From the NCBI GenBank assembly GCA_011033025.1, contig WFMF01000005.1, positions 1,488,001-1,552,000 on the forward strand: a stretch of DNA of 64,000 nt. The letters run 5' to 3'. The translations under genes and the position numbers were made by a program. This DNA comes from Beroe forskalii. Taxonomy: Eukaryota > Ctenophora > Nuda > Beroida > Beroidae. Under the pieces are notes generated by a model that had not been told where the DNA came from, did not search any database, and was given only the letters and a program-made list of their open reading frames with translations. Positions 1-64,000 of this stretch are shown piece by piece (the first letter of the stretch is position 1; each line of letters begins with the position of its first letter).

Positions 1-129
1 CCCGGTCTCGACTAGGGTTGTTAATGCGTACATGCCATTTTACATTGGATAGAAAACAAAAGAGAGTATTTTACCTAAGTATTGTTTGTTCAATTTTTTA
101 ACATTGCTCCATTCTATGGCGTCCTTTAA

Positions 130-600
130 GTAACAATCAAATAGCACCTTTTGATGGCATTCAAAAACAGGCTATAAAATGGATTCTTGGTGAGAGGTTT
201 AATAATTATACTGATATTGAGTATTTTGAAAAACAGAGAACTGTCTATATTACCTATTAAGATGAAATTCTATCTTAATGATCTCTGCCTATTTTATAAA
301 ATTATCGATAATCTTGTCATCATTAACCTCCCAGCTGAATTTGAACTCCTAAACCCTGATGAGCTACGGTATACACGGAAAAATTCTGCTGTTATTAATA
401 AGGATGATAAAACCAGGATTAAGTGTACTATTAAAAAAGTGTTGGAGGGTTTTAAAAAATCATTCTTCTGGAGAACAATGGAAATATGGAACAAGATTCC
501 GTATACCATTATATGCAAGTTCCTGCCATCTCGACATTCAAGGGACAGATTACCAAATTCCTGTGGGAAGCCCAAAATGGCTGGCTGGATTGAACATTAA
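130..600 (+). mobile_element. Decayed LINE fragment, C-terminal end of the reverse transcriptase ORF
   Basis: Conceptual reading from about 165 gives the typical tail of CR1/Jockey-type non-LTR ORF2: a stretch like KQAIKWILGERFNNYTDIEY, then LPIKMKFYLNDLCLFYKII, then FFWRTMEIWNKIP, and in another frame STFKGQITKFLWEAQNGW. Frame changes show it is dead: the final segment is one frame off the longest ORF (187-600). The polymerase core is missing, so it is a short relic. The exact clade cannot be fixed by eye. Confidence rests on the W-N-x-(L/I)-P and TFK...L motifs, which are usual at the ends of such ORFs. Confidence 0.6.
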
Positions 601-1329
601 TTTTACTGTGTCATATAGAGCATTATGCTATGAGATAATTCGATAGGTCAGGAATGACAGCTCCCGCGACGTAAGTGATACAGAATTTTAACTTTGAAGG
701 GTCCAAGGTGATAAGGTAAGAACTTCTTAGGTTTTCTAGTTCGAGTCCAAAAAAATGCTGCTGCTTTAAGGTAACTGATTGATCATTTGTCGACTGACCT
801 GTGACACCACATTTCTCATTACCTTTTTATTCATAGTAGCCTAATAGGACCTATTTATTTTTTATCATTTCAGAAGACATGACCTAGGGCTGTATTCTGC
901 CTCAATATTTAGATAGATATATTTTAAATTCTTTTTTAGTTAGATAGATCTTTGAATTTTTAACCAATTTTCGACCAAACTTTTAACCGAATTTTAACCG
1001 AATCCTGACTCAGGGTTTACTTCATTTGTTATTTAATAATTGAGTTTTAGTATTTGTTTACTTATAGCTTTTTATGGGCACCTAAATATCTATTTATTTA
1101 TCTTGCGGCTCTTATATTTATCTATACAAATATAAGTTGATTGTTTTTATTTGAGGGGAACACTGTTATTATGGCTCGGCTGTGTTGTGTTCCCCAAGTT
1201 ATATGTTGCTTTAATAAGTAGGAAATTTAAAAAAGTGAGATTGTATACATATTACTGCAATATGATTTGAACCTTTCAAATAAAAAAAAAAGAACTTCCT
1301 CACCAAGACGAAGACTACTCCTCCCTCCT
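601..1329. other. AT-rich spacer, no gene seen
   Basis: I see no coding exon, RNA gene or clear repeat. It may include 3' sequence of the LINE relic upstream or 5' sequence of the Penelope-like relic downstream. Confidence 0.4.
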
Positions 1330-1740
1330 CCCAGATCCCCAACACCATCTACGAGATCAGCTGCCTCGACTGCCCTGCCAAGTACAACGGACAGACCAGA
1401 CCTACTGCCCTCTCCTCGACAGAATGAAGGAACATGAGAGATGCTACAAAGTTAACAAGGCAGTTGACAACACTACAGACTGGGTGAAGTCTGCCCCCAC
1501 TCTTCACTCCATCAGACATAACATCGCCTGGAATGACATCCACATCCTCAAAGCCTTTACCTCCAGCTCCCACCTAGACTGCACTGAACAGGCCGCCATC
1601 TCAACAAGGAAACCTACACTTAACAGGACAGACAGTGCCCCCAAATGCAGTCCCCTCTGGAATCCTATTTTCTCTAGGATCTCCACAAAATTCAAACCCA
1701 ACAACTCAGGAATCCACTTCTCCAACTACTGACACCACTC
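1330..1740 (+). mobile_element. Penelope-like element fragment, GIY-YIG endonuclease region
   Basis: The reading IYEISCLDCPAKYNGQT is followed one frame over by RMKEHERCYKV, then RHNIAWNDIHIL and RKPTLNRTDSAP...SPLWNPI. This order (YEI-x-C-x2-C, Y-x-GQT, R-x-EH, a late Glu, then a P-x-LNR block) is that of the GIY-YIG nuclease at the C-terminus of Penelope-like retroelements. At least one frame change breaks it and the reverse transcriptase is not seen upstream, so it is a dead fragment. A GIY-YIG domain from another retroelement class is the alternative. Confidence 0.6.
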
Positions 1741-2410
1741 CATCATGTCTTGTTATAATTTTTGTATTGTTATATTTAGATTTTCTCGTCACAGCTGCCA
1801 CCCATCTGCCACCCTTCACCTGCACCCTCCCTTGACACCACTCAATCACTCATATTTAAACACCACTCCACCCTTCACTCTCTTCAGACAAGTTGACAAC
1901 GACAATCACATGATTCTCGAAAGCTTCTGACTACAATTCCCTTGCATCAGTTATCTCGTTCAAACTTAAATCCCTTGAGGAAAATAGAATGAAATCAATG
2001 GTTTTGATAAGCACATCAACACTGTTTTCATAAGAACTACCTTCAAACTTCCACCTTTAACTGGATCTTCCAGCTACTAATGAGAGATTGAAAATTGAAA
2101 TTATATCTAAATAACAAAACCACCTAGTTTTGAGCACAAAGTGTGTGGCGCTGCAAGCTCTTTAACTAAATCGTCTCCCAACGCCCCTGTCAAGAAAATC
2201 GTGTTGCAGAATGTTGAAACATTTGAGTGCACGCAGCATGAACAAAGGGTAATAAAATATCATGTCATACTTTTAAAATTTTGGCAAACAAGAATGGTTA
2301 ATTTGCCATACCTAAATATCATTTCTTATTTTAAGTCCTGATCATTACAAATTAACCAACAAAAAAATCCCTGTCTTATTAAAAATGCCCTAATAAGGAA
2401 TGAAAATTTT
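1741..2410. other. No gene seen; probable trailing part of the Penelope-like relic
   Basis: Pyrimidine-rich then AT-rich DNA. A short stretch near 1905-1930 (catgattctcgaaagcttct) recurs near 13,462-13,485, so part of this belongs to a dispersed repeat. Confidence 0.4.
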
Positions 2411-2411
2411 G

Positions 2412-2825
2412 ACTATAATTCCTAAAAAATTATTGATGCACGCGCGGCTTTTTGAGGAAAATCTCAACAATTCCTCTAAGGCTTAACAAACTAAGCAAGT
2501 AACCAGGTTTTATTACTCGCCGCGCCGCGCGGCTCCCTGCCACACCATGGGGCCCGGGCGAAACCTTGCTAAACACTCATATCTTTGTTTTATTGCGTGG
2601 CGTGGCGCGCTTCCTCAGGGAAGCGCGCGCGTTCATACACTTATATGCCGCCTTAGGAAGGCGAAATTACCTGGGTCCTAGTTAGGGCAAAAATATACAA
2701 CAGATTTTTTCATGAATTGGTGATCAACATTCAACAGACTAGGCTTTACTGCCTTAGATCGTAGGATGTTACCCTACCCTCGCGCGCGCGGCGCAACGTT
2801 CCACATTTGGACGTCACTTTGCGCC
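2412..2825. repeat. GC-rich palindromic repeat island, shares a 60-bp block with the 50-kb MITE cluster
   Basis: CG-runs stand out in AT-rich DNA. Bases 2760-2822 match, in reverse complement and almost perfectly, 50,191-50,251, which lies inside a MITE with an 8-bp target duplication at 50,041-50,262. The local ends here are less clear, although the word GCCTTAGAT flanks the block on both sides. Confidence 0.6.
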
Positions 2826-2849
2826 CGTCGATGCCTTAGATAAAAATCA

Positions 2850-5800
2850 GTGCGCGGCGTTGAATTCGTTGAATTTGGGATTTTCCTGTCCATTTTTGCT
2901 TCTTCCAGAAGTTTATTGGAACCTGAATAACCAGGTATAAATAAAAAGTTATTTTTCTTGTATACCTAGAATCTGATCAACATTATTCGTTCCACAAAAT
3001 AAGATAGTTCTCTCATAATGGAACGTTGGAACATGGATTGATTTCAAGAAATTTACTATCCTGCTTGAGCTTGTTTAAAATGATCTCAGTGGTTGCCCCT
3101 GGATAGAAAAATACTCCAACATTTTGATCATGTGTGGACATTTTGCTCTCATCTATCTCCCTGAAAATACTTGAACTTATGTAGATAATTCTTGAAAATT
3201 GAATAAATGGACACCTGGGTTAAAAGGTGTGTTTTTAGTGGAAGCTAATATTTTGATATAATGAAAGGAAGTGTGATGGTTTAATACCATAATTTATTCT
3301 ATTTCTATTTCTATACTGTAATGTAGATGATGTAATTATCAGGGGTAGAAGAGTCAGTGATTATGGTTTCACCATCCTGGGGTGATGAGTGAGTGTGTGT
3401 GATCACATGGATGGGTTCATGTAGGGATTCAGAAGGTGGTAGGTCATACTGATTTGTCAAAGGTCAATGGCCCCATGGAGAATACAATGCTCAAAAACAT
3501 GCTGATAAGCTTTGTTTATGAGACTTTGTCACTGAAACTCAATGTTAAAAATGAATGGACTGGATCTAATTTCACATGAACACACAAATTCACTGTCATT
3601 TTCAGAATAAAAGATTCCATCTTCAGGATATCCTCAAATTTGAATGCAATTATAAGTAGTGTTGTTAAGTTTAAAATAAAAAATTTGTTTTCTTAAAATT
3701 TGTTTTCTTATGGAGTATCAAAGAATTATTGTCTTCGCCTAGTGCCTAGTGGATGTTGCAGATTCTATTCAGATAACATGAGCCTCATGTTATCAAAGTT
3801 TTGCAATTGTGTGATGAATGAATTTGAATTTGAATGAAAATGAATATTCAGCTATAAGCAGCTATACAACACTTAAAGATGGTTGCATGTGGTACTGTAT
3901 AATTTGTTGTGTATACTTTTTGTGATTAAATTTTTTAAGATATTTAAAGTTCATAAATGATTTCCTCCAGTTTAGGCTCAAGTCTCAACAGTTCCTGAAA
4001 GCTCTGTAGGAAATATATGGTGGTGAGTAATTATAATACTTCAATCATAGTATTTCAAATAGCACAATATTTTACAGCTGTTGAATTGTTGATGAATTGT
4101 TTTGTGACTCAGCTATAAAATATTTCAAGTCGATGTGCCACTTAAGTATAAAAGTTTGAAATTGAATCACCCTGATTCCTATTGATATTAGACATTCTTA
4201 TAATGAGGCAGTCTGACAATAAGTAAATGAATGGAATGAATTAATTCAATCTACCAGTAGCAATCAATTTGTCATACCAATACTATTTTTTTCAAGACTA
4301 TTCTTGGCCATTCATTATCCACTGAGGAAGGTTGTTGCACTATGTTTCTCAACCATTCTTCATTTGAGGAAGTATTAGATATTATCATAGATCAAGAATT
4401 TGGCTTCTAGTTGAACTGATATAAAGTTGTGCCTAATTTTGTCTTGATACATGATGTCTTAATACATGATGGCTAACCTTTTCTTACAACACTTTATTCT
4501 AGGACTAGTAAGGCTGCCAAATACTAGACCAAGTAATAAAGTATGGTGAGATTCCCAGAAAAATTTCACATTAATAATTATGTGTAGCCAGCTATTTATC
4601 TAAATTACTGGCAGTGTTTTTGTGATTCTTTCTTAAACATGGATTTAATTCTTGGTAACAAATTTCTCTAATTTCAAATCCTCCCCATGCAATGATAGTT
4701 GCATTCATCTCTCTGGCTTTTTGTGTATCTCTATTCAATACCATCTTACCAAAGCCCTGTAATGAGGTAATTTGTTGGTCAATATCAACCCTATGTTCAA
4801 TTAATTTACTCACTGCTAATACAAACTATAAAGATTATCCAATAAACAAACTGTAAATTGTAGTATATAATCAGTTATTGGTACTTAATGCTTGAGATTC
4901 AAACTGTTGAAATTTTCATACATTTTGTTTCTTAAAGATGGTTTTGTTTTTCAAAATAATTGATAAAGCACATTGATGGCTTTACTGTAGGTATATAAAT
5001 ATGATATAGCATGAATTCGTCAAGACATCAATTTAGTGCAATGTCATTGAATCTATATCAAAATTCAAAGTATTGATGTTTTGCATCATAAGAATAAAAA
5101 TATCTAAAAAGCAACCTTTTCATGCACTGTCAGTTAATGTTATTGTCACATCACTGTTGACTCAATGCTTGAAAATGCCAAGTCCATGCTATCAAAGAAT
5201 TTAAAGCATCTACAACTTGAATTTTGGAATGGCCACTAAGCCAAAGTCTTATCTATTTGTGATAGTAGCCTATACTAGATGAAGTGTCCCCTCCCTAATC
5301 ATCTTTTCTGTTTTTCAATAAAGGCATTGGGGCAGGGATTAGAAGTGGTCATGGTGTATGAGGTTTGTGTGTTACATACTAATATTGCATCTATTCATAT
5401 TGTAAAATCTAAAATGTACTGTGTTGCAATTGCAGCAATTTCTGTCAGTCGCCTCAGTCATTCAGTCAGTGTACTGCCTGTACAGTTTTATTTGTAGTCT
5501 GTTCCATTGGCATTTTGCTTTCGTGGGTACAGCTTCACTCAGGAGTCTACTAGTATTGTGTCTGTTCCTTGCAGAGATACCTCAGGTATTTTTGACACAG
5601 GATGTGAAAAAGTTTTTGAAAATTCTTGTGACTTTGAATTCAAACTATTATGAGTTGCAAATTGCAATACATTCATAATAACTATTACCTATTTGTACAG
5701 ACAAAACGTATCAGTTTTCAAGGGTTTAGTTGCAGACTTCAGTATCAATCATAGCTGCATAAACCCCCCATCAAAAGTAGTTACTGTGCTTAGTACTTAG

Positions 5801-7890
5801 GAGGCTGAACAGCAGGCAAGACAGGTACATTTCTGAGATTATCAAGTAGCATATTACTAAATTCGAATTTCCAGCTCAGCACAAAATTGAAATTCAACAA
5901 CTCAGTATAGCAAGATTTACTTTTATTCATAACCCAAAGTTTTTGGAGCTATTGTATGATTCGTTGAAAAAGGTGGGAACTTGAATATCATTGCCAGATC
6001 ATAATAATTCATGAATACATTCTACAGTGATCTTGCCCTCAGTGCGAGGCCTTCCAGTATTAGTATGTTGAAAAATAATATCGAGGGATAATCAAATCAA
6101 ACATCTGTGTGGCACACTCTCAGTGCTACCATGCACATTACACACATATTGCATATAATTTTCATCACCTTGAATATATAGATTTTACAGATGGTATACT
6201 GAGTTATGTGTGCGGCACGGACTGGCACTATAGCACTCTAGCACTAATATTATACATACATTTCATATATCCGATTTAATTCGTTTCTCTCCCTCTGTAC
6301 CGCCTTGTAAAGTTGTAAACTCATAGTTTCCTTGATACTATTAGCTGTGTCAGTGTGTTACACTGTGTTTGTGTGTTGTCTTTGTTGGTAGGTTAATCTG
6401 TTTGTATACTGTATACCTAATGTACATGAATTATGACGAATTGTCTATAGTGTACACTGTTGTGTTTTTGTGCTTTTACTAAGTTGATGAACACATCGTT
6501 CCTAGTCAAAGGTCTCGTAATCCATGACCTTTGACTAGGTCACTTTTATTACAGGTGATATAACTTGAAATTGTTGCTCTCTCAACCCTCATAACGCTGA
6601 CAGAGTACCCGACTCACCTCCATTTCACCCCTTGCTTGACACCTCACTTTGCCAAAACGATCTCCAAGCGCATTGCATGATATTTGACGTTTTACGAGCA
6701 TTTATTACTGTTATCCTCCTAGAGCTTGTATAATGTATTTTGATGCTTTGATCTGTGCTTTATTGAAAGATTTTCCGTAAAGTTAATGCTCTAAAGTCTG
6801 ACCGCCGTATTTTTAATTTGTGAACCAGTTGGCACATTAAATCACGCGATCGCTCCACGTCAATAAAATCGTCGGTTATTGGTTTCGAGACATTTTGAAA
6901 TGAAAAGTTTATGAGACAGCTGCTGTCAGCAGTTGCAAGTGACAGCAATCCTCTGTAAATTTAATATCTGTGAATTATTAATTCAAAGATTAGCAATGCT
7001 TCCACATGATTTTATAACTCATTCCTATTAAATGTCATCCAGATAAAATACTTTTGTACTATAATATTGCACATGTCCTTCATTTAATGTTATGAAACCA
7101 AATAATCATATGAGACACTACTGCAAACATCTCTTTAGTGACAGTTTCATGACATTATGTGATGATTTAATCATTCAATGAACAAATAATGTTCGATATG
7201 CCTAATATATTATGTCGCCATATTATCTAAATAAAATTACCTTAATTGTAAGTTTATTAATACATCCTAAAAAACTTTCGGGAAAAATTCTGAATGTGTA
7301 AGTGTGCTAATTTCTAGGTACATTTCATATTTTTTGCTAATAGAATTTTTCGCGCAATTTTTCTGACAGATTACTCAAAGGAGCCTTCTATTCACTTCAT
7401 AAAAATTTCTTCATTGCTGAGAAATAGACATCTGTAATAGTCCTATCCCTTGTTTTTCACATATAATTGTGTGCAAACCGCTCGATTACAGGAGGGCTCG
7501 AAAAACACACGCGGATTCCCTGTTCGCGTGTCAACTTTCTACATAGATTCTTTCGAAATTGCACAATTTTGCGTGTCTTTATCGGGCCCTCTGTCAATCG
7601 ATTAATCTGCACGCAACCTGCAGATAGAACCTCATAGTCTTGAATTCCATGCTATAGTAGATCTCCTGATTCGGGAATGGGAGATCACGACTGGTGACAT
7701 TTTCCAAACCTTCCCTGATCTCGATGATTATTGTTCTGCTCCTTCATCACAGAGTGAATTATATCACGATTATTGTAAATTAAATGTTTCCTTGTTGTTG
7801 TTCGGCCATATTATTTTGTATATATGCAGTAAACAGTGCTACATAATATTCAGCTGTTCAGGAGTTATTTCGGGTAATGACGTCATTCAC
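2850..7890. other. About 5 kb without a recognisable gene
   Basis: Only short ORFs of low complexity are present. A 73-codon ORF on the minus strand (4592-4813) has no family I recognise. Words such as TTTTGGTGCC or long tandem arrays are absent; the DNA looks like plain intergenic or intronic sequence. Confidence 0.4.
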
Positions 7891-7892
7891 AC

Positions 7893-7925
7893 ACACATAC
7901 ATACACACACACATACTCACACACA
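7893..7925. repeat. CA microsatellite
   Basis: Runs of cacaca interrupted by cata units. Confidence 0.85.
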
Positions 7926-8129
7926 ACTTAGGCCTCTCACAAATGTTGCGGGGCCTGTGACTAAAGTTCTCACAGCAGACACACATGATTTACTCGTTAT
8001 TGTGTTGTTATGCTTTATATGGAATAATATGTAATGGTAGTATCAGCGCGCATATTCCACACATATTTTACAAATAATGCGCATAATACACATAAATTAT
8101 CGCTCACAGTTCACACATAATACTCACTA

Positions 8130-8395
8130 ATTGTAGTTAATTACTAGCACACACAAATTTTATAGATAATTACTTGCGCACACAAATTGTAATGATAATT
8201 ACTTGCACGCGCGCAAATTAAACAGATCATTGCTTGCGCACACAAGCTGTATAGATTATCACTTGCACGCGCACAAATTGTACAGATTATAACAAGCGCA
8301 CACAAATTGTACAGTTGTACGCTATCATTACTTGCGCACACAAATTGTACAGATAATTACATGCGCACACAAATTGTACAGATTATTACAGATCT
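8130..8395. repeat. Minisatellite, about 30-bp unit
   Basis: About eight degenerate copies of a unit like TTACTTGCGCACACAAATTG followed by TACAGATAA. Open reading of the array on the minus strand only reflects the period. Confidence 0.85.
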
Positions 8396-8399
8396 CTGT

Positions 8400-10378
8400 C
8401 CCTCTCTGTGCCCCTGTTTCTCTCTGTCCTCTCGTTGGTGTTGCTAATACCTGAATATATTTTCAGGAGCCGAGAGAACAGAGAGCACGGGGAGCACAGA
8501 GCAAGAGGAGCAAGGGGAGCAGATGAACATACACTCACTGTACGGTGTACATTGTACAATACACAGTCTACAATGTACTACAATACACATGATCAGCAAC
8601 TCGTACATTGTACGTACACATCTGACTACCAAGCTACGCGTTGATCCTGAAGAGAATACACGCAGAGAATTTGTACATGCGTGATGCATCAAATGAAATG
8701 AGATGTAAGGTGTCTTCGAAATGTCAGCCATGATGTGACGAATTGATCATCAGAAAACTGCGGCAATTGGCATATAGCTCATTCTGACTGTCTTCAAAAG
8801 CTCAAAGTGTTCTACATTTCTAAACAGAGTGGCCCATGGTGAAATTGTGAAAGATGTGTAAATGATGTATATAGTCAATAGAAATTACGGGAAAGGAAGA
8901 TTCGATTAGATGAAAGTTAAAATTTATCTAATCTTGATTTTTGAACAATTTGAGAGATGAACCGTTAGCTGCAAATTTTCTAGGACAAACGTAAATGCAC
9001 CTTGTTCTTAGCGCAGTGTAGAATGTATTCTACATTGCTACATTGTACAATTAACAATATACATTCTACAATGTACGATTTCATCGATACACACACTTGA
9101 CACGCACTTGCGAAGTGCATATTATGTCAGTTATGGCTGCATATTATGATAACTCTCAAACCCTTCCCTACACAATACAAATACACATTCTGAATTCCCT
9201 CCCCCCTCGAGAAGGCTTCTTGCTCGTGCAGTGTGTAACCTGACACTTGGTATCTACTTCCTTCAGTTATTAAATGAAGTATACATGTCTCTTTCCTGTA
9301 CACTGCTAAAGCTCGCCTTCTTATTTTGTTGCTGAAACTCATGTACCGATTTTAATCGTATACTGAAATAATATGGTCATATTTCGATATTTTGTTGTAT
9401 CGTTTTGTTGTAGCGTATTTTGTTGTACATAGTTTTTTGTAGTTGTTTGCTGATGTAGGAGTATAATACGATTTAATTGCACTCATCCATAATATTATGA
9501 TTCAGCTAATAACTTGAACCTTGTATAGCTTATGACCTAAGTTGAATATATTGCTAAGATTAACAAGGCAAACGTGATTGAATAATCGGATAATTATGAA
9601 GAGCCTACAAAATAACTATTGAAAGAGCAGTTCATCAAATTGCTATGTATTGGAGATGATCGTTGCTTCAATGAAAGTACTTTTGCTGCAATCAGTGCAG
9701 CAAAATGCATCATCTAGGCCCTATGTTATGATTCTCAATCTCCCGCCAAAATAAGGCGATTCGACGTCATCAATTTACCAAAGTAAGCCATGATTATGAC
9801 ATCATCAAGTCAGTGTAGTAAGTAATGATGATGACTTCATCAAGTCAACATTCTAAGCGTCGCCCGCAATCTTGTGTCGTACTAGTAAGTCGCTGCATAC
9901 ATTTACATGCTACTATTAGTTACTGCTTGTTAACAATGGTACAGCACCATGTAGTTTATTAATAAGGGTGTTTAACATGAGACTCAAGAATGATTGAAAA
10001 TGTGAAGTATCCACGACGCGTAATTAAATCATGTTTAATTTATTAATAAGAATTTTAGTATAATTAGCAATAAATATTATTTTTATGATCATTGTTGGAA
10101 ATATCAAATCGAATTAATGCTTAACATACTTTTAATCTTTGAATATGAATTTAATAATTCATTAATATATTGAATTGTGGTATGAATTGTGGTTAATGTT
10201 AATTGCGTTTCTTATAGTTGATATCCTGCAACGTGTTTTCAGTGCTTCGCAAGAGAATATTTCAAAATTTCCATTTACGGAATCTTTGATTTAACCTCAA
10301 CATACAAATTATACGCCTTATGATATTTTGAATTCTCATTTTAGAAAGAATTCGGTCTCTAGAGAAAGTTATTTAAGC
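8400..10378. other. No gene seen
   Basis: Contains purine-rich tracts near 8460-8525 and several short TACATTGTAC-like palindromes near 8540-8620 and 9030-9075. No supported coding exon. Confidence 0.4.
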
Positions 10379-10850
10379 GATCTGCATACTGCCCTCCTAT
10401 GAGTCTAACCCCTGTCCCTCAGTAGACTAGTGTCATTGAGTAGTTCCCTCCAATGCAGGGGCGTAACCAGATTTACGAAAAGGGGGTGGCGTGTTACATT
10501 CAAAAAGTCAAAACCTGTTAAAATTTTTATTTTGATTGGCTCAAAGCTCTCATAATACTATAAGTATAATAACAAAATGAACAAAATATTCGCAATTTCT
10601 GTCCTGAAAGGGGAGGCAGCCGCCTTCCCCCTGGCTACGCCCCTGCTCCAATGAGTCTCTAACCCTTTTCCCTTCTGTGGACTAGTGTTAGTGAGTAGTG
10701 CCGTCTAACTCTGTAACCCCTGTCCCTCTGTAGACTATGAGTAATGCCCTCCGATGAGTCTCTAACCCCTGCCCCTCTGTAGACTTGTGTTAGTGAGTAG
10801 TGCCCTCTAGGCTCTAACTCTCTTACAGTCTAACCCCTGTCCCTCTGTAG
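10379..10850 (+). repeat. Degenerate minisatellite carrying splice-acceptor-like units, upstream of the OSTF1-like gene
   Basis: About six to seven imperfect copies of a unit containing CTAACCCCTGTCCCTCTGTA then GACTAGTGTTAGTGAGTAGTGCCCTC. Each unit carries a pyrimidine tract ending in TGTAG, which looks like a 3' splice site. The last unit ends at 10,850, four bases before the ATG of the OSTF1-like ORF. A 190-bp MITE interrupts the array at 10,456-10,645. Confidence 0.75.
10456..10645. mobile_element. hAT-type MITE with 15-bp inverted ends and perfect 8-bp target duplication
   Basis: The ends are CAGGGGCGTAACCAG and CTGGCTACGCCCCTG, which are inverted repeats with one mismatch. The 8-bp sequence CTCCAATG flanks both sides (10,448-10,455 and 10,646-10,653). 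TIRs beginning CAGGGGCG and 8-bp duplications are the hallmark of hAT transposons. It is 190 bp with no ORF, so non-autonomous. The intact duplication suggests a fairly recent insertion into the minisatellite. Confidence 0.93.
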
Positions 10851-10853
10851 AGA

Positions 10854-11519
10854 ATGCCCCCTCGACCTGCGCCCCCTCCGCCCAAGAAGCCTAACGCCAT
10901 CATGAGGGTGGTGAAAGCACTCTACCCTTACACCGCCACTCGACATGACGAGGTCAGCTTCGGAGAGGGAGACACGCTCTACATCCTGTCAGAGCCGGAA
11001 GTGGGTTGGTTCCTGGCGAGAGTGGGGCACCCTGAGAGGGGCTCCAGCGGGTTGATACCTGCTAATTACGTGGATGAGAGCACTGAGACCGTGGAGAACC
11101 CTCTCCACGAGGCTGCTAAGCGGGGCAACGTGGGCTTCCTCCAGGAGTGCATCGCTAACAACGTGTCCGTGAACGGGCTGGACAACGCGGGCTGCACCCC
11201 CATCCACTGGGCAGCAGCTGGAGGGTTCGAGGATTGTCTGGAGGTCCTCCTGTCCCAGAGCAACGTGCTGATCAACGTGCAGAACAAGCTGGGGGACACG
11301 CCCCTCCACCAGGCGGCCTGGAAGTGCAGACCGGAGTGTGTCTCGCTCCTGCTGAGTGCTGGAGCTAAGACGGACGTTAGGAACAAGGACGGCAAAACCC
11401 CCCAGGACTTGTCACGTGACCCACAGTGCGGCGCTCTGCTCAGAGACCTCAGAAAGAGCAGTAATGCTACGGCTGGTTTGGATTACATTGACCATGACGC
11501 TGCAGAAGACTCCGACTAG
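10854..11519 (+). CDS. OSTF1: Osteoclast-stimulating factor 1-like protein (SH3 plus ankyrin repeats)
   Basis: The 221-residue ORF has a Pro-rich start (PPRPAPPPPKKP), an SH3 domain at about 18-75 (ALYPYTATRHDEVSFGEGD, then GLIPANYV), ankyrin repeats at about 83-190 (NPLHEAAKRGN, TPIHWAAAGG, NKLGDTPLHQAAWK, KTDVRNKDGKTP) and an acidic EDSD tail. Order, length (human 214 residues) and the tail match OSTF1, a cytoplasmic SH3/ankyrin adaptor that binds proline-rich partners in Src-type signalling. The coding region is one exon here, whereas vertebrate OSTF1 has several; intron loss or a retrocopy origin are both possible. The ATG is the first in frame after a stop at 10,848-10,850. That stop overlaps a splice-acceptor-like TGTAG, so a 5' UTR intron may end there. 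The ORF is much more GC-rich than its surroundings. Confidence 0.92.
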   Translation: MPPRPAPPPPKKPNAIMRVVKALYPYTATRHDEVSFGEGDTLYILSEPEVGWFLARVGHPERGSSGLIPANYVDESTETVENPLHEAAKRGNVGFLQECIANNVSVNGLDNAGCTPIHWAAAGGFEDCLEVLLSQSNVLINVQNKLGDTPLHQAAWKCRPECVSLLLSAGAKTDVRNKDGKTPQDLSRDPQCGALLRDLRKSSNATAGLDYIDHDAAEDSD

Positions 11520-13780
11520 GAAGTGAACAATGAAGAGACGCTTTTGTAGGGCTATCATCGGAATTCAGCAAACTGCCAGCATTCAATTAATCATCATTGG
11601 GAGGAGTGAAGACATATCAAATAATTTGTTTTGTTAAATTGTTTCTGCGTGACTTTTTGTGAGTTTCTTTTTATATTATGGTCAGAATCTGGAAATAGCG
11701 AATAACGTAGCTTCAGTGGACTGTGTGAATAGGCATTTGTTCTGTAAAATCGTTATTACTTAAGTACTTCAGTGGTTCTGTAACAACCAAGTCACGTTGA
11801 GGCTGCAGATCATTTTTACTGCAATATCATGCTTTGTGGAATATTTGATTTAAATGCTTGCATCAAATGTTTGGATGTGTATTTGTTATTTTGTGATAAT
11901 GGTTAAATGGTGTGCCTGTTCAATCGATTAGAAATCTTAGTCAATGATGATCAGTGTTTTTAAATAATTTGATCTTGCGATCGATTTTGTAACAATTTTG
12001 ACAACATAGGGATTTTTATTAATAACTACTCAATTCAAGTTTTCTATACATAAATACATAATGATATGATACTACATTGCTTATTAATTAACAATTTGTT
12101 CAAGTCATATTTGTCGTTTTCATTGATTACTTTCGCTTTCGTAAAAGTTTTGCCATTTCCGCAATGTTTCATTTCCCTATATTATACTTAATACTTATGC
12201 TCACTACTTATCAACACAATTTTCATAATTCATCACGCCGTTTTTATTTGCCCTCGCTATTTCCTGCTCTACCTTGATTCGTTCCTTTTAGAAGCCTTAT
12301 AGTTCGCAGTTTGTTTGTGTGAATTATCATTGATCATTGATCTGATTTTGACCCAGTTCCTGAAGTGAAATCTCACGTCCGTGGTATTATCTAACTAGGA
12401 ACTGCCATAATATGAGTACATCTTACGTACACTACATTTCTTTGCAATGTACATTGATCAAGTTATATCATTAATTACATGTCATCAACATTTAACCCCA
12501 ATCAACAACTCGATGATCCATTGAACCTAGTGTAAACCTAGTGTGTCTATTACTGTGTGATTCTCGCACAGTATCAGTAGTTAGGTTACGTCGTGTTGTA
12601 AAACTCCTGAAAAATGTGTGAGTTGTTACGATTGACACGAGCTACCGATAGAACGGAAGTATCAAATGACGTATTCATCCTTTCTTAGTCTTGTTTCCAC
12701 TTAACACGTTATGCTAATCCAGGATTTCTTTTGCTGCTCCACAGTTTACGTGCACATAAGTCTGAATCGTTTGCTTTACGTTTTACATACACGTTGTTAA
12801 AACTTGGAGAATTATTCCTTGATTTCAGCATGTCAGCATAATAACATAATAATTATGCACATTATAATTTCTAATAATAATTTCTCCTGTAGCAAAGTGC
12901 TTTAAAACGCTCGCAATCTTCGAGTAAACACGTCTCCAGAAAGCTCTAAACCCGTCTGACGGCTTACGATTATATCAAATAAGGTTTAGATTCAAAACAA
13001 GGTATAATAACTTGAGCTAACCACCACATCGAGCAAGTATTTGAGCCAGCGAGGCGCAACGGCGTCAAAAAGACAACATAGAAATAATGCCACTTTCTTG
13101 TCATCCGATAGTATTGTGGGGTATTGTATTCTGATTATGAGATGCATAATATAACGACAGACATGTGCAATATGCACATATTATATCAGCTCTTACAATG
13201 TGAGAGTAGCAGCCAGCTACATACATAATTAGACGAACAATCTTACCAAATCACTGCGTTTTGTACTTAGTTTGAACGCCGTGTGAGAGAGAAGCTTTCT
13301 GCTTCTTTTAATACTAGCTATACACAACGTTTCCTCCGTATTTTCATGCGTGTGTGTCACTACTCAATTCAGCCGCTCTTGTTGTAGTTGTGTAGGGTTA
13401 TCATCAGTGACATAGATTCTATCCTGAAGACATAGATTCTATCCTGAAAACATGATAATAACATGATTTTCGAAAGCTTCTGAACTAATATAGCTATGAA
13501 GTTCATAGAGAGATAGAGGCGCGCTTATTGTATTAATGTTAGGAAAGTTTCTGAGGGCGAAGGGCCCTAGGGATTTATTTATCTGGTTTAGACTCGCAGC
13601 AAAAGGGTCTATTCGTTACTAAACGCACTTAAATAGTTCCAGGTTGCAGTTGGTCACGTGACCCAAAACGTAGGTCTAACCTAGGGCGGTAACTGAAAAA
13701 CCTATTTACTTTAAACACGTCCTATTGAGTTATTGACTTGTAACACATCCGCGTTGCATGAACTGTAAGTTTCAAGTCTT
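11520..13780. other. 3' flank of the OSTF1-like gene and gene-free DNA
   Basis: AT-rich with no supported exon. The first several hundred bases probably include the 3' UTR. A direct duplication of catagattctatcctgaa occurs near 13,421-13,448. Confidence 0.4.
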
Positions 13781-13789
13781 TCACTGCTC

Positions 13790-13965
13790 CAGTTCCTGTC
13801 CCAGTGTCCCACTGCCTACTGTCCCCTGTATACTGCAGTGACTACTGTCCCAGTGTCCCACTGTATACTGTCCACTGTATACTGCAGTGTCGACGGTCCC
13901 TCTGTATACTGTCCACTGTATAGTGTATACTGTCCCCTGTATACTGCAGTGTCTACTGCATGTAC
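13790..13965. repeat. Minisatellite of CTGTATACTG words
   Basis: Interleaved copies of CTGTATACTGCAGTG and CTACTGTCCC(CTG) make an irregular array. ORFs over it on both strands are products of the period. Confidence 0.85.
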
Positions 13966-14934
13966 AACACAGTGCCTCGTGTCTACTATCTGCTCTGTTG
14001 TCGATGCGAGTTATCATTCCACGTTAACCCTTTAACCATAGCTCACTGCGGTATTGTGTCACTGGTAACCGTGTACAAGCCTTCGTACCCTAAATGTACA
14101 ATGTACATGGATGTGAATGACAATGGCCCAATAACCACCCACTAAATTCCTCTGCTTTCTCCCACGGGCAGGTAATATATTATGTAGGGCTTTACCTGAG
14201 CTACTTGTACGAATTAGTACTTTCTTAGAGCGTCCAATAGAGCTTTAAAAGCTTCTTATTCTATTTGATACAATGGGCATGGATATTGTATTGTACAGCA
14301 GTGGTCACCAGTTGCAGGGGGTATATCAGTGCGTTATTATGCGATGTTTTGAATGCTGATGACCTTGAGCTACATCCCGACTCATGTTTTGCACAGCTTT
14401 GCACCGTCACGTTTTATTGTAATGCGTCACGTTTTGCTAAAAGCATTTACCCCTCGAAATGCATCACGTTTCATCGCTACATCTCGTTTGAGCGCTCAAG
14501 TTAGTAGAGTATACTGATTGACAGTGAAAGTTCGCTACATTGCGCGATGCTATGCGAGGAAGCTACCCGTGAAATGTCTCTATTCCGGACGATTTGCACT
14601 CCTTGCTGACCTGTTGTAACCTGTTACATGGCCTCACTCAGAATCGCGCTGTGTTTTCTCTTATCCGACTCGTCTTCAGATCCTTCTCAAGCACTTCAGA
14701 TCGTTGGTTTACGATAGTATTATTTAATACGGCTTGTGTCGGAGTTTGTGTGCAGCTTGTTTTCGTTGATCTGCCTGTGTTATATTACGCTTTTTCTTGT
14801 ATTATAAGTATTTTGAATGGTCTTCCGTCGTTAATTATTCAATATTCAAATAATGATTCCTCTTGTGAGATAATTAAATTACACATTATAATCCCGTATA
14901 TCAAAACTTGATAATTGGTAACCAGAAATTGATC
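13966..14934. other. No gene seen
   Basis: A 105-codon hydrophobic ORF at 14,594-14,911 has no family I recognise and biased AT content; I do not call it a gene. Confidence 0.35.
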
Positions 14935-15175
14935 ACAGATTGTGACGAATCATTCACAATCTCACTGACAAGTGACACATTGAGACAATCTCACAGTCTC
15001 GCTGATAAAGTGACGCATTAAGACAAACTCACAGTCTCACTGACAAGTGGCAAATTGAGACCAGCACACAATCTCATTGACAATAAGTTACACATTGAGA
15101 CACGCTCAGTCTCACTGATAAAGTTACACATTGAGAAAATCTCACAATATCACTGATGACAAGTTACTCTTGGTG
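14935..15175. repeat. Minisatellite, about 42-44-bp unit
   Basis: Five or so copies of a unit like CAGTCTCACTGACAAGTGAC followed by ACATTGAGACAATCTCA, with small length changes among copies. Confidence 0.85.
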
Positions 15176-15179
15176 TAGC

Positions 15180-16620
15180 AAATGTGTGAAAACTTCTAAA
15201 ATAATATCATTACATTATTCACACAATCCAACAATATTGCTTATCCTGTACAAATCACCAGGCTTCGTACCTTTCACATTTTTATCGTTTTCATGAAAAT
15301 ATTATTACCCTGTGATGTAATAAGAATTCCTGAGAAATGATCACCGCATTACAGAACCCAGTCATTTGTTACACCCCCACCTGAAATGTGGTTTGGAGCG
15401 TGGAGCTTGACATGATGCACTCCCTATCCTGGCTGTTTTCACGCAGCTAGCACGGCCTGGCACGTGTACCGTGTGTCCTGTTTGTTTGTTTGTGTGTACG
15501 CAGGCAAATGCACCTGCAAAGCAAACACACACACACTGTAATGTGTGAAAGAGTAATATAAAACTCAATCTACCCGGACGGTGTGTAACATTCCCCATCT
15601 ACACTTACTACTACACACAACTAGCTCTTAGTAAAGTAGGAAGCACATATCGTGTTTACGTAGTGCTGTCAGCTAACATGTCCTCTCTCAAACACAGCTC
15701 TAATAAGATTACACCGGACCCTGCTCTCGTTAGATCCCCGCTCATGATGGGGATAATCTCATTATCTCCCTGCAGCTCCCAGCTATAAACACGCTCCAAC
15801 CAGAAAATAGGCGCTTTCGTGTCACTAACTCACCATTCTAAGCCCTGATATCGGCGTCGCTCACAATCGCGTATTGTTTGCCCGTGACCTTCCCTAAATG
15901 TGTATTGAAAAGTACGTGTCTCGGACTTAACAAGTCATAGGGGAAGAGGAATGTTTAATATTCTCTTTTCCATATACCGCGAGAGTGTGCCGGTTGCTAA
16001 ATTATTATCCTAATAAGCTCCGTGGTATTTAATTTGTGGTTTGCGGTTTTCATCTTCTTCTGGCTTGTTTGTTAAATGTTAATCGGTAGCAAGTAAAAGC
16101 ACAACTTTCAATTGTTTCTTCTACTCTTCTAATATGAAAGTTTATCTCATACTTTCTAATTTTCTCTATTTTAAACATATTTTGTCGTTTTTGTTATACA
16201 TACACTCATGCGTATACATTCTTTTGTGTTACCGTGTTGACCTGTGTTACATTACACTAATTACCATGAGATTTACCACTATTCCCAATTTCCATGAACC
16301 TAGAATTAATAACTAAATTCTTAAATTAACGAATGGGAATCTCCATAATTAGCTCTTTAAAGTACTCACCATACTTTTGGTGTGGTAGAATTCCAAAGTT
16401 TCACTGATTGTGAACACTATTCCTTGTATATGGCCCATGTAGAGTACATTAGACCATGTAACTGTGTACACCATGTACAGGGGTGTGGTATGTACACATT
16501 GTCCACAGCCCGCAGTATTATTATGCTGGTATTATGAGTACACTCCATATGTTTAATTAGTGCATGCTAACAGTGTGTGCACAGGAATTACTGCCACTGC
16601 TCATTCGTTGATAGGCTCAT
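15180..16620. other. No gene seen
   Basis: Plain AT-rich DNA with a TTTG-rich patch near 15,480. No supported exon or RNA gene. Confidence 0.4.
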
Positions 16621-16622
16621 TC

Positions 16623-17977
16623 GCTTGATAGGCTCCCTTGACACGATACCTGTCGACAGTAATACGTCATGGGTGAGAGTCAGGTCATCTCCTAGCTTTA
16701 ATTAGGTTAATTAGGTTAATTAGGAAATTGATATATTTTTACCGCATAATTCAGCTAGCACCATAGCTGTCCTGGCTACCACCTGCGGCGACAGAAATGC
16801 TTGTGCGTGATCACCATATCTCGAACCCCTTTCTATGATTCAGGCTAGTTGGCGACTACTTGCTTACACTTCAGCTCTAGGTATATTGACGGCTACTTGA
16901 ATACCCATCTTCTCTGGTATAGGTTGGTTGAATGTCTCACCCTATTTTTACTAATAGCACGTTACGGTTTTTTATATATATTTTTTTTTTCTTCAATTTC
17001 TAATTGTGGACTCACAAGTTACATTTAGTTCATATACTGTTTTTTTATGCTCTCTTTCTCCTTAAAAAACTGATTCAAAGGCTTTTCATAATTCTTCCTC
17101 TAACCACATATCAGGAATTCTAATTTCATCTACCTACCTTCTTCACTTGTTTTCCCATTGATTTATAATTAGTTGTTTTTCATTAGTTCGTTGTACTGGC
17201 ATCAGCTTAGTGCTTGGGAGACAGACCGTCTATTTATACTTTTGTGGCTTACAACAATTATCTTATTCAATTTCCCTCTTACTCCAGCATTAATTACATT
17301 ACCTTTATTATTAATTTATGCTATGATTTGCTTTCCATGAAGAATGCCTTTTATTACATTTAGCTGCGTCCCATGATTGTTTTTCTACTTCCCCCTATTT
17401 CCCTTCGCTTACACTTACTTCAAGTTTGCTTCTATTCTATTACAATTACGTACTTAATACGTTCTTTATTTACTGTCTTGGTGAATGAGTACAAATTAAA
17501 GTAAGTGTTTTCACACATTAAATGGGATGTTTACTTAATTATATGTTTATCTATTCTTTGATTTCCATTAACTCTTTTCATTGAACTGGGAGCTTTTTTA
17601 TTAGTTTGGTTACGGTTCGGGGTACATATGGAATGGTTTCACCTTCTATATGTGCGGCCTCCGGGGTGTAGGTTTCTTGGGCTTGGAGGCCGAAAAATCG
17701 TGTGTGGTACACTTTGTGCTGCACAATCACCCTTGCCCAACTGATGACCCATGTTAGCCCTAGAGCACTAACGTTCACTTTCAGGCCTTAAATTATTATT
17801 AAAAAATCATATAATCCTTTTTAAGCATGATTTACTGGAATGATATTACATAAATACATATGATTTAACCTTGCATGGTTACACGTATAATCGTTCATTT
17901 TTCATTGCCTTTTGTAACCCTGAGATATGGACTGATCGGACTACAGCACTTCTGTACTGTAGTTCATAGATTAAAAT
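16623..17977 (+). repeat. 1.3-kb repeat family, copy A of the first tandem pair
   Basis: Starts GCTTGATAGGCTCCC and ends CATAGATTAAAAT. It is repeated at 18,007-19,318 with a period of 1384 bases, and twice more at 43,839-44,892 (5'-truncated) and 44,924-46,253, all in the same orientation. A fixed spacer of about 29-31 bases (ATGTCTGGGCAGTGAGTGTG then CTCGTGGAG) joins the two copies of each pair. No long ORF; a 66-codon minus-strand ORF (17,578-17,778) is identical in copy A of the second pair. Class unknown. Confidence 0.9.
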
Positions 17978-18006
17978 ATGTCTGGGCAGTGAGTGTGCTC
18001 GTGGAG

Positions 18007-19318
18007 GCTTGATAGGCTCCCTTGACACGATACCTGTCGACAGTAATACGTCATGGGTGAGAGTCAGGTCATCTCCTAGCTTTAATTAGGTTAATTAGGT
18101 TAATTAGGAAATTGATATATTTTTACCGCATAATTCAGCTAGCACCATAGCTGTCCTGGCTACCACCTGCGGCGACAGAAATGCTTGTGCGTGATCACCA
18201 TATCTCGAACCCCTTTCTATGATTCAGGCTAGTTGGCGACTACTTGCTTACACTTCAGCTCTAGGTATATTGACGGCTACTTGAATACCCATCTTCTCTG
18301 GTATAGGTTGGTTGAATGTCTCACCCTATTTTTACTAATAGCACGTTACGGTTTTTTATATATATTTTTTCTTCAATTTCTAATTGTGGACTCACAAGTT
18401 ACATTTAGTTCATATACTGTTTTTTTATGCTCTCTTTCTCCTTAAAAAAACTGATTCAAAGGCTTTCATAATTCTTCCTCTAACCACATATCAGGAATTC
18501 TAATTTCATCTACCTACCTTCTTCACTTGTTTTCCCATTGATTTATAATTAGTTGTTTTTCATTAGTTCATACTGGCATCAGCTTAGTGCTTGGGAGACA
18601 GACCGTCTATTTATACTTTTGTGGCTTACAACAATTATCTTATTCAATTTCCCTCTTACTCCAGCATTAATTACATTACCTTTATTATTAATTTATGCTA
18701 TGATTTGCTTTCCATGAAGAATGCCTTTATTACATTTAGCTGCGTCCCATGATTGTTTTTCTTACTTCCCCTATTTCCTTCGCTTACACTTACTTCAAGT
18801 TTGCTTCTATTCTATTACAATTACGTACTTAATGTTCTTTATTTACTGTCTTGGTGAATGAGTACAAATTAAAGTAAGTGTTTTCACACATTAAATGGAT
18901 GTTTACTTAATTATATGTTTATCTATTCTTTGATTTCCATTAACTCTTTTTCATTGAACTGGGAGCTTTTTATTAGTTTGTTACGGTTCAAAATATGGAA
19001 TGGTTTCACCTTCTATGGGGGGGTTTCGGGCTTGGAGGCCGAAAAATCGTGTGGTACACTTTGTGCTGCAATCACCCTTGCCCAACTGATGACCCATGTT
19101 AGCCCTAGAGCACTAACGTTCACTTTCAGGCCTTAAATTATTATTAAAATCATATAATCCTTTTAAGCATGATTTACTGAATGATATTACATAAATACAT
19201 ATGATTTAACCTTGCATGGTTACACGTATAATCGTTCATTTTTCATTGCCTTTTGTAACCCTGAGATATGGACTGATCGGACTACAGCACTTCTGTACTG
19301 TAGTTCATAGATTAAAAT
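18007..19318 (+). repeat. 1.3-kb repeat family, copy B of the first tandem pair
   Basis: Head-to-tail with copy A. Copies differ by many 1-10-base gaps, for example in homopolymers and in the GTGCGGCCTCCGGGGTG block, which is reduced here. It ends at the same ATTAAAAT boundary as the other copies, after which flanking DNA is unrelated. Confidence 0.9.
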
Positions 19319-20458
19319 AACCTGTACAACTCAACAACTGATATACCCACCCTAGGTCTGAATGTTCCTCCCTGCGGCCCCAGATCTCTAAAATAACTCC
19401 TCTTCTCAAACCACATTCTCTCCTCACTTTATAAGTCGCAACATCCTTCCAGTTCCCTTCCCTGCAAACCATGATGCATTACGGATATCTACCTTTCCCA
19501 TCTTCAGTGATCCATCTCTCACTAGTTTCAACCTTTCTTCCCATCCTATCACCTCTCTTTTATTGCCTTCTTTCCTTCCGTAGTGATACGAACGTTTGGT
19601 CGCATCTCTACTTCTCTCTCAAATCTAATTCTTGACAACGAATTCAGAACACACACGATTTTTTAAATAATTGAACCCAACACATCCCTCTTAAGATTCA
19701 TTTCGCAACCCCTCGTCATATGGCCCTGTTCCTCATGCCCACATCCGCTCTCTCTCCCTTCTCGCTCCTGGAGAAGTCCCACACATACGATATGCCCTTA
19801 TATGGCATAATTACCAGCAACGCACTTCATTACAACCCCGCTGTCAAGTTGTAGTTGTGACTTGTTGAACTTTATCGTTTAGCTCCCTCTTATGTGCGTG
19901 ACGTTATCTCATATGATTCGTGTTTAAAGATCAGTCTACTCTGATTTGATGCGTATATTGAACTAATCAACTTCGCGTATCAACTCATAGCAACAGCATA
20001 CTATCAGAGGCAGTGACGCACTAACCTGGTCGCACTCACTGATTTTGATGATATTTGGTTCATAATATATCGTCAAGGGCAGTGAGCGAACTCTTACACC
20101 CACTCTCAGTCGTATTACCACATAATTAAATATCAACCCGTGATCCGTGTATCTCAATATCTCATCCCTGTGGTAGACCGACGACAACCGTAGAACTCTC
20201 ATTTTCTTCATGATGACAAATTTATCATGATGGAGGATGAACTGAAGCCCAAGGGGAGAGAACAGGTTCATTCTTTGTGATCTTTGACAGTGAGCAGCTG
20301 TATTAAGTATTTGTAAGTTTGGATAGCTCAACTCAATTTGTGTCTCTATGTGAATTTGGTAGCTACCTCAAGAGTCAAGAGCAGCTGAAGCCAGTATGAC
20401 TGCTAATTTACCCGTTTTTGCACAAGTCTGACACCAAGTTAATCCGTTTTGACACAAG
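19319..20458. other. No gene seen between the 1.3-kb repeats and the foldback element
   Basis: Pyrimidine-rich near 19,330-19,760 and AT-rich after that. A 122-codon minus-strand ORF (19,963-20,331) has no recognisable features. Confidence 0.35.
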
Positions 20459-23400
20459 TGCGCACGTGGGTGGACACCTTTGCTAGTACTTTGTGCGCAG
20501 GTAGCGACGAGTCGCCAATTAGAACAACGTTCCTGTTCGTAAAACGACAAAGAGTCAAAATTTCTCTTAAAACTTGCATGGAATCAATAGAGGAAAGTCT
20601 CAGCTATCCAGAGATATAAGGATCATCTGGGAACTCCAATCACAACGTTCGCAAAGTCTCATTATGTACAAATGTTGAAAAACGTCCAGTTCCAATTGCG
20701 CGTGAACATTGATTGATTGACGAGCTTGTGAGGCCTAATTCAAAAAAAAAGAAGATGGACTTTCAGTGTAGAATAGATTTATCTAGGCATTACAGAAAAC
20801 CCCATGTCGATAGCTCAAAAATGTAGGAGCCTTAGGGATTGCCAGTCAATTGTTGGAAAAAAGCACACAGTTGTGCTATTTCGTGGGTGGACAAGCGTGG
20901 GGTGGACAACGCGCGCGCAATTTAAAACGCCAGACTCTTGTTTGCCAAAATAGCGAGAGACCCTTGTCCACCCCACCGTCGTTAACAGTGATACCATTTC
21001 AGATTTCCTGCAAGTGTGGCAACCGGCAGTAATTCGATAAGGGAGCAACAAACTTATTCTTGTTTCAACAGTAGTACTGGTGACATTGACAATGAGTATA
21101 AAATCGAAGTAGATGCTTTTTGTCAATTTCATTTTTAAGTTATGTTATCAATGACTACTAACAAGTTATCATATTATAATATGCGCATATACAGCACACG
21201 TCATCACTGGATGGTGATGCAGTGTACCTACTTAGATTAAGAATGTAATGTACACCCTTTAGTACGTTAAACAGTGTGGCGGTACTTCAGTACAACATTC
21301 ATGTTTTTCACAAAACTCTATAGCAGGGTGTTTATCTCGTGATTGTACACAACTAATTATGCGATGTAATTATGAAAAGTAACATTTTCAGGCAGGGGTG
21401 CCGATGAGCCAATGGGACTTCAACAGCAACGCGGTGATGAAGGTACATTCAAGGCATTTCACATGAATAAGATTACGTACAGAGCAGGCTATAGGTACAA
21501 TACACTCTATATAAGGTGAGCAAATGTATATCTATATACAAGCATGCTGATCACATGGTTTTGTCCCGCATATCATAGGTATATACATCCATAGCAACCA
21601 CACGAGTTCCTATAGCAACCGACCTAAAAATTGAAGATTTTTGGTATTTTTTGACATTTAGATCTAGGCAACATTTTCTGTTTTGATAACTCATCATACA
21701 GGATAGATATTTCGATTTTGTGAAAAGTTTCAGTAATCATGACCATTCAACGCTAAGTACTTTATAGTAGCAGTGCGCTGTTTCTGAGTCTCATGATAAC
21801 TTAGCCCTTATATTTCAAAATTTTAATTCTTTCTGAGTTGACTCAATTACAAGCAGTTTAATGAAGCTCAAGTAATTTGAAAACTGCTTCTAATTGAGTC
21901 TACTCAGAAAGAACTAAAAATTTTGAAATATCTGTTTCGGTACTTCAATACAACATTCACGCTGCACACAAATCACAATAATATGTTATTTTCCTTTCTG
22001 ATTGTATACATGGATCACATCACAATTTGATCGTAAAAACCTCTTGAACCCAATTTTTGTCGATTTGAACTTCAAAATCTATCTTGAAATGAATCAATAT
22101 CGACCCCCCTACTGACCCCCTGGTGAACCCCCACTGACCCCATGGTGAACCCCTACTGACCCCATTTGTGCCATTTCTAACGAAATGCTACCAATTTTAT
22201 CAATGAAATTCGGCACATTTTTGATAAGTTGCAGTCGCAGATTTTAACGCAGATATTCAAATTGAGTTAAATTCTTCTGGGTTCATCGTGCTTTTTAAAT
22301 GTTACCCTTAAACCCCGTCAACTCGGTATTATTAAAAAGCACTTGATCTGTCCTGTAGTTTGTAGTTGGATAGGTATAAAAAATATAAATGTGACTGACG
22401 TGCGAAATTTAACGGCAGATTATTACATCTATCACATGCCCGGAATCAACACTTCATGAAATGCATTTGATAACGATCAAAATGACTTAATTGGCATGGA
22501 CTTGATACAACCATTAACATTTTACAAAGAATGGCTGGAAGTTCTACGAATTAAAAGCGAAAATGGCAATAAACAAACTAATGCTGTCCGTTTATTAATT
22601 AAATAAATAATTACTATTTCTGAAAGGTGCAAATCAACGGATTAACGACGGACCAACTTTAACACTTAAAGAAAATTTAAGGGTACGAAATGAACAAAAG
22701 TGTTCGAAATCAATGTGAGATCAAAATGCAATATAATGTTGTGGTTTGTGTACAGCGTGAATGTTGTTCTGAAGTACTGAAACACTTTCTTAAATTGTCA
22801 CTGTAAAATGTACATCATGTTCATTGCATCGCCATCCATTGATGACGTACACACTACACACTTTTGAAGTCAGTACCACGATTGTACCATGTGACCAGCA
22901 CTGTGTGTATACTGTATAATTGTAAATGCAGTTTACCAATATAGAATTGGTCCATATATTTACACCATGTATTATGTGATATATATCACAGGGTGCGCCA
23001 AAAGTCTTGACCCCTTTTACTTTTTTTGATCATTCGAAAAATACAGCCAATATTTCGATTCTGTAAAAATATTCTTTAAATTGTATAACCAAAGAATGGC
23101 GAATTCTGAGATTTCTAGGTTGCCATGACATCCATAGCAACCACAGGGGTTCCCATAGCAACCGACCTAAAAATTGAAGATTTTTGGCATTATTGACATT
23201 TAGATTAAAGCCACATTTTCTGTTTTGATAATTCATCACACAGGATAGATATTTCGATTTTGTGAAAAGTTTCAGTAATCATGACCAGTCAACGCTGAAT
23301 AGTGAGATTTTCAGGTTGCTATGACTTTCATAGCAACCACACAAGTTTCCATAGCAACCGAACTCAAAATGGAAAAATTTGGGAAAAACTCGCTAATTGC

Positions 23401-24920
23401 CATTCATTTCAATGCTATTGTTGATATAAAGGGTAGTAGACAATACAAAATGTTCAAATACAGTTAATCTAGCTCAATAGAGGTTCAATGCATGTTCGAT
23501 GTAATCTTCTTGGGTGGAATTTGGGACTTATTTAAGTGTAAATCCTTGAATTTTGAATCCGGTTGCTATGGAAACTCGTGTGGTTGCTAAGAAAGTGAAT
23601 AGCAACCTGAAAATCTCGAAATTGAATGGTCATGATTACTGAAACTTTTCACAAAATCGAAATTATATCTATCCTGTATGATGAGTAATCAAAACAGAAA
23701 ATGTGGCCTAGATCTAAATGTCAAAAATACCAAAAATCTTCAATTTTTAGGTCGGTTGCTGTGGGAACTCGTGTGGTTGCTATGGATGTATATACCTATG
23801 ATATGCGGGACAAAACCATGTGATCAGCATGCTTGTATATAGATATACATTTGCTCACCTTATATAGAGTGTATTGTACCTATAGCCTGCTCTGTACGTA
23901 ATCTTATTCATGTGAAATGCCTTGAATGTACCTTCATCACCGCGTTGCTGTTGAAGTCCCATTGGCTCATCGGCACCCCTGCCTGAAAATGTTACTTTTC
24001 ATAATTACATCGCATAATTAGTTGTGTACAATCACGAGATTAACACCCTGCTATTGAGTTTTGTGAAAAACATGAATGTTGTACTGAAGTACCGCCACAC
24101 TGTTTAATGTACTAAAGGGTGTACAATGTACATTACATTCTAAATCTAAGTAGGTACACTGCATCACCATCCAGTGATGACGTGTGCTGTATATGCGCAT
24201 ATTATATGATAACTTGTTAGTAGTCATTGATAACATAACTTAAAAATGAAATTGACAAAAAGCATCTACTTCGATTTTATACTCATTGTCAATGTCACCG
24301 GTACTACTGTTGAAACAAGAATAAGTTTGTTGCTCCTTATCGAATCACTGCCGGTTGCCACACTTGCAGGAAATCTGAAATGGTATCACTGTTAACGACG
24401 GTGGGGTGGACAAGGGTCTCTCGCTATTTTGGCAAACAAGAGTCTGGCGTTTTAAATTGCGCGCGCGCGTTGTCCACCCCACGCTTGTCCACCCCACGAA
24501 ATAGCACAACTGTGTGCTTTTTTCCAACAATTGACTGGCAATCCCTAAGGCTCCTACATTTTTTGAGCTATCGACATGGGGTTTTTGTAATGCCTAGATA
24601 AATCTATTCTACACTGAAAGTCCATCTTCTTTTTTGAATTAGGCCTCACAAGCTCGTCAATCAATCAATGTTCACGCGCAATTGGAACTCGACGTTTTTC
24701 AACATTTGTACATAATGAGACTTTGCGAACGTTGTGATTGGAGTTCCCAGATGATCCTTATATCTCTGGATAGCTGAGACTTTCCTCTATTGATTCCATG
24801 CAAGTTTTAAGAGAAATTTTGACTCTTTTGTCGTTTTTCGAACAGGAACGTTGTTCTAATTGGCGACTCGTCGCTACCTGCGCACAAAGTACTAGCAAAG
24901 GTGTCCACCCCACGTGCGCA
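20459..24920. mobile_element. Foldback element with about 1.3-kb inverted arms
   Basis: The left arm (20,459 to about 21,745) and right arm (about 23,622 to 24,920) are near-identical inverted repeats starting TGCGCACGTGG(G)GTGGAC. The word GTGGGGTGGACA recurs inside each arm in both orientations. The roughly 1.9-kb middle has no transposase ORF but holds smaller inverted repeats: a 50-bp hairpin at 21,810-21,931, and a GGTACTTCA...ACATTCACGCTG block near 21,939-21,975 reversed near 22,750-22,785. Copies of an arm segment around CCATAGCAACCACA recur in the middle at 23,130-23,370. No clear target duplication is visible at the ends. I read it as a non-autonomous foldback DNA transposon of unknown superfamily. 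Confidence 0.85.
21810..21931. repeat. Near-perfect hairpin with about 50-bp arms inside the foldback element
   Basis: Left arm begins TATTTCAAAATTTTAATTCT and includes TCTGAGTTGACTCAATTA; the right arm reads these in reverse complement at 21,880-21,931. The loop is about 20 bases. It probably is an old MITE inserted in the loop region. Confidence 0.85.
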
Positions 24921-25034
24921 GGGTGCTTAGATCTATCGTGATTAGAAATTTTTATGGTCATTTTATGCCTTGTCACAAAACCTATTAAGTTACTTAGTAC
25001 AAAGATTCTTTTATGAAATTTCTCCATATTTCAT

Positions 25035-26206
25035 TTGATGAATAAATAAATAAATAAATGTTACATTCTTAGTAAACGCTTAATAGCTATCATGGGATTC
25101 AAAACCTTAAAGAGTGATCAAAAAAGCTCAACCCCGCTTTCTAAAGCGTCTCATAATTTTAAAACTTAGCAGCAAGGGCATAAAATGTTAACCATGGCAT
25201 ATAATTTAATGGCATAAATTGTTAATAATGGAATAATTCAATGTCATATGATCTTGCTGCACTATAGTCCATTTATGTAAAGTAATTTGCAAACAAATAT
25301 GTTTTCAAATCTCTTTTAAAAGTTTGTGTATCACTAGCACTTCTAAGTCCATAGGGGAGTTTGTTCCAGACAGATGGTGCAGCATGTGAGAAGGCTCTTT
25401 CAGTTCTTTGCAAATGAGGAACACAAGAATTTTCCAATAAAAAGAAATCATCTTCTGTCCGCAGTGAATGTATTGGTTCAGTTTTCATTTGGAGATGTTG
25501 CCTGATATAATCTGGGACTTCATTGTTCAAGCTTTTGAAGACCAAGAGTGCAATTTTGTATCTTATACGTTCTTTGACAGGTAGAAAATGTGCTTCTTTC
25601 AGGAAAGGTGTTATTCTGTCAAAGTGTTTGATCCTCTTTCCAAAGAGAAACCTGACACAGTCATTTTGCACTTTCTGCAGTCTCTTTATTTGGTATGCTG
25701 GGAGATTATAGAACAAACCATTGCAAAAGTCTAGTCTAGACAGAATAAGACAGTGTACCAGCTGCTTCTTAATGCTGAAACTCAATTTTGAACTTATAAC
25801 CCAGAGGTTTCTGAGAGTTATGTTGCATGCCTGGACAATCTTACTGATATGGGAATCAAATGTAAGGAAATCATCAAACCAGATTCCAAGACTTTTTACT
25901 ACATCAGAACATTTAATGGCAGTTGTATGACTGACCTTGACTTCTTTTATTGAATCTATATTAGGATCAAAATGATTTCTTGATTTAACGACAAGAGCTT
26001 CAGTTTTGGATGGATTTATTTTAAGATGATTTTGTGACATCCATGACTTAATCTCTTCAAAGCAGCTGATAATTCTAGATTCAATGTCATCGAAGTTGTC
26101 GAACAGAGGTCTAAATTCAATATAAATTTGTGTATCATCAGCATACATGTGAACACTGAACCCATGTTTCCTGGCAATTAAACCAGCAATCTTGTAACTT
26201 GTAACA
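25035..26206 (-). mobile_element. 5'-truncated LINE, end of the reverse transcriptase ORF and 3' tail
   Basis: The minus-strand ORF (26,148-25,273, and open for about 20 codons further upstream) starts near the catalytic block MYADDTQIY, then HLKINPSKTEALVV, LGIWFDD, HISKIVQACNITLRNL, LDFCNGLFYNLP, RLQKVQNDCVRFL and PSVWNKLPYGLRSA, ending FKRDLKTYLF. These are in the order expected for a CR1/L2/Rex-type ORF2. Palm A and earlier blocks and the endonuclease are missing, as in usual 5' truncation. The remaining 291 codons carry no stop, so the copy is young. The 3' end has a tail of ATTT repeats (25,041-25,060 on plus as AATA repeats). Confidence 0.93.
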
Positions 26207-26209
26207 ATG

Positions 26210-27465
26210 AATACTCCCGTCGCTGCTCTATTTTTCCGTGGAAATTTATTCCCTTCTGTCTGAGAAATTTGAAGAAAGAAAATTCGGGAATGTATAAATT
26301 TCTTTAAAATTCCCCGAAATTAAGTATGTGCTGTTACATATTATATTCAAAATTATGGGGAATAATGCACACTAACCCAATTTTACTTTCACTTATTTTA
26401 ATGCCTCTAATTCTCATCATTTTATGTTCCATCGCTACTATTCAAAATCTGGTTTCGTGTGTTTTATTTCACTCCCTTCAGCGGCATATACTTTAGTTAT
26501 AGTATGCATAAGCTGCGTGCTTTCTCTCCGCAAACGCTATGTAATACAATTTGGTTTTTAAACGCAAATCGCCGTATGATAGTTGCAAGTCAATCTTCAA
26601 GTTCAACTCATATTATTTGTTACGTAGAAAAGATGCCGTCTTATAATTAAAGTATGCTGTTTCATGTTTGTACAGAATACTGGGTAGTGGGTAGCCAATA
26701 GTCATGTTATGGTAAGGAAGTCTGTGGTTGTTGCTGAAGCCAGCTGAAAATGTCAAGTGGTTCACAGGATTTCAAATCTAATTAACCCGGAGAAGACTCC
26801 ACTTAATATAAAAACTCCACTTATCATAAGTCATCAAACGCATGACAATTCCCAACATTTAATCACCGTGATCACTCATTCATGAAGCAACATATAACTT
26901 GAAGAACACAACACAGCCGGGACATAATAACAGTGATCCCTAATCACTCGAGGAGAAGCCGAGTGTTCACCAGTTCACTTATTGGCACGAGGCGTCAGCC
27001 GAATGCGAATAATTGCAGCACTACCAGTTACCACATTTGTGGTGTTATATTAGCGACCAGTTATACTCGATCTCTGATTGCATGGAAATAATTCGCACTA
27101 AAATTGTGGTATAACTTATGATATTAACCCCCGGTATGACAGTTCACCTGAATTAATCCCAGTACTCTACGATTCTGAGAAATGTAATTCCAGATCCCAA
27201 TATATCGCGACACTATAATATAAATGAGGTGCGAGACTCACATTAACTGCCACTAATGATAGCAGAGCCCCACCTTCATGTTCCATCACACCAGCAGTCC
27301 TCCGTATATATTGGAAAGCCACTTCCACTTATACCATATATCGAGTGGAGTGCCGCATGAGCTGGCTGATTGAAATGCCGGCGTCTGGCATGGTCCTCCA
27401 ATCAGAGATAGAGCTACTCTGGTGGTGCTCAGAGAGGGAGACCTGTAAAATAATCAAGCGTTAAC
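26210..27465. other. No gene seen
   Basis: AT-rich intergenic DNA without supported exons. Confidence 0.4.
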
Positions 27466-27516
27466 TCTCCCCCCTCTCTCTCCCTCTCTCTCCCTCCCTC
27501 TCTCTCTCTCTCTCGA
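27466..27516. repeat. TC/CCTC microsatellite
   Basis: Simple pyrimidine array; the arginine/glutamate-rich ORF read from it on the minus strand is an artefact. Confidence 0.9.
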
Positions 27517-30500
27517 AGGTTCTTTGGTAATATTCTCATTATGCCATATAAGGAGCCCCCGGTTGGTTGCGTGGTAAGAGCGCAGTTATTTCTCTTGTTG
27601 CCTTGTTCTTGAGTGTCAGTATGGTGTGTAGTAGTAGTAGTGGTGTTACACGAGGGACCCCCGTCTCTTAGTCCACTTTCTGAGAGTGCTGCATCATCTC
27701 TTAGCAACAAGTGCTGCATCATCGCTTAGCAACGAGTGCCTTACTTCCGTAGCAACGAGTGCTATTTTCCAGAGCAACGAGTAAATCATGTCCAGGTAGG
27801 ACAGTTATTCTATCTTTCTGATTTACACCCCTCGATCTACTACCAAACGGCCAGTTATTTTATCTAACACTCTAACCCGTACTTACTAGAAATCACCGAA
27901 AATTAGAAAAGTTTTGCGGTGGAGTGGAAATTTGTTAATTTAATGATTTCCGGGTTCCTCGATAAGTCGATAGAGTTTTTGACTGTCATGGGACTGTCAT
28001 TCTCGAGAATTCACTCTGAATTTGACTGTCAGGAGTCCGAGACCCGAGCACCGAGTGAGAAACACCCCTCCTCCAGCCCTCTTTGAAACGAGAATCACGA
28101 CCCAACAAAACAAGGTAATCTGTTTGCTCACTTCGAACACGGCATCGTAATTGTCATTGAGTTATGAGTGTGAAGACTGAAGATAAGAGGTTAGAATGGT
28201 TTAATATTTATGAAACCAAGTTCCATAAATATATTGCAACCGGCATCGGTACCCTTTATTAAGTTTAATAGCAATTATGCTCTGTAAGTTGAAAGTTCTT
28301 TGTTTTCTTTTGAGGTAGGGAACGGGTTGGACACTGTGTCCACCGATGAATCTAAGAATCTTCAGTGTTTTCACTCTTGGGTTAGTCCTGTTCTCTCACA
28401 AGTTCTCAAGTCGCCAGTGCTCCATGATGGTGAGCTGAGTAACAGACAGCACTGAAATTATCTCCCCAGAGTGCTAATGGACTAGTGGCTACGTAGCATT
28501 CACAGCTCCATGATAATGGATTTATTACAGTCGTAGCTGAGCTCAGATAGTTGTTTCTATGATTTCTTGAGGGCAAAGCAAGCAATCAGTGATCTAGTGC
28601 CTTGCTGCGTTGCGCAACCTGCCTGAAAACTTAACGTCACTAGTGGACAGTATAATTGCTCCGGCAAGGAGCTCTCCGGAAGAATCAGATTCATATCTGA
28701 CAATACAGTGACAGTTACAATGGAACAGTGTTGCTTAGCAACAGTGGCCTATCAGTGTATTATTAGTGTTGCTAATAGCAACGAGATGCATCATGTTTTA
28801 TCCATTATTCTGGGCTTTTGTTCAGTAAGTGTTATTATACTCAGCAATGTAAAGTTCAGGTAAGCAAAGTTTCCCTCTCATCTCAGATTCATTTGAGCTG
28901 TTTTAAAAAGTTTCACACCACTTCACTTAACACCTTGTGCATTCAGTAAGCAATATATCATGTTAACTGAAAGAGTGGTAGGTGTATGAAAAATGCAACA
29001 AAATGATATTTTGCTGCAATTCCATCTTACGTCACAAGTTCATGATACTCGATTCACATTCACAGCATAGTGGGCAATGATTGCAGGCCAATTCATTCGA
29101 ACGCAGCTGATTTGATTGATGTTTACCCAATGGCCAATACCCGATCTGCCAAGTTGGTACTATCCTGCATCTATGGTCGCGGTAAAGTCATCAAAATCAA
29201 ATTTACCAACAAATTTTCTTTTGTCGGTTTTGAGTGTTATATCAAGCCTAGTTCTGGCAGGTTTTCTCCAGAAATTTAACACTTATAACCGGCTGTCAGT
29301 ACCTACTTCAGCTGTATTGTATGTATTTCATCGTACAACTTTTGTTTTCTGTGATTTTTGAAGGGATTCTACTCTCCTGTCTGTATCCATGTGTTTGTGT
29401 ATGTTTTAGAGTATGCATTTTTTAGGTGTGTCTCTGTTTCTTTATAGAAAATATGTTGCTTTTGGGTGTGTCTGTGTTTCACTGTAACGGTCTGTCTCGA
29501 TCATAACTCGATCATGTCGTATACATATCAGACGTCTTAGTACTCTTCCGTAGCATACTATTGCTGTGACTTGCGAGTTGCGCATTTTACCTTAAATTTA
29601 CCGTACTTTTAATGAATCATGTACCCTTAGGACAGAAGACTCCGATAATTTTCAAAATAGTCACATTTAATATGAAACACCCTGTATCTCAAATTACAAT
29701 GGCACAATTGAAAATCCAATGCCAATCCACTCACATGTCAACACCATCCCACTGTCTATGGTTGGCTGAGAAATTCACAAACATTTCCCAAATAGAATTA
29801 TCCGTCTTCTTATCTTCTTCTTATCTCCTTATCTCATTCTGCTTAAATTCATGAACATTTCCCAAATAATATTATCCATCTTCTTCTTATATCCTTCTTA
29901 TCCCATTCTGCTTATCTCCTTTTCCTTACCTATCTCTTTCTTCTTACCTCGTTATCTTCTCAGCACGGAATGCTATACAATGCTAGACTATACGCTTTCG
30001 ACAGATCCCCTTCTTCTAGTAACTGTGAACATTGCAACTTGTGATTTGCACTAGAATATTTCCCTTCCGTCGTGCGTGATGCGTGAAATACGTGATATTA
30101 TGAGCGTATGTTATATGTCTGATGTCTTATGATCTGTAGCATTTATGCCATGTGACAATTGACAATGTTTTGCAAGGAATGCTGTGCGACTTCCTGAGTA
30201 CCTGGAGTTTCTGAGACAATCACGTACATTTTTACTGGGTTTCGAAATAGCGATTATTTTTTCTTGAAGATTTCTTTACCACAGACAAGTTCATTCTGAT
30301 TTCTGCCTCTAGTTCTACAATTTGTTTTTGTTGGTGGCGCGTACTAAAATAAACAACAACAAAATGTTACTCACTTAACAAACATATAGAGTACAGACAT
30401 ACACACAAAGATACAATCGCACTGGGAAGGCTTCTTCTTCTTCTTCTTCTCTGGAATTATTGTTAGCACTGATTAGCGCTGCGATCAAATGTTCCACGGT

Positions 30501-31800
30501 GTCACAAAGAAGGCTTTAATTGTCTCGAGTAGTTGCTCTGACATTCTTTACAGGATACGCTGCACTTTTCCGTGTGCTCTTGTCGCGTTCAGTATTTGGT
30601 AGTTATTCCGGGTAAAATCAGAACTCACAGTCTCGAGGTCGATATTTCTCGTACGGGTATTGCCACCTTCGCTCCGTCTACACGTCTTACTGCTGTGAAA
30701 ATGGGTGGTAAATCATGTATCACCGTTTTGGCCAATTTTTCGCAATGATTTGAGCTCGATTGGTTTGATGATCCATGAAAACGACATGTTTAGCTTTATC
30801 TACTTATCTACCGAGTAACTACCTACAAATATCTAGCAATGATTTTTACGAAATGCTGTCATTGAGTTGCGGAATCGTGTGGGCCTGGTGGTCAACTTTT
30901 TCTAAACATCGTCCATGATGAAATGGTGTGTGTAATACGGTTAAATTGGCTGCTATCCAGATTTCAGCTTGATTACAGATAGTGTGTGCGTGTATGTGTA
31001 TGTGTGTATGTCAACGTCTCACTACACTCGCAGTGATTTATCATTGCATGTTAAATGATTCTACATTAGCACACTCTGCAACTGAATAGCTGTACATAAT
31101 CATATCGTTTCTACGTGGTCGCTGTTTAACACTTTAACAGTTAAGTGTTAACTTTGTATTTAAACTTTCTTTGTAAGTTTGTAGTTCTTTGACAGAATGG
31201 TGTTGGAACAAATAACATGTTATTTACTCACTAAGGATGTGGTATAATATCGAAGATGATAGTCAGCACTCAACAACAGCTGTAATTTATTTATTATTGA
31301 CGCATCAACACCAATGATATTATGTCTCCATATGAGCTATGATTGCAGCATAATTTATCCGCGATGTATACAAGCTACGTCACAACTCATGCGATAACAG
31401 ATACCATATCCCTCAGTGGTCTGTAAAAGTTATTGGTTTTGGTAGATATATTAACTTGTTAGATAAGAGAGTGCAGGACGTCTTATCACAGTGCGTATTT
31501 GAATTTATAATGATAAATCTATGTACCTGCTATTAGCCTCTGTTCACTGTTCACTGTTCAGTGTATTGAATATTGTCCGGACTTTTACTTGCCTTCCGTA
31601 TAATCAGTCATCACAGCCTAAGTAATCGATGTTTATCTCAAGAAATAGCATCCTGATGTTCATTTTTTCCCAAAAAGTTGATTCCAAGTATCGTTTTTTA
31701 CTTTTAGTATTCCTGTTTTTATGATCCTGTTATTTACTGTTCGTATTCATGCTATTCATATTCCATATCAAACTTACATGGCAGAAAATACGAGACACAG
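27517..31800. other. About 4.3 kb without a recognisable gene
   Basis: Contains short AGCAACGAGTG words repeated near 27,700-27,785 and a pair of about 85-base direct repeats near 29,770-29,925 (both with ACATTTCCCAAATA and ATTATCC). A weak tRNA A-box-like segment occurs near 27,555-27,590. No exon can be supported. Confidence 0.4.
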
Positions 31801-31812
31801 AAAAAATTTAAG

Positions 31813-31905
31813 TGAGTTTACAGACAGACAGACAACCAGAAACAGACAATCAGAGACAGACACACAGACAGACAATCAGATACAGACGCACAGACAGACT
31901 TTAAA
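31813..31905. repeat. CAGA-rich simple repeat
   Basis: CAGACAGACA units mixed with ATCAGA and ACACAGAC. Confidence 0.85.
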
Positions 31906-32163
31906 GACAGTAAATGAGAGACACCCCTTGGCACTCGCGGAACGTTTTCCTGCAGAGTAAACTCTCTAATTCCCTGCCTAGTCTTATATTCCCATAGTTT
32001 TCCTCCAAATCCTTAGCTGCGAGTGACGTGGTCGTGTGACGTCATCACACCGTGTGTATATACGCACAATACACTGCAGATTCCATATAACACATACACT
32101 TGCTCTTTCTCTGTCTGCTTGTGTGTTATCAGATCTCCTCTCTTTCTTTATTTATTACCGTTA

Positions 32164-32645
32164 TCAGATCTCCTCTCCTTCTCTGTGTTTAATAGCTGAT
32201 ATATCACTCCCTGCCAGTGGTTTTGTAAAACCAACTCAGGAAGTTTATCTCCTCTCCCTCTCTGTGTGTTTATTAGCTGATATATCACTCCCTGCCCAGT
32301 GGTATTGTGAAACCAACTCAGGAAGTTTATCTCCTCTCCCCCTGTGTTTATTAGCTGATATATCACTCCCTGCCCAGTGGTTTTGTAAAACCAACTCAGG
32401 AAGTTTATCTCCTCTCCCCCTGTGTTTATTAGCTGATATATCACTCCCTGCCCAGTGGTTTTGTAAAACCAACTCAGGAAGTTTATCTCCTCTCCCTCTC
32501 TGTGTTTATTATCTGATATATCACTCCCTGCCAGTGGTTTTGTGAAACCAATTCAAGAAGTTTATCTCCTCTCCCTCTCTGTGTTTATTAGCTGATATAT
32601 CCCTCCCTCCCAGTAGTTTTGTAAAACCAACTCAGGAAGTTTATC
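32164..32645 (+). repeat. Minisatellite, about 80-bp unit, six copies
   Basis: Unit contains CTCCTCTCCCTCTCTGTGTT, TATTAGCTGATATATCACTC, CCTGCCCAGTGGTTTTGTAA and AACCAACTCAGGAAGTTTAT. Copies are near-identical, and small length changes leave ORFs open on both strands by chance. The 169-codon plus-strand ORF over it is not a gene. Confidence 0.93.
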
Positions 32646-33900
32646 GTCACTTCCAAATATGGTTTAATTGGAGGAGTCATTGTCCACCCTCTACTCCTCT
32701 GTAAAGGTTAATAAAGTAGAGATTCATCATTTATTAGGGCTTTAGGGGTAATATGATATCATGTTGTTATTATATCGACAGTACAATGAGGCAATCATCT
32801 TCCAATCATCTCAAAATTAGTCTCATTCTGAGAGGTCAATCATCACCCCAGACTCAGAGTTTTAATAATTTGAAGTTTATAGAAGTAAAACAAATATTTA
32901 AGGAAAAAAGTTTTAGTAACTTAATAAAAGGTCTAATCATGCGCATGTGATTTCATAATTCATTTCCCTAAACACTAAAACACCAAATGAAAAGTGGCAC
33001 AGACTTGCAGGACGTAGAAACTTCATTATCCGCCGTGATCCAACCCGTACAACGTACGCTGCCTTCCAACCCGTACATAAATTCACATGTTTTTATTGTT
33101 TAAATCCGGGTCGATTTCTATAGCTCCCGGTTTGTTCCTGGCACCATTCGGTCTCGAGGAATATCGCTCTCATTATGAAGCTGTAAAACGTACACATATT
33201 CAGATATTCATAGATTTAAACTCGGCAGATTTTGTGTTTAGTTTTGGGTTTTATATTATCACGCTTTTATATATCCTGTGTCTGGGCTTCAAATTTCAAG
33301 GTTTAATGACAACCCGTATAAAGCAATCCGATTTGATAAATCTGCTGTGTTAGTTATGTTTATTGTTTTGACTTTGAGTCAATTCTGAAGTTTTGAGTAA
33401 CAATAGATTTTAGTTTTTGTCATTTAAACATTTCAATTCCTTTTTCGTTTACAAAATGTGCCAAACCTGTTTTAACAAGTTTACAATGGCATCCCTACTG
33501 CTGCACACATCACTCACTTACCCTCACATTAAGAACGTTGCAATCCACAGCATAACGCCGCCATGAGTAGTTCATGTAGTTACCATGTGGTATGTGTGTA
33601 ATGTGTGTGATAACACTCTCTCACTATGTGATATACCCACTATGTGATATATAGCTACTCTGGGTTGTATATTACTCTCTATAGTGAGTACCTTGAAACC
33701 CTTCTTTGAGCGTGTTCCACACAAATAGTTGGTGCTGCAGTAGTGCTTCTTCAAATGAGTTGCGGTAGTGAAGTGTTGCTTTCTGAACTATTTGTCTATT
33801 ATACCAAGAACTATTTTCTCTTCTCAAATCTCACTACTTCGTTTTGGTATGTTAAGTTGCCCTCCGCCTCACCAATCTTAATGACAATATCCGCTTTATA
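32646..33900. other. No gene seen
   Basis: No supported exon. An 88-codon ORF (33,087-33,353) has hydrophobic stretches but no recognisable family. Confidence 0.35.
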
Positions 33901-33904
33901 CCCA

Positions 33905-34080
33905 TGCCTTATGCATATTATGTGTGCACTGTGCACCTGGCTAGATCGAAATATCCGTCAAAATAACCCGCAAATTACTTTGCGTGTGCAATGCTGTAAT
34001 TTGCTTTTCATGGATTTTTTGTTGAAGTTTGCACGCTCTTTCGACAATTTTTCGATCGACGCATGTCCACACACATTGTG
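33905..34080 (+). mobile_element. MITE of the GTGCACATGGATCGATC palindromic family, old copy
   Basis: Aligns along its length with 50,885-51,060 and, in reverse, with 56,680-56,852. Shared landmarks are ATGTGTGCAC at the left, CGCAAATTA...GTGTGCAATGCTGTAATTTG in the middle, and TTTCGACAATTTTTCGATCG then CATGTCCACACA at the right. Ends are inverted with respect to each other. No ORF. Confidence 0.75.
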
Positions 34081-34449
34081 CACCTCACTCAGATCATATC
34101 AAAGATACCACTGAATGCATTGTCAGACAGAACTGACATGTTCCCAGTATGATGCACCCTGAAAGTCGACCAGTACTCGCATTGAACTCTCATATCCCAC
34201 TCAATGAACCTGCCACAGTTCCGTGTGTGTCTCAAGAGTCATGATAGTATTCAGATATTCTCATATCTGGACGTGTACCACTCAATTCTCATCATGAGAG
34301 ACGGTGTGCAGCTCAATTAGTTTGATTGCGTGACGTCATGGTGACGTCATTATGACACCTCAACATACCCGCACACTCACAGCACCCCACATATCAGTGA
34401 CAGTAGGGGACTCAGATAGATGCTTGTCAAGAGAGATCTGCGAGTGTGT

Positions 34450-35015
34450 GTGCGTCGTTCAGTGAATTGCTTTAGTACGTGTTGCGTTTTATGCCAACTC
34501 TAATTTGTTATCAGTTGTGTTGACCTGTTGTGTTTTATGCCAACTCTAATTCGTTATCAGTTGTGTTGTGTTCTATGCCAACTCTAATTTGTTATCAGTT
34601 GTGTTGCGTTTTATGCCAATTCCAACTCTAATTTGTTATCAGTTGTGTTGTGTTCTATGATGTCAACTCTAATTTGCTATCAGTTGTGTTGCGTTCTATC
34701 ATTCTATGCTAAATCTAATTTGTTATCAACTTTGTGTTGCGTTCTATGCCAACTCTAATTTGTTATCAATTGTGTTGTTCTATGCCAACTCTAATTTGTT
34801 ATCTGTAGTGTTGTTTTCTATGCCAGCTCAAATTTGTTAGCAGTTGTGTTGTGTTCATGCGTTCTATGCCAACTCTTATTTGTTGATTGTGTTGCGTTAT
34901 ATGCCAACTCTAATTCGTTTTGTACAAAATTTGTTATCTGTAGTGTTGTTTTCTATGCCAGCTCTAATTTGTTAGCAGTTGTGTTGTGTTCTATTCTATG
35001 TAAACTCTTATTTGT
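34450..35015 (+). repeat. Minisatellite, about 38-bp unit
   Basis: About twelve copies of TTGTGTTGCGTTCTATGCCA then ACTCTAATTTGTTATCAG, degenerating toward the right end. Confidence 0.93.
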
Positions 35016-36315
35016 TATGATCAGTCTTTTTACAAATTTACAATGGAGCGCGCTTATTAATAAACCCGTGTCCCGTACCCTGTAATATTTACCTCTTTAC
35101 TGTCCTTCTACTACAGTATGGTCCTAGGATTAGGGTCAGGCTTTATGAACCAGGTGATTATCGATACTTTAATACCCATTGTCTTGCGGTACAAAAGACA
35201 GGCGATCACTCTAGACTCCGAGTTATTCTGACTTTCTGAGTAATTGTTAGTTGTATTGTGATATACGAACCTTCCCGCCCATACTATACTCTGTTTACTG
35301 TATTCGAAGATTCATATTTGTGATGGTTTCATCGCGCGATTTTAATGTGCAATATTCTCGTTTTACACATCGCGTATGGCAATTTCCGGAACATTTTATC
35401 ATGCACATTATCGTTAAACATTACACACTATACATTTTCATTTTAATTATGTACATTGTACATTTCAGTTATACAACATACATCACACATTCCCATTGCT
35501 GCTCTCATGTTGTGTGATTCTTTACTTACAGCGTAAGGCAGCAGCTGTGCCCTGTAAACGCACGTTCCTCTATTGCAACCCTCACACCGGTACATTTGAC
35601 TCACACTCTCAATGTATTTCATCCTTCTGTACTAAGTCTCTAGCTCTCTTTCTAACGCTAATTTCCTCTCTCTCCTCTGGCATCATTACATTTTACCCGG
35701 TTCTGTGCGATTGAACTTCTCACACCTATCAAGTTACAAATTTACCCCAACTCAAAGCTACACAAACTCATTACCCTGACATTCTGTGTAGACAGCAGTA
35801 GACGGCTTTGCCGTGATCAGCTTGTATATTTGACATATTATTATTCGCAGTATTATATTATGCTGTCTTCGTGTGTTTAACTCTTATTTCCTCCCGCTTC
35901 CTTGACGTCGGCAGTATATTCTCTCTACCGTTTACACGTATAGTTGTGCCTGGATTTGTCTTGCTAGTTTTACAGGCAGTTACTACGGAATGAAATACGG
36001 TACAAACTTCTAAACTTGCAGTTCGAAAAGCATTTTGTAATTTTTTTGCGACGTATTTTACTTTTTTTGTTTTTTTTCTCATGAACACCCAACCTTTCAT
36101 TCAATCTATCATAGTGCCATTTACACCCTGCACTCAACTCTCCACACTCAAATCTTTGATATTTCGTGATATCGTAACACTCACCCACGAAGGGCCCTAG
36201 GAACCCATGTAATGAGGCGCCAGCCAGACTGCTTCTGGAGGGGCCTGCACTGCGACTGTGATTGACAGGGTCCCATTGTCTGCTAGACAGACGACAGACA
36301 GACAGACAGTGTTCC
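35016..36315. other. Upstream region of the HTH gene, no other gene seen
   Basis: AT-rich until about 36,180, then more GC-rich toward the next ORF. A short CAGA run (36,289-36,308) lies just before its ATG. Confidence 0.4.
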
Positions 36316-37029
36316 ATGGGGGTAGACAGTGCTAGCAACTTCTGCATGAGGGATAAAATACTGGTGCTGAACGAGCTCAAGCGACACAACAACAACATCC
36401 AAGTTGTGGCAGAACGGACCGGCTTCGACAAGGAAACGATAAAGAAGTGGGCTCAGCAGAAGAACAAGCTGCAGAATGCGCCCACTAAAGCTAAGAAGCG
36501 GCGCGGAGGAGGCGGGGGAGGGGGCTCCACAGCGCCGCCTCCACCGCCCACAGTCACAGCTCCGCCCGCAGCGCGAGGGGGCGAGGGGAGCGCGTCCCCG
36601 ACCACGCCCACTCCTCCTCCGCCCGCCAAGCCGCCCAAACCCGTGTACATCATGACGGTGGAGGAGAAGCTGTGGGAGTGCTACAACAAGTACCGGGATG
36701 CAGGCCACTACGTGACTGTCGCGCGGCTCAGGGACCTCACCTGCCAGATCATCCGCGAGAACGACCTCACAGACTTCGCGTACAGCGCGGAGTGGCTGCG
36801 TGGCTGGATGGCGGCGTACAAGCTCGTGCCGCACGCCGACTCGTCCTCGGACAGCTCGTCCCCGGTGGGGTTATCAGACAGCGAGGAACGGGAGAACAGG
36901 AAGAAGAAGGAGGTGGAGAAGGAGGCGAAGAGGAAACTCAGGGAGCAGCAACCCGAGATATTCAGCAGCGATGACTACGTGCTCAGAGACGACGAGATAG
37001 ACGCGGTAATTATAATATACCTTACGTAG
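36316..37029 (+). CDS. Two-domain helix-turn-helix protein, CENP-B/psq-like; possibly a first exon
   Basis: The ORF from the ATG in ttccATGG gives 237 residues. Residues about 12-53 (RDKILVLNELKRHNNN, then TGFDKETIKKWAQQKNKLQ) look like the psq/CENP-B N-terminal HTH of pogo-type transposases and their domesticated descendants. A Gly7 run and proline-rich linkers follow. Residues about 115-172 (VEEKLWECYNKYRDAG, LRDLTCQIIRENDLTDFAYS, EWLRGWMAAYKL) resemble the CENP-B/Tc5 second DNA-binding domain. A Ser- and acid-rich tail with a basic coiled stretch follows. No DDE nuclease is present. The ORF is GC-rich. It closes five codons after a possible splice donor (GACGCG|GTAATT, 37,015/37,016), so it may be one exon of a longer gene. 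A nuclear DNA-binding role is inference. Confidence 0.7.
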   Translation: MGVDSASNFCMRDKILVLNELKRHNNNIQVVAERTGFDKETIKKWAQQKNKLQNAPTKAKKRRGGGGGGGSTAPPPPPTVTAPPAARGGEGSASPTTPTPPPPAKPPKPVYIMTVEEKLWECYNKYRDAGHYVTVARLRDLTCQIIRENDLTDFAYSAEWLRGWMAAYKLVPHADSSSDSSSPVGLSDSEERENRKKKEVEKEAKRKLREQQPEIFSSDDYVLRDDEIDAVIIIYLT

Positions 37030-39232
37030 TTAAATAATACCTTGTGATTATAGCAGCTTGTGATTATAATACCCTGTGATTAGTTGTAAGCAGGAATAAT
37101 TCTGAACTTGTACAATATTTCAGATAGATTAAAGTAGACGCTAGTAGTCTATTAAATAAGTATAAGTAACGAGCTGAATTATTTTGGGGTCACTATCTGC
37201 CATAATTTCTTAATTTTGTCAGTACCAAATTTAGATAATGATGTATAAGTCTGTTGCGGTCTGTTGTTGTATAATAATGCTCAATGTATTCTCGAACTTA
37301 TGTTGCCCGAAGATCTTGGCAATGAATTATTCAACTCAAAGTCAAATAACACGCGATCCAAGCTTACCAACACTTTCACCACTGAAAACTTAGTGTCTTT
37401 GAGCTCTGGAATGTGATATTTTTGAGAAACAGGTTTGTTGCACCATCCAAGAAGCACTGCAGATGTCTCATATGATTTGAAATCAATCTTTTCTAGCTGC
37501 AAATTGTGAAATTGTAGAATACTGAATATTAAAACCAGAACGGGTATAATATTGGACACCTGTGTTGCTCATTCCCCGTGTTTGTCACTCAGTCCAACAG
37601 CAGCTGTACCCAGGCTCTAATTGTGTGAAACTCGAAACTACACAACACTACATGCGTGGTATTATTATCCTGATTCTAAACCGGTGTAACAGAGCATGTC
37701 GGAACCTGGGAGCGCTGGAGATATAACCTGGAACTTGCCAGAACCTGCAACCGATTAGAAAGGTCACCGTGCTTTTCATTATAATTCCTAACATCCTATA
37801 AGATCTCAGCGTTTCTTGACGTCTGAACCCTCCTATGATAATGATAATATGAAGCTGAAGTTCTACCATTTATCACTGATATGATATTTTGTGAGTGTCA
37901 TATGGACACAACATACTTATTACTTAGAAGATTTACTGATAGTATTTATGAATCACTTTAACAGATATTCGATATGATGGATTTTATCATGGATTGAAGT
38001 CCATATATTAGTATTTAACTCAGATGTTTGGACACTATAAGGACATGTCTCATCGCGAAGTTACCATCATGTCAGAGACTGCTATATTATGGCTAGCATG
38101 ATCTTACTCTAGATATCATAGAACCTCACTAAACTTCACTACAGATCTGTCAACTAATAATGATACGCTAACATGTCAGATGAAGATGTTTTACCGTGTT
38201 TGGTATGATTACTTCGCCGTTCTGCATCTGATAAAGGTCACGTGACTTCAGATGCTGTCACGTGACATGACGTATGTGTCACGAGACCAAACACAAGCAA
38301 AGCTCGAATGAAGCAACTCGAATATGTGCCTATATTTAGTCGTATAAAACTATAAAACTGAAATGTTTAAATGTATTGAAACCCCGCCTTGCTTTAAAAT
38401 CAAAACACAAAACGCATGGTTGCTGAACTTGGGTCTTGCATTACAATGAATATTATTCTCTCACATAATGTCATAGTGCACTCGCGTCATGACGAGATGG
38501 CGGCTGAATGGAGAAGTAATGAAACCCCAGCCCCGGATTGCAGACCTACATAATGAATGTACTCAAATACACAATGAATCATGTACTAAAATACACGTTT
38601 GCATACATGTAATGCACACAATACTCACGTGTACTAAATACTAATCTCCATACATACAATGAACAATACAATGAACACACCGGTGTCCGGTGTGTTTGTA
38701 AATTAGGGGCCTCTCAATCGCATTACTCCTCCTCCTCCTCCCTTTAGGGAGGTTTGTTGTTGTGGCTCCTAGTAATAATGAGCAGGGTTAATTATGGAAG
38801 GAATCACTGCTGCTTTGATCTCTTCCCTCCTTCATCCCGTTACCCCTCGTCTCTTCTGCAAGTTAAAAGTTCTTACTGCTTGACTTGCTTTTTGCCATCT
38901 CTATTGGTATTAATATTATGTCGATTGTCGAGTTTAAACTTTGAGAGTTTCTGATGATATATTGATCTATAGATGAATGTAAGAAGATGTTCATCATGTT
39001 TTATTACAGAAAATTGTAGTCGTAGCTATTCGACAAAACACGTCGCTCAGTTGACCGACAATTATAAATGGTGTATTGTTCTTGTTACAACTTTTGCATA
39101 ACTTTTGGTTTCTTGTTTCGTCTTCGAGAATCACTGGATCAGTGACTGGTCCAGTTTGTTTATTGTGAACAGGACTCAGAGGACACTGTTTAAAGGGACT
39201 GTGTTATTAAATACCCAAGTAACTAGGTCAGT
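37030..39232. other. No gene seen; intron or intergenic DNA
   Basis: AT-rich. CCTCCTCCTCCTCC near 38,728-38,742 is the only simple repeat. Whether this is an intron depends on whether the HTH exon is spliced to the kinase exons. Confidence 0.4.
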
Positions 39233-39295
39233 ATGGATGGTTGTAAGGGTCAAAGTGCTTCTCCTGTGGATAGTTCCTCTCTAGCTGCATCCGCG
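39233..39295 (+). CDS. Candidate first coding exon of the casein kinase II alpha locus
   Basis: An ATG two bases after a TCAG acceptor-like site opens 21 codons (MDGCKGQSASPVDSSSLAAS plus A) that stop at GCG|GTAAAT, a good donor in phase 0. The next kinase exon at 41,340 begins after CTTGGCAG in the same phase and reads [19 protein letters not shown], in frame with this exon. This would give the kinase an N-terminal extension of about 27 residues beyond the [10 protein letters not shown] start. It is an inference from phase and splice sites; initiation at 41,358 with this exon as 5' UTR is the alternative. Confidence 0.45.
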
Positions 39296-41339
39296 GTAAA
39301 TACTTCCAACTAGAAATGTTATCGAAAAAATGTTATAGAAATGTTATCGGCATAGATAGTAGCAAAAACGGACATTCAAACAAATAACTTTGATCACTTT
39401 GATGGATGTTTTTCGTATGAAAAGCTCGGTCCAAGAAGTTAGGCGACATGAGGTTGGACAGAGTTCTGGTTAATGCGATTATAGTACGAAGTTTAAATGA
39501 ATTATTTGGCTAATGTAATGACTGCCAAATACAAATCAATTTTTTGACGCTTCTGGACCCTAGTATAGTTCTCTCTTCACTAGTAAGCTACAATGTATAA
39601 ATTATGTACACCGCAGTAGTCAGTACTATACACACAGGTCAATATGCATACATCCATGATATTCATCAATACATTAATACAGCAATAGCTAAATGATCTG
39701 CTGCCAGCTGCCAGCACATCACTATTTTAATAATCGCATAATTGTATAATTATGCTCATAATTATGCTCATAATTAATCCTACACACACATCCCGCGATC
39801 TCTCCTCAATAGCACACACATTGTGTAACATTTAACTATGAGTAGCGTGTACTCATCGAGTGAGATAGTTATTACTAAACAGATTGAGATGTACTCTAGA
39901 GGAACTTACACTTGTTTGACAAAGAACTCTCAGTTGTAGACTTTCTGTAAAGTTCGCATTGCTGGCCTTTATTTAGCCGGCCCTGAGGACAAAAAAGACT
40001 CATATTTTTGAACCAAACATTTTTTAAACATTTACCAGATCAAGCATTTATACTCTGAAATAACCATTTAAGCCCATTTAACTCACTGGATTCAACTATC
40101 ATAAAACTTTCTGTGTTAACATGGTGAAATTTTCCTTTATCTTAGAATTTAAAAAATTATCTTTTGACCTTCGATTTAACCGGCTTTTAAACATCCATTT
40201 GGAAATAAATTTCAACGTCGCTTTCATCCCTAAGGTCCGCTTAAATAGGGTAACTTTCTATAGTTAAAACGATAAGGAATAATTTTCTTCTTTTACCCAA
40301 TAAGGAAATGAAACATTATTTCAAATTATAAATAAAAAAGAATCTTGAAGTTATACGCAAGTTTTTCACTGGATCCATATATTTTGTACTATGCACTTGC
40401 TTTTTATACGTAAACTGTACAACAAAAATCAGTGTTTGGCATGATGAGTGATGATCTAAGTTCTATGTAAGTTCACTAATTGCCACATGCTAATATTGGC
40501 CCACACAACACATTACTAATGTGCCAGAAGATGTAACCTGAAACCAGTACACACACCCTCCTCGTCTTGACATATGACATACGTGCAGATGTAAGACTTC
40601 TCTGTTGCAGCCAGCGTACATTAGTACATTCAGATGTACAGGTGTGTTATACACTGTGTGTATAATGTATATTCAATACAATACTCTGTTACATTGTTAA
40701 ATCTATGTATAGTTTTCATGAATCATGTAGAAGTACCACTTCTCAATGTACACTTCACAGAATCAGCAATCTCAGTCTGTCAACCCATCTACACCATGCA
40801 ACAATAGCAGTCAACACTCAACAGTGTCTTCTAAAAGGAGTAGTTAAGAGTGCCCGTATAAAAGCGAATGAAAGGTAGAAACTTGGGCGTTTCCGGTTTA
40901 TAAAAGTGTGTAGAGCTGAGGTAATACGTTACATCATGCTACGGACATTGGGTGTTACACTTATTTTACTACCTTCTAGCTCTAGTTAAAGTCTTACTCT
41001 CCTACCGCTGTAAGCTACTTGTTACATATACTGTACAGTAGCCATTGTCCTCTTTGTCCTTCCATTGTACTACGTTTCATTAGTACGCGATTCACTCGTT
41101 TTCTTCCTGCTAGTGTGTAGGGATTTCGATAAAGCCTCAATGACATTGCACTACATATTAAAACTTCGTCTGAAAAAGAACAAATTTTCGATGCCTGAAC
41201 TTTGTTTTTACGACCAAAATTATCAATCAATCAAGTATTTTAACCGCCTACGAAGTACGAGGACTCAAAATTACACTTTTCTACCAACTTAACAACTTGT
41301 ATCTGTAAGAAGTCTTGTAACGCCTCGTTCCCTTGGCAG

Positions 41340-44300
41340 GTCATCTCTAACACACAGATGAATGGAACATCCAGGGCCAAAGTGTACGCTGATGTCAATG
41401 TCAACAACCCCCGCGACTATTGGGACTATGAGAACCATCAGACTGAGTGGGGGTGAGTCCGCTGCTTGCTCTTCTCTTCTAACTTGCTTTCGTATTCATT
41501 AGTTCTATTTTAGTATATAGCTCTTTTTTAAACAGTGGAGAGGAAGTAAACTTTGCCATTCGGAAAATCATGTTCAGAATCACAGAGTCTTGAAACCTAA
41601 TTCATGCCTCCCATTCCCAAACCCTACAAACTTGTACCTTTCTGTATACAGTGCTCCAAGTGTCTGACCCTATCTCTCAATCCATGCCTCTCAAAACTCA
41701 TCCCCCTATACCGACCAACACAGTGTCTGACCTTCTCTCCCCAGGAACCAGGACAACTACCAGTTGGTCAGGAAGCTGGGGCGTGGCAAGTACAGCGAGG
41801 TCTTCGAAGGGGTCGATATTAGAACTCCCAACTTAAAGGTCGTCGTCAAGATACTCAAGCCAGGTCACATTTGTCAGAGGTCTGTGATATCTCAATGTCA
41901 ACAACCGATATTGTGTATATAGATTCTAGACCACTGATGGATGCTGGGCTGATATTTCAATCAAATAATGCAAAAACTGACAAGGGTAATATTGTGTATT
42001 CGTCTCAGGTTGGATCTTTCTTACAATATTTATGTTTGTTGCAGCCAGTAAAACGTAAAAAGATAAAGCGTGAAATAAAGATCTTAGAGAACTTGAAGAA
42101 CGGTCCGAACATCATCACGCTTATGGACGTTGTTAAGGACCCTATTGCACGGACGCCTGCTTTGGTCTTCGAGTACGTCAACAACCGAGACTTCAAGGTG
42201 AGCGGGCATTGAAATGAGCCGTTGTTCAGCGTTTCTAAATTTAAGATCATGCAGAATCCTGATAATTGCGAAATAGATTGTTAAGACATTCCAACTGAGT
42301 CAAATGCTTCTGGCAGCACACTAAATTCATACCTTGTTTTCAGCAACTGTATCAGACGCTAACAGACCTTGATATTAGATACTACATGTTTGAGCTGCTG
42401 AAAGCTCTGGACTTCTGTCACAGTATGGGCATTATGCACAGGGATGTGAAGCCCACAAGAATCCACTACACACGATCCATCTTGTTATGACGACTCTTTA
42501 TTGGTCCTCATTTTGTGTTTAAGAGTTGATAAAACCCAGATTTTCTGCTTGTAAGTAGGGTGTGCAGTTATCGGTCAGCTGCTGAGTTGGTCTTAACATA
42601 CCACGTGATAATTGTATGTCACGTGACCATGTTACATGATCAGTAGGGGTTGTCAGTCAGCGACTCTGAGACCCCTGCTAACACCTTCTTTTCAGGGATG
42701 TGAAGCCGCACAATGTGATGATAGACCATGAAAAGAGGCAGCTGCGTTTGATTGATTGGGGGCTGGCAGAGTTCTACCACCCTGGACAGCAGTACAACGT
42801 TAGAGTGGCCAGCAGATACTTCAAGGGTCCAGAACTACTCATAGACTACCAGGTTTCATAGCAAGAGGAATGTTTTCAGTTGAAGCTCGGGCAATCTTAC
42901 ACCTTTGATATGTCTCATGAAAACATGAATGTTAGTACAACTTTCCCAAAATATGGAGTTGTAAAGCGGGATATTCAAAAATCAAAAGAACACTCTTTCA
43001 GGAGTACGACTATTCGTTGGACATGTGGAGTTACGGGTGTATGTTTGCTAGCATGGTGAGTTTGCTTAGATTCTCTTCCTAGCTAATTGCTGATACGATG
43101 CCTTCCTATCGCGTGATTTCCCGCCAAATTGCTTGATACACACTAACACATGATGCAGTAAACTCGTTCGCTATATCGGCTTCTAGTCAATTGTATTCAT
43201 CGCAAAAGCAAGTCAATATGTACAGTTATACATTCGAGTCAAATTACGCCAAGTACATTCGAGATAATATGTTTAGATGTTGCTAGGTGTCCATCTTGAA
43301 TTTTCTCATCGCTGTTGGGGCATGGTTAGCGGTCACAATCTTAGACGGTTTTGTACTAAAACGGAAAGCGGGAAGGTCACTTTTTGGCGCGCGCGAATTT
43401 TACGATTCGCGCGCGCACACTGCACGCAACCATTAATTTTATTTCCCGGGTGGATCGACCGCGCGGCTTAAAATTTTAGTGCATTCATAAATTAAGCTGG
43501 TTATGAATGGATGATAGATGCATGAAATTAGAGAGAAAGAAAAGAGGCTCTTTTTGTCGTAATAAATTTGTGTGCTTTCAATGTGATCGATTTGGTATGT
43601 GCACGAACATTTTTCGTCATGCTCGATTGGGTGCTTAAAGTGGTGCTATACTCAAAATTGTGTCAACGTCACAGTGTTGGTATGTGGAATGTGCAAACGT
43701 AGTTATTCGTCACGCTTAATATGGCGTAGACGTAGAGTGGTGTCAACGTCATAGAGTTGGTATGCGCACGTAACGCTATTCGTCATGCTTGATTGGGTAC
43801 TGAGTGGTGTCAACGTCATTGCGTTGGTATGTGGAATGTACTTGTTTACCCATCTTCTCTGGTATAGGTTGGTTAAATGTCTCACCTTATTTTTACTACG
43901 AGCACGTTACGGTTTTTATATAATTTTCTTCATTTTCTATTTGTGGACTCACAAGTTACATTTAGTTCATTTATTGTTTATTTTATACTCTCTTTCTACT
44001 TAAAAAACTGATTCAAAGGCTTTTCATAATTCTTCCTCTAACCACATATCCGGAATTCTAATTTCACCTACATACCTTCTTCACTTGTTTTCCCATGAAT
44101 TTTAATTAGTTGAATTTCATTAGTTCGTTGTACTGGCATCAGCTTTGTGCTTGGGAGACAGACCACAACAATTATCTTATTCAATTTCCCTCTTACTCCA
44201 GCATTAATTACATTACCTTTATTAATAATTTATGCTATGATTTGCTTTCCATGAAGAATGCCTTTTATTACATTTAGCTGCGTCCCATGATTGTTTTTCT

Positions 44301-47300
44301 ACTTCCCCCTATTTCCCTTCGCTTACACTTACTTAAAGTTTGCTTCTATTCTATTACATTTACGTACTTAATACGTTCTTTTATTTACTGTCTTGGTGAA
44401 TGAGTACAAATTAAAGTAAGTTTTTAACACATTAAATGGGATGTTTACTTAATTATATGTTTATCTATAATTCTTTGTTTTCCATTAACTCTTTTCATTG
44501 AACTGGGAGCTTTTTTATTAGTTTGGTTACGGTTCGGGGTACATATGGAATGGTTTCACCTTCTATATGTGCGGCCTCCGGGGTGTAGGTTTCTTGGGCT
44601 TGGAGGCCGAAAAATCGTGTGTGGTACACTTTGTGCTGCACAATCACCCTTGCCCAACTGATGACCCATGTTAGCCCTAGAGCACTAACGTTCACTTTCA
44701 GGCCTTAAATTATTATTAAAAATCATAGAATCCTTTTTAAGCATGAATTACTGGAATGATATTACATAAATACATATGATTTAACCTTGCATGGTTACGT
44801 ATAATCGTTCATTTTTATATTGCTTTTTGTAACCCTGAGATATGGACTGATCGGACTACAGCACTTCTGTACTGTAGTTCATAGATTAAAATATGTCTGG
44901 GCAGTGAGTGTGTGCTCGTGGAGGCTTGATAGGCTCCCTTGACACGATACCTGTCGACAGTAATACGTCATGGGTGAGAGTCAGGTCATCTCCTAGCTTT
45001 AATTAGGTTAATTAGGAAATTGATATATTTTACCGCATAATTCAGCTAGCACCATAGCTGTCCTGGCTACCACCTGCGGCGACAGAAATGCTTGTGCGTG
45101 ATCACCATATCTCGAACCCTTTCTATGATTCAGGCTAGTTGGCGACTACTTTGCTTACACTTCAGCTCTAGGTATATTGACGGCTACTTGTTTACCCATC
45201 TTCTCTGGTATAGGTTGGTTAAATGTCTCACCTTATTTTTTACCACGAGCACGTTACGGTTTTTTATATAATTTTCTTCATTTTCTATTTGTGGACTCAC
45301 AAGTTACATTTAGTTCATTTATTGTTTATTTTATACTCTCTTTCTACTTAAAAACTGATTCAAAGGCTTTTCATAATTCTTCCTCTAACCACATATCCGG
45401 AATTCTAATTTCACCATACCTTCTTCACTTGTTTTCCCATGAATTTTAATTAGTTGAATTTCATTAGTTCGTAGTACTGGCATCAGCTTTGTGCTTGGGA
45501 GACAGACCGTCTATTTATACTTTTGTGGCTTACAACAATTATCTTATTCAATTTCCCTCTTACTCCAGCATTAATTACATTACCTTTTATTAATAATTTA
45601 TGCTATGATTTTGCTTTCCATGAAGAATGCCTTTTATTACATTTAGCTGCGTCCCATGATTGTTTTTCTACTTCCCCCCTATTTCCTTGGCTTACACTTA
45701 CTTCAAGTTTGCTTCTATTCTACATTACATTGTACTTTAATACGTTCTTTATTTACTGTCTTATTTGAATGAGTACAAATTAAAGTAAGTTTTTAACACA
45801 TTAAATGGGATGTTTACTTAATTATATGTTTATCTAATTCTTTGTTTTCCATTAACTCTTTTCATTGAACTGGGAGCTTTTATTAGTTTGGTTACGGTTC
45901 GGGGTACATATGGAATGGTTTCACCTTCTATATGTGCGGCCTGGGGTGGGTTTCTTGGGCTTGGAGGCCGAAAAATCGTGTGTGGTACACTTTGTGCTGC
46001 ACAATCACCCTTGCCCAACTGATGACCCATGTTAGCCCTAGAGCACTAACGTTCACTTTCAGGCCTTAAATTATTATTAAAAATCATAGAATCCTTTTAA
46101 GCATGAATTACTGGAATGATATTACATAAATACATATGATTTAACCTTGCATGGTTACACGTATAATCGTTCATTTTATATTGCTTTTTGTAACCCTGAG
46201 ATATGGACTGATCGGACTACAGCACTTCTGTACTGTAGTTCATAGATTAAAATACGTCTTCGTTGGCATTGAAGACAGAGTGGTGTCAGCCATCATATAT
46301 AAGGACGTGTGCTGCTCCTCTTGCCATTATTTCGATTCGTTATTTTGGTGTTTAACTTGTCTTGCTTAACGTGTTGTTAATAAAGTACTATTGTTGTTAA
46401 GGTACCGTTGTTGTTAAGGTACCGTTGTTAAGGTACCCATTAAGGTACCGTTGTTGTTAAGGTACCCAGTAAGGTACCGTTGTTGTTAAGGTACCGTTGT
46501 TGTTAAGGTACCCAGTAAGGTACCGTTGTTGTTAAGGTACCCAGTAAGGTACCGTTGTTGTTAAGGTACCCAGTTAGGTACCGTTGTTGATAAGGTACCG
46601 TTGTTGATAAGGTACCGTTGTTAAAAAGGTACCGTTGTTAATAAGGTACCGTTGTTGTTAAGGTACCGTTGTTGTTAAGGTACCGTTGTTAAGGTACCCA
46701 GTAAGGTACCGTTGTTGTTAAGGTACCCAGTAAGGTACCGTTGTTGTTAAGGTACCGCTGTTAAGGTACCGTTGTTGTTAAGGTACCCAGTAAGGTACCG
46801 TTGTTGTTAAGGTACCCAGTAAGGTACCGTTGTTGTTAAGGTACCCGGTTAGGTACCGTTGTTGTTAAGGTACCCAGTTAGGTACCGTTGTTGTTAAGGT
46901 ACCGTTGTTAATAAGGTACCGTTGTTAATAAGTTACCGTTGTTAATAAGGTACCGTTGTTAATAAGGTACCGTTGTTAATAAGGTACCGTTGTTAATAAG
47001 GTACCGTCGTTGATAAGGTACCGTCGTTGATAAGGTACCATTGTAAATAAGGTACCGTTGTCAATAAGGTACCGCTGTTAATAATGTACCGTTGTTTATA
47101 AGGTACCGTTGTTGATAAGGTACCATTGTAAATAAGGTAGCGTTGTTAATAAGGTACCGTTGTAAATAAAGTACCGTTGTTAATAAGGTACCGCTGTCAA
47201 TGAGGTACCGCTGTTAACAAGGTGCCGTTGTTTTAAAGGTACCGTTGTTAATAAGGTACCGTTGTTAACCTTCACTTCCTTCCTTTCCTCCCTTACCTTC

Positions 47301-48166
47301 ATTGCTCTAGTGAGCTACGATCTATTGATCCACGATATAGTGAGCTATGATCTTGTGAGATACGGTCTACTGATCCACGATCTACTGATGTGCGATGTAG
47401 TGATCCACGATCTAGTGAGTTACGGTGTACAGATCCACGATCTAGTGAGCCATGATCTACTGATCCACGATCTACTGATCTGCGATCTAGTGATCCACGA
47501 TCTAGTGAGCTATGATGTACTGATCCACGATCTACTGACCTGCGATCTAGTGATCCACGATCAAGTTAGCTTCTATCTAGTGAGATATATATTGACCTAC
47601 GATCTTCTGATCAGATGAAGTAATGAGCTACGATTTATTGATCCACGATTTAGTGATCCACGATTTGGTAGATCTCCCATGTAAACGGCTCCCATGTAAT
47701 CGTTTTTAAAAGCAATTATCGTATTTAAAAAACGATTGTCGCTTTGTGATACGATTTTCGCGTTTTGAAAACGATTATCGTTTTTTGAAACGATTATCGT
47801 GCGATAATCGTTTTGTCGCCGATTATCGTTTTGTGCAATTTTAAAATCCAGAGATTTTTCACCGTGCGAGCCCATTGCCCCATTCATTACTATTTTCTAC
47901 GTAGACTGATATAAGATTGTACGTGTTCGGAAAGATTGTTCATTTTTTCAAAACTTTTCTTTGTTTTATTCTACCTGCAACCATGATTAACAAAATTAAT
48001 TCCTCAGATTTTCCGGAAAGAGCCATTTTTCCACGGGCACGACAACTACGATCAGTTAGTAAGGATAGGGAAGGTATTGGGTACCGCTGAGCTATTCGAG
48101 TACGTAGACACTTATAACGTTGACTTGGACCCAAGATACAACGAACTTTTGGGAAGGCATGAATGA
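41340..48166 (+). CDS. CSNK2A: Casein kinase II subunit alpha, spliced; 3' end degraded
   Basis: Exons read 41,340-41,452, 41,745-41,863, 42,049-42,197, 42,344-42,441, 42,696-42,852, 43,002-43,055 and 48,008-48,156, with consistent phases. They encode the CK2 alpha kinase domain in order: ARVYTDVN-like start (AKVYADVN), [13 protein letters not shown], Gly loop [20 protein letters not shown], basic [27 protein letters not shown], catalytic loop [60 protein letters not shown], and [25 protein letters not shown] to ELLGR. CK2 alpha is the catalytic subunit of a constitutive Ser/Thr kinase. Oddities: the junction at 42,441/42,696 has no canonical donor; the last conserved exon ends AAG|GCATGA (GC donor) or reads GRHE-stop; the remaining C-lobe exons are decayed. 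The copy may be a degenerating paralogue. Confidence 0.85.
42439..42707 (+). repeat. 15-bp direct duplication bounding an intron in the kinase catalytic loop
   Basis: CAGGGATGTGAAGCC occurs at 42,439-42,453, at the end of one exon, and again at 42,693-42,707, at the start of the next. The intron between is 254 bases. The reading frame is continuous only if splicing joins CAC-AG to G-GAT, which gives a GG...AG intron. A GT...AG pair within the copies (GAT|GTGAAG to GTGAAG|CCG) keeps frame but drops Val-Lys, including the catalytic-loop Lys. Confidence 0.85.
43387..43416. repeat. Perfect GC-rich hairpin
   Basis: GCGCGCGCGAAT and ATTCGCGCGCGC flank a 6-base loop. It lies in the large intron of the kinase locus. 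Confidence 0.9.
43640..43838. repeat. Short tandem repeat, about 75-80-bp unit
   Basis: Three copies of GTGTCAACGTCA...GTTGGTATG...ATTCGTCA-type units. The third is cut by the start of the 1.3-kb repeat. A related GTGGTGTCAGCC stretch occurs just past the end of that repeat pair (46,280-46,292), so the pair seems inserted in this array. Confidence 0.7.
43839..44892 (+). repeat. 1.3-kb repeat family, copy A of the second tandem pair (5'-truncated)
   Basis: Starts at TACTTGTTTACCCATC, about 290 bases into the family unit, and runs to the common ATTAAAAT end. The stretch 44,495-44,720 is identical to 17,578-17,803 in the first pair, while other parts differ more. Confidence 0.9.
44924..46253 (+). 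repeat. 1.3-kb repeat family, copy B of the second tandem pair
   Basis: Full-length unit from GCTTGATAGGCTCCC to ATTAAAAT, joined to copy A by the same spacer sequence as in the first pair. It lies within the 5-kb intron of the kinase locus. Confidence 0.9.
46380..47275 (+). repeat. GGTACC minisatellite with two interleaved unit types
   Basis: About fifty units beginning GGTACC. The first half mixes a 17-base unit GGTACCGTTGTTGTTAA with a 12-base unit GGTACCCAGTAA; the second half is mostly GGTACCGTTGTTAATAA. It lies inside the kinase locus intron. Confidence 0.95.
47310..47665 (+). repeat. 15-bp minisatellite
   Basis: Alternating 15-mers TGATCCACGATCTAG and TGAGCTATGATCTAC. As the unit is a multiple of three, it gives a 118-codon repetitive ORF (47,262-47,618) that I do not consider coding. 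It is followed at 47,669-47,690 by TCTCCCATGTAAACGG, a piece of the MITE end found at 53,763. Confidence 0.93.
47695..47830. repeat. Cluster of ACGATTATCG words
   Basis: The ten-base word and its reverse complement recur about eight times with AAAA/TTTT spacers, giving many alternative hairpins just before the last conserved kinase exon. Confidence 0.75.
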
Positions 48167-48511
48167 TTCAAAGATTTTACTTCGCTTTCCAACTATAAAT
48201 CCAATCTTGGTGGTCTTAAAAGCGGCTATCGGAATTTATTTGACGATCAAACTCCAAATAGAATTATTTTTTACCTACTGGTATGTGTGCTCATAGGAGC
48301 ATGTTGAAGGTTACAAATGTATTGGCAGAAAGGGCTTGGCAAAGATTATCTGGAGCTTCGTGACTGCACAACATAGTCCGAACCTTCAAGAGAGAAGAGG
48401 AATTTGGGAAGGATAGTTCCTGCGTGAAAAGGAGCTATGGGAAAACGATCAGTTCTCTGTCCTTCTGCATACATTAACAGACCTAAATGAGGTGATTCTT
48501 CCTCGTTTCAG

Positions 48512-48890
48512 ACATTGAAGAAGAAAGATGGAGACAGTTCGTTATTAGAACAATCATTGGGTCCAGGCTTCTATTACCTGAACAGGTTATTTTTGCAGTC
48601 ACATGGACAGTTCACGGCAAAGCCCAACGATCACACCCAGCAGGTTTTAGTCCCCTTCTTTCAAAACTTCATCGGATCTGTGAGTTTTAATCCCTCCTTT
48701 CAAAACTTAATTCGGATTTCAAAACGCCCACTTTTGAATACGATTATGAATTCTTGATCGATATTAATGCTCGTAATAAAATTGTTTTATTTGCTTTTAA
48801 ATTTGAATGGGCATTTTTTTCAGATCCTATTCTACAAGAAGTAAAACAAAGAGAGTCCACAAAGTGCGACAGCACCGTTTGACACGTGTC
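48512..48890 (+). pseudogene. Decayed C-lobe exons of the casein kinase II alpha locus
   Basis: After a good acceptor (CTCGTTTCAG|ACATT) the DNA matches the next CK2 alpha exon piece by piece in shifting frames: ERWRQFV in one, then FYYLNRLF...SHGQFTAK in another (compare RWERFV and DFLDKLLRYDHQSRLTAR). The expected RHS codon is RH-stop. A second segment after TTTTTTTCAG at about 48,825 (DPILQEVKQRES) resembles the HPYFYxVVK end. Frame changes and small gaps mean a normal C-lobe cannot be encoded from these exons as given. Confidence 0.6.
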
Positions 48891-49980
48891 GTATCGAAGA
48901 CCGGGCATCTTTTCCTAATTCAGATAGAACGAACTCAAATGATATAATGATTTACAGTGTACGGCTAGTCAAGGGAACAGATATATCCACACGTTTTATG
49001 TGAGAGTGTGCATTTTACAAATTGTAATCCTGTAACCCACTGCCAGATAATATGAGTGAAAAATTAGATCAAAATGTTCCAAATTCCCCTGGTATCTTGC
49101 AATTAATTAATCAATTATTAAATTAGTATCCAATTGATGATCGTAAAATTTAAGAGCTGGCAATGGGTTTGCATTCTCAGTGTCGCCTTGTTTTTCTTTA
49201 ATTTTTAAGAGGTATCTTACTAGGGCCCTTTGTATTCCAGATCGGTGCTTCAGTTTATCAAATTGGTTCCTGGATTTTATGATTTGAATTTACTATAATT
49301 CAATAAAATGTTGCAGTTGCACTATTTTTATTTTATGTTTCGAATAGTTAACCTAACTATAATTAAGACAAATATGAAATAACACTCAGTTCCTTCCGTT
49401 CGGAAATTAACTCATAGGTCTTGCCATGCTCTCATTTGTCTCAGCTGTCTAAGATCGGTTATAAGACGTGTTTTAACACAATCTCAAATGCCTTAGTTTT
49501 ATCGTGTGAAATGCACACTTGCCTCCGAAAGATACCTCGTCCTGTTGACTTGCTTTTCTGGGGCTGGGTGGAACTATATGTTGCGCTATATTTGTATTAC
49601 AAATATAATTGATTTTTATAAACTGAAATTGTCAAATAATTCGTTTTTTATTACGCCATGTCTTGAATTAGACAGACCGGAAGTTAAAGGGATGGTGTAG
49701 TTTTCAGACCAAAATTTTAAGATTCTCTTATTCCGCCATTCCGGTAAAATAGCTACTTATTACATGACCTGTAATAAGGGATCATTCAGTTTCACATAGC
49801 ACGTAATTTTTGGCCATTTTCAACCTCCTTCCTCATACTCATAGTCATAGTCAAACGTAATCAAAGCCCACCCCACATCTTGAGGAGAATATTACGTAAT
49901 CATGCCTAACCCCCACCCCCCTCCACCTATACTTGAGTAGACAATGAATGAATGGACAGTGTAAATACTCAAATATTGAT
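48891..49980. other. No gene seen
   Basis: AT-rich flank of the kinase locus; no supported exon. Confidence 0.4.
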
Positions 49981-49984
49981 TACC

Positions 49985-50350
49985 TTATCGGACATAATCA
50001 TCACGGACATAACATTCACGCTGAGCACCTCAGCGTGAATTTGTCTGACGTCGTCAGACCCATTGGCCATTATTTAAAATTTTAAATCGTGGCGCGCGCG
50101 CTTCGCGCGCGCGAGGGGGTCAGGCAACGCCTGACTCGACGGACGTTGCCCCGTCTATTTCTTCTGACTGGATGGCTATCGGGCGAGGTTGCAAAGTGAC
50201 GTCCAAATGTGGAACGTTGCGCCGCGCGCGAGGGTAGGGTAACATCCTACGACGCCTGACAAGCGTGAATAGTATTAGTAATGTCCGTGAAAATTTTGTT
50301 CGTGATCAAATGTCCGTGATTTTGCTGGTCCGTGAAAATTAAGTCCGGTA
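49985..50350. mobile_element. MITE with CGGACATAAT-type inverted ends, host of another insertion
   Basis: Left end CGGACATAATCATCACGGAC (49,989-50,008) and right end, read in reverse, CGGACTTAATTTTCACGGAC (from 50,347) are inverted repeats. The word TGTCCGTGA recurs internally. The 222-bp element below sits inside it. Confidence 0.55.
50041..50262. mobile_element. GC-rich palindromic MITE with perfect 8-bp target duplication
   Basis: Ends are TTGTCTGACG and CGCCTGACAA. GCGTGAAT flanks both sides (50,033-50,040; 50,263-50,270). Inside are the hairpin GCGCGCGCTTCGCGCGCGC, the palindrome GTCAGGCAACGCCTGAC and the 60-bp block shared with 2760-2822. An 8-bp duplication suggests hAT-type mobilisation. 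Confidence 0.88.
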
Positions 50351-50519
50351 TTTCCTCCTTAAATTTCTACGTAGAAATTAGATGGATTTCACCCATCCCT
50401 AGCGCGCAACACTCGGAAATTTGGAGGGTCGTGTTGCAGACTCCCCGCGGAGAAAAATGGCGCGCGGCGGAGGGTAGGGTAAAATCCTGCTACGTAGAAA
50501 TTTAAGGAGGAAATACCGG
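50345..50519. mobile_element. MITE with perfect 30-bp inverted repeats
   Basis: CCGGTATTTCCTCCTTAAAT followed by TTCTACGTAG at 50,345-50,374 is exactly reversed at 50,490-50,519. The interior has GGCGCGCGGCGGAGGGTAGG, related to the neighbouring GC-rich elements. I see no clear target duplication. Confidence 0.8.
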
Positions 50520-50616
50520 TAGAGACGCAAAATTTCTGACTTCATCTCTTTAAATGCACAAAGAATAAAATTTTCAAGGAAATTATTCTTCTGCTTCTTT
50601 TTCATGCTTATTCAAT

Positions 50617-50701
50617 TTGTCAGGCGTTGCCTGACCCCCTCGCGCGCGCGAAGCGCGCGCGCCACGACTCGCAGAGTCGTGGGTCTGACGACGTCAGACA
50701 A
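50617..50701. mobile_element. 85-bp nested-palindrome mini-MITE with perfect 8-bp target duplication
   Basis: TTGTCAGGCG...ACGTCAGACAA, flanked by TATTCAAT on both sides (50,609-50,616; 50,702-50,709). Almost every base is in a hairpin: GTCAGGCGTTGCCTGAC, CGCGCGCGCGAAGCGCGCGCG, CACGACTCGCAGAGTCGTG and GTCTGACGACGTCAGAC in a row. Confidence 0.93.
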
Positions 50702-50817
50702 TATTCAATATTCACAATAATAATATGGAATGTTACAAAAAATATATTGAAAAAATCTTTATCCATATGTGTAAACATGCGTAGATGGTAGATGAAGATC
50801 AAAACGCGTATGTGTTT

Positions 50818-51149
50818 CCTAAGCCCGCATAGGTGTGCGTACGCGCGCCGCGCAACGCAGACAGGGATATACGTGTTTAGCAACGTATGTGTGCACATGG
50901 ATCGATCGAAAGAGCCGCGGCCGTCGAAAGAACGCGCAAATTACAGTGCGCGTGCAAGATTTCAGTTTGCTTTTAATTGAACTTTTACTGAAATTTGCGC
51001 ATTCTCTCGACGGGTCTTTCGAAATTCGATCGATCCATGTGTACACATACGCGAAAGAATGCGTAAATTCAAATTGCTGAACACGTATATCCCTGCCCTG
51101 TCTGCGTTGCGCCGCGCCGCGCGCGTACACACACCTATGCGGCCTTAGG
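50818..51149. mobile_element. Long palindromic MITE of the GTGCACATGGATCGATC family
   Basis: Arms of about 140 bases: CCTAAGCCCGCATAGGTGTG at the left and its reverse complement at the right (ends 51,149), with GCAACGCAGACAGGGATATA and CACATGGATCGATCGAAAGA mirrored inside. The middle (50,885-51,060) is the unit also found at 33,905 and 56,680. No ORF of note. Confidence 0.88.
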
Positions 51150-51183
51150 AAAAATTCAACAAAATCCAATTCAAAGCAAATTG

Positions 51184-51261
51184 TTGCCAGACGTTGCCTG
51201 CGCCCCGACTCTGCGAGTCTAGTCGGGGCGCGCGCGCAGGGGGCCAGGCAACGTCTGGCAA
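51184..51261. mobile_element. 78-bp nested-palindrome mini-MITE with perfect 8-bp target duplication
   Basis: TTGCCAGACGTTGCCTG...CAGGCAACGTCTGGCAA, flanked by GCAAATTG on both sides (51,176-51,183; 51,262-51,269). Shares the inner CGACTCTGCGAGTC hairpin with the 85-bp element. It is inserted in the end of another GGATCGATC-family copy that runs to about 51,316. Confidence 0.93.
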
Positions 51262-51908
51262 GCAAATTGAAACCTTGCGCGTTCTTTTGACGGGTCTTTC
51301 GATCGATCGATCCATGTGCACACTATATATTGTATGATCCGAAGGACATTTTAAAAGATAATTTTACACTTTACAGTTCCCTTGTCACATGTCACCCAAT
51401 CTCATGAAAGATTTTCCATTATCTGTTCCATTTGGTTGGCGTTGTCCGGTCCATGGGTCTAGTTTTATTTCAAATCCATGCTGTCTCCATTATGTCCTCA
51501 AATATAAAATTTTCCTCCTCAGCTAATTCTGAAATATTGCTATTGCTGATATTGCTTCTTAATTTTCCCCATTGCTTAGATGCACATTTATTTCAAATTT
51601 GATGAAATAGCTATAGGGGTTAAAATCATGAGATTGATTATTTTTCAATAATCTGAGGCTCAATATTGCCCTGCATTTTATCATTTTTTGTTATTGCCCA
51701 CTTTCACTATGTTAGTTTGTAACCTGTAATGTTAAGTTCAATGATCAAGTTTATTGCAAGTTTTCCTGAAATTTTCATCTAGTTTTTTGTTTGTATATGA
51801 GACAAAATATTGCCCACTTTTACTCCCCAATTTTGAACATGGTTTTGTGTTGTTTTCAATCTTGTTTATTTAATTTTTATCACTAAAATTATTAACCATA
51901 TAGGAGTA

Positions 51909-52000
51909 CTAGCAGGCCCGTTGGGCCTCCTAATACACAGCTCACTCAGCGCTGCTACACAGCACCTCATTCACAAATTTCAAATTAACTTAATACTTTT
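51909..52000 (-). mobile_element. Helitron-like 3' end
   Basis: On the minus strand the DNA reads GGCCCAACGGGCC (hairpin) then TGCTAG followed by T, the usual Helitron end: short hairpin, CTRR, insertion before T. Upstream it shares GTAGCAGC and GAGCTGTGTATT with the plus-strand end at 56,627. The 5' end was not located, so the right limit is only nominal. Confidence 0.6.
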
Positions 52001-52183
52001 TACCACATCAAAAAATTCCAATCAGATCAAAAGTTATTACGGATCAACGTATTCAAAGCAGCATTAAACAGAAATGAATGTGTGCGCAATATGTTACCAT
52101 AGCAACGGGCGCGCCTATATCCATTCTTCACGTGGGCGCCCCAAAATGTTTTTTCAAAAGGACAAAAGACGTTACGACGTACA

Positions 52184-52217
52184 TAATAATAATAATAATA
52201 ATAATTATAATGATAAT
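52184..52217. repeat. AAT/ATA microsatellite
   Basis: A run of AATAATAAT units with a few changes at its right end. Confidence 0.9.
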
Positions 52218-52243
52218 AGTACAGAGGTTGTGAAATTATATTA

Positions 52244-52715
52244 GAGATAGGCCCCCAGCAGTCACCCTCTGGTACCAGGGTCAAGTGCAGTGACGACCTG
52301 CCTGAATGAAACTGAAAATTGATCTTTGGTCTTTGTCTTTAACAAGCATCAATTAACAACCATCAATTAACAACCATCATTATTATTTGAATTAAAAAGA
52401 AATCTTTCTTCAAGACATCAATCTGCAAGACTTTTCTCCAACTCCGTACTTGAACACCAACATGATCCCTTTAGGTAATGCAATGTTGAGAGCAGCAGGA
52501 TCTAAGTGAGTCACACCAAGATGAGTGGTGTGCAGGCATCTTCAGTCCAATACCTACCTCAGCTTTCGGGGTGTTTAAATTGCGAGAGCTTTTTATGAGG
52601 TAGGCCCCCCCAGCAGTCACCCCCTGGTACCAGGGTATAGCACCGTTAAGTGCAGTGACCAACTGCCTGAATGAAATTGAAACTTGCTCTTTGGTCTTTG
52701 TTTGTACTCCAAGCA
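52244..52715 (+). repeat. Pair of direct repeats, about 100-115 bp each
   Basis: TAGGCCCCCAGCAGTCACCC at 52,244 and TAGGCCCCCCCAGCAGTCAC at 52,600 each open a similar segment with CTGGTACCAGGGT, AAGTGCAGTGAC and GCCTGAATGAAA, ending CTTTGGTCTTTGT. The CTGGTACCAG core is itself palindromic. Confidence 0.8.
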
Positions 52716-53350
52716 ACAAGAAATTAAGCAAAACACTCAGTGAAGAGAAGTAGAGGACTGGTGGATGGATCCGGGTTATTTGTGTCCTTTTACATTGCAC
52801 ATTAATGAAATTAATGAGAGTGGCATGCATCAATAATTATTATCATCTTATTGTACAGTAATGTGTTGAACTTGATTGCTTTTATCATTGACTGAGTTTT
52901 CTTTTAAAATTTTACCTTCTTTCTGGTGCCAATTGGGTAATTTATTGAGACTGAACTTATATCTTTAGTATTTGTAAAGCTGTAGGTAATAATTTAGAAT
53001 TCATTGTATTAGAGTTTATGTATGATGAAAAATCATGAGGTTGAAACATCTTACTACATTGGGTAATAAATTCAATAATTGATTAACTTATTTTTTCCTG
53101 TTCCCAATCGCGTTTTTGTTTTACAAAAAGGCATTGAGAAAAGGTTAGCAGAGATCGTGTTTTGTGGGGGTTGTGTGTATACTACCTTTACGCGTACTGT
53201 TAAATCTGAAATAGGTGGTGGTGCTGCGCGCGACCAAATTTGGTCGTATGCGCGCGTGTGGTATGTACGTATGCATGTATGTACGTCACTTTTTCCATCA
53301 TTTTCAAAATTTCAAGCATCCAACTGCTCCTTTATAATATCACTCGTGTC

Positions 53351-53425
53351 AGAGTAGCTTGGTGTAGTGGCATCCTTAGCATTTTGGGCTGCAGCTAGCT
53401 AACAGCGTTGTAGGTATTTGGGTTC
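53351..53425 (+). mobile_element. tRNA-like segment, possible SINE head
   Basis: TAGCTTGGTGTAGTGGC resembles a tRNA A box and GGGTTCAATGCTC a B box, about 60 bases apart. Arms do not fold into a good cloverleaf, so it is not called as a tRNA gene. Confidence 0.35.
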
Positions 53426-53762
53426 AATGCTCTGTTCATTCTGATGTTGAAATTAATTCTTTCTCAAAAATTTAAGTTCAATTCTTTAATCATAAAATCA
53501 AACCTTTATCAATTTTCAGCGAAGTAATCAAATAATTGATAGGATTTCAATCAAAGCCATTTGGCCTTCTTTATTAAGTTATTAGTAGCGGGCAATTCGG
53601 GCAAATTACAATGGGCAGTGTTATCAAATCAGTTATGAATGATCTAAAGAATTGACGAGAGGAAATAAAGACATGAGAGTTTGTCTCGGTTCATGATTGA
53701 TCATATATCTGAATCTTTTATCTTAATCTTGGTCAGTAATCATATTGTGTATCTCTATTTTG

Positions 53763-54011
53763 GGTACGTCTCCCATGTAAACGGGAGCCTTCATTATCTA
53801 TGACAATGACGTCACTCAGAAAAATATAATTAAGCGCACCTAGCGCTTTAAGCATTAGGGTTAGGGTTCTGATTAGGGTCAGGATTTGTTAGGTTCAGGG
53901 TTAGGATTAAGGTTAGGGTTTTGGTAAGGGCAATGGTGAGGTTTAGGATACAGAAAAATTGACGTTTAGATCTGTGACGTCACTCAGAGCCGTTTATATG
54001 GGAGAGATACC
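53763..54011. mobile_element. MITE with telomere-like interior and 8-bp target duplication
   Basis: Ends GGTACGTCTCCCATGTAAAC and (reversed) GGTATCTCTCCCATATAAAC; CTATTTTG flanks both sides (53,755-53,762; 54,012-54,019). A GTGACGTCACTCAGA-type segment appears near both ends. The interior has TTAGGGTTAGGGTT and about eight variant TTAGGG-like hexamers. Confidence 0.9.
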
Positions 54012-54019
54012 CTATTTTG

Positions 54020-55278
54020 AAAAATCAATCAAGGCGGGGTAAAATAATAGCGAACATCGCAACGGTTTGATATCTGCAACGTAGCACATAAGAAACGTAA
54101 CGCGTAACGAAAATGGTGATCATAGTTATGAAACTCTGAACGGCGCGCAACCAAACGAATCTTCAGAAGTTCAGAGTTCTACGAAATGGCGGGAACGCGC
54201 GCACGAACATATGGCACATGGAACGAAATCGCCCACGTGATATTTTATCTGCGCGCGTTAATTCAAACTTGTACGTAGGAGAGGGAAACATATAGAGCCT
54301 GCATAATGAGGAATATTTATAAAATTGATTCAATGAATATGTTAGTATTGACTATTGCGATGTGACACTAATTTGATAGAAGAAGCGCGATTGTATCATG
54401 ATTTGGAAGGTCACTTTTATGCTTTATCGTCAACTCATCATGTCAGTAAATAAGTCGGACAACGGTCGTTGATCAAATGACGGCGTGTTTTAATACCAGC
54501 CCCAGGGAACAGGAAATTAAGCGCCTACATACGGGAACAACGGTACAAGAAATGTGCCGGTAGGCGCAATTCTTGTTAATTTATATTTTTAGCATAATTG
54601 AACTTTTTAATTTTGAAATTTGGAAGCAAGTGAATTTTTGACATGTTTAAACATGTGTTAGCTCTTTTGCCTACAAAAAGAGGCAGGTATATATGTTTAT
54701 ATACTAATCTTAGAAATATTTATTTATTTATTTATTCCTGGTGCCAATTGCTATGCATATCTGAGGTGTAATGTTGCCTGCTTTATTATTCACAATATTT
54801 GACTGTATTTATGCTCATTTCATTCTACATTGCTTATTTTAAGTTTTCACTGATAAGTTTTACTTATAATTTCATCTAGTTTTATGTTGTCTATTTGAGA
54901 TAAAATGTTGCCCACTCTTATGTTGTTTTTAATTAATTAATTAATTATGTTGTTTTTATTGAAAGTTATGATAATGGCAGTAAGCCAAGTGGTCCAGTTA
55001 TTCAAAACATTCATTGTTGGCAATGTAGATGGCAATATTAATGCAATTTATGTCTGAAAGTTTGAACATCAAAATAGTAGGGAACTACCTAATTCATGTC
55101 AGTGTTAAACTGGAACCAGCTAACCAGTGTTGGAATGAGCTGCTTGGGTTACTGACTGGCCATGGGCCAAGTTTTTTGTTTTGTTTTAGTTGCATTAATG
55201 CAACACAGGGCCTTGAACATCTTACTACTTATAATTCTTCCTCATATATAAATATACAAATAAATAAATAAATATATA
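54020..55278. other. No gene seen; contains a dispersed repeat
   Basis: TTTCATCTAGTTTT...GAGA(T/C)AAAAT(G/A)TTGCCCAC near 54,865-54,920 also occurs near 51,775-51,825, so parts belong to a dispersed family. ATTT units at 54,717-54,736. Confidence 0.45.
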
Positions 55279-55572
55279 TCTGTCTGTCCGGTTTATGATT
55301 TCTGTCTGTCCGGTGGCTTATATAGCCACAGATTTTTCTGACACCACTGAGTACCCAATCAAGCATGCCGATTGCCGATGATCGGAATGTTCATACCAGA
55401 GTACCAGTGACGTTTGACACCACCTGACATATAGACATCACATAGAGGAGTAGGCACACCCGATTAAAATATGACCTCATCACTGATAAGAACTACAGTA
55501 CTGCATTATACTGTACCAATTGCTGAAGCGAAAAAATTGTGAACGATGGCCGGAGGCCATGGGTTTTGCTAG
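55279..55572 (+). mobile_element. Short non-autonomous Helitron, candidate
   Basis: Starts TCTGTCTGTCCGG after an A and ends ATGGCCGGAGGCCAT (hairpin), GGGTTTTG, CTAG, then T. The 5' TC, the 3' hairpin about 8 bases before CTAG, and A|T flanks fit Helitrons. It is 294 bp and non-coding. Confidence 0.65.
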
Positions 55573-56529
55573 TAGAATTCTAATGCAAGAAATATAGTTA
55601 GATAAATGGCAGGTGAGTCCCTGGTTTCTAACACGAGATTCACTGAGTCCAATAATCTTCTGTGCTGCTAATCAAGTGAACAATCCCCACAATACCTTGG
55701 CTTGGTGATCTGGTTCTTATTTAGTTATTTGGTTATTATCTGTCTGGGAGGATCATTACCCTTGTGATTAGCGGAACCCATTCGGCCCAGCTAGTTTTAT
55801 TTAAGGCTATGCAGTTTTTAGAGTTTTCAGAGTTTTTCAAGTTTTGAATCTTAAGACTCATCTCTCCCTTGCCATCTTGGAGTTACAAGGATCAGTTCAG
55901 GGTATCCTGTTATAGCAATGAGACTTACAAATTTTATCTCATAAGTTTTGCTTGTTTCACTTGTCTCCTAAACCCACTCAGTAGCCCAAGGGGTCTACAA
56001 CTAGTGCGTCGGCCTGGAACCCTTCACTGGCTAGAAACTTCTAGTTGCAGGAAGCTACCGACTGATTTCACCTCTCCTGGAGCCCACTGCCCAGCTGACA
56101 GCGGTATCTTGAACTGGCAGGAGACATACAGCTGGTGCTGTTGTTGGTTCAACTGGTCGCAGGTTCGAATCAAAGTCGAATTAAATTGAATTAAGTCGAA
56201 TCAAATCCTCATCTGATTGAATCTAGTCAGCGGTAGATTTGATCAATAGACATTGTAGAGCAGGGAAGCAAATCATGGAAGAAGCACTTGCTGCAATTCC
56301 TGAGAATCTGAAAGATGCTATTAGAGCAGCTTTCAGGATTGAAGTCACTGCTGCAGTTGAGGTAGCTAAACAAGAATTCAGAGCTGGGTATCAGGAAGTA
56401 AGAACCGGAAGTTTTCAACTCAAACAATGTCAGCATTCAGAGCTTCTTGGAAGGATTTGAGCCCTTCAGAGCGGTCATGGGAATTTTTTATTTTTTGATA
56501 CAGTTAAAAGTATTGAATCAATTTGAGTT
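55573..56529. other. No gene seen; weak ORF and tRNA-like pieces
   Basis: A 73-codon ORF (56,239-56,460; MEEALAAIPENLKDAIRAAF...) is helical in character and might be a retroelement ORF1 remnant. A B-box-like GCAGGTTCGAATC occurs at 56,157-56,169. Neither is enough for a call. Confidence 0.35.
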
Positions 56530-56559
56530 GTAATGTTTAAAATTTGGAAATTTGCAAAC

Positions 56560-56627
56560 AATGTGCTGCGTAGCAGCCTGCAGCACCAAGTGAGCTGTGT
56601 ATTTTGCAGGCCCAGTGAGCCTGCTAG
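56560..56627 (+). mobile_element. Helitron-like 3' end
   Basis: GCAGGCCCAGTGAGCCTG (imperfect hairpin) then CTAG followed by T at 56,628. The upstream TGCTGCGTAGCAGC and GAGCTGTGTATT match the minus-strand end at 51,909, so both belong to one family. The start was not found. Confidence 0.6.
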
Positions 56628-56679
56628 TATATGTACTGGTGCCAATGACTACAATTTGCCCTGTGAAATAAAAATCACT

Positions 56680-56852
56680 GCTATTACCCATATGTGCGCA
56701 TATCTGTACATGTGTCGATCAAAAAATCTGTCGAAAGAATGTGCAAATTTCAACGAAAATTCAGTGAAAAGCATATTATAGCATTGCATGTGCACTTTAA
56801 TTTGCTTGTTCTTTTGACACATATTTTGATTGATCCATGTGCACACATACGT
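56680..56852 (-). mobile_element. MITE of the GTGCACATGGATCGATC family, reverse orientation
   Basis: Reads on the minus strand CGTATGTGTGCACATGGATC, then AAAAGAACAAGCAAATTAAA, TGCAATGCTATAATATGC and TTTGATCGACACATGTACAG. It ends about 95 bases before the PCMT1 start codon. Confidence 0.8.
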
Positions 56853-56946
56853 AAGAGATGGGGCTTTTTATCTTGTGATAACTTGATAATGACCTTATCT
56901 GGATTATCTGCTGTAGCATCCTGATTTATGTCAAAAATCTTAAGAA

Positions 56947-58358
56947 ATGGCTTGGCGGTCAAATGGGAGGAATCAAAAGGATCTTGTAGAACAATTGAAA
57001 AGTAAGTACATAAAGAAGCATTCAAAGATGACCTTAATTAATGGATTAAGTTATCAATTTTTTGTCTATTTTGAACCTCTGATTTCACTCTACCTAATTA
57101 TAAAAGTAAACCTACTCATAAAATATATTTCAGAACACAAAATCATTAAAACGCCCAGTGTCTATAATGCCATGATTGCAGTGGATAGAAAGGAATTTTG
57201 TCCATCACGTGAGGCATACAAGGACACTCCTCAATCAATAGGTTGCAATGTGACTATCAGTGCCCCTCACATGCATGCTTATGCTCTTGAAACACTGGCA
57301 TCACATCTACAACCTGGGAGCAAGGTTTTAGATGTTGGGAGTGGCTCTGGTTATCTCACAGCATGTATGGCAGTTATGGTAGGTGTCTATCTTTTTATGA
57401 TATTTCAATGAAGTTGTAAAAGGAGTGGGTGGAATGATATACATTATATTATTCAATTCAAATCAATCCACATTGATTTGTCACAGAATTATTGATCTGG
57501 AACAGCAGATAATTGAATTGGCAATATACAGCAATATTGTTTTCTATTACTCTATTAAAATGACTGATTTTTTGTTTTCTTCTTGACATGAAGCGTACAT
57601 ATTTTTATGATGATACTACTAATTTTAGACATCAAGAATCAAAATTCATGTCAAATATTAACCTCACATTTTTTCATATAATACAGGTAGGAGAAGCAGG
57701 AAAAGTTGTTGGTATTGATCATGTCAAAGACCTTGTTGACTTGTCTGTTTCAAACACTAGGAAGAGCCACAATGATTTGATGAGTTCTGGCAGGTTGAAA
57801 TATGTTGTTGGGGATGGGAGGAATGGTTATGCAGAGGATTCACCATATGATTGTATTCATGTAGGAGCAGCTGCACCCACACTTCCTCAACCGGTAACTT
57901 TTATCAAAGTTTCATCATGTAGTTCTGAATTAATTCACGTGCTTTTGTAATTAATTTAATGCTTCATTGATTGAGTCTGGTGGCTAAGAGGTATTATATT
58001 AAAACTGATGTAACTTCCAGTCTTATGTTGGAGCAGAACTGCATTGCAAGACTTAAGTAAGCAAGTTCTGCCCAGTGCCCACCATTTGATATTTTAATCA
58101 ATGATGAATCTTTAGAAGATTGGCTAACATCGAAAGTAAAGTTGAAATCAAATAGTTAGCTTAATAATTATACTTTTCCAGCTAGTTGACCAGCTTGCCA
58201 ACAGAGGAAGGTTAGTTTGCCCAGTTGGTCCTAGTGGGGCAAATCAGGATTTTATCCAGTTAGACAAAGATGAGAATGGAAACATCAGCCAGAAGAAGCT
58301 AATGGCTGTGGTGTATGTTCCACTAACTGACAAGCACAAACAAGTCTTCAGACCATGA
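56947..58358 (+). CDS. PCMT1: Protein-L-isoaspartate (D-aspartate) O-methyltransferase, four exons
   Basis: Exons 56,947-57,001, 57,134-57,378, 57,687-57,893 and 58,182-58,358 all have GT-AG junctions and consistent phases. They encode 227 residues, the same length as human PCMT1. It transfers methyl from S-adenosylmethionine to isoaspartyl residues in aged cytosolic proteins, starting their repair. Visible signatures: start MAW(R/K)[23 protein letters not shown] with the active-site Ser, motif [14 protein letters not shown] at about 83-95, [44 protein letters not shown] and the end VYVPLTDK. Everything expected is present, so it looks functional. A MITE lies just upstream, within the likely promoter region. 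Confidence 0.96.
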
Positions 58359-58859
58359 TGAGAATCACCCAAAAATCAAGCTGTTATAATAAGTGAGGGC
58401 ACCAATGCCCATCTTAATTCATACTTCTGGAACCTGAATATTTATTAAAATAGGCAATATTTATTTTCTTTTCGTGCATAAATTGCAGATAATATAATTT
58501 GTGTCTACTGAATGCTAAGTCCAAGTCTGCATGTTGTTATTGTAATGATACACGGGTTTTAGCTTAATAATGTCAGAAAATTTTTGAAGTGATATGTTTT
58601 ATTATTGATACCTATAAAACGATTCAAATACCTTTTGCATTAAATGTATCAATTCATAAACTTATAAGCCCAATTTTCACATATATGCATACTAATACTC
58701 GGTAATTTTACCCTTGCTGCATGAAACTATAAAAATATAGTTCAAGTTATGCCTAGTTATACCCAGGCCCAGATGATCTTATCCATTATAAGTAACCCTC
58801 ATAAGATTGTAAATGTTTTGTGATATTCTTATGATTTAGGTCGCTATGCTAGAACCTTC

Positions 58860-58865
58860 AATAAA
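58860..58865 (+). terminator. Possible poly(A) signal for PCMT1
   Basis: AATAAA in TTCAATAAAATG, about 500 bases past the stop codon. Nearer variants are weaker, so this is a candidate only. Confidence 0.35.
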
Positions 58866-59169
58866 ATGTTTGCAATTTAATCATTCTGTATTTTGTGAAT
58901 TGTTTTTTTTTTATAGAAAATTGATTATATTCTTTCATTATGGTTGTCACTGATTCTCAAGGTATTCAGGGTCCACTTCAATTTTACAAAAAATGTAATC
59001 AGGAGGCCTTACATATTTGAAAATTTAACCATGATGAATGGCCATCAATAAACTTGACATTTCACAATAAGGCCATATAATTTCAACATGTCTCAACGGC
59101 CTGAGGTGATTTACTATCTGTACTAAGTATTGTAATGTATTCAAGTTTGATATCCTTTTATTCATAGCT

Positions 59170-60258
59170 ATGTCAAATGAAAATATGCCCTGCAAAAAGA
59201 AGAAACTTGATGTGCCTTCAGATGATTCATTCTCTTTCACCGACCAAAAGGAAGGAGGAAAATTAAAGTTAGGTGATAGAGAAACCGACCAAAGGACTAT
59301 GAACACTAAGGAAAATAAAATTGAAATCTCACAAGGGATTGAGGAATCTCTGTTTTCTCCTCGTGTTGTTGATCTCCAACTTCTCAGTAACATTCAAAAT
59401 GAGCTTAAGTACCAGCTTTACTCCACCTGGCGACACCTAAACCATGTGGAAACTTATGAGGAGAATGAGACCGTTACACCCCAGAAGGAAAAAAGAATTG
59501 TAGCACATAAATTTCTCAAAGAAAAGGGATTAAAGGATGAGAATAAGTCAATGGTCTGCTGTTTGAAATGTTGCAAACACATTGAGTACAAGGAATTACA
59601 AAGTCACATGATACTTGCTCACAATTTTGAAGGACAAGTCAATAATTGTCATAGTGTACCTGTTCTAGAGATGGATAAAGCCAATCTTCATAGTCGTATT
59701 TCATGTCAAATCATCAAGAAAATTGGAAATGGGGACTACTTTTTATTTTGCAGACTCTGCTTATCTCCCATTGAAGTTACTATGAATAAATCTGTTATCA
59801 ACTGTATTGAAACTCATCAAAAGAATTTAGTTCATCGAAATAAAGTCAAAGAATTTTTTGCTCAGTCTGATGTTAAAGATGGAGGCTTACCTTTGTTCTT
59901 AGAACTGATTCAAGTGAAATATGACCCGAACACAATCAATAAAATCAAAGAAAGTGATAAATTTATTGTGTATCATCCTCATGAGTTTATCCTGAGTTGT
60001 TGCTGTAGATCTGTAGAATGTAGGTATTGTGACACATCCCCTTACATATTTTCAAATACAATACCTCCCCATACAAAAATGTTAGATTGCCTAGTATGTA
60101 ATCGCCCCTTTAAAACGAGTATTGGTCACCATCAAGCTGACATAGTGAAACATGCATCCTCAAAAGAACATTTCCTAAAACATCGCGGACTTTTAGTTAA
60201 AGATGGCTTTGTTCCACCTGATATTGAACTGTTTTTCGCTTCAAAAAGTCAAAGATGA
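59170..60258 (+). CDS. Single-exon zinc-finger-like protein, family not recognised
   Basis: The 362-residue ORF begins MSNENMPCKKKKLD with a possible nuclear localisation signal. Three Cys/His clusters follow: CCLKCCKHIEYKELQSHMIL with AH after it (C2H2 spacing, about residues 130-150), FCRLCLSPI...THQKNLVHRNK (about 194-226) and LDCLVCNRPF...VKHASSKEHF (about 307-336). The last two have C-x2-C...H-x5-H spacing like U1-type or BED-type fingers, which often occur in RNA-binding or transposase-derived proteins. A CCCRSVECRYC motif sits near residue 280. TTCATAG three bases before the ATG could be a 5' UTR acceptor. No transposase core is seen. A nucleic-acid-binding role is inference. Confidence 0.75.
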   Translation: MSNENMPCKKKKLDVPSDDSFSFTDQKEGGKLKLGDRETDQRTMNTKENKIEISQGIEESLFSPRVVDLQLLSNIQNELKYQLYSTWRHLNHVETYEENETVTPQKEKRIVAHKFLKEKGLKDENKSMVCCLKCCKHIEYKELQSHMILAHNFEGQVNNCHSVPVLEMDKANLHSRISCQIIKKIGNGDYFLFCRLCLSPIEVTMNKSVINCIETHQKNLVHRNKVKEFFAQSDVKDGGLPLFLELIQVKYDPNTINKIKESDKFIVYHPHEFILSCCCRSVECRYCDTSPYIFSNTIPPHTKMLDCLVCNRPFKTSIGHHQADIVKHASSKEHFLKHRGLLVKDGFVPPDIELFFASKSQR

Positions 60259-60394
60259 AATTTTCTAACTTTCTAAGCATACATATTAGACCATTTCGAG
60301 CGTACTTTTAGGCGTGCAATAAGCTGTATCAATACATGACATATCAACTGTTGTCAATGCAATGGAATAATTTGGTTTTTGCTGAGCTTACAGG

Positions 60395-60735
60395 GGAGGG
60401 GTGCCACTGTCCCAATTGTCCCTAACTCAAAGAAAAGTGGATTGGGACAGGGACAAATGGGACATTTGGGACAAATGAGACATTTGGGACAATTGGGACA
60501 GAGAAAATGGGACAATTTGAACTCAAAAAGTGACTTGCAACTGGTAAAATGGGACAAATGGGACAATTGGGACACATGAAACAGAGAAAAATGGATCTCG
60601 AAAAATGAATTGGGACAAATGTGATATTTGGGACAATTGGGACATTTGGGACAAATGTGAAATTTGGTACAAATTTGTGAAATTTGGTACAAATGTGACA
60701 TTTTGGACAAATGTGACATTTGGGAGGAATATGAC
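60395..60735. repeat. GGGACAAAT decamer-like array with palindromic core
   Basis: Many copies of GGGACAAATG, GGGACATTTG and GGGACAATTG. The left start is CTGTCCCAATTGTCCCTAAC, then TCAAAGAAAAGTGGATTGGG, which marks a switch from TGTCCC to GGGACA polarity. ORFs rich in W-D-K or S-H-L-S over this are artefacts. Confidence 0.9.
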
Positions 60736-60944
60736 GTTAAAGACTGAGAGAAATGGCCAATGGGACTCAAATGGTTGTGTTTGTGAGCAGCATTTTAGCA
60801 TTATTTTCCTCACAACATCCGACAACATATGATATGAGAAAGATGGCAGTTCCAATGCAACAACAGCTGCTTCAATGTTAAAATATCAGTTGAACTGACC
60901 TACTTACTTACTTACCTAGTATAGTAGAGTAGAAGTATGCTTTA

Positions 60945-61181
60945 GGTAAATTGAGCTATCCGTTTAGTCGTGTTATATCACGCCAGTATTGCACCAGTAT
61001 CAGGCCTACGCGCCAGTATCGGCATGACGCTAGTAGCATGCGTTAGTATCAGATCATAGACTGGCGTGTTACTGGTGTCCTGGCTTTAAGCTTGATTGGC
61101 GCAATACTGGCGTGCTACTGGCGCAATACTGGTACCTGCCACTGGCGTGCTACTGGGCCTAAACAGATCGCTCAATTTACC
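60945..61181. mobile_element. MITE with 11-12-bp inverted ends and near-perfect 8-bp target duplication
   Basis: GGTAAATTGAGC...GCTCAATTTACC; flanks ATGCTTTA (60,937-60,944) and ATGGTTTA (61,182-61,189) differ at one base. The interior is packed with CGCCAGTATTG/CAATACTGGCG words in both orientations, giving many hairpins. Confidence 0.85.
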
Positions 61182-61264
61182 ATGGTTTAGTAGCATAGAT
61201 ATAAATTTCTGACAGAAATAGTCAGAAATTATTTGAATGATAAAACAGGGACAAATTTGAAAAT

Positions 61265-61392
61265 CACTTATTTTTTCCACTTTTCATTTGTCCCATTTGT
61301 CCCAATTGTCCCAATTGTCCCAAATGTCTCAAATGACAGTCCCTAACTCAAAAAAAAGTAAATTGGGACAGGGACATTTGGGACAGTGACAT
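61265..61392. repeat. Second GGGACA/TGTCCC array with the same palindromic core
   Basis: TGTCCCATTTGTCCCAATTG precedes GTCCCTAACTCAAAAAAAAG and then ATTGGGACAGGGAC. The core is the direct counterpart of 60,410-60,452, but here the array extends mainly to the left. Confidence 0.85.
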
Positions 61393-61801
61393 TCCTTACA
61401 ATAATTAATGTTTATAGTTTTATATCATTCCAGTATCAAATTCGATATTTATTCGATCAAAAGTCCCTATTGATAAAATTCCACCCATTAAATAATACAT
61501 TGTGGGCTGATTGACTGATTTTTAAAACGCCTCCACCTCAATTATTATGTTAGCATGGTTATTAAAATCTTAAAATAGGTAGTCGTATCTGTTACAAGTG
61601 TTATTTTTCCCTCCTAGATAAACATTTAACTATGTCTCGCCGTGTAAAAAATTTTCTAATTATTATTTTTTATTTAAAATTATTTACAATTTATTTTTGT
61701 TTGCATTCAAAGTAGTGTAATCATATGAAAAACACACAATCTCTACCCTTCGGTGATATCACGTATATTATGTGTCAAACGAATCCCTTAGTGATGTTCC
61801 G
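61393..61801. other. No gene seen
   Basis: AT-rich DNA between the repeat and the last gene. Confidence 0.4.
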
Positions 61802-61953
61802 ATGGTAAATGTTCAGGTAGCTTCAAATCATATTAACAATTATGTTGAGGATTATACCTGGTTATCATGTAGAAGTCATGGAGTCACTTTTTCTGATGCT
61901 GTTATGCAGAGAGGACAATTCTTCCACCAAGAACTTGAAAAGATGAAAACGAG
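61802..61953 (+). CDS. Candidate 5' exon before the Cys-rich domain gene
   Basis: An open stretch (MVNVQVASNHINNYVEDYTW, then FHQELEKMKTR) ends at a good donor, ACGAG|GTATGT, in phase 2. Joined to the acceptor at about 62,060 (GATTTCAG|TAACC) it stays open for another 27 codons, then stops; joined to CTTCAG|GTGAAC at 62,165 it stops at once. So its link with the ORF below is unclear and it may be a separate short transcript or a UTR exon. Confidence 0.3.
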
Positions 61954-62176
61954 GTATGTTAATTGATTTTAATTGACTACATTATATTCAATAAGGGTTA
62001 TATTCCAATTAAGAATTTTGGTCGTCAAATTCTTGTATTTTTTTCCAAAATTTGATTTCAGTAACCTTGATAAGTCTTTTATCAAAGCACCAAGATTAAA
62101 GTGCTCCTGCCTCCTTGGCTATGATATCCTCTATTCGTTATCATAATATGTCTCATAACTTCAGGTGAACACTTTG

Positions 62177-63640
62177 ATGTCAAATGAGAGTTATCAGAAA
62201 AAGGAAGCATCACAGAGAAAGGGGACTATAAGAACACCAGCTCACCACCCATTGCTTCCCCCTTGCTCCTGCAAAAAGGTGTGTTCCAGCCGAGTGTCTG
62301 AGTCCGAGAGGGAGAAGATACACACTGCGTTCTGGAAGCTAGCCCCTTACAACAGACATGTCTGGATCTTCAAGAGGATAAAACTCACTGAGAATACAAA
62401 ACGTAAGAAAAACCCTGCATCCGGAAGAAATAGAAGGTCAGTCAGGGAATACTATCTGGAAATTGATCAATACAACAATTCAGACCCTGAAAAGGCAGTT
62501 TTGGTAAACGTGTGCCAGAAGTTTTTCCTCTCCACGATTGGCTATGCGAAAGACCACGTGATCTCGTTTGTGCTGGATAAGTTCCAGCTGAGCATTGAGT
62601 TAGAGCCCAGTAAGAGTGACTCCAGCTCTCTGGACCGGAAGCTAGTGAACCACCCTCTACTGCCAGCGTGCTGCTGCCGGCGCCGGTGTGGCGACAAGAT
62701 CAGCGAGGAGCACCGGGAGATGTACCGGGTGTGTTACTGGAGTCTGGGTGTGGGGGAGAGGAGGAAGTGGCTTTCAGCATCCGTCCAGAACACCCCTCCC
62801 AAGCGCAGGACAAGGGGCAGTACTAGCCGTCGCAGGACCTGCTCCAGGTCCTACTTCTTCAGAGATGCTCGGGGACAGAACATCGGCGTGTGTCAGAAGT
62901 TCTTCCTGTCCACACTGGGGTACACCAGTGACAAAGTGATCCTCAACGCTTTGGGGACAGAAAATTACGATGCACAAACTGCTCGAGAACAGTCAACTGG
63001 TCTAGTGTCCCTGGACTTCATTCAACTCATAAAGAGGCATCATGTTGAGAATGGGAATTTTATTGGTTCTATGAGACAGTTGTACAGTGATTTCATCAGT
63101 AAGAATACTGAGTGTCAATCAAAACCATCTTTTGAGTATTTCCAAGCGGTGATTAATGTTTTGAACTCTGATAAAGTTGCTGAAAATGCACTGCCAGTGT
63201 CAAATGACGACGATCTTTTATTAAACGCTGATAAAGTAGCTAAACATGAAATGTCCGTTTCGAATGACGACGATTCCACCCAACCTTCGGCAGATGAAGT
63301 TCCCGAGTCCTCCAAGCATTACACAGATGAAGGTATTGTCCCTGTGAGTTTCAGAGAACAGATGGACAGTAGTTACATTGAGCCACTCTGTCCGTTAGGT
63401 GTTTCTGCGTTTTATGAAGTCCCTCACACGGTCACAATGTCTGATGATACCCACAGCTGTGAAGAATATCATATTCTGCCAAACTCATTGGTCCAATCAG
63501 ATCAGCGCAGTTCAATCAGCAACCAATCAGAACAGCGTAAGCTAGTTAAAAACCAATCAGAAAAGTACCTGCCACTCATCAAACCAGTTGCTCAGAAAAC
63601 TGATCCCGCTGTTACTCCTGATAACCTGCTCATTCTCTAG
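62177..63640 (+). CDS. Protein with two tandem Cys-rich transposase-associated domains, no catalytic domain
   Basis: The 487-residue ORF from ATG (ACTTTGATGTCAAATG) carries a domain twice: about 24-132 (HPLLPPCSCKKVC, EREKIHTAFWKLAPYNRHVW, VCQKFFLSTIGY) and 159-258 (HPLLPACCCRRRC, HREMYRVCYWSLGVGERRKW, VCQKFFLSTLGY). This C-rich/W-L/VCxxFFLxTLG module is, from memory, common in uncharacterised, transposase-like proteins of insects, cnidarians and others, where a DDE-type region follows. Here residues about 275-330 (LIKRHHVENGNF, MRQLYSDFI) resemble the start of that region, then low-complexity sequence with a DKVA...SNDDD repeat runs to the end. I infer a domesticated or truncated transposase relative. 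The second domain is much more GC-rich than the first. Confidence 0.7.
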   Translation: MSNESYQKKEASQRKGTIRTPAHHPLLPPCSCKKVCSSRVSESEREKIHTAFWKLAPYNRHVWIFKRIKLTENTKRKKNPASGRNRRSVREYYLEIDQYNNSDPEKAVLVNVCQKFFLSTIGYAKDHVISFVLDKFQLSIELEPSKSDSSSLDRKLVNHPLLPACCCRRRCGDKISEEHREMYRVCYWSLGVGERRKWLSASVQNTPPKRRTRGSTSRRRTCSRSYFFRDARGQNIGVCQKFFLSTLGYTSDKVILNALGTENYDAQTAREQSTGLVSLDFIQLIKRHHVENGNFIGSMRQLYSDFISKNTECQSKPSFEYFQAVINVLNSDKVAENALPVSNDDDLLLNADKVAKHEMSVSNDDDSTQPSADEVPESSKHYTDEGIVPVSFREQMDSSYIEPLCPLGVSAFYEVPHTVTMSDDTHSCEEYHILPNSLVQSDQRSSISNQSEQRKLVKNQSEKYLPLIKPVAQKTDPAVTPDNLLIL

Positions 63641-64000
63641 TTGATAAGTTGTTAAATCATTGGTAATTAGTTCTTAAACCTTTAAACTTGTTTTAAAAAG
63701 CTTGATTTTTGTAGCTATAGTAACTATTTAAGGAAATATTCATTGTCATCCGATCACATCACATTGCTTCATTGATATCTAAACATTTAAATCATGAATT
63801 ATCAATTTTAAATAACTAGTTTGATTAAGTAAAACAACAATTATGAGTTTTCCTTTTTTTGTCTTTTTTACGCATTTGTAATTCAAATTTACATGATACG
63901 TTTGTGAATTAAATTTAATCTGTTACATGACACAGTTCCTTTTTCAATTTTATATCTTGCATGCAATGTTGCAATAATAACTGTCCACTGCTGATTTCTT
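63641..64000. other. 3' flank, no further gene seen
   Basis: AT-rich DNA, probably 3' UTR and downstream sequence of the last gene. No clear AATAAA. Confidence 0.4.

Follow-up and report, generated by a model that had tools for sequence, protein, structure and literature searches.

An intron within the catalytic-loop codons of a CK2-alpha gene in the Beroe forskalii assembly begins with a copy of the start of the next exon where a GT donor is expected. The same replacement recurs at introns of unrelated genes, with intact acceptors, and at least one of the affected introns, in a Na,K-ATPase gene, is old. The duplication itself is present in the sequence; the odds are somewhat against its being a real biological feature. 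We give slightly better than even chances to the reading that sequence resembling spliced RNA entered the assembly consensus, as opposed to this being a new kind of intron.

A direct repeat at a CK2-alpha intron lacking a donor

The window, i.e., the whole stretch of 64,000 nucleotides that was analysed, carries seven aligned exons of the gene on its plus strand. Exon A (41358–41452, ending in EWG) was aligned from 41370, its ATG at 41358 being read by eye, and is followed by a GTGAGT donor. Exons B (41745–41863), C (42049–42197), E (42696–42852, (R)DVKPHNV to LLIDYQ) and F (43002–43055) are each followed by GT, and exon G (48008–48166) runs, after GRH, into a GAA TGA stop at 48164–48166, with a possible GC donor at 48157. 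Exon D (42344–42441, ending in MGIMHR) has no GT behind it, and the five other introns aligned in the gene are all GT-AG. Exons A to G are open, free of stops and frameshifts, and their translation agrees with human CK2-alpha at 219 of 267 aligned residues. Repeats of other kinds were also seen in this region: 18 nt of exon A (41392–41409) recur with 17 of 18 positions identical in the intron between exons B and C (41889–41906), and the 5-kb intron contains a minisatellite of GTACCGTTGTTGTTAAG-like units at 46401–47260, with a similar motif in L045. A direct duplication of at least 300 bp, from about 43840 and about 45180 by eye, also lies in this 5-kb intron.

The initial annotation had described a 15-bp duplication at both edges of the 254-base intron in the HRDVKPHN codons, and both copies of this sequence, CAGGGATGTGAAGCC, are indeed exact, at 42439–42453 and 42693–42707, offset by 254 bp. 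The 216-Mb assembly holds two exact matches to it, both at the CK2-alpha intron. With up to two mismatches allowed, the window again holds two, a number that none of 100 shuffles reached (shuffle mean 0.08). Copy 1 comprises the CAG at the end of exon D and, in donor position, a 12-nt copy of the start of exon E, whereas copy 2 comprises the acceptor CAG and the genuine start of exon E. The end of exon D in the assembly reads CAG|GGATGTGAAGCC, with the copied exon start standing behind it in exact mRNA register and intron sequence following. By eye, the likeness of copy 1 continues past a 1-nt gap (GAAGCC-CACAA versus GAAGCCGCACAA), which makes the copy 18 nt long with the gap and 12 nt without it.

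Sliding the junction through the repeat by eye produced no GT-AG pair, only non-canonical ones such as GG-AG and GT-AT, in agreement with the earlier statement that no such shift yields a GT-AG pair that preserves the protein. A GG-AG junction, with an intervening sequence of 254 nt (42442–42695), leaves the protein intact and uses the good acceptor, while the GT-AG pair that lies within the copies (42446–42705) loses Val-Lys from HRDVKPHN; both points had been anticipated. The intron has a branch-like sequence (by eye), a pyrimidine tract and an AG acceptor (TGCTAACACCTTCTTTTCAG). This acceptor, with its pyrimidine tract and CAG (42675–42695, CTGCTAAC), reaches 14.8 bits in our own model built from 64 surveyed GT-AG introns, whose median is 9.7. 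A GT or GC donor compatible with the reading frame was not found in the intron. The donor-like sites deeper inside it, GTAAGT at 42551 with 4.8 bits and another at 42560 with 7.4 bits (the survey median being 8.1), are all located downstream of an in-frame stop at 42488. Since the acceptor is strong and only the start of the intron is abnormal, the fault lies at the 5' end.

The direct repeat at both edges would suit a recent gain of the intron by insertion with a 15-bp target-site duplication, and short direct repeats flank many new Daphnia introns and a new euglenid intron in the passages of PMC3443670 and PMC4770533 that describe them. The interior of the CK2 intron fits this poorly. Positions 42454–42597 have no other match in the assembly. 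The relic of a transposon family end (42598–42662, plus strand, ending in CAGTAGGGGGTGCAGTTGTCGGTCAGCG; 80–83% identical to 12 other copies, the repeat match spanning 42598–42674 at most) stops 30 bp short of copy 2, and the duplication does not flank it. Given the position of the relic and the unique sequence before it, no single known inserted element is bounded by the duplication. A second partial transposon end was seen by eye at 42556–42579. With an acceptor that is strong and complete, no protein-preserving GT-AG pair, and an old intron in the Na,K-ATPase gene that bears a like scar (see below), we regard such a gain as improbable.

Introns of other genes carry the same scar

Introns were surveyed in 13 gene stretches with a purpose-written spliced protein-to-DNA aligner, with protein sequences as queries. 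An identity filter kept 55 introns and rejected 17, among them those at EEF2 aa581, at aa38 of the second CK2-alpha gene on C604, and at Na,K-ATPase aa71, the last being non-GT without a copy. A second clathrin copy (nine introns, all GT-AG) was omitted from the count as an allele and the phosphatase on C305 (96 of 263 residues identical; three introns, two of them with neither GT nor copy) as too diverged.

In the filtered set, 52 of 55 introns are GT-AG. The remaining three, in the CK2, VCP and Na,K-ATPase genes, all begin with a 7–12 nt copy of the next exon, whereas the copies at GT introns reach at most 5 nt (0 of 52 above). The VCP scar (C636) comprises 7 nt, GAG|GAGATACC at the donor side and TCCAG|GAGATACA at the acceptor side, and that of Na,K-ATPase alpha (C475) 8 nt, TCG|CTCATGTTCC and CCCAG|CTCATGTTT. 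Two further cases are related but less clear. EEF2 (C208) carries a 28-nt copy with two silent differences, which can be read as an exon start or as an exon end and at whose end a GC-AG cut preserves the protein; in the C604 gene, CAGATATCA and four codons are shared, and 2 of 12 nt differ, again silently. In all five genes, the copy starts at the exact exon-exon junction. RPS3 at aa82 and CK2A at aa73 show 4 extra nt after a good CAG.

Direct repeats of at least 5 bp across GT introns are common here (16 of 52), and 25–26% of Drosophila introns are given such repeats in a passage of PMC3443670, so short repeats as such carry little meaning. A loose local-similarity test placed 4 of 71 introns above the 99% background at the 5' edge and 5 of 71 at the 3' edge. 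CK2 was its highest 5'-edge scorer, and VCP and Na,K-ATPase were unremarkable in it because their copies are short (7 and 8 nt).

The survey also bears on whether B. forskalii has a functional class of non-GT introns, of the kind known from a larvacean tunicate (PMC13326754) and from euglenids (PMC4770533). GT-AG introns dominate, and the abnormal ones start with GGATGT, GAGATA and CTCATG, without a common donor motif. The CK2 insert folds in an ordinary way (z -0.97; 35 of 200 shuffles fold equally well), and the fold test gave no stable RNA structure joining the intron ends as in euglenids. We consider a functional class of this kind highly improbable. A U12-type reading of the VCP and C604 intron starts was considered by eye and dropped. 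A search of 41000–49000 against Rfam returned a single match (47671–47834), far under the gathering score.

For one scarred intron, paralogues give an indication of age. The paralogue on C641 has an ordinary donor (ATGACTGTTG|GTGAGT) at exactly the codon and phase of the scarred Na,K-ATPase intron; of two further P-type ATPases, the one on C1 has GTGGGT a codon upstream, and the donor of the one on C991 is located elsewhere (all by eye). The GT donor of the C641 paralogue implies that the scarred intron is old and had a normal donor before the scar. Intron gain with target duplication, which the initial annotation had put forward, thus does not account for this intron, and it finds no support as a shared cause of the scars. 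By analogy, we infer that the CK2 intron is probably equally old. The literature passages retrieved gave no intron positions for human CK2, only a missense CSNK2A1 variant.

The two CK2-alpha genes and the state of the window copy

A second CK2-alpha gene lies at C604:64147–65001, where residues 39–324 are encoded without introns and 201 of 286 (70%) are identical to the human protein. Its open frame comprises 338 codons, it is more diverged than the window copy, and an insert carrying a 9–12 nt repeat separates its N-terminal exon from the rest. No CK2-alpha was found in viral contigs, and 24 pattern matches in contigs of other genomes yielded no confirmed case. CK2-beta was not among the matches listed (25 of 87 candidates scored).

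The initial annotation had also suggested a dying gene. The CK2 copy in the window alone might be a dying paralogue whose lost donor and lost last exon are lesions of its own, with C604, which has a long open frame, covering for it. In favour of this, the C-terminal exon was found on C604 only (12 of 12 candidates scored) and may have decayed in place in the window copy. A stretch at 48512–48640 (plus strand; RW..F..NxH..HP, with frameshifts), preceded by an acceptor-like site, is a possible decayed C-terminal exon, the significance of which hinges on the frameshift penalty. A frameshift-aware protein alignment tied with the best of 29 controls, and under five penalty settings 30, 14, 2, 0 and 0 of 141 controls were equally good. 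At the DNA level, aligning the C604 C-terminus with 48161–48800 gave nothing above shuffles.

The window copy may therefore be dying on grounds separate from the donor scar: its C-terminal exon is lost or decayed, and that part of the earlier suggestion may hold. Exons A to G, however, show no lesion except the donor and closely match the human protein, and the supposed substitute on C604 is the more diverged copy and is itself scarred. The VCP and Na,K-ATPase scars stay unexplained, and the assembly also lacks parts of other genes, namely part of RPL8 and the C-terminal half of clathrin heavy chain. Decay of this one paralogue is, in our judgment, an unlikely explanation of the scar.

Origin of the scars and comparison with known systems

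The recurrence of this replacement in genes that are not related makes the data the most likely place of the overwrite, and we infer that it arose during assembly rather than in the organism. The CK2 intron would then be an ordinary, old spliceosomal intron whose first bases, including the GT donor, were replaced in the assembly by the beginning of the next exon (about 12 bases, perhaps 18), as it follows exon D in spliced mRNA. Spliced RNA-derived or other intronless sequence would have been absorbed into the consensus at exon edges, and the animal's own gene would have a normal GT donor at 42442. An assembly artefact had been named in the initial annotation among other options; since the copies recur in unrelated genes, at exon edges and in the precise register of the mRNA, it is the best fit, short of proof.

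Viability points in the same direction. VCP matches the human protein at 629 of 752 aligned residues and has one close copy among the matches listed; with 58 of 91 candidates scored, the other listed contigs do not exceed 69%. A dead VCP donor should therefore not be viable. The filtered set gives no sign of permissive splicing, as all of its unscarred donors are GT. VCP is the mainstay of the viability argument, EEF2 being ambiguous and Na,K-ATPase being present in further copies. No intronless close copy of VCP or EEF2 was listed (58 of 91 and 25 of 87 candidates scored, respectively), and the source thus looks like mRNA rather than a retrocopy. An artefact also agrees with the silent nature of the differences between copies (EEF2 2 of 28, C604 2 of 12), as expected of allelic mRNA, and with the presence of similarity at both intron edges in the loose test. 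Moreover, the consensus has faults elsewhere. Conserved exons of EEF2 and VCP contain apparent 1-nt frameshifts, and the N-terminal part of clathrin heavy chain is present as two inverted copies lying head to head on C784 (28–45 kb and 49–66 kb), 91.6–98.5% alike by piece. Similar mirrored pairs were seen on other contigs.

Several observations weigh against an artefact. We know of no standard polishing step or pipeline that writes 7–28 foreign bases, and polishing with RNA should have removed the seeming 1-nt errors from the EEF2 and VCP exons. It is at intron 5' ends that the clear scars (CK2, VCP, Na,K-ATPase, C604) lie, and poorly aligned introns with neither GT nor copy exist (C305 and Na,K-ATPase aa71). 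In the C604 copy, 2 of 12 nt differ, a higher proportion than the 3 of 204 nt in the best-matching clathrin piece.

If the scars are instead in the animal, they could stem from RNA-templated repair, in which a break near the donor is healed on a spliced mRNA template. The broken intron end would prime on the mRNA in the next exon and be copied back into exon D, leaving a short piece of exon E ahead of the remaining intron. Such repair would account for the mRNA register, the 5' place of the clear scars and, with an allelic mRNA as template, the silent-only differences, and repair of this type with deletion of a whole intron is reported for human cells in a passage of PMC12065846. Furthermore, RPS4X (C477:59317–60099) and RPL10 (C925:361051–361602) are single intronless open frames in this intron-rich genome; no poly-A was found in the 331 and 261 bases of 3' flank examined. 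On the other hand, several donor losses among about 57 core-gene introns would be harmful unless non-GT introns are spliced, all other donors in the filtered set are GT, and the loose similarity test showed no 5' bias. We therefore consider real scars of RNA-templated repair unlikely. Very unlikely is the fuller version, in which partial repair on spliced RNA replaced donors by 7–28 nt in several percent of introns and the spliceosome still removes the remainder.

The copies could also have arisen at the DNA level, by templated insertion or tandem duplication, for instance through polymerase-theta end joining, where the AG at the end of exon D would pair with the acceptor AG and the start of exon E would be copied. 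Introns contain an excess of sense-strand exon snippets of at least 12 nt from their own gene: 16 were counted, compared with 1 in antisense orientation and about 2 predicted by the cross-gene rate, and no fewer than 8 of the sense-strand snippets derive from the EEF2 array or the scars themselves. An acceptor together with the following exon start is tandemly duplicated in EEF2 intron 2 (C208, 342401 segment, minus strand; at least four decoy copies), in the PP1 gene (L076, C494; three copies) and in Na,K-ATPase (L094, C475; one 32-bp unit), and real local duplication seems to be active in this genome as well. However, these duplications include the acceptor, which the donor scars do not, the Na,K-ATPase switch point shares a single base (G), and the viability problem is the same as for RNA-templated repair. 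A DNA-level origin likewise appears unlikely.

What follows depends on where the overwrite took place. If it is in the data, gene models, counts of non-canonical introns and claims of intron gain from this assembly are unsafe, and affected introns can be flagged by testing whether an intron start equals the start of the next exon. If the overwrite took place in the animal, the scars would be a germline footprint of RNA-templated repair, a new repair footprint that could be counted genome-wide.

Among known systems, RNA-templated repair of double-strand breaks, as described in a passage of PMC12065846, writes a spliced-mRNA junction into the genome as seen here, but there the entire intron is removed, whereas here the 5' edge is replaced and the remainder kept. 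The passages on human cells in PMC12065846 and PMC11390984 describe whole-intron deletion or intron pop-out and no scar confined to the 5' edge. Literature searches on cDNA contamination in assemblies and on partial intron loss yielded nothing. Daphnia introns arising from double-strand-break repair share the direct repeats at both edges (passage of PMC3443670), yet those introns are new, while the sister site here indicates an old intron, and its donor is absent. Introners likewise have duplicated target bases at their splice edges, of 3–9 bp in the relevant passage of PMC9860276 compared with 15 bp here; the CK2 intron, however, is not filled by a member of a repeated family, and its duplication provides no usable splice pair. 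The non-canonical introns of Fritillaria (PMC13326754) and the nonconventional introns of euglenids (PMC4770533), of which a recently gained one carries an 8-nt direct repeat, also lack a GT donor, but in B. forskalii GT-AG is the rule, the acceptor is classic and the fold ordinary. Finally, tandem duplication of AGGT segments (passage of PMC3443670) resembles the present case as local duplication beside splice sites, whereas here only 12–15 bp are duplicated, without AGGT and with unrelated sequence between the copies.
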